Source: Oscillospiraceae bacterium
GTDB taxonomy: Bacteria; Bacillota; Clostridia; Oscillospirales; Oscillospiraceae
NCBI GenBank assembly: GCA_015067785.1
Contig: SVLR01000015.1
Location: 1-50,717 of the forward strand
Length of the DNA stretch: 50,717 bases
Direction: 5' to 3'
The notes under the pieces are model-generated. The model saw only the letters and a program-made list of their open reading frames with translations. It ran no database searches and was not told the origin of the DNA. Positions 1 to 50,717 of this stretch are shown piece after piece. Position numbers and translations under genes: made by a program. Within the stretch, counting starts at the first letter, position 1; each line of letters starts with the position of its first letter.

Positions 1-418
1 CATAATTACGAGAGGTAGAATTGTAATCGCCATTAACATGGATGGAGGCGTTCGAAAGCTGGAAGGTGCCTTCAATGATATTACCGCTGCGCGTATAGAC
101 GCGAACATTTTCGGTCTCCGCATTGTTAGCATTCATACCGCCGAGGGCTGTCAGGCGAAGTCGACCGTTGCCCTTGACCTCAGCGACCATTGCGCCCAAG
201 GTGTCCGTATGGGCAGCAAGCAAAAGAGCGTTTGTACCCTCGCCGCCCAAATGGACAAGCACACCGCCTTTTTCCGTTCTGCGGACTGAGTAACCAAGCT
301 CGGAAAACTGCTGGAGAAGCCAGATGGTGGCCTTGTCCGTAAATCCGGTAGGGGAGTCGATTGCGAGCAGCTCGGCGGTCTTCTCCCAAGCGAAATTGGC
401 ATATTGCATTGTGATCAT
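1..418 (-). CDS. M42 family metallopeptidase (N-terminal part, truncated by window edge)
   Basis: The minus-strand frame opens at an ATG (418) behind AGGAGGC at 429-434 and stays open to the left edge, so the C-terminal part lies outside the window. The visible 139 residues read MITMQYANFAWEKTAELLA and then IDSPTGFTDKA, the usual opening of M42 (glutamyl aminopeptidase/endoglucanase-like) enzymes. The AAHTDTLGAMV segment contains the first metal-ligand His-x-Asp of the family, and LGGMNANNAETENVRVYTRSG fits the start of the inserted dimerisation domain. M42 enzymes are cytosolic two-metal aminopeptidases that degrade peptides. A second in-frame ATG at 409 is possible but is further from the ribosome site. 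The remaining metal ligands cannot be checked here. Confidence 0.9.
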   Translation of the reverse strand, partial: MITMQYANFAWEKTAELLAIDSPTGFTDKATIWLLQQFSELGYSVRRTEKGGVLVHLGGEGTNALLLAAHTDTLGAMVAEVKGNGRLRLTALGGMNANNAETENVRVYTRSGNIIEGTFQLSNASIHVNGDYNSTSRNY

Positions 419-451
419 TGTTAGCTTGCCTCCTGATGTGTATTTTTAGTT

Positions 452-480
452 ATTATAACATTGCGCATATATAAATTCAA
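452..480 (-). promoter_or_regulatory. Sigma-A type promoter for the M42 peptidase
   Basis: On the minus strand TTGAAT (480-475) and TATAAT (457-452) are separated by 17 bases and lie about 35 bases upstream of the peptidase start. This is a near-consensus housekeeping promoter, divergent from the tRNA-Leu promoter at 528-556. Confidence 0.7.
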
Positions 481-527
481 GCTTAGGTTATTGCAGAAAT
501 GAATTTGCAAATATTGAAAATTTCCTC

Positions 528-556
528 TTGCTATTTTAGGAAAGATGTTGTATACT
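528..556 (+). promoter_or_regulatory. Promoter of tRNA-Leu
   Basis: TTGCTA (528-533) and TATACT (551-556) with a 17-base spacer end 12 bases before the first base of the tRNA. Position and spacing fit a housekeeping promoter. Confidence 0.7.
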
Positions 557-568
557 ACAGTGGTACTT

Positions 569-655
569 GCCGGTGTGTTGGAATTGGTAGACGAAGTGGA
601 CTCAAAATCCACCGGTGGCAACACCGTGCCGGTTCGAGCCCGGCCACCGGCACCA
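569..655 (+). tRNA. tRNA-Leu (anticodon CAA)
   Basis: The acceptor stem is GCCGGTG (569-575) paired with CACCGGC (645-651), followed by discriminator A and an encoded CCA (653-655). The anticodon arm GTGGA/TCCAC holds the loop CTCAAAA, so the anticodon is CAA, which reads the UUG Leu codon. A long variable arm (GGTGGCAACACC) and a T-arm with TTCGAGC give the class II shape expected of tRNA-Leu. The length of 87 nt is normal. It is a single-gene unit with its own promoter and terminator. Confidence 0.95.
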
Positions 656-687
656 AAACCCCATTTGTCAATGACAAATGGGGTTTT
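656..687 (+). terminator. Intrinsic terminator of tRNA-Leu
   Basis: AAACCCCATTTGTC and GACAAATGGGGTTT pair perfectly around an AAT loop and end in TTTT, starting directly after the encoded CCA. Confidence 0.9.
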
Positions 688-764
688 AAGATTATAGCGG
701 TGCTTACGCATGTTCTGTGACTGGTTGCTGCGTTATGCATACTTGGAGCACAGGAAATTTGCTA

Positions 765-793
765 TTGTCATTTCATGCTTTATGGGGTAAAAT
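765..793 (+). promoter_or_regulatory. Promoter of the esterase-acyltransferase gene
   Basis: TTGTCA (765-770) and TAAAAT (788-793), 17 bases apart, lie about 20 bases upstream of the ATG at 815. The AAGGAGGG ribosome site lies between them and the start. Confidence 0.6.
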
Positions 794-814
794 ATAGATG
801 AAGGAGGGCTGAAT

Positions 815-2977
815 ATGGCTTTATCTGCGAAGATTGTCCGCAGTCAGATTGCGATGCTGCAACCACTGCTGCGCAATTGTTCATTGGAAACCATCCGCAA
901 GGGTCAGAAGAAGATCGGTGAGCTGATGAATGCGATACACAGCTCCCGGGTGTTGGTTAAAAAGCACTCCTTTTCTTGCTTTGATGGCGCATGGATCATT
1001 CCACGCGACGAACGGCGGCATGGTGTGATCTTATATCTTCACGGCGGCGGATATGTCTGTGGCGATTTAGAATATGCCAAGGGCTTTGCATCCCGCCTTA
1101 CGGTCGAGTACGGAATACGAACGCTTTGTATTGAATACCGTCTTGCCCCGGAGAACCCCCATCCGGCAGCACTACAGGATGCGCTGGAAGCATACTGCTA
1201 TTTGCTGAAAAAGGGCTACCATCCGGATCAGATCGCCTTGTGCGGTGAAAGCGCAGGGGGCGGCTTAAGCTATGCTTTGTGCCTTCGTCTGCGTGAGGAA
1301 GGTCTGCCGATGCCGGGGGGCATTATTGCTATTTCTCCCTGGACGGATCAGACAATGTCTGGGCCGTCTTATGAAGAGAATAAGCCCAAAGACCCGTCTA
1401 TGACCCGGGAAATTCTGGAGTTTTATGCAGATGCATACACGGATGATCGCCTAAATCCAATGGTATCTCCTTTGTTTGCTGACCTGTGCGCAATGCCACC
1501 GTCTATTATCTTTGTTGGCGATGATGAAATTATGAAAAGTGACAGTGAGGAGCTCCATAAGCGTCTTATGCATGCTGGATGCCACAGCGAGTTGATCGTT
1601 GCGCCGGAGCGCTGGCACGGTTATCTCCTCTATGGACTTTCCGAGGACGAAAACGATTTTGCACAGATCAGCCGTTTCCTGAATAAGTATATTGCAAAGG
1701 AGAACAAGCTGCGTTGGACACCGCTGGATAATGCCGCTAAAATATATCCTGCAGTTCGCACGAAAAACTGGAGTAATGTCTTTAGACTCTCGGCAACGCT
1801 CAAAGAGAATGTAGATGTGCCCGTTCTGCAATCTGCTTTAGATGTGACTGTCCGCCGTTTCCCACTTCTTTGTGCTCGATTGCGCAAGGGTGTATTTTGG
1901 TATTATCTGCAACAGCTCCAACAAGCGCCGCCGATCCGTGAGGAGAACAGCTACCCTTTGGATGGAATGTCTGCTGATGAGATGCGAAAATGCGCATTCC
2001 GTGTAATCGTCTACAAAAGGCGTATTGCTGTTGAGATGTTCCACTCTCTGACGGATGGCTCAGGTGGTCTTGTTTTCTTGAAAACTCTGGTTGCAGAGTA
2101 TATCCAGCAGAAGTACGGAACGGCAATTACCCCGACAGATGGCGTTCTCGGCAGACTTGAGGAGCCGGCAGAAGCTGAGATAGAGGATTGTTTCCAAAAG
2201 TATGCCGGTCATGTTACCGCCAGCCGTAAAGGTACGGACGCTTGGCAGGTCCGTGGAACACCTGAGAAGGACGACTATATTCATATTACCTGCTTACGTC
2301 TCCGGACCGCACAGCTTGTACAGACAGCAAAGGCGCATAATGTAACGGTGACCACATTTATCGGTGCTGCGATGATGGATGCGTTGCAGAATATGCAGGC
2401 GCAGTATATTCCTAATGCGATGCAGCGCAAGGCGATCAAGGTCCAACTCCCGGTGAATTTGCGAAATCTCTTCCCCAGTAATACACTTCGAAACTTTGCG
2501 CTCTATACTACTCCGGAGATCGATCCGCGGCTTGGGCATTATTCCTTCCGTGAGCTATGTGATGTTGTCCGTAGCACGATGGTGTTGGAGGTGAACCCTA
2601 AGTTTATGAGTAGCATGATCGCCACTAATGTCAGCGCTGAGCGTTTGCTTGCCATTCGAATGGTACCACTATTTATCAAGAACCTGATTATGAAAATGGT
2701 ATTTGACTCTGTTGGTGAGCGTAAATCCTGCTTGAGCGTATCCAATCTTGGTCTCGTAAAGCTTCCTGAAGAAATGAAGCCTTATGTGGATCGCTTCGAT
2801 TTTATTCTTGGAGTCCAATCCTCAGCACCTTATAACTGCGGTGTGATCTCCTACGGTGACACTACCTGCATCAATTTTATCCGCAACATTCAGGAGTCGC
2901 AACTTGAGTACCATTTTTTCAAGGTACTTCAAGGGCTTGGTCTGGATGTTGAGGTCGAAAGCAATTCTCCCCAATAG
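815..2977 (+). CDS. Fused alpha/beta-hydrolase (HSL-type esterase) and condensation/alcohol acyltransferase-like protein
   Basis: The 720-residue product begins behind AAGGAGGGCTGAAT. Residues about 50-295 are a hormone-sensitive-lipase-type alpha/beta hydrolase: LHGGGYVCGD is the oxyanion-hole HGGG motif, CGESAGGG the nucleophile elbow, DDEIMKSD carries the likely acid and ERWHGYLLY the catalytic His. Residues about 300-715 resemble the CoA-dependent acyltransferase/condensation superfamily: VEMFHSLTDGSGG is a variant of HHxxxDG, with the first His replaced by Phe. No signal peptide is visible, so it is probably cytosolic. The next gene starts 13 bases downstream and is presumably co-transcribed. 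The two halves suggest hydrolysis and transfer of an acyl group within one polypeptide, perhaps on a lipid or alcohol substrate. The substrate cannot be read from the sequence. Confidence 0.85.
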   Translation: MALSAKIVRSQIAMLQPLLRNCSLETIRKGQKKIGELMNAIHSSRVLVKKHSFSCFDGAWIIPRDERRHGVILYLHGGGYVCGDLEYAKGFASRLTVEYGIRTLCIEYRLAPENPHPAALQDALEAYCYLLKKGYHPDQIALCGESAGGGLSYALCLRLREEGLPMPGGIIAISPWTDQTMSGPSYEENKPKDPSMTREILEFYADAYTDDRLNPMVSPLFADLCAMPPSIIFVGDDEIMKSDSEELHKRLMHAGCHSELIVAPERWHGYLLYGLSEDENDFAQISRFLNKYIAKENKLRWTPLDNAAKIYPAVRTKNWSNVFRLSATLKENVDVPVLQSALDVTVRRFPLLCARLRKGVFWYYLQQLQQAPPIREENSYPLDGMSADEMRKCAFRVIVYKRRIAVEMFHSLTDGSGGLVFLKTLVAEYIQQKYGTAITPTDGVLGRLEEPAEAEIEDCFQKYAGHVTASRKGTDAWQVRGTPEKDDYIHITCLRLRTAQLVQTAKAHNVTVTTFIGAAMMDALQNMQAQYIPNAMQRKAIKVQLPVNLRNLFPSNTLRNFALYTTPEIDPRLGHYSFRELCDVVRSTMVLEVNPKFMSSMIATNVSAERLLAIRMVPLFIKNLIMKMVFDSVGERKSCLSVSNLGLVKLPEEMKPYVDRFDFILGVQSSAPYNCGVISYGDTTCINFIRNIQESQLEYHFFKVLQGLGLDVEVESNSPQ

Positions 2978-2990
2978 AAAGGAGATAACT

Positions 2991-3686
2991 ATGTACTGTG
3001 TAAATTGCGGCGTAAAGCTGGCGGATACAGAAAAGACCTGTCCGCTGTGCGGTGTGGTTGCCTATCACCCGGAGCTGACCCGTGCGGACGCCGAGCCTCT
3101 GTATCCCAACCAAAAATATCCTGAGCCTCGCGTTAACCCGATGGGCGCGAAAATTATAGTCACGACGCTGTTTATCATTCCCTTACTGATCACGCTATTG
3201 TGTGACTTTCAAATTAATGATCGTGTTACTTGGTCCGGCTATGTGATTGGAGGTCTCATTGTCGGTTATGTGATGTGTGTACTTCCGTGGTGGTTTCATA
3301 AGCCCAATCCTGTAATATTTGTGCCCTGCGATTTTGCGGCAATTGGGCTGTATCTGCTGTATATCAGCCTTTATACAAAAGGATACTGGTTTCTTAGCTT
3401 TGCGTTTCCGGTAACAGGTGGTGTTGCACTTATCGTAACGGCAATCGTTGTTCTTTTGCGCTATCTTCCCAAGGCTGCACTTTATATTTTTGGCGGTGCG
3501 AGTATTGCACTCGGCATATTTATTCCGTTAGTAGAATTCCTTTCATACATCACTTTTGAAAGCATACATTTTCTCGGGTGGTCCTTCTATCCGATGATCG
3601 TGCTGGTTCTCCTTGGCGGTATGCTGATCTTTCTTGCCATCTGTCGTCCTGCCCGGGAATCTATGGAACGGAGATTTTTCCTGTGA
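2991..3686 (+). CDS. Zinc-ribbon polytopic membrane protein (DUF6320-like)
   Basis: The start at 2991 is chosen over upstream in-frame codons because AAAGGAGATAACT precedes it exactly and the product then begins MYCVNCGVKL, a zinc ribbon with CxxC...CxxC (CVNC, CPLC) within the first 25 residues. Five or six hydrophobic segments follow from about residue 55, so this is an integral membrane protein of 231 aa with a cytosolic N-terminal metal site. It follows the esterase-acyltransferase fusion by 13 bases and overlaps the next gene by four. I believe such proteins are annotated as DUF6320 in gut Firmicutes next to acyltransferases, but that is memory rather than a search result. A role as partner or sensor for the neighbouring enzyme is inference; its biochemical function is unknown. 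Confidence 0.8.
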   Translation: MYCVNCGVKLADTEKTCPLCGVVAYHPELTRADAEPLYPNQKYPEPRVNPMGAKIIVTTLFIIPLLITLLCDFQINDRVTWSGYVIGGLIVGYVMCVLPWWFHKPNPVIFVPCDFAAIGLYLLYISLYTKGYWFLSFAFPVTGGVALIVTAIVVLLRYLPKAALYIFGGASIALGIFIPLVEFLSYITFESIHFLGWSFYPMIVLVLLGGMLIFLAICRPARESMERRFFL

Positions 3687-4300
3687 TCGATATTTTATAT
3701 GAGGATCGGGATATTGTAGTCTGCATAAAGCCGATAGGAATGGACGCAGAGCACGAGCTGCCACAAGAATTGGGTGGTGAGATATTCACTGTACACCGTT
3801 TAGATAAAGGTGTAGGTGGAGTGATGGTCTACGCGAAGAACAAAGCTGCAGCAGCAGATCTGTCCAGACAGATACAAGCCGGTGAGATGATAAAGGAATA
3901 TGTTGCGTTGGTAGAAGGCTGTCCGCAGGAAAGCGGAGATTGGGAAGATCTGCTTTTTAAGGATAGCCGCAAGAATAAGGTTTATGTGGTAAACCGAAAG
4001 CGTACAGGTGTAAAAGCTGCAAGACTTACATACCGGCGATTGAGCGAAGGGGAGAGAAGTTTGGTTTGTGTGCGGCTCTATACCGGACGCAGTCACCAGA
4101 TCCGTGTCCAGTTCAGCTCCCGCGGTTTCCCCTTGGTGGGTGACCACAAGTACGGCTCTCGGGGACCTGAGAAGGAGATTATGTTATTTTCCTGCTATCT
4201 TCGCTTTTCGGTTCACGGCAGTCCAATGTCTTATTCTGCATTTCCGAGCTGGGCAGAGAATTTTGCAAAAACAGCAAGAATATTTGAAAATAGGTATTGA
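3683..4300 (+). CDS. RluA-family RNA pseudouridine synthase
   Basis: A GTG start at 3683 overlaps the previous stop codon and has CGGAG about nine bases upstream; the frame then begins ILYEDRDIVVCIKP, the canonical opening of RluA-type synthases. HRLDKGVGGVMVYAK is the catalytic motif, with the essential Asp in HRLD; the usual TSG is GGV here. LYTGRSHQIRVQF and GDHKYG are the later conserved segments. At 205 aa it lacks an N-terminal S4 domain, like the shorter members of the family. It converts uridine to pseudouridine in rRNA or tRNA; the target site is not predictable. Its TGA stop lies inside the -35 box of the downstream tRNA-Thr promoter. Confidence 0.9.
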   Translation: MIDILYEDRDIVVCIKPIGMDAEHELPQELGGEIFTVHRLDKGVGGVMVYAKNKAAAADLSRQIQAGEMIKEYVALVEGCPQESGDWEDLLFKDSRKNKVYVVNRKRTGVKAARLTYRRLSEGERSLVCVRLYTGRSHQIRVQFSSRGFPLVGDHKYGSRGPEKEIMLFSCYLRFSVHGSPMSYSAFPSWAENFAKTARIFENRY

Positions 4301-4325
4301 CATTTTCCGCACGCTGCGATATAAT
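4297..4325 (+). promoter_or_regulatory. Consensus promoter of tRNA-Thr
   Basis: A perfect TTGACA (4297-4302) and a perfect TATAAT (4320-4325) are 17 bases apart. The -35 hexamer contains the stop codon of the preceding pseudouridine synthase. This is the strongest-looking promoter in the window, as expected for a tRNA. Confidence 0.85.
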
Positions 4326-4345
4326 AGCGAAGCTGTGTGCGAAAT

Positions 4346-4421
<76 letters not shown>

Positions 4422-4424
4422 AAG

Positions 4425-4458
4425 AATCAGTCGTCCCATCCGGGGCGGCTGATTTTTT
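4425..4458 (+). terminator. Intrinsic terminator of tRNA-Thr
   Basis: A 13-bp stem (4425-4437 with 4442-4454, AATCAGTCGTCCC against GGGGCGGCTGATT with G-U pairs) encloses ATCC and runs into TTTTTT. Confidence 0.9.
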
Positions 4459-4470
4459 GTTGCTTTTATC

Positions 4471-4516
4471 TTGAACTGGCGACCTCATCCATTAAAATCC
4501 GCCAGTTCAAATTTGG
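4471..4516 (+). repeat. tRNA-Thr-derived fragments: one inverted, one direct
   Basis: Bases 4471-4490 are the exact reverse complement, 20 of 20, of tRNA-Thr bases 4384-4403 (anticodon 3' stem to T-loop). Bases 4500-4516 repeat tRNA bases 4393-4409 in direct orientation with one mismatch (the T-arm, CGCCAGTTCAAAT then C to T then TGG). The two fragments are inverted relative to each other and could form a hairpin with an 11-bp stem. They lie outside the functional tRNA and behind its terminator. Integration or recombination at the tRNA 3' end, a common attachment site for mobile elements, would leave such a scar, but no integrase gene is present. Confidence 0.8.
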
Positions 4517-4646
4517 GGAGCGTCCCGACCGCTACCGGTGGCAGAGGGAGGGAGAGGAGCGAGTGGCAGTGGTCGGCGAGGGACGAAGGTACACCGACAC
4601 CGAGGACATTCGACGGGTACCACAACAGGAATACAGCTCCCCCAAA
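4512..4646. repeat. GC-rich structured element with terminal inverted repeats, no coding content
   Basis: TTTGGGGAGC (4512-4521) at the left end and GCTCCCCCAAA (4636-4646) at the right end are inverted repeats. Inside, CGTCCC (4521-4526) pairs with GGGACG (4580-4585) and GACCGCT (4527-4533) with AGTGGTC (4568-4574), enclosing a purine-rich GGGAGGGAGAGGAGCGAG loop. The composition is clearly more G-rich than the AT-rich flanks. The frames across it have neither a ribosome site nor a plausible protein. It could be a miniature repeat element, a cis-acting RNA or a non-coding RNA. The 358-base interval between tRNA-Thr and the gene at 4779 contains this, the tRNA fragments, two terminators and a promoter. 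Confidence 0.6.
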
Positions 4647-4647
4647 A

Positions 4648-4674
4648 AGCATCCCAACCGGGATAGCTGTTTTT
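4648..4674 (+). terminator. Terminator-like hairpin at the end of the GC-rich element
   Basis: ATCCC-AACC-GGGAT (4651-4664), extended by AGC/GCT with one bulged A, is followed by TGTTTTTG. It would end any transcript of the structured element and separates it from the next gene. Confidence 0.6.
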
Positions 4675-4703
4675 GTTTCTGGAATTATCTACCTTAATAA
4701 CTA

Positions 4704-4732
4704 TTGCAATTTATATCCTGTTATGATATATT
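4704..4732 (+). promoter_or_regulatory. Promoter of the small secreted/membrane protein
   Basis: TTGCAA (4704-4709) and TATATT (4727-4732), spaced 17 bases, lie about 46 bases upstream of the ATG at 4779. Confidence 0.55.
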
Positions 4733-4778
4733 GAAATCAGCAAAGCGTTAATTTGCAATATGGAAGGAGATATTACAT

Positions 4779-5126
4779 ATGAAAAATAGAATGCTAATTA
4801 TGTTCTTGATCGTTTCATTACTGCTGGCTATGTTTGTTTATGTTGGCCCCACAACGGTGTATGCCGAAACGGGTGATACAGAAGCAACAGAGCCGTCATC
4901 CGAGACCCTTGGAGATACTCTTCAGGATAATGAGGCTATTTTTGGTTTTGAGGATGCAGAGTATCTTAATGGTCCTCTCGGAAAAATACTTGCAGGATTG
5001 TTATTTGTATTCGCAGCCGTTATCAACGCCATCGGTGCTGTGATTGGCACTGTGATTACCCTTATTCTCGGCATTGGCGCATTTCTGTGGGGTATCGTTG
5101 AGTTCTTTGTTGGACTGTTCCAGTAA
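4779..5126 (+). CDS. Small secreted or membrane-anchored protein of unknown function
   Basis: The start at 4779 follows GGAAGGAGATATTACAT. The 115-aa product has an N-terminal signal-like segment (positive NR, then a hydrophobic run to about residue 24, VYAE as a possible cleavage site), an acidic Thr/Ser/Glu-rich middle (residues 30-60) and a long hydrophobic Ala/Ile/Gly-rich C-terminal half (about 65-114) that could span the membrane once or twice. I recognise no family. It has its own promoter and shares a bidirectional terminator with the convergent exporter gene. The bulky hydrophobic tail with Gly spacing also resembles small pore-like or bacteriocin-like peptides, but no processing or immunity genes accompany it. 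Confidence 0.75.
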   Translation: MKNRMLIMFLIVSLLLAMFVYVGPTTVYAETGDTEATEPSSETLGDTLQDNEAIFGFEDAEYLNGPLGKILAGLLFVFAAVINAIGAVIGTVITLILGIGAFLWGIVEFFVGLFQ

Positions 5127-5136
5127 ATTATATACG

Positions 5137-5167
5137 AAAAGCCGTCTCCGGTTGGGAGACGGCTTTT
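5137..5167. terminator. Bidirectional terminator between convergent genes
   Basis: AAAAGCCGTCTCC (5137-5149) pairs perfectly with GGAGACGGCTTTT (5155-5167). The A-run on one side and T-run on the other allow use from both strands. Confidence 0.9.
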
Positions 5168-5171
5168 ACAG

Positions 5172-6392
5172 TCATTTATGTCGCATCTGTCTCCAGACGG
5201 TTGTGCCGCGGACAATGGTGGATACGGTTAGAATTCCAATTGCCATCAGACCGGCAACGGAAATGGTTTCTGCGCCCTTTGCCATAAAGCCAGCCATATT
5301 GCCGTCAGCGAGGTAGCTGGTGGTGTAGTAGATTCCCGCACCGGGAAGAAGGGGAAAGATGGAAATCACCAGATATGTGATTGCCGGGAAATGGCGGATC
5401 CGCGCCATAGCCTCAGAATAAAAAGCAGCAAAAATTGTGCCAAATAAATAGCCAACTACAGGATCTGTCAAGTGCACAGCGAACAGATAAGCACCCCACG
5501 AAAGTGTACCACCTAAGGCGCAAACCAGCGTACCGATGCCGTGGATATTAAACAGAATGCAGAAACCAAGACAGCCGATAAATGCAGCAGCGCATTGCAC
5601 AATAGGTCCATAATTTTGCGCGTTGATATCAGGTTGCGTTCCGACCAATGAAAAGCTTAGAGACCGTGCAACGCCGGTTCCCAGGCCGATGGCTACTGCA
5701 ATTAAGATCACCTGCACAAGGCGGTTAATCCCGGAGTTAATATCCCCAAAAATTATGTCACGAATTGCGTTGATAAACAGCAGTCCTGGCACAAGCATCA
5801 TAAGTGCAGCAACGATGGCGGCATCTGCATTGATACCGAGGTATCCAAGCAGATAGGCGCATAACGCCATAGAGAAGGCCGTTACCATCGTAGCAAAGAA
5901 ATTATTAATATGCAGTTTTGAAGAGAGATGGCTGATTAGGCCAACCACAAGGCCACAGAGAGCAGCGACAAGAGAGTCCAAAGCCGTGCCGCCGAAGAAC
6001 AGACAGAACCCGATGGAAGCAACGATATTTCCGACAAGGAACATAGGCAGTCGGTAACACCTGCGGCGCGCTGCGGTCTCTTGCAGCCATTTCGTGGCAA
6101 TCTCAGGGTTGGGCTTCTCAGAGCAGATACGGCGGCTGAGATTGCTGTAGAGCTCCACGGTATCCATATCATTGCCGTGGAAACCAATACGGCGAAGGCG
6201 GGTGATGCTCTCGCCGCCTGGCGTTGTAACGGTTGCCGTCATACTGTTTGGAATTGCGAATACTTCAGCTCTCGCGCCATAAGCAGCCATAATGCGATGG
6301 ATGCTTTCTTCAATACGGTAGGTTTCAGCGCCGCTCATAGCAAGCTGATAACCGATTTCCATTGCAGTGTCAAAAACAAGTGAATAGTCCAT
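5172..6392 (-). CDS. ThrE-like threonine/serine exporter family protein (both halves fused)
   Basis: A 406-aa membrane protein starting at 6392 behind AGAGGTCTTACT. The N-terminal region (about 1-110) holds the conserved cytosolic stretch of the ThrE family (SGAETYRIEESIHRIM, NSMTATVTTPGG), followed by about ten transmembrane segments. Both the long (PF06738-type) and the short C-terminal (PF12821-type) halves, often separate genes in Firmicutes, are fused here. Members export threonine/serine or small dicarboxylates such as succinate; the substrate is uncertain. It is the third gene of a minus-strand set (HxlR regulator, DegV, exporter), separated from degV by 50 bases containing a hairpin, so its expression may be partly independent. 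Confidence 0.85.
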   Translation of the reverse strand: MDYSLVFDTAMEIGYQLAMSGAETYRIEESIHRIMAAYGARAEVFAIPNSMTATVTTPGGESITRLRRIGFHGNDMDTVELYSNLSRRICSEKPNPEIATKWLQETAARRRCYRLPMFLVGNIVASIGFCLFFGGTALDSLVAALCGLVVGLISHLSSKLHINNFFATMVTAFSMALCAYLLGYLGINADAAIVAALMMLVPGLLFINAIRDIIFGDINSGINRLVQVILIAVAIGLGTGVARSLSFSLVGTQPDINAQNYGPIVQCAAAFIGCLGFCILFNIHGIGTLVCALGGTLSWGAYLFAVHLTDPVVGYLFGTIFAAFYSEAMARIRHFPAITYLVISIFPLLPGAGIYYTTSYLADGNMAGFMAKGAETISVAGLMAIGILTVSTIVRGTTVWRQMRHK

Positions 6393-6412
6393 AGTAAGAC
6401 CTCTTTAGATGA

Positions 6413-6439
6413 ATAATCGCCGGAAGACCCGGCGATTAT
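6413..6439 (-). terminator. Hairpin between degV and the exporter gene
   Basis: An 11-bp perfect stem ATAATCGCCGG/CCGGCGATTAT with a 5-base loop lies in the 50-base intergenic gap. The downstream run (ATTATTC on the minus strand) is only weakly T-rich, so it may attenuate transcription or stabilise the 3' end rather than stop transcription fully. Confidence 0.5.
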
Positions 6440-6442
6440 ATG

Positions 6443-7285
6443 TTATTTCCGAATAAAAAGCACACCTAATGTGCTGGGTCCGCAGTGGCAGGAAATGGTA
6501 CAGCCTGCCTCTGTCCAGTAGATGTTCTCGAAATCAGCGTGTTCCTTGACTGCGTCCTTGACTGCCTCCAGACACTCGTCAGTTACAGGTGTTCTTGTAA
6601 CAAAGAGATGGTCACGGTTCAGATCGTCGCGGTTAGCCAAGCGGTCTTTTACATAGGTAGCGAGACACTTGCTGAAGCTGCCGCGGTATTTTTTTACTAC
6701 GGCCATCTTGCCGTCCTTGACCTCAATGCAGGGCTTCAAACCAAGCAGGTTTGCACCCAATGCAGCAACAGAGGAGCAACGGCCGCCCTTGACCATATAT
6801 TCCAGTCTGTCCAGCAGGAAGCTGGCTTCTACCTTGGGGATGATCTCGTCCAGCTTTTCTATCAGCTCATCTAAGGACTGGCAAGTCTGCGCCAGCTCGC
6901 AGGCACGGAGTACAACAAGACCCTGACCGGTGGAGAGGTTCTTGGAGTCAACAACGCGAACATTATCGAATTCCTCCGCTGCCAGTCGGGCGTTTTGATA
7001 GCAGGAGGAGAAGCCGGAGCTGATATTGATATGCACGACACCGTCATATTGGCCCGCATATTGACTGAATATATCGGTATACTCTTCAATGTTCAGCGCT
7101 GCAGTGGAGCAGAGGCTGCCGCCGCCAGCCACATGGGCGAAGATGTCTGCGGTAGTAATATCCACACAATCGCGGTAATTCTGCCCGTCCTTGATAACGG
7201 TCAGAGGCACAATAGTAATGTCGTATTTCTCAACAAGTTCCTTGGAAAGGTCGCAGGTGCTATCGGAAATAATCTTAATTTTCAT
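6443..7285 (-). CDS. DegV family fatty-acid-binding protein
   Basis: The start at 7285 is chosen because AGAGGAGAAAGAT precedes it; the product then begins MKIKIISDSTCDLSKEL, the standard DegV opening with the DSTCDL motif. At 280 aa it has normal length. SSGFSSCYQNARLAAEE, DSKNLSTGQGLVV and LDRLEYMVKGGRC are the conserved segments lining the lipid pocket. DegV/FakB proteins bind a fatty acid and present it to the kinase FakA for phosphorylation; no fakA is in the window. The position behind an HxlR-type regulator (28-base gap) suggests co-transcription. Which lipid is bound cannot be told. Confidence 0.9.
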   Translation of the reverse strand: MKIKIISDSTCDLSKELVEKYDITIVPLTVIKDGQNYRDCVDITTADIFAHVAGGGSLCSTAALNIEEYTDIFSQYAGQYDGVVHINISSGFSSCYQNARLAAEEFDNVRVVDSKNLSTGQGLVVLRACELAQTCQSLDELIEKLDEIIPKVEASFLLDRLEYMVKGGRCSSVAALGANLLGLKPCIEVKDGKMAVVKKYRGSFSKCLATYVKDRLANRDDLNRDHLFVTRTPVTDECLEAVKDAVKEHADFENIYWTEAGCTISCHCGPSTLGVLFIRK

Positions 7286-7313
7286 ATCTTTCTCCTCTAT
7301 AAATTTAGAAGTT

Positions 7314-7673
7314 TTAATTTGGATTGCTGTGGACCATAAAGCAGCCAGGCTCAATGTCTCTATTGGTTCTTAAATAGCTTGTACCCCAATCGCGCATTGC
7401 AATCAAAACTGGCATAAGGCTCTTACCAAGATTCGTCAGCGAATACTCAACCTTTGGTGGGATAATGGGAAACACTTCCCGATGGACAAGCCCTTCCGAT
7501 TCCAATTCGCGAAGCTGCTGTGTCAATATCTTCGGGGTTACCTTTGGAATTGCCTTCTGCAACTGAGAATAGCGCATTTTTGCTTCGGCGAGATGCCATA
7601 GGATCAGCGTCTTGTATTTACCGCCGATGAGGCTGAGTGTGGTTTCTACCGGACAGCTGGAGCTTTCGAACAT
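7314..7673 (-). CDS. HxlR-family winged-helix transcriptional regulator
   Basis: The 119-aa product starts at 7673 (ATG with AGGTGA five bases before it; a GTG at 7682 is the alternative). CPVETTLSLIGGKYKTLILWHL is the signature opening of the HxlR/DUF24 family, including the Cys near residue 7 that serves as redox sensor in relatives such as YodB. The recognition-helix region is TPKILTQQLRELESEGLV. These are small dimeric repressors or activators responding to quinones, aldehydes or other electrophiles. It is divergent from the copper ATPase gene, and a perfect 7-6-7 inverted repeat sits directly upstream of its start, suggesting autoregulation. Downstream degV is probably in the same transcript. 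Confidence 0.9.
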   Translation of the reverse strand: MFESSSCPVETTLSLIGGKYKTLILWHLAEAKMRYSQLQKAIPKVTPKILTQQLRELESEGLVHREVFPIIPPKVEYSLTNLGKSLMPVLIAMRDWGTSYLRTNRDIEPGCFMVHSNPN

Positions 7674-7683
7674 AGATATCACC

Positions 7684-7703
7684 TACTATCAAAAAGGATA
7701 GTA
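7684..7703. promoter_or_regulatory. Perfect inverted repeat, candidate operator of the HxlR regulator
   Basis: TACTATC (7684-7690), six bases, then GATAGTA (7697-7703). It starts 11 bases upstream of the regulator's ATG and about 20 bases before the -35 box of the divergent copper gene. Dyads of this size suit a dimeric winged-helix protein. Binding is inferred from position only. Confidence 0.55.
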
Positions 7704-7723
7704 CCGCACAAAAAAGTGCATAC

Positions 7724-7751
7724 TTGCTTTTTGGAATTCTTATGGTAGTAT
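7724..7751 (+). promoter_or_regulatory. Candidate promoter of the copper ATPase gene
   Basis: TTGCTT (7724-7729) and TAGTAT (7746-7751) with a 16-base spacer. A -10 alternative TATATT (7749-7754) would have a 19-base spacer. A ribosome site AAGGAG follows at 7760-7765. Confidence 0.45.
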
Positions 7752-7771
7752 ATTAGCATAAGGAGCGCATA

Positions 7772-7825
7772 ATGTCAACCCTGACAGCATTGGAGGCGAT
7801 GGAATGGAGCTTAAATTTGAAGTGA
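7772..7825 (+). CDS. Possible 17-codon upstream reading frame overlapping copA
   Basis: ATG at 7772 has AAGGAG seven bases upstream and encodes MSTLTALEAMEWSLNLK before a TGA at 7823-7825, in a different frame from copA and overlapping its first 22 bases. The ribosome site and spacing are as good as those of the ATPase itself (GGAGGC at 7791-7796). Translation of this frame would bring ribosomes across the copA start, which suggests coupling or restraint of copA translation. No Cys or His is present, so direct copper sensing by the peptide is unlikely. It may also be fortuitous. Confidence 0.35.
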   Translation: MSTLTALEAMEWSLNLK

Positions 7826-10251
7826 AGGGCATGACCTGTGCAGCTTGTTCTGCACGGGTGGAGACCGTTACGAGGACGGTTCCGGGAGTTACCTCTGCTG
7901 AGGTAAATCTTTTAGCAGGAAAAATGCGGGTTATTTGTAGCGAAGACTGCACGCAGCAGATCATTCAGGCAGTAGAAAATGCCGGTTACAGTGCGTCTGT
8001 CCCAGGCATCAAAAAGGCGGAAGCACCTCCGCAGGACGTAAATAAGAGTATGCTCTTTCGGATTATGGCATCAGCCGTATTTCTTGTTGCGCTGATGTAC
8101 CTGACAATGGGACATATGCTGGGCATTCACGGCTGGCAGTATGAGACGGAAAATGCAATGCTGATGGGTCTTGCGCAGCTGCTGCTCACACTTCCTGTTG
8201 TTTATCTTAACCGCAGCTATTTCTACAGAGGCCTCAAAGCCCTCTATCACAAGGCACCCAATATGGATTCTCTGATCGTAGTTGGCTCCGGTGCCTCCCT
8301 GATTTATGGTATTGTATCTCTAATGATTATGGCTTACGCGATTGGTCGTGGTGATTGGGATCAGGTTATTGCTTGCCGGAACAATCTGTATTTTGAGTCT
8401 GCTGCAATGATCCTCACGCTTATTACAGTCGGTAAATACATGGAATCCATTGCAAAGGGCAAAACCGGTGATGCAATCCGCAAGCTGATGGACCTGACAC
8501 CAAAGACCGCAGAAGTTCTGGTGGGAGGGAATGTAAGGACTGTCCCGGTAGAAGATATTGTTCCCGGGGATGTTATCATACTCCGGGCGGGCAATCGCAT
8601 CCCGGTGGACGGTGTACTGATCTCCGGCTCTGCAACTGTAGACGAAAGTGCAATTACCGGCGAGAGCATTCCCGTGGATAAAAAGGACGGAGATGCCCTC
8701 ATTGGCGGAACATTCCTGTCTGTGGGGTATTGCCATATGGAGTGTCGCAAGGCAGGCGATGATACCACCCTCGCGCAGATCATTCGCTTGGTGGAAGAGG
8801 CCGGTGGCTCAAAAGCGCCCATTGCGCGTCTTGCGGATAAGATCGCGGGTATCTTTGTGCCGGTAGTAATGGGAATTTCTCTTATTACTTTTCTTGTATG
8901 GCTGATTGCGGATGGCACCCTTTCCTTTGCATTTAACTGTGCGATCGCGGTATTGGTAATTTCCTGTCCTTGTGCACTGGGCCTTGCAACACCGGTTGCG
9001 ATCCTGGTTGGCACAGGTCGTGGCGCATCGTTGGGCGTTCTCTTTAAGAATGCAGAAGCCTTGGAACAGCTCCATAAGATAGATACTGTTGTCTTGGATA
9101 AGACCGGAACATTGACCCGCGGTACACCTGTCGTGACGGATATTTTGCCCTCCGACGTGGAAAAGGAGACACTTATTAGAATTGCTCAGTCTTTGGAAGC
9201 GCCATCTGAGCATCCCTTTGCGAAAGCTATTATGGAGCTTGACAGCGTTGATACTGCGACTGTGACTGGGTTTCAAACCTTGCCCGGATTTGGCGTTTGC
9301 GGTAGGATCAACGGTAAGCTTTATTATGGCGGCAATGGAGAGCTGATGATCCGCAATCAGATCAAAGTACCTGTGTTGGATGAATACAAATCGCAGGGTA
9401 AGACACCGCTGTATTTTGCTGTCGAGGATGGCACATATCTTGGCGCAATCGTGGTTGCGGATGTGCTGAAGGAGGACTCGGTGCAGGCGGTAGAGAGAAT
9501 GCACAAAATGGGTCTTCGCGTGGTAATGCTCACGGGAGACAATAAAAATACTGCTTCTGCCATCGCAGCAAATGCCCATATTGATGAAGTGATAGCCGGC
9601 GTGGTTCCCAGCGAAAAAGCTATGGCGATCCGCAATCTGCAAGAGCAGAAACGGCGGGTGCTGATGGTGGGGGACGGGATCAATGATGCCCCTGCATTGG
9701 TAACTGCTGATGTTGGTATGGCAATTGGCGCCGGTACGGATATCGCAATGGAGTCCGCCAATATTGTATTGATGAACAACTCCCTGCAGGGTGTATGTGA
9801 CGGCATTGCCCTCAGCAAGGCAACAATTCGGAATATTAAGCAGAATCTGTTTTGGGCATTTATCTATAACAGCCTTGGTATTCCCATTGCTGCCGGTGCA
9901 CTCTATCCGTTTTTCGGTCTGCTGCTCAGTCCGATGCTGGGCGCTGCGGCAATGAGTCTCAGCTCCGTCTTTGTAGTAACAAACGCATTGCGGCTCCGTG
10001 CTTTTAACCCTAAGGATAAGCAAACTTTAATAACACATATTCAGGAGGAAAAACAAATGGAAACAAAGATTTATGTGGACGGTATGATGTGCTTGCACTG
10101 TAAGGCACGGGTAGAACAAGTGTGTAAGGGAATTGCCGGCGTAACAGATGCAGTTGTTGATCTGCAGGATAAGTCTGTAACTGTGACCGGTATGCCAGAT
10201 ATTACTGCAATTAAAAAGGCAATTACCGAAGCCGGATATGAAGTAAAATAA
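7804..10251 (+). CDS. copA: Copper-translocating P1B-type ATPase with N- and C-terminal heavy-metal-binding domains
   Basis: An 815-aa ATPase with all P1B motifs: N-terminal heavy-metal domain with GMTCAACSARVE (Cys12, Cys15), TGES actuator loop, intramembrane CPC (388-390) in SCPCALGLATP, phosphorylation site DKTGT (Asp432), SEHPFAKAI (conserved HP of the nucleotide domain) and GDGINDAP near 623. CPC plus HP is the Cu(I) export type. After the last membrane helix a short linker leads in frame into a second heavy-metal domain, GMMCLHCKARVE (Cys763, Cys766). An AGGAGG and ATG precede that second domain (see 10057-10251). It sits divergent from an HxlR regulator; no CsoR or CopY gene is in the window. 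It pumps Cu(I) out of the cytosol. Confidence 0.95.
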   Translation: MELKFEVKGMTCAACSARVETVTRTVPGVTSAEVNLLAGKMRVICSEDCTQQIIQAVENAGYSASVPGIKKAEAPPQDVNKSMLFRIMASAVFLVALMYLTMGHMLGIHGWQYETENAMLMGLAQLLLTLPVVYLNRSYFYRGLKALYHKAPNMDSLIVVGSGASLIYGIVSLMIMAYAIGRGDWDQVIACRNNLYFESAAMILTLITVGKYMESIAKGKTGDAIRKLMDLTPKTAEVLVGGNVRTVPVEDIVPGDVIILRAGNRIPVDGVLISGSATVDESAITGESIPVDKKDGDALIGGTFLSVGYCHMECRKAGDDTTLAQIIRLVEEAGGSKAPIARLADKIAGIFVPVVMGISLITFLVWLIADGTLSFAFNCAIAVLVISCPCALGLATPVAILVGTGRGASLGVLFKNAEALEQLHKIDTVVLDKTGTLTRGTPVVTDILPSDVEKETLIRIAQSLEAPSEHPFAKAIMELDSVDTATVTGFQTLPGFGVCGRINGKLYYGGNGELMIRNQIKVPVLDEYKSQGKTPLYFAVEDGTYLGAIVVADVLKEDSVQAVERMHKMGLRVVMLTGDNKNTASAIAANAHIDEVIAGVVPSEKAMAIRNLQEQKRRVLMVGDGINDAPALVTADVGMAIGAGTDIAMESANIVLMNNSLQGVCDGIALSKATIRNIKQNLFWAFIYNSLGIPIAAGALYPFFGLLLSPMLGAAAMSLSSVFVVTNALRLRAFNPKDKQTLITHIQEEKQMETKIYVDGMMCLHCKARVEQVCKGIAGVTDAVVDLQDKSVTVTGMPDITAIKKAITEAGYEVK
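10057..10251 (+). CDS. Internal in-frame start: possible free CopZ-like copper chaperone
   Basis: Inside the 3' end of the ATPase frame, AGGAGG (10043-10048) stands eight bases before an in-frame ATG (10057). Initiation there would give a 64-aa protein starting METKIYVDGMMCLHC, the size and shape of free CopZ chaperones (one ferredoxin-like HMA domain, CxxC). No stop codon separates it from copA, so the full-length ATPase also carries the domain. The likely history is a separate copZ gene whose upstream stop was lost, keeping its ribosome site. E. coli makes a free chaperone from the other end of copA by frameshifting, so dual products from copA have precedent. Whether the internal site is used must be shown experimentally. 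Confidence 0.55.
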   Translation: METKIYVDGMMCLHCKARVEQVCKGIAGVTDAVVDLQDKSVTVTGMPDITAIKKAITEAGYEVK

Positions 10252-10313
10252 GTCCGTTTTATTGGACTAAACGCATATTATAATAAAGCCAACAAAGAAA
10301 AGGAGGCTCTATT

Positions 10314-10442
10314 ATGTATGCAATTCGGAACGTAAACGGACATATTCAGGTTTATAATGACAAGGGCTTATTTCTGTTCTCCGCAGATACGGAACGGGAA
10401 GCCAGAGAGGAACTGAGAAACTATGCGCAACATTCGGCTTGA
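10314..10442 (+). CDS. 42-aa conserved-looking small protein upstream of truA
   Basis: ATG at 10314 is preceded by AAAGGAGGCTCTATT, an excellent ribosome site. The product starts MYAIRNVNGHIQVYNDKG, continues LFLFSADTEREAREELRNY and ends QHSA: a short beta-hairpin-like start (YAIRNVNGHIQVY...GLFLF) and a charged helix. Its last 20 bases overlap truA, so the two are probably translationally coupled. I know no function; the N-terminal pattern resembles short strand-turn-strand peptides rather than a secreted peptide, as there is no signal sequence. Confidence 0.65.
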   Translation: MYAIRNVNGHIQVYNDKGLFLFSADTEREAREELRNYAQHSA

Positions 10443-11157
10443 TATCTGCTACGACGGAACGCGTTACCGTGGCTGGCAGAGGCTGAACAACTCAGACAAC
10501 ACGATACAGGGGAAGATAGAACAAACACTGTCTCGCATTTTAGGCGAGGAGATCGAGATCTCTGCCAGCGGCAGAACAGATGCCGGCACCCACGCAAAAC
10601 AGCAGGTCGTCAACTTTCACTGCGCTTCCGAAATGCCTTGCGATGTGCTTTTGGAGCAGCTTCGGCGGTATTTACCGGAGGACATTGGCGTATACTCTTG
10701 TAGAAATGCATCCCCGCGCTTCCACGCCCGGCTGAATGCGAAAGAAAAGACCTATTGCTATCGTGTTTGGAACAGTGATTCGCCCTGTGTTTTTGACAGA
10801 AGGTATATTTATCGGGATACGCGCCCGGTGGACATTGAAAGAATGCGTAATGCAGCGCAGTTGTTTCTTGGACAACACGATTTTTCTGCATTTTGTGTGG
10901 GCAGTAAAACCAAAAAGTCCACAGAACGGTATATTCTTGCATTTACGGTGGAGCGCATCGGTGATGAGATCCGTTTTACCGTAACCGGGAATGGCTTTTT
11001 GCACCATATGGTACGCATTATGGTGGGGACTTTACTGGAGATCGGCAGGGGAGAGCGAGAAATTGACAGCATTCCTGCCTTGTTTGGCGGTGTCCGTGCA
11101 GATGCCGGAGCGCTGATTCCAGCCTGTGGCTTGTGCTTAATGGAGGTGATCTATTGA
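10423..11157 (+). CDS. truA: tRNA pseudouridine(38-40) synthase
   Basis: A 244-aa protein, normal length. It opens IRLDICYDGTRYRGWQR, followed by SASGRTDAGTHAKQQVVNF with the catalytic Asp in GRTDAG, then NAKEKTYCYRVWN, HDFSAFCVGSK and GNGFLHHMVRIMVGTLLEIGRG, all TruA hallmarks. It modifies U38-U40 in the anticodon arm of many tRNAs. It overlaps the 42-aa gene upstream by 20 bases and the ArsC-fold gene downstream by four, indicating one transcript. Confidence 0.97.
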   Translation: MRNIRLDICYDGTRYRGWQRLNNSDNTIQGKIEQTLSRILGEEIEISASGRTDAGTHAKQQVVNFHCASEMPCDVLLEQLRRYLPEDIGVYSCRNASPRFHARLNAKEKTYCYRVWNSDSPCVFDRRYIYRDTRPVDIERMRNAAQLFLGQHDFSAFCVGSKTKKSTERYILAFTVERIGDEIRFTVTGNGFLHHMVRIMVGTLLEIGRGEREIDSIPALFGGVRADAGALIPACGLCLMEVIY

Positions 11158-11495
11158 ACATTCAGATTTTTGGAAAAAGTAAATGCTTTGACACGAAAAA
11201 GGCGGAGCGCTATTTCAAAGAGCGAAGGATCAAATACCAGTACATTGACCTTCTGCGCTACGGTCTGTCCGGTAAGGAGTTTGATGCAGTCCTCCGTGGT
11301 GTCGGCGGTATCGATAACCTGATCGATTGGAGCAGTAAATCTGACGCCATAATGATTATGAAATATATGGATGATGCCCGTGGAAAAGAGGACAGGGCCT
11401 ATGATGACCCTTCGCTTATGCGGACACCCATCGTCCGTAACGGAAAATTAGTAACCGTGGGCTATTGTCCGGAGATCTGGGCAACTTGGGAATAA
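11154..11495 (+). CDS. ArsC/Spx-like thioredoxin-fold protein
   Basis: The start is TTG at 11154, overlapping the truA TGA; GGAGG stands seven bases before it, better than any other in-frame start. The 113-aa product begins NIQIFGKSKCFDTKKAERYFKERRI, the ArsC-family opening with one N-terminal Cys, and contains DPSLMRTPIVRNGKLVTVGY, where the conserved RTPIV loop follows the helical insert. Members include arsenate reductase, Spx and small uncharacterised reductases. The CxxC of Spx is absent and no ars genes are nearby, so a generic thiol reductase or glutaredoxin-like role is most likely. Last gene of the truA transcript; an intrinsic terminator follows. Confidence 0.85.
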   Translation: MNIQIFGKSKCFDTKKAERYFKERRIKYQYIDLLRYGLSGKEFDAVLRGVGGIDNLIDWSSKSDAIMIMKYMDDARGKEDRAYDDPSLMRTPIVRNGKLVTVGYCPEIWATWE

Positions 11496-11498
11496 CAC

Positions 11499-11530
11499 AA
11501 AAGCAGTTTCCTTCGGGGGACTGCTTTTTT
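11499..11530 (+). terminator. Intrinsic terminator after the ArsC-like gene
   Basis: AAAAGCAGTTTCC pairs with GGGGACTGCTTTT around a TTCG tetraloop and ends in six T. Confidence 0.92.
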
Positions 11531-11543
11531 ATTGGGGGATATA

Positions 11544-12917
11544 ATGGAGTGGATAAGAAAAATTAATGCCGTTGTGTGGGGCATTCCTACACTTATCTTG
11601 ATCGTTGGAGTTGGCGTTATTTTGACAATGCTTACGCACTTTGCCCAATTTCGGCTGTTGCCGCAAGCGCTCAAACGCTTTCTCAGCGGTGATAAAAATA
11701 CGGAGATAACCAATGGGGAAAGTCCGTTTCGGGCTCTTTGCACTGCCTTGGCGGCTACTGTCGGTACCGGAAATCTTGCAGGCATCGCCGGTGCGATCGC
11801 CATTGGCGGCCCCGGGGCGGTGTTTTGGATCTGGATCGGCGGAATCCTTGGAATGATAACAAAGTGTGCAGAAGCGATACTATCTGTGCATTACCGAATT
11901 AAGGACAGCAGCGGGAACTATATTGGTGGACCGATGTATGTTATCGTAAATGGCCTTCCACATAAATACCGGATACTTGCAGTTATTTATGCATTATTCG
12001 GCGTTATTGCAGCATTCGGTGTGGGGAACGCGACCCAGATCAATACACTGATCGGAGGCCTCAACAGCGCAATTTCTTATTGCGGATATGCACCCTCTAT
12101 GGAGGGAAATGTTATAATTGGTATTCTTTGTGCGATTTTGGTCGCAATTCTCCTCTTCGGAGGTGCGAAGAGAATTGGAGCGGCGGCTGAGTCACTTGTA
12201 CCCTTTGCGTCGGCTGCATATATTTTTTTGGGCATTGGTGTTTTAGTTTTGCGTTTTGATATGATCCCGGCTGCATTTACCTCTATTTTCCGTGGCGCTT
12301 TTTCGCCAAGCGCGGTGACTGGTGGGGTGATCGGGTCTGCATTTGTTACACTACGCATTGGCGCTTCCCGCGGTGTATTTACCAACGAGGCAGGAATGGG
12401 TACAGCAGGCATTGCACACGCAGCGGCCAATGTGGAGCACCCAGTGCAGCAAGGACTGATGGGTATTGTAGAGGTATTCATTGACACAATCGTGATTTGC
12501 ACGATTACTGCCTTGGTAATTCTATGCAGCGCAGTGCCGATCGCTTATGGAGAGGACATCGGTATCTTACTGACAGCGCAGGCCTTCGCATCCGTCTATG
12601 GCGGTTGGGTGACAATAGTTCTGTCTGCAGTACTATGTTGCTTTGCGTTTGCTACGATTTTAGGCTGGGGACTTTATGGCGCGAGATGCGCGCAGTTTCT
12701 GTTTGGAGAAAAGGCCTGGGGGATTTTCGTGATTTTGCAGGCGGTAACAGTGGTAGTTGGTGCCGTGCTGAATACGCAGACCATATGGCTTCTTGCGGAC
12801 ACGGTCAACGGACTCATGGCAATTCCAAATCTAACAGCGATCATTTTCCTCCTGCCCGTTGCAGTAAGGCTTATTCGGGACTATGAGACTAGGGACTATG
12901 AGAAAACAAAAGAATAG
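11544..12917 (+). CDS. Sodium:alanine (AGCS family) symporter
   Basis: A 457-aa polytopic membrane protein. The ATG at 11544 follows GGGGGATAT by a few bases. AATVGTGNLAGIAGAIAIGGPGAVFWIW and FTNEAGMGTAGIAHAAANVEHP are the signature segments of the alanine/glycine:cation symporter family, which imports D/L-alanine or glycine with sodium. About ten to eleven membrane segments are visible. The gene stands between a terminator and the cysS T-box promoter, so it is probably a single-gene unit, though I find no clear promoter of its own in the short gap. Substrate preference is inferred from family only. Confidence 0.92.
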   Translation: MEWIRKINAVVWGIPTLILIVGVGVILTMLTHFAQFRLLPQALKRFLSGDKNTEITNGESPFRALCTALAATVGTGNLAGIAGAIAIGGPGAVFWIWIGGILGMITKCAEAILSVHYRIKDSSGNYIGGPMYVIVNGLPHKYRILAVIYALFGVIAAFGVGNATQINTLIGGLNSAISYCGYAPSMEGNVIIGILCAILVAILLFGGAKRIGAAAESLVPFASAAYIFLGIGVLVLRFDMIPAAFTSIFRGAFSPSAVTGGVIGSAFVTLRIGASRGVFTNEAGMGTAGIAHAAANVEHPVQQGLMGIVEVFIDTIVICTITALVILCSAVPIAYGEDIGILLTAQAFASVYGGWVTIVLSAVLCCFAFATILGWGLYGARCAQFLFGEKAWGIFVILQAVTVVVGAVLNTQTIWLLADTVNGLMAIPNLTAIIFLLPVAVRLIRDYETRDYEKTKE

Positions 12918-12918
12918 C

Positions 12919-12948
12919 TTGACAATTATCGGCATATAATGGTAAAAT
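12919..12948 (+). promoter_or_regulatory. Promoter of the cysS T-box transcript
   Basis: Consensus TTGACA (12919-12924) starts right after the symporter stop; TAAAAT (12943-12948) is 18 bases further on. A TATAAT at 12935 is too close to serve with this -35. Confidence 0.65.
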
Positions 12949-12959
12949 GATACGGCAAA

Positions 12960-13145
12960 TATCGCTGTGATCGAAAAGAGTAGCGGAAGCTTAACCTTTA
13001 GAGAGTGGGGGTCATCGGCTGTAAGCCCCTTAGGCGTAATTCCGGGAAAGTGCATTCGGGAGCGATCAGAATTTGAGTGATAAATGAGAGTGGAACCGCG
13101 AGTTTTACGACCCGCCTCTTGTGCTGTAGCACAGGAGGCTTTTTT
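12960..13145 (+). promoter_or_regulatory. T-box leader of cysS (Cys specifier UGC)
   Basis: A T-box riboswitch that senses uncharged tRNA. Stem I closes by TGATCG (12968-12973) with CGATCA (13063-13068) and CGGAA (12984-12988) with TTCCG (13040-13044). TGC at 13051-13053 lies in the resulting internal loop as specifier codon, matching the cysteinyl-tRNA synthetase downstream. The T-box sequence GAGTGGAACCGCG ends at about 13100, and a terminator hairpin follows. Uncharged tRNA-Cys pairing with TGC and with the T-box would favour the antiterminator and raise cysS expression. Confidence 0.92.
13113..13145 (+). terminator. Terminator hairpin of the cysS T-box
   Basis: GCCTCTTGTGC pairs with GCACAGGAGGC around TGTA, with a small mismatch, followed by seven T. 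The T-box bulge competes with its 5' arm. Confidence 0.85.
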
Positions 13146-13172
13146 GTTAATTATAATTAGGAGGTAAATGCT

Positions 13173-14588
13173 ATGTATCTTTACAATTCTCTTTCCCACA
13201 AGAAGGAACTGTTTGTTCCCAATAATCCTGATCTTGTGAAAATGTACACATGCGGACCGACGGTGTACCACTATGCCCATATCGGTAATCTTCGCACCTA
13301 TATTATGGAGGATGTGCTGGAAAAGAGCCTGCGCTACCTCGGCTACAATGTGCTGCGTGTCATGAATATTACAGATGTTGGACATCTTGCCTCTGATGCA
13401 GATACCGGCGAGGATAAGATGCTCAAGGGTGCAAAGCGTGAGAATAAGTCCGTTATGGAGATCGCGCAATTCTATACAAATGCCTTCTTTGCAGACTGCA
13501 AGAAGCTGAATATCAAGGTGCCTGAGGTGGTACAGCCTGCCACCGGTTGCATTGCAGAATTTATTCAGATCGTGGAGGGCTTATTGGAAAAGGGCTTTGC
13601 TTATGTGGCAGGTGGAAATGTTTATTTTGATACCTCCAGGCTGGAGAATTACTATGTATTTAATGACCACGATGAGGAAGACCTCGCTGTCGGTGTTCGT
13701 GAGGGTGTCGAGGAAGATACCAACAAGAAAAATCGAAACGACTTTGTTTTGTGGTTTACCAAGAGCAAATTTGAGGATCAGGCGCTGAAGTGGGATTCTC
13801 CATGGGGTGTTGGCTATCCCGGCTGGCACATTGAGTGCTCAGGCATCTCAATGAAGTATCTGGGTGAGGACTTGGATATTCACGCCGGCGGTATCGACAA
13901 TGCATTCCCGCACCATACCAATGAGATCGCCCAGTCTGAAAGCTATTTAGGACATAAGTGGTGCAACTACTGGTTCCATGTTCACCACCTGAATACCGAC
14001 ACCGGTAAGATGTCCAAATCTAAGGGCGAGTTTTTGACTGTCAGTCTTCTGGAGCAGAAGGGCTATGACCCTATGGCATACCGTCTGTTCTGCCTCCAGA
14101 GCCATTATCGGCGCAACCTTGTATTTTCCTGGGAGAATTTGGATAACGCCGTGGTGGCTTACCAGAAGCTTGTTGCAAAGATTGCAACCCTTAAAGACGG
14201 TGGCGATGTGGACGAAGAAGCCTTGAAGATAATGAAGGACAGGTTTACTGGGGCGCTGAACGGTGACTTGAACACCTCTTTGGCAATTACGGCTGTGTAT
14301 GATACGCTGAAAGCAAAGACCACCGACGCCACAAAGCTTACTGCCATTGCGGATTTTGACCGGGTCCTCAGCCTGAACCTTTTAGAAGCTGCAGAAGCAC
14401 TCCGCAAGAAAGAGGCAGAGGAAGCCGCTGCATCTGCAGATCCTGAGATCGATGCACTGGTCGGGGCAAGAACGCAGGCTAAGAAAGCAAAGAATTTTGC
14501 AGAGGCCGACCGTATTCGTGATGAACTGAAAGCTCGCGGTATCGAGATCATCGATACGCCCCAAGGCACAAAATGGAGAAAAGTATGA
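13173..14588 (+). CDS. cysS: Cysteinyl-tRNA synthetase
   Basis: A 471-aa class I synthetase, behind TAGGAGGTAAATGCT. MYTCGPTVYHYAHIGNLRTY contains the zinc-ligand Cys and the HIGH variant HIGN; WHIECSGISMKYLG and HAGGIDNAFPHHTNEIAQSE are the zinc/active-site segments; KMSKSKG is the KMSKS loop. The C-terminal part (DALVGARTQAKKAKNFAEADRIRDELKARGI) is the usual DALR/helical tail. It charges tRNA-Cys. Expression is under the T-box upstream; the stop overlaps the polA start by four bases, so polA, rimI and tsaD may read through from the same promoter. Confidence 0.98.
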   Translation: MYLYNSLSHKKELFVPNNPDLVKMYTCGPTVYHYAHIGNLRTYIMEDVLEKSLRYLGYNVLRVMNITDVGHLASDADTGEDKMLKGAKRENKSVMEIAQFYTNAFFADCKKLNIKVPEVVQPATGCIAEFIQIVEGLLEKGFAYVAGGNVYFDTSRLENYYVFNDHDEEDLAVGVREGVEEDTNKKNRNDFVLWFTKSKFEDQALKWDSPWGVGYPGWHIECSGISMKYLGEDLDIHAGGIDNAFPHHTNEIAQSESYLGHKWCNYWFHVHHLNTDTGKMSKSKGEFLTVSLLEQKGYDPMAYRLFCLQSHYRRNLVFSWENLDNAVVAYQKLVAKIATLKDGGDVDEEALKIMKDRFTGALNGDLNTSLAITAVYDTLKAKTTDATKLTAIADFDRVLSLNLLEAAEALRKKEAEEAAASADPEIDALVGARTQAKKAKNFAEADRIRDELKARGIEIIDTPQGTKWRKV

Positions 14589-17113
14589 AGCTTTTGATTT
14601 TAGATGGAAACAGCGTCATAAACCGAGCGTTCTACGGTGTCAAACCCCTGACTACCCGGGAAGGTCTGTTTACCAATGCCATCTACGGTTTTCTGAACAT
14701 TCTCGAAAAGAATGAGAAAGAGGAACAGCCGGACGCAGTCTGTGTGGCATTTGACCTCCATGGCCCTACCTTCCGTCACAAAAAGTACGATGGCTATAAG
14801 GCGACCCGTCATGCTATGCCCGACGAACTCGCGCAGCAAATGCCCATTATGAAGCAGGTGCTGCGTGCAATGAATATCCCTATTTACGAGTGCCAAGGGT
14901 GGGAAGCGGATGATGTGGTCGGCACGGTCGGTCGTGTGTGCAGCGCCAACGGCTGGGAATGTGTAATTGTCACCGGAGACCGGGACAGCCTGCAGCTGAT
15001 CGATGAAAATGTGCATGTGAAGCTGGTCATTTCGCGTCCCGGACAGACAACGGCTACCCTCTACGACACGGCGTTGTTCCGTCAAGAGTACGGCTTTGAT
15101 CCTATTCATATGGTAGATCTCAAGGCGTTGATGGGGGATAGCTCCGATAATATTCCCGGCGTTGCCGGTGTCGGTCCTAAGACAGCAACTGAGTTATTGT
15201 TGAAATACGGAACGCTGGACGGGGTTTATGAAAATCTCACGGACCCTTCCATCCGTCCTAAGCTGAGAGAGAAGCTGGAAAATGGGAAAGACAGCGCATA
15301 CCTTTCTTATGAGCTTGCCACGATTCAAAAGAATGCGCCTATTGACTTTACACCGACGGATGCGGTCGTGAAGCCCTATAACCGCAGTGCGCTGTATAAA
15401 CTCTTTGTACAGCTGGAATTTGTAAAGCTGATCGATAAATACGGTCTGCGGGGCGCAGAAACTGAAGCGATTAAGCCGGTCGTCAGTTTCGATAAATTAC
15501 CGGAAACGACACAATTACCGGAAAAGTGCGAGAAGTATGCTATCTACATTGCGCCTGACGGTTCAATTGGTCTTGCTTGGGAAAAGGGTGTTTGTACAGT
15601 TACGCCTATGGAGGCTATGTTTATATCTGACGTCATTTCTTCCGGCTGCTGCGTCTGCCACGACACCAAGGGCTTGCACCATCAGTTAGACTCCCTTGGG
15701 CTGCCTTTTGGTAGAGTTGTCTTTGATACAGCCCTTGCCGCTTACGATCTGAACCCCTCCCAATCGGATTATCCGGTTTCCAAATTGGCCACCAACTATC
15801 TTGGTATTACAGTAAAAGACGGTGATGCCGCCGCTTGCGCAGAGGCGGTTTGGCATCTTGCACCAATACTTGGCATACAGCTTGAGAAGGACGGTATGGC
15901 TAAGCTTTATGAGGAGATTGAGTTGCCGCTTTGCGATGTGCTGTACCGAATGGAAAAGGCAGGAATTGCCATTGACAAGAATCAGCTTTCCCAGTTTGGT
16001 ACAATGCTGTCTGCGCGGATTGCTGATTGTGAACAGTTGATATTTGGCTACTCCGGTGAGCCATTCAATATCAATTCAACCAAGCAGCTTGGAGAATTGC
16101 TCTTTGAGAAGCTTCAGTTACCGCCCATCAAGAAGACAAAGACCGGTTATTCTACCAACGCAGATGTTTTGGAAAAACTAAAGGACAAGCATCCTATTAT
16201 TCCTGCAATTATGGATTATCGGATGCTGACGAAGCTGAACTCCACCTATGCCGAAGGTCTGCTGAAGGTGATTGACGAAGATGGCCGAATCCGGACGACC
16301 TTCCAAAATATGGTCACAGCGACCGGACGGCTTTCCTCCACAGACCCTAATTTGCAGAATATCCCTGTTCGTAACGACTTGGGCGCAGAGATTCGTAAGA
16401 TGTTTATACCAAGACCCGGATGCGTGCTGGTGGATGCGGACTACAGTCAGATCGAGCTGCGTGTCCTTGCTCATATCGCTGAGGACTCCGTAATGCAGAA
16501 TGCATTTATCAGCGGTGCGGATATCCACACAGCAACTGCCGCTCAGGTCTTTGGGGTTACACCGGAAAATGTTACAGCTTTGCAGCGCAGACATGCAAAG
16601 GCGGTCAATTTCGGCATTGTGTACGGCATCAGCGAGTTCTCCCTTTCCGAGGATATTGGCGTCAGCCGCTATGAAGCAAAACGGTATATTGACAGCTATC
16701 TGGAAAACTACAAAGGCGTCCATGCGTTTATGAAAAATGTGGTGGAGGACGCAAGAAATTGTGGCTATACTACGACCCTTTACGGCAGACGGCGCTATAT
16801 TCCGGAGCTGAAGAATTCCAATTATAACTTACGGCAGGCAGGGGAGCGAATTGCGCTGAATGCTCCCATCCAAGGCACAGCTGCGGATATTATGAAGCTG
16901 GCGATGATTCGGGTTGACGCTGCACTCCGCGACAAATTCCCAGATGCACAGCTGCTTTTACAGGTCCACGACGAATTGATCGTGGAGTGTCCGGAGGAGA
17001 TCGCGGAAGAGGTCGCTGTACTCGTAAGCCGCGAAATGGAAGATGTTGCAAGCCTGAAAGTACCGCTGATCGCAGAGGCAAAATGGGGAAAGAGCTGGTT
17101 TGAAGCAAAATGA
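14585..17113 (+). CDS. polA: DNA polymerase I
   Basis: The start at 14585 (ATGA overlap with cysS, GGAGAAA six bases before) is preferred to an in-frame ATG at 14573. The 842-aa protein has a 5' nuclease domain (about 1-290; LILDGNSVINRAFYG, EADDVVGT, TGDRDSLQLID, GDSSDNIPG), a middle domain related to 3'-5' exonuclease, and a polymerase domain (about 430-842; DADYSQIELRVLAHI, RRHAKAVNFGIVYGIS, LQVHDELIVE). In the middle domain the metal-binding DxE motif is missing (the segment reads YIAPDGSIGL), so proofreading is probably inactive, as in many Gram-positive Pol I enzymes. It does gap filling and Okazaki fragment maturation. It overlaps rimI by four bases. Confidence 0.97.
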   Translation: MKLLILDGNSVINRAFYGVKPLTTREGLFTNAIYGFLNILEKNEKEEQPDAVCVAFDLHGPTFRHKKYDGYKATRHAMPDELAQQMPIMKQVLRAMNIPIYECQGWEADDVVGTVGRVCSANGWECVIVTGDRDSLQLIDENVHVKLVISRPGQTTATLYDTALFRQEYGFDPIHMVDLKALMGDSSDNIPGVAGVGPKTATELLLKYGTLDGVYENLTDPSIRPKLREKLENGKDSAYLSYELATIQKNAPIDFTPTDAVVKPYNRSALYKLFVQLEFVKLIDKYGLRGAETEAIKPVVSFDKLPETTQLPEKCEKYAIYIAPDGSIGLAWEKGVCTVTPMEAMFISDVISSGCCVCHDTKGLHHQLDSLGLPFGRVVFDTALAAYDLNPSQSDYPVSKLATNYLGITVKDGDAAACAEAVWHLAPILGIQLEKDGMAKLYEEIELPLCDVLYRMEKAGIAIDKNQLSQFGTMLSARIADCEQLIFGYSGEPFNINSTKQLGELLFEKLQLPPIKKTKTGYSTNADVLEKLKDKHPIIPAIMDYRMLTKLNSTYAEGLLKVIDEDGRIRTTFQNMVTATGRLSSTDPNLQNIPVRNDLGAEIRKMFIPRPGCVLVDADYSQIELRVLAHIAEDSVMQNAFISGADIHTATAAQVFGVTPENVTALQRRHAKAVNFGIVYGISEFSLSEDIGVSRYEAKRYIDSYLENYKGVHAFMKNVVEDARNCGYTTTLYGRRRYIPELKNSNYNLRQAGERIALNAPIQGTAADIMKLAMIRVDAALRDKFPDAQLLLQVHDELIVECPEEIAEEVAVLVSREMEDVASLKVPLIAEAKWGKSWFEAK

Positions 17114-17553
17114 TTTGTTACGAAGAAATGAATTTGGCGCACATTCCGGCAGTTGCCGGCTTGGAACGGGAGAATTTTTCCCTGCCATGGAGCGAGAATG
17201 TGCTTACCTCTGAGCTATCAAACCCACTTTCTTTGTGGCTTGTTGCGCTGGATGGAGAGAGGGTCATCGGCTATATAGGCGCGCAGATCGTGCCGGATGA
17301 AGCGGATATGATGAACTTAGCGGTAGAAGAAAAATATAGGCGAAACGGAATCGGAAAAGCATTGGTGAAGCAGCTTCTCAAAAGACTGCAGGAGCGGGCT
17401 GTGCGCAGCCTTACCCTTGAGGTCCGTGTTTCAAATTTACCGGCTGTTTCCCTTTATGAAGGTCTTGGCTTCAAGACAGTGGGAAGACGGCCGAATTATT
17501 ATCAAAAGCCAAAAGAGGACGCATTCATCCTCAGAAAGGAGTGGCAGCTATGA
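17110..17553 (+). CDS. rimI: Ribosomal-protein-alanine N-acetyltransferase type GNAT
   Basis: A 147-aa GNAT protein whose ATG overlaps the polA stop. ENFSLPWSENVLTSEL is the typical RimI opening, NLAVEEKYRRNGIGKALVKQLL is the acetyl-CoA-binding Q/RxxGxG/A motif and EVRVSNLPAVSLYEGLGFKTVGRRPNYY the family's C-terminal signature. RimI acetylates the N-terminus of ribosomal protein S18 in E. coli. Its location directly upstream of tsaD is a very common arrangement. No clear ribosome site is visible, so translation is probably coupled to polA. Confidence 0.93.
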   Translation: MICYEEMNLAHIPAVAGLERENFSLPWSENVLTSELSNPLSLWLVALDGERVIGYIGAQIVPDEADMMNLAVEEKYRRNGIGKALVKQLLKRLQERAVRSLTLEVRVSNLPAVSLYEGLGFKTVGRRPNYYQKPKEDAFILRKEWQL

Positions 17554-18566
17554 ATATTCTTGCAATCGAATCCTCCTGTGATGAGACTGCAGTTGCGATC
17601 GTACAAGACGGGCGTACAATTCTAACTGACTGCATCTCCTCGCAAGTGGAGCTGCACCGCATCTACGGCGGTGTGGTCCCGGAGATCGCTTCCCGTAAGC
17701 ATATCGAGGCCATTTACAACCTTGCAGATTGTGCTTTAGTGGAAGCAAAAATGGAACGGAAGGATATCGATGCAGTTGCTGTTACCTATGCACCCGGACT
17801 GATCGGCACTGTGCTGGTTGGTGTAAATTTTGCTAAGAGCGTAGCGTTGGCACTGGGGAAGCCGCTTATTCCGGTGCACCATATCCGGGGGCACATTGCC
17901 GCCAATTATCTTGCATTTCCGGAGCTGAAGCCACCCTTTTTGTGTCTTGTGGTCTCCGGTGGCCATACGATGATCGTGGATGTCCGGGACTATACGGATA
18001 TGGAGATATTAGGTACCACGCTGGATGACGCGGCAGGTGAATGCTTTGATAAGGTCGCAAGAGTGCTGGGGATGCCTTATCCCGGCGGTGCGGCATTAGA
18101 TAAAGCCGCAACACGCGGTGATGAGACGAAATATATGCTTCCGCGTCCCCACCCGGGTCAAAATCCCTTTGATATGAGCTTTTCAGGACTCAAAACTGCT
18201 GCACTAAATCTAATTCATCACGCGGAGCAGATAGGGGAGACCATAGATATTCCCAGCCTTTGTGCATCCTTTTCCGGGGCGGTATCGGATATGCTGGTGC
18301 CTCGGGTCCGTTTGGCGTTGGAAAAAACCGGGAGACGGAGGCTGGCTGTTGCCGGCGGCGTTGCCGCCAATTCCCGTATCCGCCGCGACATTACCCGTAT
18401 GGCGCAGGATCTGGGAACTGAGGTCTATTTGCCTCCGCTGTCCCTTTGCGGTGACAATGCAGCAATGATCGGCGCGCAGGCTTATTATGAATACCTCACC
18501 GGAAATACTGCCGGTATGGAACTGAATGCCTATGCTACCAAATCCATCCTCGGTGAAACCCTTTGA
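17550..18566 (+). CDS. tsaD: tRNA N6-threonylcarbamoyladenosine (t6A37) transferase subunit
   Basis: The ATG at 17550 overlaps the rimI stop and has AAAGGAG eight bases upstream; an in-frame GTG at 17541 is less likely. The 338-aa product opens ILAIESSCDETAVAIVQDG, has the metal-binding HIRGHIAANYL (HxxxH), SGGHTMIV, GECFDKVARVLGMPYPGG and AVAGGVAANSRIR. These are the TsaD/Kae1 ASKHA signatures. It attaches the threonylcarbamoyl group to A37 of ANN-decoding tRNAs, together with TsaB and TsaE, which are not in this window. Confidence 0.97.
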   Translation: MNILAIESSCDETAVAIVQDGRTILTDCISSQVELHRIYGGVVPEIASRKHIEAIYNLADCALVEAKMERKDIDAVAVTYAPGLIGTVLVGVNFAKSVALALGKPLIPVHHIRGHIAANYLAFPELKPPFLCLVVSGGHTMIVDVRDYTDMEILGTTLDDAAGECFDKVARVLGMPYPGGAALDKAATRGDETKYMLPRPHPGQNPFDMSFSGLKTAALNLIHHAEQIGETIDIPSLCASFSGAVSDMLVPRVRLALEKTGRRRLAVAGGVAANSRIRRDITRMAQDLGTEVYLPPLSLCGDNAAMIGAQAYYEYLTGNTAGMELNAYATKSILGETL

Positions 18567-18575
18567 GGTGATACG

Positions 18576-19085
18576 ATGGTTGAGGTTATTAGGTCTCTGC
18601 CAGAGCTTCCTTTCGGGGAGTTAATGTCAGTTTATGAGGAAGGGAACCGGGATAACGGAGCGGAGCGTTATCCTGATCTTTCTGCCAATTTGCAGCTTTT
18701 GGAGGCAGAGCAGGACTTTTATGCTTATCTAAAATGCTTTTTCCTGCAGGAGGACTCCTTCTATGTACTCTGGCGGCAGGATGGGGAATTGGTATCTGCC
18801 CTTCGCATTGAACCGTATCAGGACGGTTGGTTACTGGCGGCCTTGGAAACAAAACCTGGTTACCGCAACCGGGGATATGCGAAACGATTGGTTCGTGAAC
18901 TGCTTACTTATATGGAGGAGACAAAGCGTTTGCCTGTATATTCCCATATCAGCAAACGAAATATATCCTCCCAAAAAGTGCATTTATCCTGCGGTTTCCG
19001 AGCGATATTGCCTTATGCGGTTTATGCTGATGGTACTACGAATGATCTCTGCAACACCTATATCTATGATAAAAAGACGCTGTGA
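18576..19085 (+). CDS. GNAT family N-acetyltransferase, substrate unknown
   Basis: A 169-aa protein ten bases after tsaD, behind GAGGTGATACG. LVSALRIEPYQDGWLLAALETKPGYRNRGYAKRLVRELL contains the GNAT fold's central strand and the acetyl-CoA pyrophosphate loop RNRGYAKR. VYSHISKRNISSQKVHLSCGF matches the C-terminal part of the fold. The N-terminal 60 residues (acidic and aromatic-rich) are unusual for RimI-like enzymes and may form the substrate side. It ends in a terminator shared with aroQ on the other strand. Confidence 0.85.
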   Translation: MVEVIRSLPELPFGELMSVYEEGNRDNGAERYPDLSANLQLLEAEQDFYAYLKCFFLQEDSFYVLWRQDGELVSALRIEPYQDGWLLAALETKPGYRNRGYAKRLVRELLTYMEETKRLPVYSHISKRNISSQKVHLSCGFRAILPYAVYADGTTNDLCNTYIYDKKTL

Positions 19086-19102
19086 AAACCACAGCGTCTT
19101 TT
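19071..19102. terminator. Bidirectional terminator between the GNAT gene and aroQ
   Basis: AAAAAGACGCTGTG and CACAGCGTCTTTT form a perfect hairpin with the loop AAAAC. The stem's left arm overlaps the last codons of the GNAT gene, and T-runs exist in both directions, so it also ends the aromatic operon. Confidence 0.92.
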
Positions 19103-19103
19103 C

Positions 19104-19535
19104 TTATGCATACTTTTCCTTTAGATAAATAATTGCCTGTCTGTAGCCGTCGAGCCCTTGTCCTTTGATCGTTTTTTCACAGTAGAGGCCGGGATAGGAG
19201 AATTTACGGAAATCCTCCCGGGAATCCACATCGGAAATATGCACCTCAACGGCAGGAATTGCCACAGCTTTCAGGGCATCAAGAATTGCTACGGAGGTGT
19301 GGGTATAGGCGGCAGGATTGATTACGATCCCGTGATATACACCGTATGCCTGCTGGATCTTATCGACGATCGCACCTTCGTGATTGGACTGGAACTGGTC
19401 TATTGTTATGGCTAACTCCTTTGCAGTGCTTTCCAAAAGGGCGAGTAGATCGAAAAAGGTCTGTTTTCCATAAATGTTCGGCTCCCGGATGCCAAGCATA
19501 TTAAGATTAGGTCCGTTGATAACAAGTAGCTTCAT
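19104..19535 (-). CDS. aroQ: Type II 3-dehydroquinate dehydratase
   Basis: A 143-aa protein of normal length. LLVINGPNLNMLGIREPNIYG has the catalytic Tyr (NIYG), QSNHEGAIVDKIQ and VINPAAYTHTSVAILDAL the substrate-binding loop with the conserved Asn/His, and VEVHISDVDSREDFRKFS the EVH(I/L)S segment (consensus R-x-x-F/W-R follows). It dehydrates 3-dehydroquinate to 3-dehydroshikimate, step 3 of the shikimate pathway. It is the last gene of the aromatic operon; its ATG overlaps the stop of aroE/aroK by three bases. Confidence 0.97.
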   Translation of the reverse strand: MKLLVINGPNLNMLGIREPNIYGKQTFFDLLALLESTAKELAITIDQFQSNHEGAIVDKIQQAYGVYHGIVINPAAYTHTSVAILDALKAVAIPAVEVHISDVDSREDFRKFSYPGLYCEKTIKGQGLDGYRQAIIYLKEKYA

Positions 19536-20749
19536 TTTTGTCCTCCAAGGATAGAATTTACGGCTGCTTCCGGTGTAGTGTCATTATCTATTATTATGTC
19601 AGCAAATGCTTCATAAAGAGGTGCACGCACCTGATACATAGCATCTATCCGTTGCGCTTGAGACAGGGGACGACCGTCGGTGGGGAGAAGGGAGATATCG
19701 CGCTTAAGCCAAACAATTTTGCTGTTTTGGTGGAGAAGCGGATAGTTTTCCGGTCTTGTAACACACCCTCCGCCTGTGGCGATAATAACCCCTGACTGTT
19801 TTGAAGTATCGGTAAGAACTTCAGTTTCCAATCTGCGAAAGCCTTTTTCGCCTATGGATGCGAAGATCTCCGGAATCGATATACCGGTTTTCTCCACAAT
19901 TAGGCGGTCGGTATCTATAAACTCCCGATTAAGTGTTTTAGAAAGCAAACGGCCAACAGTGGATTTACCACAGCCGGGCATACCAATAAGTACGATGTTT
20001 TCCATATCTGCTTTCAGCTTCTCGTAGATCTCTCTAATTCTGTCGTCCGGGATTTTCCTTCCTGTAAACCACTCGGCGCTTTCCTTTGCTTGTGCGACTA
20101 ACATATATAGACCGTTTCGTGAGATGATTCCTCGCCTTTCGGCATCAAGAAGAAGTGCGGTACGGGCGGGGTTGTAGATGAGATCCAAAACGCCCTCTAA
20201 ATTTGGAAACAGAGACAGATCAACGGGGGATGCGCCATTATCCGGATACATTCCGACAGGAGTGCAGTTTACGATCACAGACGCATCGCTGTGTAAATGG
20301 AGATTTCCGTAATGATTTTCGCCATGGCGCGAGATCACAACTACCTTCGCATGATTCCCATTTAGAACTGCAGTAACAGTAGCGGATGCACCACCGCTGC
20401 CCAGCACAAGTACCTTCTTGCCCGCAACGGATAGACCGGACGCCGTCAGCATTGCCGCAAAGCCAAAATAGTCTGTATTATGGCCGATCAAACGCCCGTC
20501 AGCAGTTTTTACAATGGTATTCACCGCCCCAAGCAGCGCCGCTTGGGGAGAAAGGTCATCGCAATAGCCAATAACTTCTTTTTTATATGGAATCGTTACA
20601 TTGAGCCCGTCAAAATCTTTTTTTTGCAGAAATCCGGCAAGCTTGTCCGGCTCGACCTCCAATAAATCGTAGCGGTAATTGCCGAGCTGTCTATGGATCT
20701 GCGGGGAATAGCTGTGGGTCAGGTGTCTGCCGAGTAATCCGCAGTTCAT
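19532..20749 (-). CDS. aroE-aroK: Fused shikimate dehydrogenase - shikimate kinase
   Basis: Residues about 1-249 are AroE: GLLGRHLTHSYSPQIH (shikimate site), FDGLNVTIPYKKEV with the catalytic Lys, GAVNTIV, GHNTDYFG and VLGSGGAS (nucleotide binding). From about residue 250 the chain continues as AroK: ENIVLIGMPGCGKSTVG is the Walker A, DTDRLIVEKTG the shikimate-binding Asp pair, FRRLETEVL and ATGGGCV further sites, DGRPLS the lid. It reduces dehydroshikimate and then phosphorylates shikimate. Two adjacent ATG codons exist (20752 and 20749); the second is chosen because GAGGTG is then five bases away. There is no convincing ribosome site before the internal Met at 20005, so a true fusion is likely rather than two products. 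Confidence 0.95.
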   Translation of the reverse strand: MNCGLLGRHLTHSYSPQIHRQLGNYRYDLLEVEPDKLAGFLQKKDFDGLNVTIPYKKEVIGYCDDLSPQAALLGAVNTIVKTADGRLIGHNTDYFGFAAMLTASGLSVAGKKVLVLGSGGASATVTAVLNGNHAKVVVISRHGENHYGNLHLHSDASVIVNCTPVGMYPDNGASPVDLSLFPNLEGVLDLIYNPARTALLLDAERRGIISRNGLYMLVAQAKESAEWFTGRKIPDDRIREIYEKLKADMENIVLIGMPGCGKSTVGRLLSKTLNREFIDTDRLIVEKTGISIPEIFASIGEKGFRRLETEVLTDTSKQSGVIIATGGGCVTRPENYPLLHQNSKIVWLKRDISLLPTDGRPLSQAQRIDAMYQVRAPLYEAFADIIIDNDTTPEAAVNSILGGQK

Positions 20750-21891
20750 CATACCACCTCGCTGTAGCTGCCTAAATACTTAAATTCCTCGCAAAGATCG
20801 TCCAGTTCGCAAATAAGCTGCACAAATTCGTCAGAGTATATGGATGTTTCCAGATCAAAGTAGAACATAAACTCAAAGTCTCGGTCCGGAATGGGCCGCG
20901 ATTCCAGCTTGATGACATTGATGCCGAGGACATACATCCGCGCCAGGACCTTATAGAGTGCACCGGGCTTATGGTGCAGGATCATCATAATGCTTGTCTT
21001 GTCTGCGCCGGGGTAGATTTCTAAGTTTTTGCTGATGCAAATAAAGCGCGTACGGTTGTTACCCTCGTCCTGTACATTGGGTGCAAGGCAGATAAGACCG
21101 TAAAGCGCCTCGCAGTTTCGGCTGGACAGCGCAGCAATATCCGTTCGATTAGCATCTGTCACCATTTTGGCAGCTACCGCTGTGTTTTCGACGGGGATGA
21201 TATTTGCGTTTGGGAATTTCTTGAGGAAGTCTGAACATTGATTGATGGCCTGCTCATGGGAATAGATTTCGCGGATGTCTTCCATTTTCGTACCTGGCTT
21301 TGCCAGTAAGCTGTGATCGATTTTCAGTCGGAAGGATCGGACAATGGAGAAATTGTGATGGATCATCAGGTCGTAGACTTTCTTCACAGAGCCGGCGGTG
21401 GAGTTTTCGATGGGCAGGATTCCGTATTGACACAGACCCTGCTCAATGGCGTGAAACACCCCGTCGAAATTCTTAAAATACATAATCGAGGGAGACTTGA
21501 AAATCTTCTCGCATGCGATCTGAGAATAAGCGCCTTCTACACCCTGGCAAGCAACCATTGGTGCCTGTGGGAACAGCTTAGGTGTCGCATCAATAGAAGC
21601 TGTGATGGATTCGTTGAGCTTCGTTAAATGGGTGGTGGTGCGACTTTGGTGACCGCGGCTCAATTCAAAAAGCATGGCATATAGTACCCGCGTGTACTGC
21701 GCCATATCGGGACCGGCTTTTTCAGCTACATCCTGAAGCTTGGCGCGCTCGCGACCGGGATCAAATATGGGAAGACCGTTTTCTTTCTTGTAGGCACCTA
21801 TCATTTGTGCAACATTCATCCGCTCCAAAAAAAGCTGGACGAGTTGCTCATCAATGTTGTCGATCTGGTCTCGTAATTCATTTATATCCAT
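20749..21891 (-). CDS. pheA: Bifunctional chorismate mutase / prephenate dehydratase
   Basis: A 380-aa protein with three domains. Residues about 1-90 are an AroQ-class chorismate mutase (ELRDQIDNIDEQLVQLFLERM). About 110-285 are prephenate dehydratase (CQGVEGAYSQIACEKIF, GILPIENSTAGSVKKVYDLM, the region with NRTRFICIS carrying the catalytic Thr-Arg). About 290-375 are an ACT domain (HHKPGALYKVLARMYVLGINVIKLESRP), whose ESRP motif binds phenylalanine, so feedback inhibition is expected. It makes phenylpyruvate for Phe synthesis. It lies two bases after aroC and touches aroE/aroK. Confidence 0.97.
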   Translation of the reverse strand: MDINELRDQIDNIDEQLVQLFLERMNVAQMIGAYKKENGLPIFDPGRERAKLQDVAEKAGPDMAQYTRVLYAMLFELSRGHQSRTTTHLTKLNESITASIDATPKLFPQAPMVACQGVEGAYSQIACEKIFKSPSIMYFKNFDGVFHAIEQGLCQYGILPIENSTAGSVKKVYDLMIHHNFSIVRSFRLKIDHSLLAKPGTKMEDIREIYSHEQAINQCSDFLKKFPNANIIPVENTAVAAKMVTDANRTDIAALSSRNCEALYGLICLAPNVQDEGNNRTRFICISKNLEIYPGADKTSIMMILHHKPGALYKVLARMYVLGINVIKLESRPIPDRDFEFMFYFDLETSIYSDEFVQLICELDDLCEEFKYLGSYSEVV

Positions 21892-21893
21892 AC

Positions 21894-22979
21894 CTAAGCA
21901 TCCTTTCTGCTTGCAAGATAGGCGTCGTATATAGCAATCGCGGCAGCTGCTTCAATCACCGGGACAGCACGGGGGACGATACAGGGATCGTGGCGTCCTC
22001 TTACCTGCAGTTCTTGTGTAGTCATTGCAGAGAGTGAAACGCTCTGCTGCAGTTTCGAAATAGAGGGCGTTGGCTTGATTGCGGTAGTAAAAATGAGTGG
22101 CATACCGTTTGTAATGCCGCCCAAAATGCCGCCTGCATTATTGGTTACGGTTACAATTTTTCCGTCGTCAATGCAATATGCATCGTTATTCTCACTGCCG
22201 CGCATATAGCTGCCGCTAAAGCCCGATCCAAAATCAATACCTTTGACGGCAGGTATGCCGTAGACGATAGAAGCAATTCTGCTTTCCATACCGCCGAACA
22301 TAGGGTCGCCCCAGCCTGCCGGAAGCCCAGTGACGATGCATTCAATGATGCCGCCAAGGCTGTCACCATCCGCCTTTGCTTCGGCGATTGCCTGCTTCAT
22401 CCGGTCACCGGCTTCCTTGTTCAGCACAGGAAAATCGTCACACAGGGACAATACAGCTTGGCTTGTGGGGTCTTGAAACAGAGGCTCATCGGCTATGCCA
22501 CCGAGGACGGAGATGTGGGCCTGAACGGTAATTCCCGTAGCCTCCAGCCATTGCTTGCAAAGACCGCCGGCGATACAGAGAGGAGCAGTTAAGCGACCGG
22601 AAAAATGACCGCCGCCGGCAATGTCCTGATAACCTTTGTATTTAACCTGTGCGGTGTAATCCGCGTGACCGGGACGGGGACAGTCCATAAGATTATTATA
22701 GTCACCGGAACGGGTATTCTCATTGCGGATGATTGCGGCTATGGGTGCGCCGCAGGTATGGTTGTTTACGATCCCGGAGAGAAAATCAGGCAGATCAACT
22801 TCTTTTCTTGCTGTGGTATATGCGCCCTGGCCCGGTGCGCGGCGTGAAAGAAACTGATTCAGCGCCGCAGGATCTACAGGCAGACCCGCAGGAATTCCGT
22901 CAAGGGTCATTCCAATGGCTGCGCCGTGAGATTGGCCAAAGATGGAAAGCTTTAGGTTTTCACCGTATGTGCTGCTCAT
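21894..22979 (-). CDS. aroC: Chorismate synthase
   Basis: A 361-aa FMN-dependent enzyme starting behind AGGAGGTAACT. MSSTYGENLKLSIFGQSHG is the signature opening with the active-site His, then RRAPGQGAYTTARKEVD, RPGHADYTAQVKY and GGGHFSGRLTAPL; near the end RGRHDPCIVPRAVPV. It converts EPSP to chorismate, the branch point for Phe, Tyr and Trp. The first 20 bases overlap the 3' end of aroA. Confidence 0.98.
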   Translation of the reverse strand: MSSTYGENLKLSIFGQSHGAAIGMTLDGIPAGLPVDPAALNQFLSRRAPGQGAYTTARKEVDLPDFLSGIVNNHTCGAPIAAIIRNENTRSGDYNNLMDCPRPGHADYTAQVKYKGYQDIAGGGHFSGRLTAPLCIAGGLCKQWLEATGITVQAHISVLGGIADEPLFQDPTSQAVLSLCDDFPVLNKEAGDRMKQAIAEAKADGDSLGGIIECIVTGLPAGWGDPMFGGMESRIASIVYGIPAVKGIDFGSGFSGSYMRGSENNDAYCIDDGKIVTVTNNAGGILGGITNGMPLIFTTAIKPTPSISKLQQSVSLSAMTTQELQVRGRHDPCIVPRAVPVIEAAAAIAIYDAYLASRKDA

Positions 22980-24150
22980 AGTTACCTCCTAAGTGCTTAT
23001 AGATGTCCCAAAAAGCGGGATAAGATTTGGAAACACATTGAGCGTCCAGAATGGTTACAGGACCGTCCGCAATGGTTGCGCCGATGGCAGCAGCCATTGC
23101 TATACGGTGATCTTTTTGCGACTGGATCGTGCAGCTTTGGAATTTTCCGGGGTAGACAGTCAGCGTATCTTCGCTGGCTTCTGCACGAATGCCAAATGAT
23201 GAAAGCATGGAAAGCGTGGATGCGATCCGGTCGGATTCTTTCAGTCTCAGTCTTCGAACACCGGTAAATTTACCGCCGTTTCTTGCAGCAGCAACACTAA
23301 GGATGGGAACCAGGTCAGGAATGTCCGTAGCGTCAATATACAGTGGACCGTGTTCTGCAAGAATATCCTTGCAGATACGGTCACCCTGCGCTGAGTCCTG
23401 CCGGAGTCCGTCTATGGAAATGCTGCTACCTAATGCATTGGCGGCATAGAAAAACGCAGCATTGCTCCAATCCCCCTCCACAGACAGCTTCCCTGGAGAT
23501 TTCAAGGGCAGGGAAGGAGGTATATTTCCATTCGTGATATTCGCGCCAAAGCTGCAAAGTGCATCCTCCGTAAGACGGATATATGGCCCAGACTCTATCT
23601 TACCGGTGACGGTCAATGTGCAAGGCTCGTTGAGCAATACGAGTGCAAACAGCAGCCCAGAAATGAACTGACTGGAAACACCGCCGTCAATTTGATAGGC
23701 ACCGGGGCGGAGCTTTCCTGAACATCTGAGTATGTTTCTTTCGGGATGGGTGATTACACAGCCCATACGCTCCATCTCTTCTTTCAAGGGGGAAAGCGGG
23801 CGTTCAGGCAGTCGTCCGGCCATACGGAACTGTGCATTCACACCAAGTGCTCCGACAACCGGCAACATAAATCGAAGCGTGGATCCGCTTTCGCGGCAGT
23901 TCAAAACTGCTTGCTCAGGTGCGCTTAGGATGGGGATAACACGGTATCCTTCAGTCGTTTTGGTTATTTGTGCACCTAATGCATTCAGGCAATCAGCAGT
24001 TGCAGAAATATCTTCATTGATTTCAGGGCAGATAATTTCTGTAGGGCCATCTGCAAAAGCTGCACAGATAAGAAGCCGATGTGCTTGAGATTTAGATGGG
24101 ATGATCCGGACGGTACCGCTGAGCTTGCCCGGTTGGATGGTAATATCCAT
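22960..24150 (-). CDS. aroA: 3-phosphoshikimate 1-carboxyvinyltransferase (EPSP synthase)
   Basis: A 396-aa protein, a little shorter than E. coli AroA. SGTVRIIPSKSQAHRLLICAAFADG is the first shikimate-3-phosphate site, NCRESGSTLRFMLPVVGALG the second conserved segment (the class I LPG/NAGTAMRPL form is replaced by SGSTLRFMLP, closer to class II types), and RLKESDRIASTLSML and DHRIAMAAAIGA later ones. It transfers enolpyruvate from PEP, step 6. It starts one base after the aroB stop and overlaps aroC by 20 bases. Confidence 0.97.
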   Translation of the reverse strand: MDITIQPGKLSGTVRIIPSKSQAHRLLICAAFADGPTEIICPEINEDISATADCLNALGAQITKTTEGYRVIPILSAPEQAVLNCRESGSTLRFMLPVVGALGVNAQFRMAGRLPERPLSPLKEEMERMGCVITHPERNILRCSGKLRPGAYQIDGGVSSQFISGLLFALVLLNEPCTLTVTGKIESGPYIRLTEDALCSFGANITNGNIPPSLPLKSPGKLSVEGDWSNAAFFYAANALGSSISIDGLRQDSAQGDRICKDILAEHGPLYIDATDIPDLVPILSVAAARNGGKFTGVRRLRLKESDRIASTLSMLSSFGIRAEASEDTLTVYPGKFQSCTIQSQKDHRIAMAAAIGATIADGPVTILDAQCVSKSYPAFWDIYKHLGGNYEQHIR

Positions 24151-24151
24151 A

Positions 24152-25204
24152 TTATAAGCCTTTCTCTATAAAGGAAGATAATTCATTTACCGAAATGGGA
24201 TACAGGAAGCAATCGCCGATGCTGTGAGGTAAAACAAGCTGTATTGTATTTCCCGACCGCTTTTTGTCGGAAAGGGCACCGGATGCAAGCGCTGTTGCAG
24301 ACAGATCGGTGTGAACCGGCAAGGAAAATTGTTGCAATAATACGGAAATACCTTCGTACAAGTCTTGCCCGCAGAGGTTCAAATTTGCGCTTGCTTTTGC
24401 GATAACAGCCATACCGATCGCAACCGCACGGCCGTGGGAAACGGTAAAATTGCTGAGTTTTTCGATGCTGTGCCCAATGGTGTGCCCTAAGTTTAATTGC
24501 TGACGAATACCTCTGTCAAATTCGTCGGCACAGACAACATTGGCTTTGAGAGAGATGCAGCGGGAGATCACATATTCCCGGTCAAAGCTAAGACCGTTTT
24601 CAGTCAAGTGATGGAATAAGTCCTTGTCAAACAGAATGCCGTACTTGATCACTTCTGCGCAGCCATCAATAAAGACGGCTTCTGGCAGTGTATTAAGGGT
24701 CGAAATGTCACAAAGCACCAGTTCCGGCTGATAAAAGGCACCTGCCAGGTTCTTACCGGCAGGAAGGTCAATGGCTGTTTTGCCACCGACCGAGGAATCC
24801 ACCATGGCCAGCAGGGAAGTAGGAATTTGAACATAGGAGATACCACGCAGATAGGTGGCAGCAGCAAACCCGGTTATATCACCTACCACACCGCCACCAA
24901 GCGCGATCAGCATATCGCTTCGGGTGATCGCGTTTTCGGCAAGAAAGTTCAGAATAGAGATGTATTGCTCCGAATTTTTACTTTCCTCGCCTGCCGGGAG
25001 AACATAATAAGTGACAGTATATCCAGCATCTTGAAGAGACTGTACTGCTTGTGCGCCGTATATTGGCCATATATTGCTGTCACTGACAATTGCAACCTTA
25101 CAAGTTGGATGAACCTCAGTGATATATTCCCCTAACCTTGGCAGGAGGTGACTACAGATATGAACACAGTAGTGTTTGGATGCATTTACTGTAACGGTTC
25201 TCAT
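24152..25204 (-). CDS. aroB: 3-dehydroquinate synthase
   Basis: A 350-aa protein. LPAGEESKNSEQYISIL and LIALGGGVVGDITGFAAATYLRG form the NAD site, YVQIPTSLLAMVDSSVGGKTAIDL the conserved core, ECAEVIKYG-type (here GCAEVIKYG) and LNLGHTIGHSIE carry metal ligands. It cyclises DAHP to 3-dehydroquinate, step 2. Its ATG overlaps the tyrA stop by four bases. Confidence 0.98.
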   Translation of the reverse strand: MRTVTVNASKHYCVHICSHLLPRLGEYITEVHPTCKVAIVSDSNIWPIYGAQAVQSLQDAGYTVTYYVLPAGEESKNSEQYISILNFLAENAITRSDMLIALGGGVVGDITGFAAATYLRGISYVQIPTSLLAMVDSSVGGKTAIDLPAGKNLAGAFYQPELVLCDISTLNTLPEAVFIDGCAEVIKYGILFDKDLFHHLTENGLSFDREYVISRCISLKANVVCADEFDRGIRQQLNLGHTIGHSIEKLSNFTVSHGRAVAIGMAVIAKASANLNLCGQDLYEGISVLLQQFSLPVHTDLSATALASGALSDKKRSGNTIQLVLPHSIGDCFLYPISVNELSSFIEKGL

Positions 25205-26031
25205 CCGTCTACCTCCTCTTTTCTTCTGCGGCCTTCCTCCAATAGAGAAATCAAGGCATCTTCGTCACCGTGATCGATGGCATCCCGGTATTTTGAGAGA
25301 CTGTCAATGTAGATGCTCAGCTCAGAAAGTACATTTTCGCGATTGGATAAAAATAACTCTGCCCACATATTTGGATTGAGCCAGGCAACGCGGGTCAAAT
25401 CCTTGTAACTGCCGGCGGAGAAACCTTTATGTGCAGTTGCTGTGGGTGACTTAATGTAGGCGTTGCTTACGATGTGAGGCATCTGAGAAGTAAAGGCGAT
25501 CATCTTGTCGTGCTCCCTGGCGGTGGTAACGGAAAAGCTTCCAAACCCACAGGGGGCGAGCGCATTTTTTATGCGGCTCAGAAGCTCCGGATCATCGTAG
25601 CGGGGCGGTACAAGGACCATTGGCGCACCCTGAAACAAATTAGACCGGCTATACTTAAAGCCTGAAAAATGGGAGCCTGCCATGGGGTGACCGCCTACAA
25701 AGGTAAAACCGTAGCGGTCGGCCAAGGGGAAACCCCGGCTGCATATTGTCTCCTTTACACCGCAGCAGTCAATCACGAGTGCATCCGGACAGATAAGGCA
25801 TGCGTTTTCTTCCAGCCAGGCGATAGAACCGCCAGTGAAAATCGCCAGAAGTATCAGATCACAGTTCGTGATGTTTTCGTCTGTTAAAGGATGGTGAACT
25901 ACACCTGCAAGTGTTGCAAAATCCAAAATGGAGGGATCTTTTTCGGCAGCAAAGACAGTGTGCCCCGCTTTCGCGTATGCCCGTGCAAGAGAACCGCCGA
26001 TCAGACCGAGACCGAGAATACCGACATTCAT
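25201..26031 (-). CDS. tyrA: Prephenate dehydrogenase
   Basis: A 276-aa enzyme that opens NVGILGLGLIGGSLARAYAKAG, a classic GxGxxG NAD(P) fold. FVGGHPMAGSHFSGFKYS contains the active-site His, and TSQMPHIVSNAY and FKDLTRVAWLNPNMW-like (here YKDLTRVAWLNPNMW) complete the family pattern. It has no ACT domain, so Tyr feedback must act elsewhere, for example through operon attenuation. It produces 4-hydroxyphenylpyruvate for Tyr. It overlaps aroF and aroB by four bases each. Confidence 0.96.
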   Translation of the reverse strand: MNVGILGLGLIGGSLARAYAKAGHTVFAAEKDPSILDFATLAGVVHHPLTDENITNCDLILLAIFTGGSIAWLEENACLICPDALVIDCCGVKETICSRGFPLADRYGFTFVGGHPMAGSHFSGFKYSRSNLFQGAPMVLVPPRYDDPELLSRIKNALAPCGFGSFSVTTAREHDKMIAFTSQMPHIVSNAYIKSPTATAHKGFSAGSYKDLTRVAWLNPNMWAELFLSNRENVLSELSIYIDSLSKYRDAIDHGDEDALISLLEEGRRRKEEVDG

Positions 26032-27029
26032 AAGATTACCTCGCGAATTTTGCGGACACGGCGGTTCACTTCGTCGAATTGTGCCGGAGTCAGGGACTGT
26101 GCCCCGTCACAGAGAGCGCAGGCGGGGTTATTGTGGACCTCAACCATAATTCCGTCAGCTCCTGCTGCAGCGGCTGCGGCGGCCATAGAGGAAACAAGCG
26201 CAGCACGACCGGTAGCGTGACTAGGGTCAACAATGACCGGCAGGTGGGTCAGCTCGTGAAGGACCGGGATCGCAGAAAGATCGAGAGTATTTCTCGTGTA
26301 GGTTTCATAGGTGCGGATACCGCGCTCACAGAGGATGATGTTCTCGTTGCCTTCGCTCATAATATACTCCGCGCTCATCAGTAGTTCCTGAAGGGTATTG
26401 GCGAGACCTCGCTTGAGAAGGATGGGCTTCTTCGTTTTACCTAATTCCTGCAAAAGATCAAAATTCTGCATATTTCTTGCACCAACCTGAATTATGTCCA
26501 CATCTTCAAATAGGTCAATGGTCCGGATGTTCATAATTTCAGTGATGATAGGAAGTCCGGTTGCTTTCTTTGCCTCTAGCAGGAGTCGGATGCCTTCATC
26601 CTTCAGACCTTGGAATGCGTATGGGGAGGTGCGGGGCTTAAAAGCACCACCGCGGAGAATATCTGCTCCGGAATTCTTAACAGCAGTTGCAACTTCAACA
26701 ATTTGGTCCAGGGATTCTACTGAGCAGGGACCGGCGATCATAGCGAAATGGCCACCGCCTATGCGGACATTTCCAACCTCTACTACGGTATCCGTTGGAT
26801 GGAATTTACGGTTTGCCTGCTTAAAGGGCTCGGAGATCCGCTTTACGCTGGAGACGATCTCCAAACTATTGAGAAGCTCAATATCGACGCGGCTGGTGTC
26901 ACCAACAAGACCGAGGATTGTGACCTCTTTACCTTCGGAAATATGGACATCCATACCCATATTTTTGAGCCAGCTTACCAAATGCTCGGTCTGCTGCGGG
27001 GTGGTGCCGTGTTTGAGTACTGCAATCAT
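26028..27029 (-). CDS. aroF: 3-deoxy-7-phosphoheptulonate (DAHP) synthase, type I-beta
   Basis: The start at 27029 has AGGAG nine bases upstream; upstream in-frame codons would run into the attenuator. The 333-aa protein has an N-terminal ferredoxin-like domain (residues about 1-70, MIAVLKHGTTPQQTEHLVSWLK) typical of the AroF/AroG(I-beta) subgroup, then the barrel: FAMIAGPCSVES, ILRGGAFKPRTSPYAFQGL, IIQVGARNMQNFDLL, PILLKRGLANTLQE and PVIVDPSHATG. It condenses PEP and erythrose-4-phosphate, the entry step of the pathway. The N-terminal domain mediates Phe/Tyr inhibition in relatives. It is the first gene after the leader-peptide attenuator. Confidence 0.97.
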   Translation of the reverse strand: MIAVLKHGTTPQQTEHLVSWLKNMGMDVHISEGKEVTILGLVGDTSRVDIELLNSLEIVSSVKRISEPFKQANRKFHPTDTVVEVGNVRIGGGHFAMIAGPCSVESLDQIVEVATAVKNSGADILRGGAFKPRTSPYAFQGLKDEGIRLLLEAKKATGLPIITEIMNIRTIDLFEDVDIIQVGARNMQNFDLLQELGKTKKPILLKRGLANTLQELLMSAEYIMSEGNENIILCERGIRTYETYTRNTLDLSAIPVLHELTHLPVIVDPSHATGRAALVSSMAAAAAAAGADGIMVEVHNNPACALCDGAQSLTPAQFDEVNRRVRKIREVIL

Positions 27030-27042
27030 ATAATCAACTCCT

Positions 27043-27078
27043 AAAAAAATAAGCTGCACAGCTTAGCGTCTGTGCAGC
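27043..27078 (-). terminator. Attenuator terminator of the aromatic operon (hairpin 3:4)
   Basis: On the minus strand GCTGCACAG (27078-27070), loop ACGCTAAG, CTGTGCAGC (27061-27053), then TTATTTTTTT to 27043. The nine-base stem is perfect. It ends 13 bases before the aroF start, with the ribosome site AGGAG placed just after the T-run, so terminated transcripts would lack aroF. Confidence 0.92.
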
Positions 27079-27176
27079 ACCTGAAAATAATGGCAAAATT
27101 CTAAAATTCCGGGCAACACAAAGCGCTATTACTTTTTGCGATAAAAGTAATAGTATCCAAAATAAAACTGTGTTGC
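27053..27176 (-). promoter_or_regulatory. Ribosome-mediated attenuator with competing RNA segments
   Basis: Four segments are visible on the minus strand. Segment 1, GCAACACA (27176-27169), lies in the leader codons just before the Phe/Tyr run. Segment 2, TGTGTTGC (27120-27113), is its exact complement. Segment 3, GCTGCACA (27078-27071), can also pair with segment 2 (six Watson-Crick pairs, one G-U, one mismatch). Segment 4, TGTGCAGC (27060-27053), pairs with segment 3 to form the terminator. A ribosome stalled on Tyr or Phe codons would cover segment 1, free segment 2 for 2:3 pairing and prevent the terminator. With enough Phe and Tyr the ribosome finishes, 1:2 can form and 3:4 terminates. 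Confidence 0.85.
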
Positions 27177-27194
27177 AACGGATTTTGTAGACAT
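27129..27194 (-). CDS. Phe/Tyr-rich leader peptide of the aromatic operon
   Basis: ATG at 27194 follows CAGGAGAAGGTCAA, a strong ribosome site. The 21-residue peptide begins MSTKSVATQ, continues with FYFGYYYFY (three Phe, five Tyr) and ends RKK before TAA (27131-27129). Eight aromatic codons in nine is far beyond chance and places the translating ribosome exactly where it can control the RNA switch. There is no Trp codon, which fits an operon that contains tyrA and pheA but no trp genes. The position between a consensus promoter and an intrinsic terminator is that of classical attenuation leaders (compare pheA, his and trp leaders in enteric bacteria). Confidence 0.92.
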   Translation of the reverse strand: MSTKSVATQFYFGYYYFYRKK

Positions 27195-27224
27195 TTGACC
27201 TTCTCCTGCGGATAAGATGGTGTG

Positions 27225-27253
27225 ATTATATCACCGCAAAAACAGTTTTGCAA
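27225..27253 (-). promoter_or_regulatory. Promoter of the aromatic operon
   Basis: On the minus strand TTGCAA (27253-27248) and a perfect TATAAT (27230-27225) are 17 bases apart, with the leader peptide start about 30 bases downstream of the -10 box. Confidence 0.85.
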
Positions 27254-27281
27254 TAGTTATTTTTCTTTTTATCGATATATT

Positions 27282-28130
27282 TTACTCTTTTTTTACAGTA
27301 AGACTGTCGTACTCCTCCAATGCAGAAAGCAGTTCTGCCGGAGTTGAAAAACGCATTTCCGGTACAGTCGCGCAAGCAGACAGTATAATCGCAGAGATTC
27401 CTCTGTCCGCATTTGCCGGCGGGTCACTTAGCTTGTCCGGTAGTCTGCCGTGATGTAATGCCTGATATAACACGGCGCCTATGCTATAGACATCTGCGTT
27501 TGGACTGACCTTAGAAAAGCAGTCACGGCATTCCGGCGGAAAATATGCTGTATTATACCCGCCTGGCATAGGGCAATAGGGGAGTGTTGAAAGGGGGAGA
27601 AAGCCAATATCTCCAATTTGGAAGTGACCTTTATTGGTTAAATAGATATTTTCCGGCTTAATACCGGCATATAAAAATCCTGCCTCCCGACATTGCAGTG
27701 CGCCGCGGCAAAGCGTGATTCCCAGTTCTATGGCAGCGTCTACTGTCAAGTCGTGTCTTGAGAAGGCGGTTGCTAATGTCAGTCTATAAGGATAGAGCAG
27801 GCATACGTCACAGCCGATGTCTGCTCGTTTTGCAGTTTGGCAGTTGGAGATGTGAGAGAAATATTTGCTGTGAGAAAGGGCATTCAGGATCGCTGCCTGA
27901 CGGCATATTTCCCGCGCACAGTCCATGTAGTATTTGTCCACATTCTCCAAATCCGGGTAAGCACCGGATAGTAAGAGTGCATCAGTCAGATTTGCCTTTA
28001 ATGGGATGGATATTACCTTTGCAACATACTTTTCGCCGGTTTCTTTATCTGTTGCCCGATAACAGCAGGTTCCACAGCGAGTGATGGATGGCTCGGCAAG
28101 GGTATAATTTTCTAAAAACTGTATTGACAA
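27282..28130 (-). CDS. Protein-kinase-like protein lacking the catalytic aspartate (predicted pseudokinase)
   Basis: The start is taken as TTG at 28130 because AAAGGAGG lies eight bases before it and the kinase fold begins right after; the open frame extends up to 28280 without any ribosome site. The 282-aa product has the glycine-loop region (ITRCGTCCYRATD), a VAVK-type Lys in KYVAKVISI (about residue 38), a C-helix region with CAREICRQAAIL, then YAGIKPENIYL in place of HRDxKPEN: the proton-accepting Asp is Gly (about 156). DFG is DIG. DVYSIGAVLYQALHHGRLP is the conserved helix F region. Phosphotransfer is therefore probably lost or weak; ATP binding may remain. No extracellular sensor domain is present. 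It is divergent from a zinc-ribbon/Big2 surface protein. Confidence 0.8.
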   Translation of the reverse strand: MSIQFLENYTLAEPSITRCGTCCYRATDKETGEKYVAKVISIPLKANLTDALLLSGAYPDLENVDKYYMDCAREICRQAAILNALSHSKYFSHISNCQTAKRADIGCDVCLLYPYRLTLATAFSRHDLTVDAAIELGITLCRGALQCREAGFLYAGIKPENIYLTNKGHFQIGDIGFLPLSTLPYCPMPGGYNTAYFPPECRDCFSKVSPNADVYSIGAVLYQALHHGRLPDKLSDPPANADRGISAIILSACATVPEMRFSTPAELLSALEEYDSLTVKKE

Positions 28131-28310
28131 TTCTTCTTCCTCCTTTTGTCGTATATGCACATAGTAGGCTTTATATAGGGAAAATTCCATTGAATCGTGT
28201 TGCCTGCTGTATTTATTGGAAGGTTGAAGATATTGTGCTTTCGGAATAAGGACACCACGAGACAGCCGCAGTATCATCATAAAATTCTATAAAATATTTT
28301 CTAAAAACAG

Positions 28311-28339
28311 TTGTATTCATTTGTAATTGATGTTATAAT
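28311..28339 (+). promoter_or_regulatory. Promoter of the zinc-ribbon/Big2 protein gene
   Basis: TTGTAT (28311-28316) and TATAAT (28334-28339) with 17 bases between them, 32 bases upstream of the ATG at 28371. Confidence 0.7.
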
Positions 28340-28370
28340 GTAAAAAATAAAACGAAAGTGGGGTAATTCA

Positions 28371-29546
28371 ATGAGTAAAATCGTTTGTGATGTTTGTGGA
28401 GCCGCATATCCTGAAACATCCTCCCGTTGTCCTGTATGCGGAAGTGTTCGCTATAATACGCCTGAAGCTGAGACGGATACGACTGTTACACCTCGTGCTG
28501 AGCGTGAAGAGCGTCCTGCTCCCAGCCGTAAGCCCAGCACACAGAGATCCAGAAAGAGCAGCAAGAAGAACGGACCCAATGTTAAGCTCATTGCGATCAT
28601 TGCAGCCGTTGTTGTCCTTGGCGTAGTGCTTGTTGCACTGCTCCTGTCCAATCCCGGGAGTGATACGCCCGATCCCACAGTTCCGCCTACGCTTCCTCCC
28701 ACAGAGCCTCCCACGAATCCTAATGTGCCCTGCACAGGTATCACCCTGTCTGATACTACCGTTGTGTTTGATACCGTTAGTGCAACTAAGCAGCTGTCCG
28801 CTGTTTGCGCACCTGCCGATACCACCGATCGGCTGGTCTTTACCACCAGCGATCCTACGGTCGTCACAGTTGACGAGGTCGGTGAATTGGTTGCGATCGG
28901 TCCTGGTAATGCCACTATTACTGTAATCTGTGGTGATATTACTGCTACCTGTGAGGTCCAGTGCACAATGCAGCCTGAGACTGAGCCTCCCACGGAGCCT
29001 GACGCCTCCATCAGCCTGAACCGCGAAGATTTTACCCTCTTTGCTGCAGGTGAAAAGTGGAAGGTTTATAATGGCACCATTGATGTAAGCCTTGTGACCT
29101 TCACTTCTTCCAACGACTCCGTTGTTACTTTTATCAATGGCATTGCCACAGCAGTTGCTCCCGGTACAGCCACCATCTATGCAGAGTACGAGGGTCAGAA
29201 GCTTGCGTGCATCGTTCGCTGCAGCTTCAAAGCCTCCAGCGGCGGCAATGGCGGTGTGGAAGAGGATAACGGCAATGTTAGCTCCGGTAAGTACACACTT
29301 TGGAACACCTACGGTCCTGAGGATGATCACGATCTGACCATTAAGGTCGGCGAGAATGTCAATCTCTACCTGAAGGATGCTGATGGCACCAAGATCACCG
29401 TAGAGTGGGCTGCCGATAAGGAAGACATTGTTACCATCGACGGTATCAAGGTCACCGGTGCAGCAGCAGGCAGAGTCGTACTCACCGCGACCCACGACGG
29501 CGAAGAGTTTAGATGCGTTGTTCGTATTTCCGCTCCTGCACAATAA
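28371..29546 (+). CDS. Zinc-ribbon, single-pass membrane protein with extracellular Big2-like repeats
   Basis: The 391-aa product starts MSKIVCDVCGAAYPETSSRCPVCG, a four-Cys zinc ribbon (CxxC...CxxC) inside the cell. A basic linker (KPSTQRSRKSSKKNG) precedes one transmembrane helix (about 67-92, LIAIIAAVVVLGVVLVALLL), then a Pro/Thr spacer (TVPPTLPPTEPPTNP). Outside follow three repeats of bacterial Ig-like type 2 pattern (about 123-205, 218-290 and 310-390), each ending in a strand like GNATITVICGD, GTATIYAEYEG or GRVVLTATHDGEEF. Such domains bind carbohydrate or protein surfaces. The mixture of intracellular zinc ribbon and extracellular Ig folds suggests a surface sensor or scaffold. It is divergent from the pseudokinase gene, which may act with it. 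Confidence 0.82.
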   Translation: MSKIVCDVCGAAYPETSSRCPVCGSVRYNTPEAETDTTVTPRAEREERPAPSRKPSTQRSRKSSKKNGPNVKLIAIIAAVVVLGVVLVALLLSNPGSDTPDPTVPPTLPPTEPPTNPNVPCTGITLSDTTVVFDTVSATKQLSAVCAPADTTDRLVFTTSDPTVVTVDEVGELVAIGPGNATITVICGDITATCEVQCTMQPETEPPTEPDASISLNREDFTLFAAGEKWKVYNGTIDVSLVTFTSSNDSVVTFINGIATAVAPGTATIYAEYEGQKLACIVRCSFKASSGGNGGVEEDNGNVSSGKYTLWNTYGPEDDHDLTIKVGENVNLYLKDADGTKITVEWAADKEDIVTIDGIKVTGAAAGRVVLTATHDGEEFRCVVRISAPAQ

Positions 29547-29556
29547 TCTTATTAAT

Positions 29557-29590
29557 ATGCGGCAGTACTGCAAATGCAGTACTGCCGCAT
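29557..29590. terminator. Perfect 16-bp palindromic hairpin between convergent genes
   Basis: ATGCGGCAGTACTGCA (29557-29572), AA, TGCAGTACTGCCGCAT (29575-29590). It lies ten bases after the Big2 gene and five before the end of the DUF378 gene. Neither side has a proper T-run, so it may be a bidirectional end-stabilising hairpin rather than a standard terminator. Confidence 0.65.
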
Positions 29591-29595
29591 TGTGC

Positions 29596-29799
29596 TTAGT
29601 GCGCCTCTTGCATAAAATCTTTTCTGAAGAAAGAGGTAATACACCAAAGACCTGCAAGTGCAATTACTGTGTAGATAATGCGCGCAAGCAGCGCCCCAGT
29701 GCCACCAAAGAGCCACGCTACCAGATCAAACTGGAAGAGACCAACGAGACCCCAATTAAGAGAACCGATGATTGAAAGGATCAATGCCAATGTGTCCAT
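29596..29799 (-). CDS. DUF378 family small membrane protein
   Basis: The start at 29799 has GGAGG eight bases upstream; a further in-frame ATG at 29820 lies before the ribosome site. The 67-aa product, with LALILSIIGSLNWGLVGLFQFDLVAWLFGG and a second helix LLARIIYTVIALAGLWCIT, matches the DUF378 (YuzA-type) family: two transmembrane helices with the NWGLVG motif. The function is unknown. It stands alone between the Big2 gene and ispE. Confidence 0.88.
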   Translation of the reverse strand: MDTLALILSIIGSLNWGLVGLFQFDLVAWLFGGTGALLARIIYTVIALAGLWCITSFFRKDFMQEAH

Positions 29800-29861
29800 A
29801 CTTTCGCCTCCATTTTTCATTTGGATAGGCTTAGTATGTCTTTGATTGCTGAGAATATGCG

Positions 29862-29890
29862 TTGAAAAATCGAAATTCTTCTGCTATAAT
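29862..29890 (+). promoter_or_regulatory. Promoter of ispE
   Basis: TTGAAA (29862-29867) and TATAAT (29885-29890), 17 bases apart, 26 bases before the ispE ATG. Confidence 0.8.
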
Positions 29891-29916
29891 AGAGAAAAAT
29901 AGTGACGGAGGCAGTT

Positions 29917-30777
29917 ATGACAACACTATATGAAAGCGCATTTGCAAAAGTTAATTTGACACTGGATGTGCTGGGAAAGCGTGATGATGGATATCACGAC
30001 ATTCGCAGCATCATGCAGACGATTTCTATTCGGGATGATATCGAGTTGGACATTGGCACTGGTGAGCCCTGGCGGCTTCTGTGCGATAAGGAAGGAATTC
30101 CGACAGATGCCCGCAATTTGGCTTGGAAGGCAGCAAGGGTCTTTTTTGATGCAGTAAAAAATGACCCGAACGGTCTTGAAATACGCATTGTTAAGAGAAT
30201 TCCCTCTGAAGCCGGACTTGGCGGTGGCAGTGCAGATGCTGCTGCTGTCCTCCGGGCCCTAAACCGTCATTACGGTTATCCCTTCTCGATCTTGGCGTTG
30301 GCAGAGCTCGGTGCTTTGGTTGGTAGCGATGTTCCATTCTGCACCATTTGCGGAACAGCAATGGCAGAGGGGCGGGGCGAGCGCTTGCGCAAGCTGCCGG
30401 ATATGCCGGAGGATTGCTGCTTTGTTATCTGTAAGCCTGACTTTTCTTCTTCCACGTCGGAGCTATACAGAAAGATCGATGAGAAGGTCATCGCCCGCCG
30501 TCCTGATCAGCAGGCAATGGAAAGCGCGCTGCTGGCCGGTGATCTTGGGAAGATCGCTGACAACCTTTGTAATGTTTTCGATCCGATCGTGACAGAGGAT
30601 CACTTAGAGGTCAACTACATTAAGTCCATTTTTAACAGCTACGGCGCAGTCGGCTACCAGATGACTGGCTCTGGCTCTGCGGTTTTTGCGATCGTGGAGA
30701 GCTTTGAATATGCGGCGGTTATCTGCAATATGCTTCGCGAGAACTATCCTCAGGTGTATATCGCAAAACCTGTATAA
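29917..30777 (+). CDS. ispE: 4-diphosphocytidyl-2-C-methyl-D-erythritol kinase
   Basis: The ATG at 29917 follows GGAGGCAGTT. The 286-aa GHMP kinase begins ESAFAKVNLTLDVLGKRDDGYHDIRSIMQTI, the typical IspE opening, and has the ATP-binding loop PSEAGLGGGSADAAAVLRALN, the GSDVPF motif, and MTGSGSAVFAI near the C-terminus. It phosphorylates CDP-methylerythritol in the non-mevalonate isoprenoid pathway. It ends just before a terminator whose T-run abuts spoIIR. Confidence 0.97.
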   Translation: MTTLYESAFAKVNLTLDVLGKRDDGYHDIRSIMQTISIRDDIELDIGTGEPWRLLCDKEGIPTDARNLAWKAARVFFDAVKNDPNGLEIRIVKRIPSEAGLGGGSADAAAVLRALNRHYGYPFSILALAELGALVGSDVPFCTICGTAMAEGRGERLRKLPDMPEDCCFVICKPDFSSSTSELYRKIDEKVIARRPDQQAMESALLAGDLGKIADNLCNVFDPIVTEDHLEVNYIKSIFNSYGAVGYQMTGSGSAVFAIVESFEYAAVICNMLRENYPQVYIAKPV

Positions 30778-30789
30778 ATCTTCCAATTT

Positions 30790-30830
30790 CCGTCTATACT
30801 GGAGTTATTTCAGTATGGACGGTGTTTTTT
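30790..30830 (+). terminator. Terminator-like hairpin abutting the spoIIR start codon
   Basis: CCGTCTATACTG (30790-30801) pairs with CAGTATGGACGG (30811-30822) with one wobble, followed by TGTTTTTT ending at 30830. The ATG of spoIIR is the next base. The only possible SD (GGACGG) is inside the right arm. Confidence 0.8.
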
Positions 30831-31436
30831 ATGAAAAAAGCGATCTCTTTTTTGTTATTATCTATCCTTTTTGTTGCCTTGTATTATGGTCTTTCCTGCT
30901 ATCGTGATAAAAAGCAACTTCGAAACGATGTGATCAGATTGCATGTGGTGGCGAATTCTGACAGCGATGCAGATCAGGCGCAGAAGCTGCGTGTGCGGGA
31001 TGTTATCAATCAATACTTATGCCAGCTTTTAGAGAATGTCGAATCAGCAAAGGATGCAAGGAGGATGATCTCTGATCATCTTTCTGACTTGGAAATCGTT
31101 GCTTCGGAGCTGCTAAGCTCCGAAGGGACAGATATGGCTGTCCGTGTAACTCTTACAAATGAGTCTTTTGATATCCGCGAATATGATACCTTTACGCTTC
31201 CTTCCGGTGTATATTCGTCCCTCCGCATCGAGCTGGGCGCTGCAGAAGGTAAAAACTGGTGGTGTGTTGTTTTTCCGTCACTATGCCTTCCGGCAGCGGG
31301 GAATAGCTTTGCAGAAACTGCTGCCGGGGCTGGATTTTCAGATTCACTGACCGGTGGATTAAGTGGGAAATATCAGTTCCGTTTTTTTGTGCTTGACCTA
31401 TTCGGTCAGGTGGAGAAATTCCTCGCAAATCATTAA
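30831..31436 (+). CDS. spoIIR: Stage II sporulation protein R
   Basis: A 201-aa protein starting at ATG 30831 (a GTG at 30822 is the alternative). A signal-like helix at the start (AISFLLLSILFVALYYGL) targets it to the intermembrane space. RNDVIRLHVVANSDSDADQAQKLRVRDVI is the SpoIIR signature, followed by the conserved GVYSSLRIELGAAEGKNWWCVVFPSLC. SpoIIR is made in the forespore and triggers SpoIIGA-dependent processing of pro-sigma-E in the mother cell, the first inter-compartment signal of sporulation. I see no clear sigma-F promoter in the short gap; it may lie in the 3' end of ispE. The hairpin upstream would then sit in its leader. Confidence 0.95.
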   Translation: MKKAISFLLLSILFVALYYGLSCYRDKKQLRNDVIRLHVVANSDSDADQAQKLRVRDVINQYLCQLLENVESAKDARRMISDHLSDLEIVASELLSSEGTDMAVRVTLTNESFDIREYDTFTLPSGVYSSLRIELGAAEGKNWWCVVFPSLCLPAAGNSFAETAAGAGFSDSLTGGLSGKYQFRFFVLDLFGQVEKFLANH

Positions 31437-31463
31437 ATTTGCACTACCAATATTCGAAGTGTG

Positions 31464-31472
31464 TGGTATAAT
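31464..31472 (+). promoter_or_regulatory. Extended -10 promoter of addB-addA
   Basis: TGGTATAAT (31464-31472) is a full TGn-TATAAT extended -10 box 25 bases upstream of the addB ATG. The only -35-like element (TTGCAC at 31439) is 22 bases away, too far, so recognition is likely by the extended element. Confidence 0.6.
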
Positions 31473-31497
31473 GTAGAAAAAGAAATGGGGTGAAGCA

Positions 31498-34400
31498 ATG
31501 CTCCGAATTATCCTTGGTACAGATTGGGTAGCAAACCGAGATGAGATCTTAGGTCAGCTATCCGATGATGTACGCAACAGAAGAGAAAACCGAATACTAA
31601 TGGTCCCGGAGCTGATCAGTCACGATATGGAACGGCGACTGTGCGCGGTTGCCGGAGACACGACAAGCCGTTATGCGGAGGTACTATCCTTTACTCAACT
31701 GACCCAACGGGTGTCTGAGTATACAAATATTGCGCCTGAGGAATGCCTTGATAACGGGGGCAGAGTTGTGGCTATGGCATCTGCAGCACAGCAGCTGCGC
31801 GGAAGTCTGAAAGCCTACGCGGCTGTTGAAACAAAGCCAGAGTTTCTTACCGGACTTGTGGATGCGGTGGATGAGTTTAAGCGCTGCTGCATTACACCAA
31901 AAGACCTGAAGAATGCCGCTGACCGATGTGAAGGTGCTTTTTCGCAGAAGCTTTTGGAGCTTTCACTTTTATATGATGCCTATGACGGTATTACATCTCA
32001 TGGAAAAAGAGATCCGCGAGACCAAATGATATGGCTTTTAGAGCAGCTGGAAAACAGCAGCTTTGGTGAGGATCATACATTCTACATCGATGGATTCCCT
32101 GATTTTACGCGGCAGCATATGGATATTTTGCGACATTTGATCTGTGTGTCACCGCTGGTTGTGATCAGTAATAATTGCGATGTTCCCGGATCCAATCACA
32201 TGGCGTTTCAAAAAGCAGGAGATACGGTTAAGGCTCTGATCGCTATCGCCAAGCGGGCAGGTGTACAGATGGAAATCGTCACCGTTTCACCCTCGGGTGC
32301 TGCAACTACGACCGTTTGTGACGGATTATTTCAAGGCGCGATCGTGCAGCGCAATGCAGATGTAGTAGCTGCTTTGCGGGCGGAAACCCCATATAAAGAA
32401 GTTCGTCTTGCTGCAAAGGAAATTCGAAGACTTGTCCATAAGGGTGCTCGATATCGTGATATCAGTCTTGTTTGCAGCAATCCTTCTGTCTATAAGACGG
32501 CGATCAGTACCGTATTTCGTGGCTGCAATATACCATATTATCTTTCCGGAAAAGAATGTGTTTTGGATCGTCCTGCGATTCAAACACTACTGCTTGCAAT
32601 CGATGCTGTGCTGAGCGGATTTGAACAGGATGATATCTTGCGCTATTTCCGCAGTGCAATGTCGCCGCTTTCTCTGTCAGAATGTGACCGATTGGAAAAT
32701 TATGTGCTCCTGTGGAGCATTGACGGGAATGGCTGGTGTACGCCGTGGGTCAATCATCCCGGTGGTTTGGGAAAATCGTGGGATGAACATGCTACCGCAA
32801 AATTACATACCTTAGAGGAGCTGCGGAAAAGAGCGATGGAGCCGCTGATCCGGCTGCGTGACGGTCTCCGTACAGCAAGAAAGCTATCCCAGCAGATCGA
32901 GGTGCTATACAGTTTTTTAGAGGACACATCCTATGCAAAACGCTTGCGGGCGTCGGCTGTTGCCTATGATCTGGAAGGTGATAATCGCAGCGCCCAAATA
33001 CTTGATCAGCTTTGGGCTGTCCTGCTGTCTGCTCTGGAACAGATGCACGATGTGCTTGGCGAGACGGTTTGGGATGATATAGGCTTTTTCCGTTTATTAC
33101 GGCTATTGCTGAGTCAGTATGATGTAGGCACGATCCCATCAGTGTTGGACGCTGTAACCGTAGGTAACGTAAGTGCAATGCGCTGTCAGCAGGAGAAGCA
33201 TTTGATCGTTCTTGGTATGCTGGAGGGTGAAATGCCTGGTTACAGCGGTGCTACCGGTGTTCTCAGCGATTGGGAGCGGACAACGCTGCGTCAAATGGGT
33301 GTGCCACTGACCGGAGGTGCAATGGAGGGCCTGCAAGCCGAATTTGCAGAGATCTACGGTGTGTTCTGTGGTGCTAGAGCGTCTGTTACGGCTATTTGCC
33401 CCGGCGGTACGCCTTCCTTCGTATACCGTCGGTTGGCAGAAATGGCAGGTGGAGAGTGTCTGTTGGAGGATGATATCGCACAATCCGGTGTAAGCCCAAG
33501 AGAAACGGCAGCGTATCTCGCAGAGCTGGGAGAGGAGTATGCCGCTGTGGCGCTTGGCTTGGGAGATGCCTATTATCAAATTGCGGATGGTATATCCTTT
33601 CATCACGGTACGGTTTCCAATGAGAATATTCGCGGGATCTACGGTGAGAAACTGAGATTGTCTGCTTCGCAGATCGATCGTCTGGCAGAGTGCCGTATGC
33701 GTTATTTCCTTCAGCACGGACTTCGTGTACGGGAAAGGAAGCCTGTAGCGGTCGACCCTGCGGAGTACGGTACTTATGTACATGATATTTTGGAAGAGAC
33801 TGCCCGTGAAGTAATGGAAAAAGGTGGTTTCAAAAAGCTTTCTGTGCATGAAACGCTTGAGATCGCAAGAGGACATTCCGCGAGATATGTTTCTAAACAT
33901 TTCTCTGAGCTGGAATCTCAACGAATTTCCTATTTGCTGTCCCGAAATTCTCAGGAACTTGATATGGTTGTGGAGGAGCTTTGGGAAGAGCTTCATAATT
34001 GTGCTTTTGTTCCCGCGGATTTTGAAGTACATTTCGGTGCAGACGGGAAAATGCCACCGGTCGCTATTTTCAGCAGATCCCTGGAAGCAGAGCTGGAAGG
34101 GTATGTTGATCGGGTCGATATATGGAAAAAAGATGGCCGGAATTATTTCCGCGTAGTCGATTATAAGACTGGTAAGAAGGATTTTGATTACTGTGATGTC
34201 TTTAATGGTGTAGGTCTGCAGATGCTTCTGTATCTATTCGCCCTTGCACGCGGCGGTGTGGAGCTTTTAGGCGAAAACACATATCCTGCAGGCGTGCTGT
34301 ATTTTCCTGCCAGAGCGCCGGTGATGGCTACAGACGGAGCGTTGTCGGCAGAAGAAGCAAAGAAGCTGCGTGTAGATGAGTGGAAGCGTAAGGGCTTGAT

Positions 34401-34752
34401 TTTGGATGATCTGGATATCCTGAATGCTATGCAGCCAAAGGAAGGGCTCCAAAAGCTTGACTGTCGTGTGAATAAGGAAGGCAAGCTCACAGGCGCGGTA
34501 GCAAGCAGAGAACAATTCCGTCAGCTTGAAAAGTATATCACCCAGCTGCTCAGCCAAATGGTCGATACGATCTCCTCAGGAAATGTGGAGGCGAATCCCT
34601 ATACACGCGGTAATAATCATAATGCTTGTTCATTTTGCCCTTATCATCAGATTTGTCGCCCTGAGCAGGTGGAAGGTCGCAGGGACTATTCGACAATGTC
34701 ATCTGCGGACTTTTGGGAACGGATAGAGAGGAGTGTGCGTACAGATGCCTGA
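31498..34752 (+). CDS. addB: ATP-dependent helicase/deoxyribonuclease subunit B
   Basis: The 1084-aa product follows GGGGTGAAGCA. The N-terminal half is a UvrD-like inactive helicase fold; the usual Walker A (GRAGSGKT) is replaced by LGTDWVANRDEI, so ATP binding is probably lost. The C-terminal third is a RecB-type nuclease: EYGTYVHDILEETAREVME, then DRVDIWKKDGRNYFRVVDYKTGKKDFDY with the metal-binding Asp and Lys. Cys in RLAECRMRYFLQ and the late CSFCPYHQIC form the four-Cys 4Fe-4S cluster typical of AddB. With AddA it resects double-strand breaks and loads RecA. It overlaps addA by eight bases. Confidence 0.95.
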   Translation: MLRIILGTDWVANRDEILGQLSDDVRNRRENRILMVPELISHDMERRLCAVAGDTTSRYAEVLSFTQLTQRVSEYTNIAPEECLDNGGRVVAMASAAQQLRGSLKAYAAVETKPEFLTGLVDAVDEFKRCCITPKDLKNAADRCEGAFSQKLLELSLLYDAYDGITSHGKRDPRDQMIWLLEQLENSSFGEDHTFYIDGFPDFTRQHMDILRHLICVSPLVVISNNCDVPGSNHMAFQKAGDTVKALIAIAKRAGVQMEIVTVSPSGAATTTVCDGLFQGAIVQRNADVVAALRAETPYKEVRLAAKEIRRLVHKGARYRDISLVCSNPSVYKTAISTVFRGCNIPYYLSGKECVLDRPAIQTLLLAIDAVLSGFEQDDILRYFRSAMSPLSLSECDRLENYVLLWSIDGNGWCTPWVNHPGGLGKSWDEHATAKLHTLEELRKRAMEPLIRLRDGLRTARKLSQQIEVLYSFLEDTSYAKRLRASAVAYDLEGDNRSAQILDQLWAVLLSALEQMHDVLGETVWDDIGFFRLLRLLLSQYDVGTIPSVLDAVTVGNVSAMRCQQEKHLIVLGMLEGEMPGYSGATGVLSDWERTTLRQMGVPLTGGAMEGLQAEFAEIYGVFCGARASVTAICPGGTPSFVYRRLAEMAGGECLLEDDIAQSGVSPRETAAYLAELGEEYAAVALGLGDAYYQIADGISFHHGTVSNENIRGIYGEKLRLSASQIDRLAECRMRYFLQHGLRVRERKPVAVDPAEYGTYVHDILEETAREVMEKGGFKKLSVHETLEIARGHSARYVSKHFSELESQRISYLLSRNSQELDMVVEELWEELHNCAFVPADFEVHFGADGKMPPVAIFSRSLEAELEGYVDRVDIWKKDGRNYFRVVDYKTGKKDFDYCDVFNGVGLQMLLYLFALARGGVELLGENTYPAGVLYFPARAPVMATDGALSAEEAKKLRVDEWKRKGLILDDLDILNAMQPKEGLQKLDCRVNKEGKLTGAVASREQFRQLEKYITQLLSQMVDTISSGNVEANPYTRGNNHNACSFCPYHQICRPEQVEGRRDYSTMSSADFWERIERSVRTDA

Positions 34753-37700
34753 GTTGACCGATCAACAAAAAGCGGCAGTATACGACCGGGGTGGCAAGCT
34801 ATTGGTATCTGCTGCAGCCGGTTCCGGCAAGACAATGGTTCTGGTTGAACGACTGATGCAATATGTCCTTGATCCTGTTGCGCCTGCCAATATTGACGAT
34901 TTTCTGATCATAACCTATACCAAGGCTGCAGCCTCTGAGCTGCGACAGAAGATCAGTAAGAAACTGAACGATCTGCTCGCTCAGGATGGAAATAACCGCC
35001 ATCTTCAGCGGCAGCTTCAAAGGCTGTATCTTGCAAAGATCTCCACTGTTCACGGATTCTGTACTGACGTTCTCCGGGAAAACGCGTTTCGCTTGGATAT
35101 TCCCGGTGACTTTCGCGTTGCCGAGGAGGATGAGTGTGCAGAAATGCAGGAGCTTGTGCTGCAACGGCTTCTTGAGGAGCGCTATACCAATATTGAGCAG
35201 GACGGAGACTTTCGGGCGGTCGTGGATACTCAGGGCTTTGGCCGTGATGATCGCAGACTGCTAAAGATAATTTATAAGATATATAAGGACTCCAGATGTC
35301 ATACAGATCCGGATGCTTGGTTAGACAAATGTGTCAAGGAAAGTGAGATCGCGCAGATTACGGATGCATCCCAGACCCAATGGGGTGAATATTTAATTAC
35401 AGATCTTCATCATACGCTGGATCTGCACATTGCCGCAATGCGTAACTGCGCGGAATTGGCAGCAGTATCAGAAGGTATGGAAAAGCCGTCGATATTGTTA
35501 TTTGCTACGATAGAACAAATGACAGTCTTGCGCAGCTGTAATACATGGGAAGCCATTCATGACCATCTGATTTCTGATTATGGCAAAATGAATTTCGGCA
35601 AGAAAGCCGATCCTGAGTTAAGTGAAAGAATTAAGGCGGTTCGTAACGCCTGCAAGAGTGCCATTGATAAAAAGCAGAAGATCTTTTCCTATGATAACGA
35701 TCAGGTTTTGTTTGAATTGCGTGCCTGCGCACCCGTCGTACGTGGATTGGTTTCTTTAGTAAAGGAATTTGCTGCCCGGTACAGCAAGCGCAAGCAGAGC
35801 AGGCGGGTATTGGATTTTGCGGATCTTGAGCATAAGACCCTTGATCTTTTCTACGGAAAGTCGCGCACTGGAATCACAGCTACAGCATATGAGATCGGCA
35901 AGCGCTTCCGTGAGGTAATGGTTGATGAATATCAGGATAGCCACGCTGTGCAGGAGGCAATTTTTGCGGCACTTACCGAGGAAAGAAACAACTGTTTTAT
36001 GGTCGGTGATGTGAAACAGTCCATTTATGGCTTCCGCTTGGCAGAGCCCAATCTGTTTCTTAATAAGTATCACGATTATCTGCCTGCAGAAAAGGCCGCG
36101 CCCGGGCAGGGGAGAAAAGTGCTGCTTACAAAGAATTTTCGATCCTCCGCCGGTGTTGTCAGTGGTGTCAATGATGTGTTTACCAAGTGTATGTCTCCAG
36201 AGGTCGGAGGGCTTACATACGGAGCTGACGAGAGATTGAACGGTGTTGATGAAGCACCGCCGCAAAGTCCCGAGGTGGAATTCTACGCTGTGCAGGTCGA
36301 AAAAGAAACCTATCCGGAGGAGGCAGCGTTTGTAGCCGGTAAAATTCACGAATTGTTGAAAAGCGGTATGTTGGTTCGTGACGGCAAGGATCGTAGACCA
36401 ATCAAGCCCGAGGATATTGCAATTCTGCTCAGATCGTACAAATCTGTCGGCGGTGAGTTCGCATATGCGCTCCAAAAATATGGAATCTCATGTGCCTTTG
36501 ACGGCGAGCAGAATGTACTGCAGGCAGAGGAAACACAATTTTTTCGGTCGCTTTTGCAGGTCATTGACAACCCGCTTCAGGATATACCACTTGTCGCAGT
36601 TATGATGAGCCGCGTATTTGCCTTTACTGCGGATGCGCTCGCCGAAATGCGAAAAGGTAACATTGGCTGCCCGATTTTCTCGTTGCTTTCTGATTCTGAG
36701 CAACCAAAAGCAATCAAGTTCTATGAAACCTTAATGAAATTGCGAGATATTGCAAGGGATAAAACGGTCACGGAGCTACTGGAGCATATTTTATATCATA
36801 CCAATGCAGATAGCATCTTCGCAGCCTGTAATGGTAATACAGGTACGACAGAAGCCTTTATGCAGATAGCAGCTCAGGCGGAACGAATCGGTCATCGAGA
36901 TGTCCGAGGCTTCCTCTCCTATCTCGATGCATTGGACGACCGGGGGATTGCGAATAAGTCTGCCGAAAAAGCGGACGGAAAGGTAACGATCCTTAGCATT
37001 CATAAGTCTAAAGGACTTGAGTACCCAGTCGTATTTCTTTGTGCGCTTGCCAAGGGATTCAATCACGATGATTTGAAGCAGGAGGTTTTATGCGATAAGG
37101 AGCAGGGCTTGGGTGTTACCTTTGTGGATACGAAAAATCGCCTGCGCTATCCTTCACTTGCGAAGCGGGCCATTATGGTCAAAAAGGCCTCTGACAGCCT
37201 ATCAGAAGAAATGTGTGTACTTTATGTAGCAATGACCCGTGCGAAGGATCGGCTCATTATGACATATGCATCGCGTTACTTAGAGCGTGCATTGTCAAAT
37301 TATGCGCTTCGCACGGATATGTCCGGTGGCCTGTTGATGTCATGCAGCGTGTCCTCTATGGGACAGTGGGTCTTGCATACAGCAATGGATCGAATTGAAG
37401 CAGGTGAGTTGTTCGCTATTGGTGGACGTCCAGCTGTGGTTCGAACAGACACGATCCCCTGGAAGATCCGTGTTGTTTCCGGTAATTCTTCTGTTGTTGC
37501 CGAGGAAACATTGCAGCCTGCAGATAAGGAAACTCTTACTGAGGAAGCATACAGAAGGCTGGAACGTACACTTTCTTTTACCTATCCTTTTGAGAAGTCG
37601 ACAGTATATCCTTCCAAGCAAACGGCAACACAGCTGAAGGGAAGAGTGAAGGACCAAGAGGCGGCGCAGAACACAAGGGAGCCTATTAAAGCCAATTTTG

Positions 37701-38242
37701 ATAGGAAACCGTCCTTTGCGAAAAAGAGCAAGGATTCCTTATTTGCAGGCTCAGCAACCCACAAAGTGCTCCAATATCTTAGATTTGATACCGAGCCGAC
37801 TGCCCAAATGCTGGAAGGAGCGCTGCAGGAGCTCTGTGACCATGGACGCATCCATAGTGATGAGCTTTCCATGATTCGCAGCGATGAGATTCTGCGTTTT
37901 TTCCAGACACCATTAGGCAGAAAGCTATATGGAAGCAAGAATGTACTCAGAGAGTTTAAGTTCTCGATCCTTGCAGATGCGTCCCGCTGGGACATAGATC
38001 TATGTGACGAAAAGATCCTGCTGCAGGGCGTTGTTGACTGTGCGATCATTGAGCCTGACGGTATCACGATCATAGATTTCAAGACGGACCGTGTGACCGA
38101 GGAATCAGTAGCGTCCGTTGCTGAGGGATACATTCCGCAGATTTCTGCCTATGCAGATGCAATGGCTCGAATTTATCAAATGCCAATCAAACGTTCTGTG
38201 CTGTATTTTTTCAGCATTGGTAAGGAGATAGAAGTATTATAA
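34745..38242 (+). CDS. addA: ATP-dependent helicase/nuclease subunit A
   Basis: The start is ATG 34745 with GGAG eleven bases upstream, eight bases before the addB stop. The 1165-aa protein has the superfamily 1 motifs: LTDQQKAAVYDRGGKLLVSAAAGSGKT (Q motif and Walker A), ITYTKAAASELRQKI (Ia), VMVDEYQDSHAVQEAIF (II), FMVGDVKQSIYGFRLAEP (III), TILSIHKSKGLEYPVVFLC (V) and LYVAMTRAKDRLIM (VI). The C-terminal nuclease has ATHKVLQYL and VDCAIIEPDGITIIDFKTDRV. It is the translocating motor and 3'-strand nuclease of AddAB. A strong hairpin follows. Confidence 0.97.
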   Translation: MPELTDQQKAAVYDRGGKLLVSAAAGSGKTMVLVERLMQYVLDPVAPANIDDFLIITYTKAAASELRQKISKKLNDLLAQDGNNRHLQRQLQRLYLAKISTVHGFCTDVLRENAFRLDIPGDFRVAEEDECAEMQELVLQRLLEERYTNIEQDGDFRAVVDTQGFGRDDRRLLKIIYKIYKDSRCHTDPDAWLDKCVKESEIAQITDASQTQWGEYLITDLHHTLDLHIAAMRNCAELAAVSEGMEKPSILLFATIEQMTVLRSCNTWEAIHDHLISDYGKMNFGKKADPELSERIKAVRNACKSAIDKKQKIFSYDNDQVLFELRACAPVVRGLVSLVKEFAARYSKRKQSRRVLDFADLEHKTLDLFYGKSRTGITATAYEIGKRFREVMVDEYQDSHAVQEAIFAALTEERNNCFMVGDVKQSIYGFRLAEPNLFLNKYHDYLPAEKAAPGQGRKVLLTKNFRSSAGVVSGVNDVFTKCMSPEVGGLTYGADERLNGVDEAPPQSPEVEFYAVQVEKETYPEEAAFVAGKIHELLKSGMLVRDGKDRRPIKPEDIAILLRSYKSVGGEFAYALQKYGISCAFDGEQNVLQAEETQFFRSLLQVIDNPLQDIPLVAVMMSRVFAFTADALAEMRKGNIGCPIFSLLSDSEQPKAIKFYETLMKLRDIARDKTVTELLEHILYHTNADSIFAACNGNTGTTEAFMQIAAQAERIGHRDVRGFLSYLDALDDRGIANKSAEKADGKVTILSIHKSKGLEYPVVFLCALAKGFNHDDLKQEVLCDKEQGLGVTFVDTKNRLRYPSLAKRAIMVKKASDSLSEEMCVLYVAMTRAKDRLIMTYASRYLERALSNYALRTDMSGGLLMSCSVSSMGQWVLHTAMDRIEAGELFAIGGRPAVVRTDTIPWKIRVVSGNSSVVAEETLQPADKETLTEEAYRRLERTLSFTYPFEKSTVYPSKQTATQLKGRVKDQEAAQNTREPIKANFDRKPSFAKKSKDSLFAGSATHKVLQYLRFDTEPTAQMLEGALQELCDHGRIHSDELSMIRSDEILRFFQTPLGRKLYGSKNVLREFKFSILADASRWDIDLCDEKILLQGVVDCAIIEPDGITIIDFKTDRVTEESVASVAEGYIPQISAYADAMARIYQMPIKRSVLYFFSIGKEIEVL

Positions 38243-38245
38243 TTG

Positions 38246-38274
38246 ATCCGCCGAACAGATTCTGTTCGGCGGAT
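38246..38274. terminator. Hairpin terminator between addA and the Asn/Gln-rich gene
   Basis: ATCCGCCGAACAGA (38246-38259) and TCTGTTCGGCGGAT (38261-38274) are perfect inverted arms around a single T. It sits four bases after addA and five before the stop of the convergent gene. The T-run is modest (ATCGTTT). Confidence 0.75.
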
Positions 38275-38279
38275 ATCGT

Positions 38280-38378
38280 TTAGCGGTTATTCTGATTGTT
38301 GTTCTGGTTGCTGTTCTGGTTGTTCTGATTTCTGTTTTGATTATTGTTCTGGTTCTGATTCTTGTTCTGGTTTTCCAT
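38280..38378 (-). CDS. 32-aa Asn/Gln-rich mini-protein next to spore genes
   Basis: ATG at 38378 has GGAGGA eight bases upstream. The peptide is almost entirely Asn and Gln with a few Arg/Lys/Ser: MENQNKNQNQ, then NNNQNRNQNN, QNSNQNNNQN and NR. No hydrophobic residue follows Met. The composition recalls the Asn/Gln-rich gamma-type small acid-soluble spore proteins, and it lies downstream of spoVAD-spoVAE on the same strand, which supports a spore role by context. Low-complexity coding of this kind could arise by slippage, but the frame, ribosome site and terminator position argue for a gene. Upstream GCATA and an AT-rich -10-like region could be a sigma-G promoter, weakly. Confidence 0.65.
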   Translation of the reverse strand: MENQNKNQNQNNNQNRNQNNQNSNQNNNQNNR

Positions 38379-38434
38379 AACACGTATCCTCCAAATATAT
38401 TCGGCAAAGCCGTGGTATTACTATGCCCGAGAAT

Positions 38435-38791
38435 CTAAGATTTATCCTTCGCCCTAAATAAACAGCTGGAAAGAAGTCCGGCAACGATCGCAGAGGTAAT
38501 GCCGCCGGCTGTAGCTTTCAGACCGCCGATAAAGATACCAAGGAAACCTTTTTCATCTATCGCTTCCCGGACACCTTTTGCGAGGCTGTTTCCAAATCCG
38601 GTTAGTGGAACGGTTGCTCCTGCCCCTGCAAAGTCAATAAGCGGCTCATAAATATGAAGTCCACCTAAGATCACACCGATCACTACATATGCTACAAGGA
38701 TCCTGGCTGGTGTCAATTTTGTTCTATCTATCAGAATTTGACCGATTGTACATAGGATACCACCGATTAAAAATGCTTTCAAATAATCCAT
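38435..38791 (-). CDS. spoVAE: Stage V sporulation protein AE
   Basis: The start at 38791 (GGGGG seven bases upstream) lies directly after the spoVAD stop; the open frame extends further into spoVAD but the protein family begins at MDYLKAFLIGGILCTIGQIL. It has 118 aa and three to four transmembrane helices, with the conserved HIYEPLIDFAGAGATVPLTGFGNSLAKG and the C-terminal GLKATAGGITSAIVAGLLSSCLF. SpoVAE is part of the SpoVA channel that imports dipicolinic acid into the forespore and releases it at germination. Confidence 0.95.
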   Translation of the reverse strand: MDYLKAFLIGGILCTIGQILIDRTKLTPARILVAYVVIGVILGGLHIYEPLIDFAGAGATVPLTGFGNSLAKGVREAIDEKGFLGIFIGGLKATAGGITSAIVAGLLSSCLFRAKDKS

Positions 38792-38792
38792 A

Positions 38793-39806
38793 TTAGACCC
38801 CCGTAATTGCGACAGCGTGACAGACGCCGGGAATAGGAAGGTTTTGCTGCGTTGAGGTAGGGGAGAGCAACGCTCCCGTTCCACAAAACAATATTTTTTT
38901 GAGCTTTCCCTTGTTAAGTCTGGTTAGCAGATCACTACATAATGTGATGGCGCTGCAACCACAGCCTGAGCCACCTGAATGGACATCTTGGGATAAATTG
39001 TCAAAGACGAGGCAGCCGCAATCCGCCAGCTTGCCGCCTAAGGATAGTCCCTCTTGTTGTGAGAGTGATAACAGGATGTCCTTTCCGTGCTGTCCGAGAT
39101 CGCCGGTTACGATCAGATCGAAATCCTCCGGCCCCACGCCCATATCATCAAAATGCTGCCGAATGGTCGATAGGGCTGCCGGAGCCATTGCTGCACCCAT
39201 ATTATTTGCGTCCTTAATACCAAGATCGGTAACGGTACCAACAGTACACGCAGTAATCCTCGGTCCGTGACCGCTGCTACAGACGAGGGCAGCACCAGCC
39301 CCGGTTACAGTCCATTGGGATGTTGGAGTTCTTTGACCGCCGTAACCCAGCGGGAAACGGTACTGGCGCTCTGAGGAGGCAAAATGAGACGAGGTCATTG
39401 CTGCAACTGCATCGAAATAACCGCCGCCGACAGCCATTGCCGCAAGAAGCAGACTTTCTGCCATTGTGGAGCAGGCACCGTAAAGTCCTAAATGGGGAAT
39501 ATTTAAATTTCGCAGACTAAAGGAGGACCCGATACACTGATTGAGCAGATCACCTGAGAAAACAAGTTCCAGATCCTCTTGCTTTATATCCGCCTTTTTC
39601 ATCAGTGTTTTCAGCGCTAATTGCTGCATGCAGCGCTCTGCTTGTTCCCAGCTTTTTTGTCCGAAATAGGAGTCGTCACTTTTGATATCAAAGCGATTAC
39701 CAAGAGGCCCTTGCGCCTCTTTTTTGCCTGCTACACTTGCCCACGATGTTATCACCGGCGAAATTTCCGGGACAATGCTTTGTTTTCCTTTTCTTTGTGT
39801 TGCCAT
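38793..39806 (-). CDS. spoVAD: Stage V sporulation protein AD
   Basis: The ATG at 39806 has AAAGGTGGTAAAT before it. The 337-aa protein has a thiolase-like fold: GSSFSLRNLNIPHLGLYGACSTMAESLLLAAMAVGGGYFD carries the conserved Cys region, followed by SSHFASSERQYRFPLGYGGQRTPTSQWTVTGAGA and LIVTGDLGQHGKDIL. In B. subtilis SpoVAD binds dipicolinic acid directly. It is followed by spoVAE; spoVAC, usually just upstream, is not here. A sigma-G-like promoter precedes it. Confidence 0.95.
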   Translation of the reverse strand: MATQRKGKQSIVPEISPVITSWASVAGKKEAQGPLGNRFDIKSDDSYFGQKSWEQAERCMQQLALKTLMKKADIKQEDLELVFSGDLLNQCIGSSFSLRNLNIPHLGLYGACSTMAESLLLAAMAVGGGYFDAVAAMTSSHFASSERQYRFPLGYGGQRTPTSQWTVTGAGAALVCSSGHGPRITACTVGTVTDLGIKDANNMGAAMAPAALSTIRQHFDDMGVGPEDFDLIVTGDLGQHGKDILLSLSQQEGLSLGGKLADCGCLVFDNLSQDVHSGGSGCGCSAITLCSDLLTRLNKGKLKKILFCGTGALLSPTSTQQNLPIPGVCHAVAITGV

Positions 39807-39828
39807 ATTTACCACCTTTCCGTGAGTG

Positions 39829-39857
39829 TATTATGTGCAAAAAACCCGTGGTAAACA
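39829..39857 (-). promoter_or_regulatory. Candidate sigma-G promoter of spoVAD
   Basis: On the minus strand CATAATA (39835-39829) matches the sigma-F/G -10 consensus; TGTTTA (39857-39852), 16 bases upstream, is one base off a TGTATA-type -35. It overlaps the terminator of the preceding deacetylase gene. SpoVA genes are sigma-G controlled in Bacillus. Confidence 0.5.
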
Positions 39858-39868
39858 CCACGGGTTTT
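39841..39868 (-). terminator. Terminator of the deacetylase-like gene
   Basis: AAAACCCGTGGT (39868-39857 on the minus strand) pairs with ACCACGGGTTTT (39852-39841), loop GTTT, followed by further T. Confidence 0.88.
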
Positions 39869-39884
39869 GAATAATAGAAGGGGT

Positions 39885-41435
39885 TTATTTCATTGGTGGT
39901 CTGCCACTGTCCCAAGCGCCGGCTACTTCCTTTTCCATCAGTTTGCCGTTACTGGTATATTGGATCTTCTTAACATCCATCAGATCATCAAGCATATAGG
40001 GGTTATTCCACATGCGGTAGCCATCCACATTGCGACGGCCGCCACGGTAGTAGTTTTCACCCTGCTGTACCCAATAGTCAGAGCCGTCGACGTTGAAGAA
40101 GTAACGGAACCCCGATTCGTATAGGACTTTAAATTTCTCGTTGTCCATTGTATACTTTTCAATTCCAGCGATATCGGAGCCATTGGGGTAGATGAGGATA
40201 TCACAATCACCGACGATCGTTTCTACAGTATTGTGGAATTTGGTATCATCTGCCTTGATGCGGCTGGCTGTGAGATTGCCATAGGAGGGATGGCCATAGG
40301 AGTGGCTGGCGATGATCCAGCCGTTGTCTTTCAGGCACTTCACCACAGCCTTTGCATCGTCGATCTCCTTTTGGTATGCCTCAGGAGTCATATTTTGTGC
40401 ATAGCCGGGCTTTGTGCGATAACCAAATACGCCTTCAAAGCCGGTCACAGCCAAAACTGCACGGGCACCCTGATAAGCAAAGTCCGGGTGCTCCTGTATA
40501 AATGCCTCCAGAATAGGAACGAGGTCGTATTCTCCTACAAGCGTGTTGCCGTTACGATCCACATATTCGCAGGTAGGCTTGCCATCAGCACCGATCACGA
40601 TCCGACTTGCGACACCATCACCATTTTTATTGGCGAACACAGGTGTGTTGTTGACACCGTCCATTTCCAACTCACCGGGACGCTTTCTTGCATCGGCAAT
40701 CCATTTGCCGTAATAGTTGATATCGTCCTCGCTCAAAATAAAAGGCTTTTTACCATCAGGCAGGTAGATGTCGCCTTCTACGAATTTGGCGTTACCGTTT
40801 GTATCCTTGACTTCATAAGCAACCTGATAGGGTGTAACAAGCACAAAGCCGCGGTCGTACATCGATTGCAAAAGGTACTTAAACTCCTCAACGGTAGTCA
40901 TATCCTTATTCATTGCCCCGGGCAGATTCGCACCAGAACCAAAGGCACGGTCTGGCTCTACAATCAGGGGGTGAACAAAGATGTGTGTAATGGTGTTCAT
41001 CTTTGTATAGCGGCTGCACTTTGCCTTGTCTGCCTGATATTGGGAGATCTTGGCGCTAACAGCGGGCACCTGATCGGCATAAGCAAAGGACTGCAGCATT
41101 GCAATGGCCTTATCGTAGTCATAACCTGCAGCGAGAAAATCCGTCTTGCTGATCAGCTCTTCGGCAAGGGCATTCATATCAACCGGAGGATCGGTAGGAC
41201 CCTCTGTAGGCGGCTGTGTAGGTGGAGTGGTAGGGGGCTCTGTAGCAGCAGAGGGATTAAACAACTGGTCAAAGGCACCCTTTGAAAAGGCAACGGCAAT
41301 GCAGGCAACGAGCAATATACAGACAAGCGCCAAGCCAACCGGCACGAAGTACTTCTCGATAGGTTTCTTTCTATTTCTGTTATTTTTGCCGCTGTTTTGC
41401 GGAGAGGAATACTGTGTTTCGTCAAAATTATCCAT
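39885..41435 (-). CDS. Membrane-anchored polysaccharide-deacetylase-like protein
   Basis: The 516-aa product starts behind GGAGGAGAAAATT. A short cytosolic Asn/Arg/Lys-rich N-terminus precedes one transmembrane helix (about 30-53, FVPVGLALVCILLVACIAVAF), then a Pro/Thr/Glu spacer (TEPPTTPPTQPPTEGPTDPP) and a helical linker. From about residue 145 comes a deacetylase-type barrel: THIFVHPLIVEP, DGKKPFILSEDDINYYG in the place of TFDD, AVLAVTGFEGVFGYR and WIIASHSYGHPSYGNLTAS, similar to the SHTxxHP metal motif. The first Asp motif is not the usual TFDDG, so deacetylase activity is uncertain; it could be a carbohydrate-binding relative. It acts outside the membrane, probably on cell wall or surface glycan. 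It is a single-gene unit. Confidence 0.78.
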   Translation of the reverse strand: MDNFDETQYSSPQNSGKNNRNRKKPIEKYFVPVGLALVCILLVACIAVAFSKGAFDQLFNPSAATEPPTTPPTQPPTEGPTDPPVDMNALAEELISKTDFLAAGYDYDKAIAMLQSFAYADQVPAVSAKISQYQADKAKCSRYTKMNTITHIFVHPLIVEPDRAFGSGANLPGAMNKDMTTVEEFKYLLQSMYDRGFVLVTPYQVAYEVKDTNGNAKFVEGDIYLPDGKKPFILSEDDINYYGKWIADARKRPGELEMDGVNNTPVFANKNGDGVASRIVIGADGKPTCEYVDRNGNTLVGEYDLVPILEAFIQEHPDFAYQGARAVLAVTGFEGVFGYRTKPGYAQNMTPEAYQKEIDDAKAVVKCLKDNGWIIASHSYGHPSYGNLTASRIKADDTKFHNTVETIVGDCDILIYPNGSDIAGIEKYTMDNEKFKVLYESGFRYFFNVDGSDYWVQQGENYYRGGRRNVDGYRMWNNPYMLDDLMDVKKIQYTSNGKLMEKEVAGAWDSGRPPMK

Positions 41436-41464
41436 AATTTTCTCCTCCTGATAGATTTGTAATT

Positions 41465-41492
41465 ATTATACCACGCAGTGAGTAAAAAGCAA
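41465..41492 (-). promoter_or_regulatory. Promoter of the deacetylase-like gene
   Basis: On the minus strand TTGCTT (41492-41487), 16 bases, TGG and TATAAT (41470-41465), so it also has an extended -10 box. Confidence 0.7.
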
Positions 41493-41510
41493 TAGCGCAG
41501 TATAAATATT

Positions 41511-41536
41511 TTGCGCCAGCTATAGTGCTGGCGCAA
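41511..41536. terminator. Hairpin downstream of the 96-aa gene
   Basis: TTGCGCCAGC and GCTGGCGCAA are perfect arms around TATAGT. There is no T-run on the minus-strand exit (AAAATATT), so it may act as a 3' end or weak terminator. Confidence 0.55.
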
Positions 41537-41545
41537 TGAAAATCA

Positions 41546-41836
41546 TTATTTACCTGCAAGTGCTCTTTCTAGCCAAACACAGCCAAAATCAAGCGCAGTA
41601 TAAAGGCCAGCCTTTTCGCCCTTCTTGACAACGCGATCTCTGGGCTTAGCTGCGGGATCTGTCAGCTGGAGCTGAACAGAAACGCGCTTGGCAATTTCTT
41701 CACCGCCAACGGTTTCGGTTTCCAGAATCTGGAGCAATACAATGTGGGAATCCTCCATAGACCCATAGTAGATCATATTGTCCTTGCGCATAAGGGGATG
41801 CCCCTTGTATGTTAAAACCTTATTTTCCTCAGACAT
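41546..41836 (-). CDS. Conserved-looking 96-aa protein of unknown function
   Basis: ATG at 41836 follows AGGAGGTTAGT. The protein is soluble, mixed alpha/beta in appearance: VLTYKGHPLMRKDNMIYYGSMEDSHIVLLQIL near the start and RVSVQLQLTDPAAKPRDRVVKKGEKAG in the second half, ending with a helix (YTALDFGCVWLERAL). It has no signal peptide and no recognised motif. It follows ireB on the same strand with a hairpin between them, so expression may be linked. Its length and position recall small accessory proteins of the ireB-ruvX region, but it is not the DUF1292 protein usually found there. Confidence 0.7.
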   Translation of the reverse strand: MSEENKVLTYKGHPLMRKDNMIYYGSMEDSHIVLLQILETETVGGEEIAKRVSVQLQLTDPAAKPRDRVVKKGEKAGLYTALDFGCVWLERALAGK

Positions 41837-41858
41837 ACTAACCTCCTGTTAAAATGTC

Positions 41859-41888
41859 AGGAGGCTTCTGCGGTGGCAAAAGCCTCCT
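41859..41888 (-). terminator. Hairpin terminator after ireB
   Basis: AGGAGGCTT (minus 41888-41880) pairs with AAGCCTCCT (41867-41859) around a 12-base loop, then GACATTTTAA. It separates ireB from the 96-aa gene and could also mask a ribosome-site-like AGGAGG. Confidence 0.6.
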
Positions 41889-41896
41889 CTATAAAA

Positions 41897-42148
41897 TCAG
41901 TTCTTCTCAAACAGATAGCTCTGCACCAACGTGCGCAAAAGCTCGTCACGGTCGATCTTGCAGATCAAGCTACGGGCATTGCGATAATTGGTGATGTAGG
42001 TAGGATCCTCGGTGAGAAGGTAACCCACGATCTGATTGATCGGATTGTAACCCTTTTCGCTTAAGGCATCAAATACGCTTTGCAGAATAAAACGCATATT
42101 TTCCTTATCATCGCTGGGTACGGTGAATTTAATGGTATTTTCTGACAA
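41897..42148 (-). CDS. ireB: IreB family regulatory phosphoprotein
   Basis: The 83-aa product (TTG start at 42148, GGAGG ten bases upstream; no other start fits) reads [56 protein letters not shown], a clear match to the IreB/YrzL (DUF965) family. In Enterococcus IreB is phosphorylated on N-terminal Thr residues by the PASTA kinase IreK and regulates envelope and cephalosporin resistance. The N-terminal Thr residues (ENTIKFT) are present. The usual neighbours alaS and ruvX are absent here, so the gene has moved. Confidence 0.93.
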
Positions 42149-42421
42149 AACGCACGACCTCCTCGGTTACATTTTTTATATTATATCTTATTTTTATCAA
42201 GGTGTAAAGAGCAAAACTAAAAAAAATTCAAATTATCTTAGGTCTGCGTCTGATTCTTTCATGGTGTTACAGCGCCCAATTGGGACGAAGATAGATCCTT
42301 TGTAAAATGCGCTCGTCATTGATATGCGCAAGCGAATAATTGCAACTGGATCTACTGCATATCCAGCTGCTACACAGAATAGATTTTATAAAATCAGTGG
42401 CATTTGCCAGGAGGACATGTT

Positions 42422-42982
42422 ATGAAGAGAATATTTTGTTTGATTGTATGTTTCGTTATTTTAGCTGGGTGTAGGAAAACAAACGAAGAATTGGACAAGG
42501 CGCTGCTGTTTCGGCAGAGGCTTATTGCGGGGGATGGCTGTAAATTTACCTGTGGTATCACAGCAGACTATGGAGATGTCATATATCAGTTTTCGATGGA
42601 TTGTCAGAGCAATAAGCAGGGGGATCTCAGCTTTTCGGTTACGGAACCCGAGAGCATTGCCGGAATCGCCGGTGCAATTACAGATATTGGCGGGCATCTT
42701 ACCTTTGATGGAACTGCCCTTGCATTTGCACCAATAGCCGACGGCCAACTGACACCGGTAACGGCACCGTGGATATTTCTGAAGACTCTGAGAAGCGGTT
42801 ATATTGCATCCTGCGCAAGGGTGGACGGCGGTATTTACCTTCAAATTAACGACAGTTACCTTGAAAATGCCTTGCACTTGGATATTTGGCTGAATGATGA
42901 CGGTCAGCCCATCCAAGGTGAGATTCTATGGGAGGGTAGGCGAGTTTTGTCTGTTACGGTGAAAGACTTCACAATTTTGTAG
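42422..42982 (+). CDS. Putative lipoprotein, function unknown
   Basis: The start at 42422 has AGGAGGACATGTT before it; an earlier in-frame codon at 42404 is upstream of this site. The product (186 aa) begins MKRIFCLIVCFVILAGCRK, a type II signal peptide with the lipobox LAGC. The mature part (about 170 aa) has alternating beta-strand-like segments (CKFTCGITADYGDVIYQFSMDC, GDLSFSVTEPESI, GIYLQINDSYLENALHLDIWL) that resemble lipid-binding outer-surface lipoprotein folds. No named family is recognised. It is anchored on the outer face of the membrane. The next gene (mazF) is 141 bases downstream and probably separate. The 273-base gap upstream holds no convincing gene. Confidence 0.78.
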   Translation: MKRIFCLIVCFVILAGCRKTNEELDKALLFRQRLIAGDGCKFTCGITADYGDVIYQFSMDCQSNKQGDLSFSVTEPESIAGIAGAITDIGGHLTFDGTALAFAPIADGQLTPVTAPWIFLKTLRSGYIASCARVDGGIYLQINDSYLENALHLDIWLNDDGQPIQGEILWEGRRVLSVTVKDFTIL

Positions 42983-43123
42983 CCGTCTGTCATTTTTCGC
43001 ATAGGATAAATCACAGCACCTACCGTATATTTTTCTTTTGTGCGTGGGAGAATAGGAATAGCCGCGTTACATATGGACATAAATCGGTAGCGCTGGCAAT
43101 GCTTTCTCCGGAGTGTGAAAAGG

Positions 43124-43492
43124 ATGGATAGTACGGTCAGACGCGGTGATATATTTTATGCGGACCTTTCTCCCGTTGTAGGCAGTGAGCAGGGAGGGAC
43201 TCGCCCGGTGCTTATTGTACAGAACGATACAGGAAATCGGTATTCTCCGACTGTAATTGCAGCTGCAATTACAAGTCAAACAGGAAAGGCACGCTTACCA
43301 ACGCATATCAATATCGCTGGAGGCAGTGTTGGACTCAGTAAGGATTCTGTAATCCTTTTGGAGCAGATACGAACGATTGATAAGCGACGGCTGCGCGAGC
43401 ACATGGGAAAATTGGACGATGTGCATATGCATCTTGTCGATGAAGCGATCGCCGTCAGCTTTGGTCTTCAGGAAAATCGGAACAATCAGTAA
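43124..43492 (+). CDS. MazF/NdoA-type mRNA interferase toxin without a linked antitoxin
   Basis: The ATG at 43124 (GGAG ten bases upstream; in-frame GTG at 43115 possible) gives 122 aa reading [34 protein letters not shown] and then [24 protein letters not shown], the standard PemK/MazF fold with the conserved Arg (GGTRPV) and Thr ([13 protein letters not shown]). [16 protein letters not shown] is the third signature. It cleaves mRNA at a short sequence; the specificity cannot be told from the sequence. In Firmicutes the antitoxin gene normally overlaps upstream, but the 141 bases upstream contain no frame with a ribosome site. Confidence 0.92.
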
Positions 43493-43498
43493 ACAGCA

Positions 43499-43530
43499 CC
43501 CCCTTGACCGCATATTATCGGTTAAGGGGG
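43499..43530 (+). promoter_or_regulatory. Hairpin that masks the ribosome site of the gene at 43538
   Basis: CCCCCTTGACCG (43499-43510) pairs with CGGTTAAGGGGG (43519-43530) with one wobble around an 8-base loop. AAGGGGG, the ribosome site of the next gene, is the 3' arm. No T-run follows, so it is more likely a translation control element than a terminator. Confidence 0.7.
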
Positions 43531-43537
43531 TATGGTT

Positions 43538-43948
43538 ATGCAGCGAGAGTATGCAATTACTTGTAACGGTGTGCGTGTCGGAACAGCATATATTGCGGCT
43601 CAGGGGCTCTACTATGAGCTAATGTGTGTATGCAAAATGCAAGACGGTGTACTCCGCGTTGAAGCAGATTGCGTGAGCCGAAAAGAGAATATTGGGGTTT
43701 GCATTCCAAAGGATGGGAAGATGGTCATCCGTACGAGAATACCGCAAAAGAGACTGCAAGGATTGGTCGGTTTTACGATCCGCCAAGGAACGGAAAAGCA
43801 ATGGGTTCCACTAAAGCGCGGAGAACCGTTTCCGTATCTGTACCGAATGAAAGATGCATATTACACATACAGTAACGGTGTCCCTGGGCTTTTACTGCCC
43901 GTAGGGGAAGGTCAGGACGATTTCTCTGTATCAAAGACCGGGAAGTAA
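43538..43948 (+). CDS. Unknown 136-aa protein
   Basis: ATG at 43538 is chosen because AAGGGGG is seven bases before it (43532 is too close). The protein begins MQREYAITCNGVRVGTAYI and has mostly beta-strand-like segments (YYELMCVCKMQDGVLRVEADC, KMVIRTRIPQKRLQG, FTIRQGTEKQWVPL). No signal peptide or known motif is seen. It lies 45 bases after mazF with a hairpin covering its ribosome site. The last 37 bases overlap the 3' end of the convergent histidine kinase gene. It is not a recognisable antitoxin and stands downstream of the toxin, the reverse of the usual order. Confidence 0.65.
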   Translation: MQREYAITCNGVRVGTAYIAAQGLYYELMCVCKMQDGVLRVEADCVSRKENIGVCIPKDGKMVIRTRIPQKRLQGLVGFTIRQGTEKQWVPLKRGEPFPYLYRMKDAYYTYSNGVPGLLLPVGEGQDDFSVSKTGK

Positions 43949-45345
43949 AGCGTAAATACAGAACCGACACCGATTGTGCTTTCAACGGTGATCTTGCCCT
44001 GATGCTTTTCAACCAAGTCACGAACGATGCTAAGACCCAATCCACTGCCGCCGGTGGAGCGGGAGCGGGCTTTGTCAACGCGGTAGAATCTGTCAAAGAT
44101 GTGGGGGAGCGATTCTTCCGGAATCCCCATTCCTTCATCCTTTATTTTTAGGATTGCGGTATTGCGAATGCGATTGAGCGTTATGGTAAGATCCCCGTTT
44201 TCACGGTTATACTTGATACCGTTTTCCACAAGGTTGAAGAGAATTTGATAGAGATCGTCGTCGTTACATAGGATGGGGCAGAAATTTAGAACGTGTAGCG
44301 CAATGCGGATGTTGCGGATCTGCGCAAGAGGTGTTAGCATTCGGACAACTTTTTGTGCAGTATCGCTGATTTGGATGACCTCTGATGGCTCGAGGAGCTT
44401 TGCGTCCGCTTTTGATAGGGAGAGCAGCTTTTGGGACATTCTGTTGAGACGATCGGCCTCGTTACCAATATCCTCAACAAATTCGCGAACAGTTTCGGGC
44501 TCCATATCGTTTTGTAATATGGAGTCGGACAATAACTTAATAGAAGCAAGAGGAGTTTTCAGCTCGTGGGATGCATTGGAAACGAACTGCCTTCTGGTAG
44601 CATCCATTGCCTCCAGACGGCTTCGCAGTTCATTAAATTCCTCGCCAAGAACAGAAATCTCGTCATGACCTTCTATCTTGACCGGTTTGGAGTAGTCGCC
44701 TTCCCGGATGATGTGCATCGATGCGATCAGGTTATCGATTCTGGCTGAGAATGTTCTGGAAATCAGCAGGGAAAATAATATGATTGCAATTTCCAAACAA
44801 ACCGTGATCGTCAGGATATTATTCTGGAGGGATGTGATAAGCGCACCTTGCTCGGCATCATACTCTGTCATATAGACACAGCCAAGCAGAGTGCCGTAGG
44901 ACATAATCGGTGTCGCTGCCTGAGAGCGTATGGTGCCGTTTTCAAAGGTAGAAGTAAAAACATCATTCTTTTGAAGAGCCTGTACGACCTCCTGCAGATG
45001 TATGCTTTTACCCACTTCGCTGCCCTCCTCTAAGGAGTCGTAGATCACAATTCCATCGCTGTCTGTGATGATCAGTCTTTCAACACGGAGCGACCCCATA
45101 TTTTTAACAGCCTTCTCAACGGTACCACGATTGATCACACCGATTGCCTTGATTTCCGATGCAGCAAAATGGCAGCGCTCAATCATGGTTGCTTCTTTGT
45201 TCTTGTAGAACAGATCCTGACTGGAGCGGGAGGTATATATGTTTAGAAAAAGCAGGACAAGAGACGATATTGCTACATAGATCAGCGCGACCCGAAAATG
45301 GGTGCTGATATATCGTTTCTTATTATTTCTTGAAGAAATAGCCAA
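43912..45345 (-). CDS. Sensor histidine kinase of the WalK/PhoR type
   Basis: The 477-aa protein has an N-terminal helix (about 18-37), an extracellular PAS-like domain (about 40-165; ERLIITDSDGIVIYDS), a second helix (about 175-197), a HAMP region (about 200-250), HisKA with SNASHELKTPLASIK (phosphorylated His) and HATPase_c with NLVENGIKYN, DEGMGIP and GGSGLGLSIV. Its start is uncertain: TTG at 45345 is the only standard start codon in the right place and has only a weak GGGGCG close upstream. It overlaps the response regulator by 23 bases, so translation is probably coupled. The signal sensed is unknown. Confidence 0.93.
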   Translation of the reverse strand: MAISSRNNKKRYISTHFRVALIYVAISSLVLLFLNIYTSRSSQDLFYKNKEATMIERCHFAASEIKAIGVINRGTVEKAVKNMGSLRVERLIITDSDGIVIYDSLEEGSEVGKSIHLQEVVQALQKNDVFTSTFENGTIRSQAATPIMSYGTLLGCVYMTEYDAEQGALITSLQNNILTITVCLEIAIILFSLLISRTFSARIDNLIASMHIIREGDYSKPVKIEGHDEISVLGEEFNELRSRLEAMDATRRQFVSNASHELKTPLASIKLLSDSILQNDMEPETVREFVEDIGNEADRLNRMSQKLLSLSKADAKLLEPSEVIQISDTAQKVVRMLTPLAQIRNIRIALHVLNFCPILCNDDDLYQILFNLVENGIKYNRENGDLTITLNRIRNTAILKIKDEGMGIPEESLPHIFDRFYRVDKARSRSTGGSGLGLSIVRDLVEKHQGKITVESTIGVGSVFTLYFPVFDTEKSS

Positions 45346-45997
45346 CGCCCCATTTCGTCATAATATATTGCGGATCTGCAGGATCATCTTCAAGCTTCTC
45401 ACGCAATCGCCGGATGTGGACATCTACTGTGCGGATATCGCTCTTATATTCATACGCCCAAATGCTATCGAGGAGATTTTCCCGGGAATAGACCTTATTT
45501 GGGTTTTTCATCAGAAATTCGATCACATCATATTCGCGGGCGGTCAGGTCAACGATCACGTCTGCCTTATAGGCATTTCTTGCATCCAAGTCCAGCGTAA
45601 TTGCACCGATGGTCAGAGCGTTGCATTGGGTTTCTCTTACGGTGCTGCGGCGGAGCAAAGCCCGAATGCGTGCCTTTAATTCGAGGATATTAAAGGGCTT
45701 CGTAATATAGTCGTCCGCACCGTTGTCAAAGCCCATCAGTTTGTCCATATCCTCTGTTTTTGCGGTTAAGAGTATGATCGGCACATTGGAAAAGGCGCGG
45801 ATCCGGGAGCAAGCAGTCAGACCGTCCATATTCGGCATCATCACATCAAGAATGATAAGATCCGGTTTTTCCTGCTGGGCAAGCTCAACGGCCTCTAATC
45901 CGTCAGAGCCGGTGACAGTATCATAACCTTCATTTTGCAAATTGAAGCGAATACCCTTCACAAGGAGTTCTTCGTCGTCAACAATCAGTATTTTCAT
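45323..45997 (-). CDS. OmpR/PhoB-family response regulator
   Basis: A 224-aa protein starting behind GGAGAATAAGCT. Receiver domain (1-120): VDDEELLVKG, phosphorylated Asp in LIILDVMMPNMDG, LTAKTED and ITKPFN. The winged-helix output domain (about 130-224) ends in TVDVHIRRLREKLEDDPADPQYIMTKWGVGYFF. It is similar to WalR/YycF-type regulators. The ribosome site overlaps the comEA stop codon, so comEA, this gene and the kinase form one operon. Target genes are unknown; dacF, divergent from this operon, would be a reasonable candidate. Confidence 0.95.
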   Translation of the reverse strand: MKILIVDDEELLVKGIRFNLQNEGYDTVTGSDGLEAVELAQQEKPDLIILDVMMPNMDGLTACSRIRAFSNVPIILLTAKTEDMDKLMGFDNGADDYITKPFNILELKARIRALLRRSTVRETQCNALTIGAITLDLDARNAYKADVIVDLTAREYDVIEFLMKNPNKVYSRENLLDSIWAYEYKSDIRTVDVHIRRLREKLEDDPADPQYIMTKWGVGYFFKK

Positions 45998-46000
45998 AGC

Positions 46001-46342
46001 TTATTCTCCAATCTTAATGAATTTGCGAATCGCAGCAAATGTTGCGTCTCCAATACCGGAGATCTTCTTTAGATCTTCGATCCTGCGGAAGGGTCCGTGT
46101 ATCTGCCGGTATTTTACAATCCGCTCTGCGGTGGACGGACCGATGCCCGGGAGATAGCCAAGAGTTGTGGCACTTGCGGTATTAATGTCGATCTTACCGT
46201 CTCCCGCAACGAATTCGATAGGCTCCGTTGTTTCATACTTGATCTGGTCAAAGAACACATCCCGCGGGAGGAATATGCCAAGCATTACGGCAAAGCAAAT
46301 CACTGGGACCATGAGATGGAGACAGATTTCGTATTTTTTCAT
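46001..46342 (-). CDS. ComEA-like helix-hairpin-helix protein
   Basis: The start at 46342 (GGAGG eleven bases upstream) is preferred to the ATG at 46360, which lies before that site. The 113-aa product has one transmembrane helix near the start (LMVPVICFAVMLGIFLP) and the C-terminal double helix-hairpin-helix: DINTASATTLGYLPGIGPSTAERIVKYRQIHGPFRRIEDLKKISGIGDATF. This is the DNA-binding part of ComEA, the competence receptor, but the usual SLBB domain is missing. It heads the two-component operon, an unusual context for a DNA-uptake protein. Confidence 0.9.
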   Translation of the reverse strand: MKKYEICLHLMVPVICFAVMLGIFLPRDVFFDQIKYETTEPIEFVAGDGKIDINTASATTLGYLPGIGPSTAERIVKYRQIHGPFRRIEDLKKISGIGDATFAAIRKFIKIGE

Positions 46343-46359
46343 ATCCCGCGCTTCCTCCA

Positions 46360-46388
46360 TTGACTAACATTTGCATTCCTGCTATAAT
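46360..46388 (+). promoter_or_regulatory. Promoter of dacF, overlapping the comEA promoter
   Basis: TTGACT (46360-46365) and TATAAT (46383-46388) with 17 bases between them. It is interleaved with the minus-strand promoter at 46390-46418. Confidence 0.8.
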
Positions 46389-46389
46389 C

Positions 46390-46418
46390 ATTATACACAA
46401 AAAATTCCCGGGGGACAA
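46390..46418 (-). promoter_or_regulatory. Promoter of the comEA-two-component operon
   Basis: On the minus strand TTGTCC (46418-46413), 17 bases, TATAAT (46395-46390). The two -10 boxes are one base apart, so polymerase cannot occupy both promoters at once. Confidence 0.75.
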
Positions 46419-46446
46419 GTCCGCGGTTTGATATTGGAGCAAAAAT

Positions 46447-47826
46447 ATGAAAAAAATCGGCATAATTTTCCTGATTTTATGCATTTCCATAAACTGTATG
46501 TGTATTTCCGTTTGCGCAGACAACAATTTGCAGGTTAATTGCAACGGAATTGACGCCCAGGGCGCCATTGTGGACGGCGCACCGATCACCAATGCTTCTT
46601 CTGCGATCGTCTATGAATTTGGCAGCGAAACTATGCTGCTTGCCCAGAATGTAGATGAGAAGATTTATCCGGCAAGCTTTGTAAAAATTATGACAGCTGT
46701 GCTTGCCTTGGAGAAAGGCAATCTCAAAGATCAGGTGGCAGTAACCGCTACGGCACTTTCTACGGTCACTTCTTCCTCCTCCAACGCAAAGCTGGTAGCA
46801 GGGGAGATGCTGACCCTCGAAAATTTGCTTTACTGTATGCTGACCGGCTCTGCCAATGATGCAGCAGCCGTAATTGCGGAGCATATCGGCGGTACGGTTA
46901 AGGACTTTGTGTCACTTATGAACACACGCGCTTCAGAGCTTGGCTGTTTAAGCACAAATTTTGTCGATCCCACCGGTCTGCAGAGCCGAAATCAATACAC
47001 CACGGCCCGGGATATGGTAAGGATCTTTCAGGCTGCCCGGGAAATCGAAGATTTTGCGAGGATCTTTGGCGCGCTAACCTATACCGTACCCGCAACAGAG
47101 CTTTCGGCAGAGCGGGTGATGAAAAGCAGCAATTACCTAATTGACCCGAGACAGGAATCCTACTACGACAGACGCGTCAGCGGCGGTCGCACCGGTGTAG
47201 CAGCGGACAGAACACGCCATGTTGCCGTAACTGCCCAAAGCGGCAATATGGAAGTGGTTGCTATTGTCTTTGGAAGCGAGTCCAAATATGCGGCTGATAA
47301 TTATACATATGAAGTCTATGGCGGTTTTAAGGAGATCAGCCAGATGCTGAATCTCACCATATCCAAGTATGCTATCGGTCAGGTTCTTTACGAAGGGCAG
47401 ATCGTTGCGCAGATGCCGGTGCTCAACGGTGATAACGACCTTGCGTTGATACCGGCTGGCACGCAGACAGTTGTGGTCCCGAAGGATGTGGATATGACCC
47501 AAATAGAATATCGTTTTCAGAATGGAGGAAGGACCTATGCCGCGCCAATTGCGCAGGGCTCTTCTCAGGGAACGCTGGAAGTGTGGTATGGCGGTAAGTG
47601 CCTTGCTGAGGTGGAGCTCCTAGCTGCAAATCGTGTACCCATTTCCACGCCGAAGGAAGTAAAACGTCAGGATGACACAACGGTGATCACGGTCGTTTTG
47701 ACCATACTTACAACTTTATGTGTCGCTATAGCTGTATTCGCATTTGTTGTACACTGCAAGAATGTTCGTTATCGCAGGCGTGCCGCAGCACGGCGCAGAC
47801 GCAGAGAGGAGATGCGCAATGGGTGA
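46447..47826 (+). CDS. dacF: D-alanyl-D-alanine carboxypeptidase (S11 family, DacF/PBP5 type)
   Basis: The 459-aa product starts behind GGAGCAAAAAT and has a signal peptide to about residue 24 (CISVCADN). PASFVKIMTA is the SxxK motif with the acylating Ser, TGSANDAAAV the SxN motif (SAN), and SGGRTGVAADR stands in place of KTG, with Arg for Lys. Near the end lies a transmembrane helix (TVVLTILTTLCVAIAVFAFVVH) and a very basic tail (NVRYRRRAAARRRRREEMR), so it is membrane anchored by its C-terminus. It trims pentapeptides in cell-wall stem peptides. The symbol is by family resemblance to B. subtilis DacF and may not be orthologous. It overlaps the next gene by eight bases. Confidence 0.88.
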   Translation: MKKIGIIFLILCISINCMCISVCADNNLQVNCNGIDAQGAIVDGAPITNASSAIVYEFGSETMLLAQNVDEKIYPASFVKIMTAVLALEKGNLKDQVAVTATALSTVTSSSSNAKLVAGEMLTLENLLYCMLTGSANDAAAVIAEHIGGTVKDFVSLMNTRASELGCLSTNFVDPTGLQSRNQYTTARDMVRIFQAAREIEDFARIFGALTYTVPATELSAERVMKSSNYLIDPRQESYYDRRVSGGRTGVAADRTRHVAVTAQSGNMEVVAIVFGSESKYAADNYTYEVYGGFKEISQMLNLTISKYAIGQVLYEGQIVAQMPVLNGDNDLALIPAGTQTVVVPKDVDMTQIEYRFQNGGRTYAAPIAQGSSQGTLEVWYGGKCLAEVELLAANRVPISTPKEVKRQDDTTVITVVLTILTTLCVAIAVFAFVVHCKNVRYRRRAAARRRRREEMRNG

Positions 47827-48397
47827 GTGGGAAAACTTAGAAGGCCTCTGTCATGACTGCACCCGATGCGGTCTTTGCAGGACGAGAAACAATGTGGTTT
47901 TTGGGGTAGGTGTCCGAGATGCAGATATTATGTTCATCGGTGAAGGTCCGGGGGAGCAGGAAGATCTGCAAGGCGAACCTTTTGTGGGTGCTGCTGGCAA
48001 ACTCTTAGATGATATGCTCTCTATCATTGGAATAAATCGCCAAAACTGCTATATTGCGAATGTTGTAAAATGCAGACCGCCCGGAAATCGTGACCCTCTG
48101 GATGAGGAGCAGGCGGCTTGTATCGGTTACTTAAGAAGGCAAGTGGAGCTCATAAAACCTCAGATTATTGTCTGCCTCGGTCGGATCGCAGCGAGACGGA
48201 TCATCGATCCGGAATACCGTATTACCCGGGAACACGGCACTTGGATATGCCGTAACGGCACTTGGATGACAGCAATCTATCATCCCTCCGCATTGCTTAG
48301 GGATGTATCCAAACGACCAGAAACCTTTACGGATTTACTTTCTATTGAAGAAAAGCTCCACGAAGTGCACGCAAATATGAAAGAAAGGACGCCTTAA
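47819..48397 (+). CDS. Type 4 uracil-DNA glycosylase (Fe-S)
   Basis: The ATG at 47819 follows GAGGAGATGCGCA; the frame upstream is inside dacF. The 192-aa product opens [27 protein letters not shown] with Cys ligands for a 4Fe-4S cluster, has [27 protein letters not shown] (motif A) and [13 protein letters not shown], and closes with [11 protein letters not shown]. These are the family 4 UDG signatures (also called DNA polymerase-related protein). It removes uracil from DNA. Its stop codon lies in the loop of a terminator shared with the next, convergent gene. Confidence 0.94.
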
Positions 48398-48410
48398 TCG
48401 GCGTCCTTTT
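48384..48410. terminator. Shared terminator whose loop holds both stop codons
   Basis: AAAGGACGCC (48384-48393) and GGCGTCCTTT (48400-48409) pair perfectly; the loop TTAATC contains the TAA of the UDG gene (48395-48397) and, on the other strand, the TAA of the glycosyltransferase gene (48396-48394). Confidence 0.85.
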
Positions 48411-49338
48411 TGTAGGTCAGTACATCCTTTGCGATATAAATGGGGCGGTCTTTGGATTGCTCAAAGGTTCTGCCGACATATTCGCCGATGATGCCGATGC
48501 ACAGAAGCTGGACACCACCCAGCAGCAGGATCAGTACGATAACGGTTGCATAGCCGGGGATCGCGATGCCGAAGGCGAGCTTTTGGATCACCACAGCCAG
48601 CAGATACAAAAATGCGGAAATAGCGGTGAGCGTACCCATAGCGGTGGCGATCCGCAGAGGCTTTGTGGAATAGCCGATGATGCCCTCAATGGCGTAGTTC
48701 AGCAGCTTTGTAAAGCTCCATTTACTGGTGCCGGCTTGGCGCGCCTCTGCCACATAGGGAATAAAGTGGGTGTTATAGCCGACCCAGGCAAAGATGCCCT
48801 TAGAAAAACGGTGATATTCTGCGACGGTCAGGAGACTCTCTGCCACACTACGACGGAAGGTGCGAAAATCGCTGGCATCCGCCCGGAGAGCTACATCGGA
48901 AAGCTTATTTATGACGGAGTAAAAGGACTTTTTGAAGAAGGAGAGCACCTTGCCCTCGCCACGGCGATCCTGATAGGCGGCGACAATGTCGATTTCCGGG
49001 TCTGCTTCCAAGGTCTCCACCATATCCCGCACGATTTCCGGACGCTGCTGTAAGTCGGCATCGATAAAGGAAATATAGTCACCGTCGGCATTGCTAAGGC
49101 CAGCATAGATGGCGGATTCCTTACCGAAATTCCGGGAGAGGCGAATGACCTTTACCGGGCATTTTTGGGCTGCGTGGAGCTTTTTCAAATTGTGGTAGGT
49201 GGCATCCTTGCTTCCGTCATCCACAAAGACGATCTCATAATCATAGCCGCAGCCAGCAAAGGCACCGATGACCGCATTCTGAAAAGCACATACATTTTCC
49301 GCTTCGTTATAGCAGGGAACAACAAGAGAGAGTTTCAT
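48394..49338 (-). CDS. Family 2 glycosyltransferase with C-terminal membrane anchor (DPM1/GtrB type)
   Basis: The ATG at 49338 is used (a GTG at 49347 is possible; the ribosome site is weak, GAGTG). The 314-aa product opens KLSLVVPCYNEAENVCAFQNAV, with FVDDGSKDAT, LSRNFGKESAIYAGL and SFIDADLQQRPEIV, the GT2 donor-binding set with DxD. QAGTSKWSFTKLLNYAIEGIIGYS is the typical acceptor region, then two transmembrane helices. Such enzymes transfer a sugar from a nucleotide donor to polyprenyl phosphate. No flippase or other partner gene is adjacent. Confidence 0.92.
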   Translation of the reverse strand: MKLSLVVPCYNEAENVCAFQNAVIGAFAGCGYDYEIVFVDDGSKDATYHNLKKLHAAQKCPVKVIRLSRNFGKESAIYAGLSNADGDYISFIDADLQQRPEIVRDMVETLEADPEIDIVAAYQDRRGEGKVLSFFKKSFYSVINKLSDVALRADASDFRTFRRSVAESLLTVAEYHRFSKGIFAWVGYNTHFIPYVAEARQAGTSKWSFTKLLNYAIEGIIGYSTKPLRIATAMGTLTAISAFLYLLAVVIQKLAFGIAIPGYATVIVLILLLGGVQLLCIGIIGEYVGRTFEQSKDRPIYIAKDVLTYKKDAD

Positions 49339-49424
49339 AGATTTCACTCACTTAAAATTAATATTTTTCTTATTATATGCCATTTTTTTATTACCGTCAA
49401 GCATAGTTATAAGTGATTTTGCAG

Positions 49425-49453
49425 TTGACATATCTGTCTGTTTGTGCTAAATT
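49425..49453 (+). promoter_or_regulatory. Promoter of the valS T-box transcript
   Basis: A perfect TTGACA (49425-49430) and TAAATT (49448-49453) are 17 bases apart. Confidence 0.7.
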
Positions 49454-49459
49454 ATCCAC

Positions 49460-49695
49460 ATATTATAAGGCTTTGATAGGGAGTTTCCGGTATAGAAGCA
49501 TTTTCAGAGAGTATGCATTTGGTGGGAGCGTACAATGCGATACCTGAATTGTCGCCCTTGAGCTGATTTCCTGAAAAGAACAGTAGGGAAGTCCGGGTTT
49601 GCCCGTTATAGCTTAGGAGTGCCCTTCGGGGAATTCAGGTGGTACCGCGGAAATCTTTTCGCCCTGAGAGTTTTCTCAGGGCGTTTTTATTTTTT
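49460..49695 (+). promoter_or_regulatory. T-box leader of valS (Val specifier GUC)
   Basis: The 363 bases between the glycosyltransferase gene and valS hold a promoter and this T-box. Stem I has GGTAT and GCATT on the 5' side pairing with ATACC and AATGC on the 3' side. GTC at 49551-49553 (in GAATT-GTC-GCC) is placed as the specifier codon and matches valine. The T-box AGGTGGTACCGCG lies at 49637-49649, and a terminator hairpin follows. Uncharged tRNA-Val should raise valS expression. Confidence 0.93.
49660..49695 (+). terminator. Terminator hairpin of the valS T-box
   Basis: CGCCCTGAGA pairs with TCTCAGGGCG around GTTT and is followed by TTTTTATTTTTT. Confidence 0.9.
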
Positions 49696-49711
49696 GAAGG
49701 AGTGAATGATT

Positions 49712-50717
49712 ATGGCAAGAGAACTGCCAAAGGTGTACGAGCCTCAGCAGGTAGAAGCGCAAATTTATAAGATGTGGGAGGATGGCGGCTTTTTCCGTCC
49801 CGGCACGGACAAAACGAAGAAGCCCTTCACCATCGTAATGCCGCCCCCAAATGTTACCGGTCAGCTCCACATGGGTCACGCAATGGACGCAACGCTGCAG
49901 GATACGCTGATTCGTTTTAAGCGGATGCAGGGCTATAACGCTCTGTGGCTTCCCGGTGTGGACCACGCTGGTATTGCTACCCAAATTAAGGTAGAAGAAG
50001 AGCTGCGCGTGAAAGAGGGTTTGACCCGTTACGATCTTGGTCGCGAAAAGTTCTTAGAGCGCGTTTGGGACTGGAAGCATAAGTACGGCAATCGGATCGT
50101 GGAGCAACAGAAGAAGCTGGGCGCATCCTGCGATTGGGAGCGGGCGCGGTTTACCATGGACGAGGGCTGCAGCGCTGCCGTCCGTGAGGTTTTCGTTTCT
50201 CTTTATGAGAAGAATCTTATTTATAAAGGCAGCCGTATTATCAACTGGTGTCCCCACTGCGTCACCGCGCTTTCCGATGCTGAGGTCGAGTATGTGGACA
50301 AGCCCGGTCATTTGTGGCACATCCGCTATCCTATGGCGGACGGCAATGGCGAGGTCGTTGTTGCAACAACCCGTCCTGAGACTATGCTGGGCGATACCGG
50401 TGTCTGTGTCAATCCCAACGATGAGCGTTACAAGGATATTGTTGGTAAAAAGGTTATCCTGCCTCTCGTTAATAAGGAAATTCCCATCGTTGCAGACGAT
50501 TATGCAGAGATGGAATTCGGTACTGGCTGCGTGAAGATGACGCCTGCACATGACCCCAACGACTTTGAGGTGGGTTTGCGTCATAATTTGGAGGTCATTC
50601 GTGTTCTTGACGACAACGGTGTTGTCAACGAGTTTGGCGGTAAGTATCAGGGTCTTGACCGCTATGAAGCCCGTAAGCAGATTGTGAGCGACTTAGAGGC
50701 TGGTGGCTATCTTGTTC
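49712..50717 (+). CDS. valS: Valyl-tRNA synthetase (N-terminal part, truncated by window edge)
   Basis: ATG at 49712 has GAAGGAG nine bases before it (an in-frame ATG at 49706 is too close). The visible 335 residues read [22 protein letters not shown], then [20 protein letters not shown] with the HIGH variant [23 protein letters not shown] and the start of the editing domain ([42 protein letters not shown]). It charges tRNA-Val and hydrolyses mischarged Thr. The KMSKS loop and C-terminal domains lie beyond the right edge. Confidence 0.97.

Follow-up and report, generated by a model that had tools for sequence, protein, structure and literature searches.

The aroF operon of an Oscillospiraceae bacterium (GCA_015067785.1) raises the question of whether, and by what device, its transcription is coupled to the supply of the amino acids that it serves to make. 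In Clostridia, the regulation of amino acid genes is commonly explained by T-boxes and repressors, and attenuator control by leader peptides is best known from Proteobacteria. The initial annotation of contig SVLR01000015.1, the stretch of 50,717 nt analysed here and referred to as the window, had nevertheless proposed a Phe/Tyr leader-peptide attenuator in front of aroF, at positions 27043-27253. The element reads on the minus strand.

The gene for DAHP synthase, aroF (26028..27029, minus strand), is the first gene of the operon and is followed by tyrA, aroB, aroA, aroC, pheA, an aroE-aroK fusion and aroQ, in that order (19104..26031, minus strand); tyrA, aroA, pheA and the fusion are named by best matches below the NCBIfam curated cut-offs. 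These eight genes belong to the Phe/Tyr pathway and encode tyrA- and pheA-type proteins, the makers of the two amino acids for which the leader codes. As had been noted before, no trp gene is found among the eight. TrpE was found in none of the 10 genomes searched in the genus of the window (0/15 with five genomes of the order added) and TrpC in 2 of 41, because of which Phe and Tyr appear to be the end products of the pathway in this genus, the near-absence of TrpE and TrpC suggesting tryptophan auxotrophy. The single Trp among the 739 residues of the 37 aligned leaders described below fits such a pathway. Upstream of the element lies a kinase-like gene (27282-28280) whose kinase-family matches are far below cut-off and whose stop codon is 28 bases from the promoter-like site. 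The window was also said to use T-boxes twice, and both exist on the plus strand, one at 49464-49669 (117.6 bits) and a second one at 12958-13122, which with 68.4 bits is below the Rfam gathering score. T-boxes and the leader device are thus used side by side in this genome.

The element begins with a promoter-like site, TTGCAA-17-TATAAT (27225..27253, minus strand). It does match the consensus at 10 of 12 positions, as the description of it as a consensus promoter implied, but chance alone would give about one match of this quality in the region (1 found, mean of 1.3 in shuffles). An exact TATAAT occurs no more than 70 nt 5' of the leader ATG in 19 of the 37 leaders, and TATAAT or a listed near-variant in 35, both counts being without shuffle control. 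The leader frame has 21 codons and a TAA stop (27129..27194, minus strand; ATG 27194-27192, TAA 27131-27129) and encodes the peptide MSTKSVATQFYFGYYYFYRKK. Its codons 10-18 read FYFGYYYFY, that is eight Phe/Tyr codons in nine, exactly as first reported, and the strong ribosome site is likewise there as an AGGAG just 5' of the ATG. With start, ribosome site and stop all present, it is a putative short translated frame, of a kind that recurs in the relatives as aromatic frames.

Four segments on the minus strand had been assigned to competing pairings in the order 1:2, 2:3 and 3:4, and their coordinates stand: segment 1, gcaacaca (27169..27176); segment 2, tgtgttgc (27113..27120), which lies within a conserved block; segment 3, gctgcacag (27070..27078), the 5' arm of the terminator and predicted partner in the antiterminator; and segment 4, ctgtgcagc (27053..27061), the 3' arm of the terminator followed by the T-run. 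In the window 1:2 is paired at 8/8 positions and 3:4 at 9/9. The 2:3 pairing is less regular, its 8 positions including one U-U mismatch and one G-U, and the perfect 1:2 pairing of the window is variable in relatives. The terminator (27078-27053; 9 pairs, tail TTATTTTTTT), which had been called perfect, was recovered by a mechanical search as the one hairpin of its kind (mean of 0.3 in shuffled sequence), and it ends directly before the ribosome site of aroF. The fold of the whole leader RNA beats its shuffles with a z of -4.16, 1 of 200 shuffles being as good.

The initial annotation had missed a further hairpin of 11 bp, referred to here as the codon-stop hairpin (27126..27153, minus strand; arms 27153-27143 and 27136-27126). 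It pairs CTATTACTTTT, a Tyr/Phe-coding stretch that begins at the end of codon 14 and reaches just into codon 18, with AAAAGTAATAG, the Lys-Lys-stop-TAG stretch.

The helices were compared in an alignment (A1) of 37 leaders, comprising the window and 36 leaders from its closest relatives. The alignment omits G010 and G034, two genomes of the same genus with a divergent aroF and no leader found, and G035, in which the aroF match is partial and whose upstream region is absent from the set. The terminator helix is 94.3% paired, 6 of its 9 pairs have both partners replaced in one or more sequences, and by four of five measures its covariation is above that of every one of 500 shuffles. In the codon-stop hairpin 99.8% of cells are paired, a level reached by 2 of 500 shuffles; two pairs show a change on both sides, and 6 of the 11 never vary and are hence uninformative. 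One of the leaders, L111, has replaced an A-U pair by C-G while a Tyr codon became Ser and the stop codon moved, and the pairing therefore outlasts the sense of the codons. Such an RNA constraint would explain the recurrent Lys-Lys ending of the leaders. Of 120 distinct leaders that are not among the 37, 110 have an aromatic window that pairs over at least 6 bp with RNA further 3' (a count without shuffle control), a 1:2-type hairpin that includes the codon run being present there as it is in the codon-stop hairpin; the median fold z of these 120 leaders is -2.24, with 64 of them below -2. Spacing is preserved as well. The distance from the ATG to the core is 30, 33, 36, 39 or 42 nt in the 37 leaders, all in phase, which is partly by construction as the frames were picked for aromatic content, and in 36 of the 37 the conserved block containing segment 2 begins at a distance of 9 nt from the first base of the stop codon.

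The same comparison bears on a different kind of switch, in which the nascent peptide itself would bind free Phe or Tyr, or would stall the ribosome by its sequence in the manner of TnaC, and the stall would control the terminator. Some of the distant aroF leaders (L182, L191, L195, L199, L221, L224, L232 and L233) do share, across families, a motif like F-S-A/T-G-Y/F-F that sits after the first aromatic block and could be a constraint on the peptide. In the three of them whose codons were compared, L191, L195 and L199, the codons for the motif are also similar, so that RNA pairing may explain it, and the peptides of the 37 close leaders vary in sequence, length and spacing while their aromatic composition persists. 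Peptide arrest is thus an unlikely basis for the switch, and the reading preferred here remains attenuation by ribosome position.

The least supported element of that attenuator is the 2:3 pairing. In the 37 leaders 85.9% of its cells are paired, only 3 cells are changed on both sides, and column 100:149 never pairs in any of the 37, segment 2 keeping its never-pairing U (columns 100/149) throughout. A shuffle test of 2:3 applied locus by locus, which has little power, gave p<=0.05 in 25 and p<=0.01 in 7 of 92 leaders, and p<=0.05 in 3 of 11 regions in which no leader was found. Two folding models were considered. Where helices may close around the ribosome and the RNA extends up to segment 3, mean 2:3 pairing was 0.29 with no ribosome, 0.37 with a ribosome stalled at a Tyr codon and 0.05 with a ribosome at the stop; for the window itself this model gave 0 in all three of these states, whereas a stall at the first Phe codon gave 0.94 and stalls at any later codon no more than 0.12. 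Where only the RNA downstream of the ribosome folds, with the leading edge placed at +12 to +15, the means were 0.70-0.85 for stalled ribosomes, 0.29 without ribosome and 0.02-0.34 at the stop, the stop state rising to 0.81 with the leading edge at +11. The corresponding values for the window were 0.98 stalled, 0.00 without ribosome and 0.21-0.71 at the stop (+12 to +15). In the full-length RNA the terminator wins in every ribosome state, and the decision must therefore be kinetic, made before segment 4 exists. A switch in the classical order is plausible, the folding models supporting it under some of their assumptions only, though it is unproven by folding.

The mechanism would then work as follows. 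With both tRNA-Phe and tRNA-Tyr charged, the ribosome would reach the stop codon and cover the start of segment 2; segment 3 could then pair with segment 4, and transcription would stop. With either tRNA uncharged, the ribosome would stall in the aromatic run, open the codon-stop hairpin and block segment 1; segment 2 could then pair with segment 3 and RNA polymerase would read on into aroF. Without translation, segments 1 and 2 would pair and the terminator would form.

The 37 aligned leaders served to build a covariance model. At E<=0.01 it recognised the element, in sense orientation and 5' of aroF, in 31 of 67 untrained loci and in none of 22 control loci (his, ilv and E. coli), with one further match (E 0.0066) on the other strand. 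Class- and phylum-level aroF loci gave 20 matches in 97; the sets of 67 and 97 loci partly overlap, L043 and L144 for instance being the same leader. In 37 genomes of the same genus one strong match was found in 31, each just 5' of aroF, these being the training sequences that match by construction. The model detected no second strong site in these 37 genomes, and their other matches either represent the hairpin in antisense or come with E values of about 0.02 or more. The six genomes without a match comprise three without an aroF match and three with a divergent aroF only. When applied to 197 genomes of the order, the model matched 26 at E<=0.01. Their 29 match rows include 19 in sense orientation before aroF (two being training sequences), one antisense of these, 2 before a TrpB-like gene and 7 (E 6.4e-4 or more) with neither gene nor an aromatic frame.

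No Rfam family was found at gathering score at the aroF leader. Down to E=10 the region 26900-27350 has nine weak matches, all with E of at least 0.29 and none to an amino-acid leader or T-box family, and RF01859 (Phe_leader) has no match there; as a yardstick, E. coli pheL scores 132.3 bits against RF01859. The T-box family RF00230 was absent at gathering score from the aroF locus of the window and from 40 further aroF loci, 20 with and 20 without a leader. These searches make it very improbable that the locus is a tRNA- or ligand-sensing RNA, be it a T-box or an unknown riboswitch, with its terminator placed behind an incidental frame. The region is structured and T-boxes are used in the window, as this explanation would have it, but the frame is hardly incidental when its aromatic composition recurs and the pairing of the codon-stop hairpin is retained despite a shifted stop, as in L111.

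The recurrence of the frame was scored over windows of 10 residues, the best one in any short frame being taken and at least 6 aromatic residues required; in the same pipeline E. coli pheL shows 7/10 aromatic residues and the same anatomy. Among 123 distinct aroF upstream regions from the relatives, the window's own included and one of them merely 186 nt long, 98 have an aromatic-rich short frame 5' of aroF, compared with 0/123 on the reverse strand and 25/1230 in dinucleotide shuffles. A class-level sample of 69 regions, of which 2 were too short and were excluded, has it in 45 of the 67 usable regions and 30 of 37 families (reverse strand 2/67, shuffles 17/670). This sample is non-random, consisting of the 29 best-matching aroF loci and 40 of the listed loci picked by hand to spread over families, and it shares 2 of its 45 leader peptides with the set of 123 regions. 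A phylum-level sample reaching other classes has the frame in 17 of 28 regions after gene starts were relocated, without shuffle control. A terminator lies 3' of the leader in 91 of 99 loci (shuffles 15/297) and in 40 of 45 class-level loci (shuffles 8/225). The arrangement of frame and terminator upstream of aroF is accordingly seen in most clostridial families sampled. Four contigs titled Bacteroidaceae, Thermoguttaceae or Lentisphaerae (L030, L036, L040 and L064) carry a clostridial-type aroF and are probably mislabelled or mixed bins; an aromatic frame is located upstream of aroF in L036 and L064.

Leader peptides do not appear to be a general device of these relatives. At 21 loci upstream of hisG or acetolactate synthase-like genes no His-rich or Ile/Leu/Val-rich frames were found by the thresholds used, hisG not necessarily being the first gene of its operon. 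A T-box is present just 5' of an acetolactate synthase-like gene in one genome, G040. The idea that AT-rich intergenic sequence yields Phe and Tyr codons, themselves AT-rich, and that the hairpin before aroF is a terminator acting constitutively or marks where the transcript of the upstream gene ends, that gene stopping 87 nt before the leader ATG, has a very low probability, as the shuffled, reverse-strand and other-gene controls rule out a chance frame and the element is conserved in relatives.

Because the frame recurs, the terminator covaries, the codon-stop hairpin shows a compensatory change and the covariance model recognises the element across Clostridia, positions 27253-27043 are likely to form a ribosome-mediated transcription attenuator that would couple the supply of Phe and Tyr to transcription of aroF-tyrA-aroB-aroA-aroC-pheA-aroEK-aroQ. 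The reading of the initial annotation is in this way largely borne out by comparative evidence, with corrections; the conservation of frame and pairings in relatives, on which it had staked that reading, was found, 2:3 being again the weakest part. If this is true, many Clostridia would regulate Phe/Tyr synthesis by ribosome stalling, and annotation would miss such leaders because their frames are so short.

The element has also been identified in front of genes for TrpB-like PLP enzymes, in G039 (L257, 561-3815; with a sodium/solute symporter following) and, in the order search, in G548 (L280) and G587 (L278). The leaders in G548, G587 and G039 are MRNVSAKYWRYFNFTFYGFAVGK, MKNANCIAKYWYFYFTQVAR and MRNVSAKYWRYFNFTFYGFAAGV, respectively, each with Trp in its aromatic run. 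G039 and G548 belong to one genus, so that the arrangement represents two lineages (two genera). By comparison, 18 of the 19 aroF-linked leaders of the order search are readable and all 18 are without Trp. There is thus an apparent change of the sensing codons with the controlled gene, Trp appearing with the TrpB-like gene; these observations are post hoc and few. In G173 and G235, which are of one genus, the aro cluster has a TrpB-like gene in ninth place (L319, L320), and the last residues of the aroF leader are RWRKF or WRWRKF.

Two extensions of this pattern were rejected. Trp is present in 12 of 54 aroF leaders of the wider sample, and it does not predict a genomic TrpE (7/12 Trp-bearing against 14/42 Trp-free leaders, Fisher p=0.11). 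Placement of the element before TrpB-like genes is no general rule either, as 0 of 30 class-level TrpB-like genes, located by tblastn, have an aromatic leader. G062 has a Trp-bearing leader, yet its TrpB-like gene is on another contig behind a T-box. T-boxes were seen just 5' of the TrpB-like gene in 3 of 17 loci scanned (L306, 1111-1358; L311, 1156-1418; L295, 2930-3178, minus strand), and this type of gene is hence found with a T-box in some Clostridia and with an aromatic leader in others.

Taken further, these leaders could represent one ancestral, modular attenuator family, the aromatic counterpart in Clostridia of the T-box, that stands before aroF in most families sampled and whose codons were retuned whenever it moved or its operon changed, with Trp entering at the TrpB-like gene. 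We give this an even chance. The apparent change of codons with the controlled gene would make it a natural experiment on how attenuator specificity changes.

The view that attenuation is a hallmark of Proteobacteria, taken by the initial annotation, was overstated, since leaders for His and Leu in Firmicutes and a Phe uORF in Acholeplasma are in print (PMC2965389, PMC9413887, PMC5794164, PMC8632094). His leader attenuators are reported in the Bacillus cereus group, relatives of Clostridium difficile and Erysipelotrichales (PMC2965389, PMC9413887), in 17 genomes in one account (PMC9413887), and for the hisZ genes of C. difficile and B. cereus, RNA structures dependent on His-tRNA have been predicted in the upstream region (PMC4833913). 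The His leaders are like the aroF leader in having a leader peptide with a codon run and a terminator/antiterminator, and unlike it in their His codons and his genes. The Leu-rich ilv-leu attenuator of Staphylococcus aureus, reported with support from a mutant and from promoter activity (PMC5794164), is again leader-peptide attenuation in a Firmicute, but concerns branched-chain amino acids and Bacilli. The uORFC-13-1 motif has a Phe uORF and an intrinsic terminator before aroF in Acholeplasma, and attenuation was suggested for it by its authors; it comprises 24 sequences, from Acholeplasma and environmental samples only, that code for at least one Phe residue (PMC8632094). In titles and the starts of abstracts of the open-access literature, none among the matches listed describes a Phe/Tyr leader in Clostridia, which does not by itself establish priority.

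The E. coli pheL-pheA system (RF01859) is alike in anatomy. Both have a short Phe-rich leader, a codon run predicted to pair downstream and a terminator, and the distance from the leader stop to the gene is nearly the same (98 nt from pheL to pheA, 99 nt to aroF here). Unlike pheL, the leader described here mixes Phe and Tyr and has its stop codon inside a hairpin arm, and its operon is that of the chorismate-Phe-Tyr pathway. The T-box follows the same physiological logic as a leader attenuator, uncharged tRNA leading to readthrough, and senses the tRNA directly, without translation; it is used elsewhere in the window, and none occurs at gathering score at aroF. With uORFC-13-1, going by its description, the aroF leader shares a uORF containing Phe before aroF and an intrinsic terminator. 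The leaders described here are accordingly regarded as a new, widespread family that uses a known mechanism.
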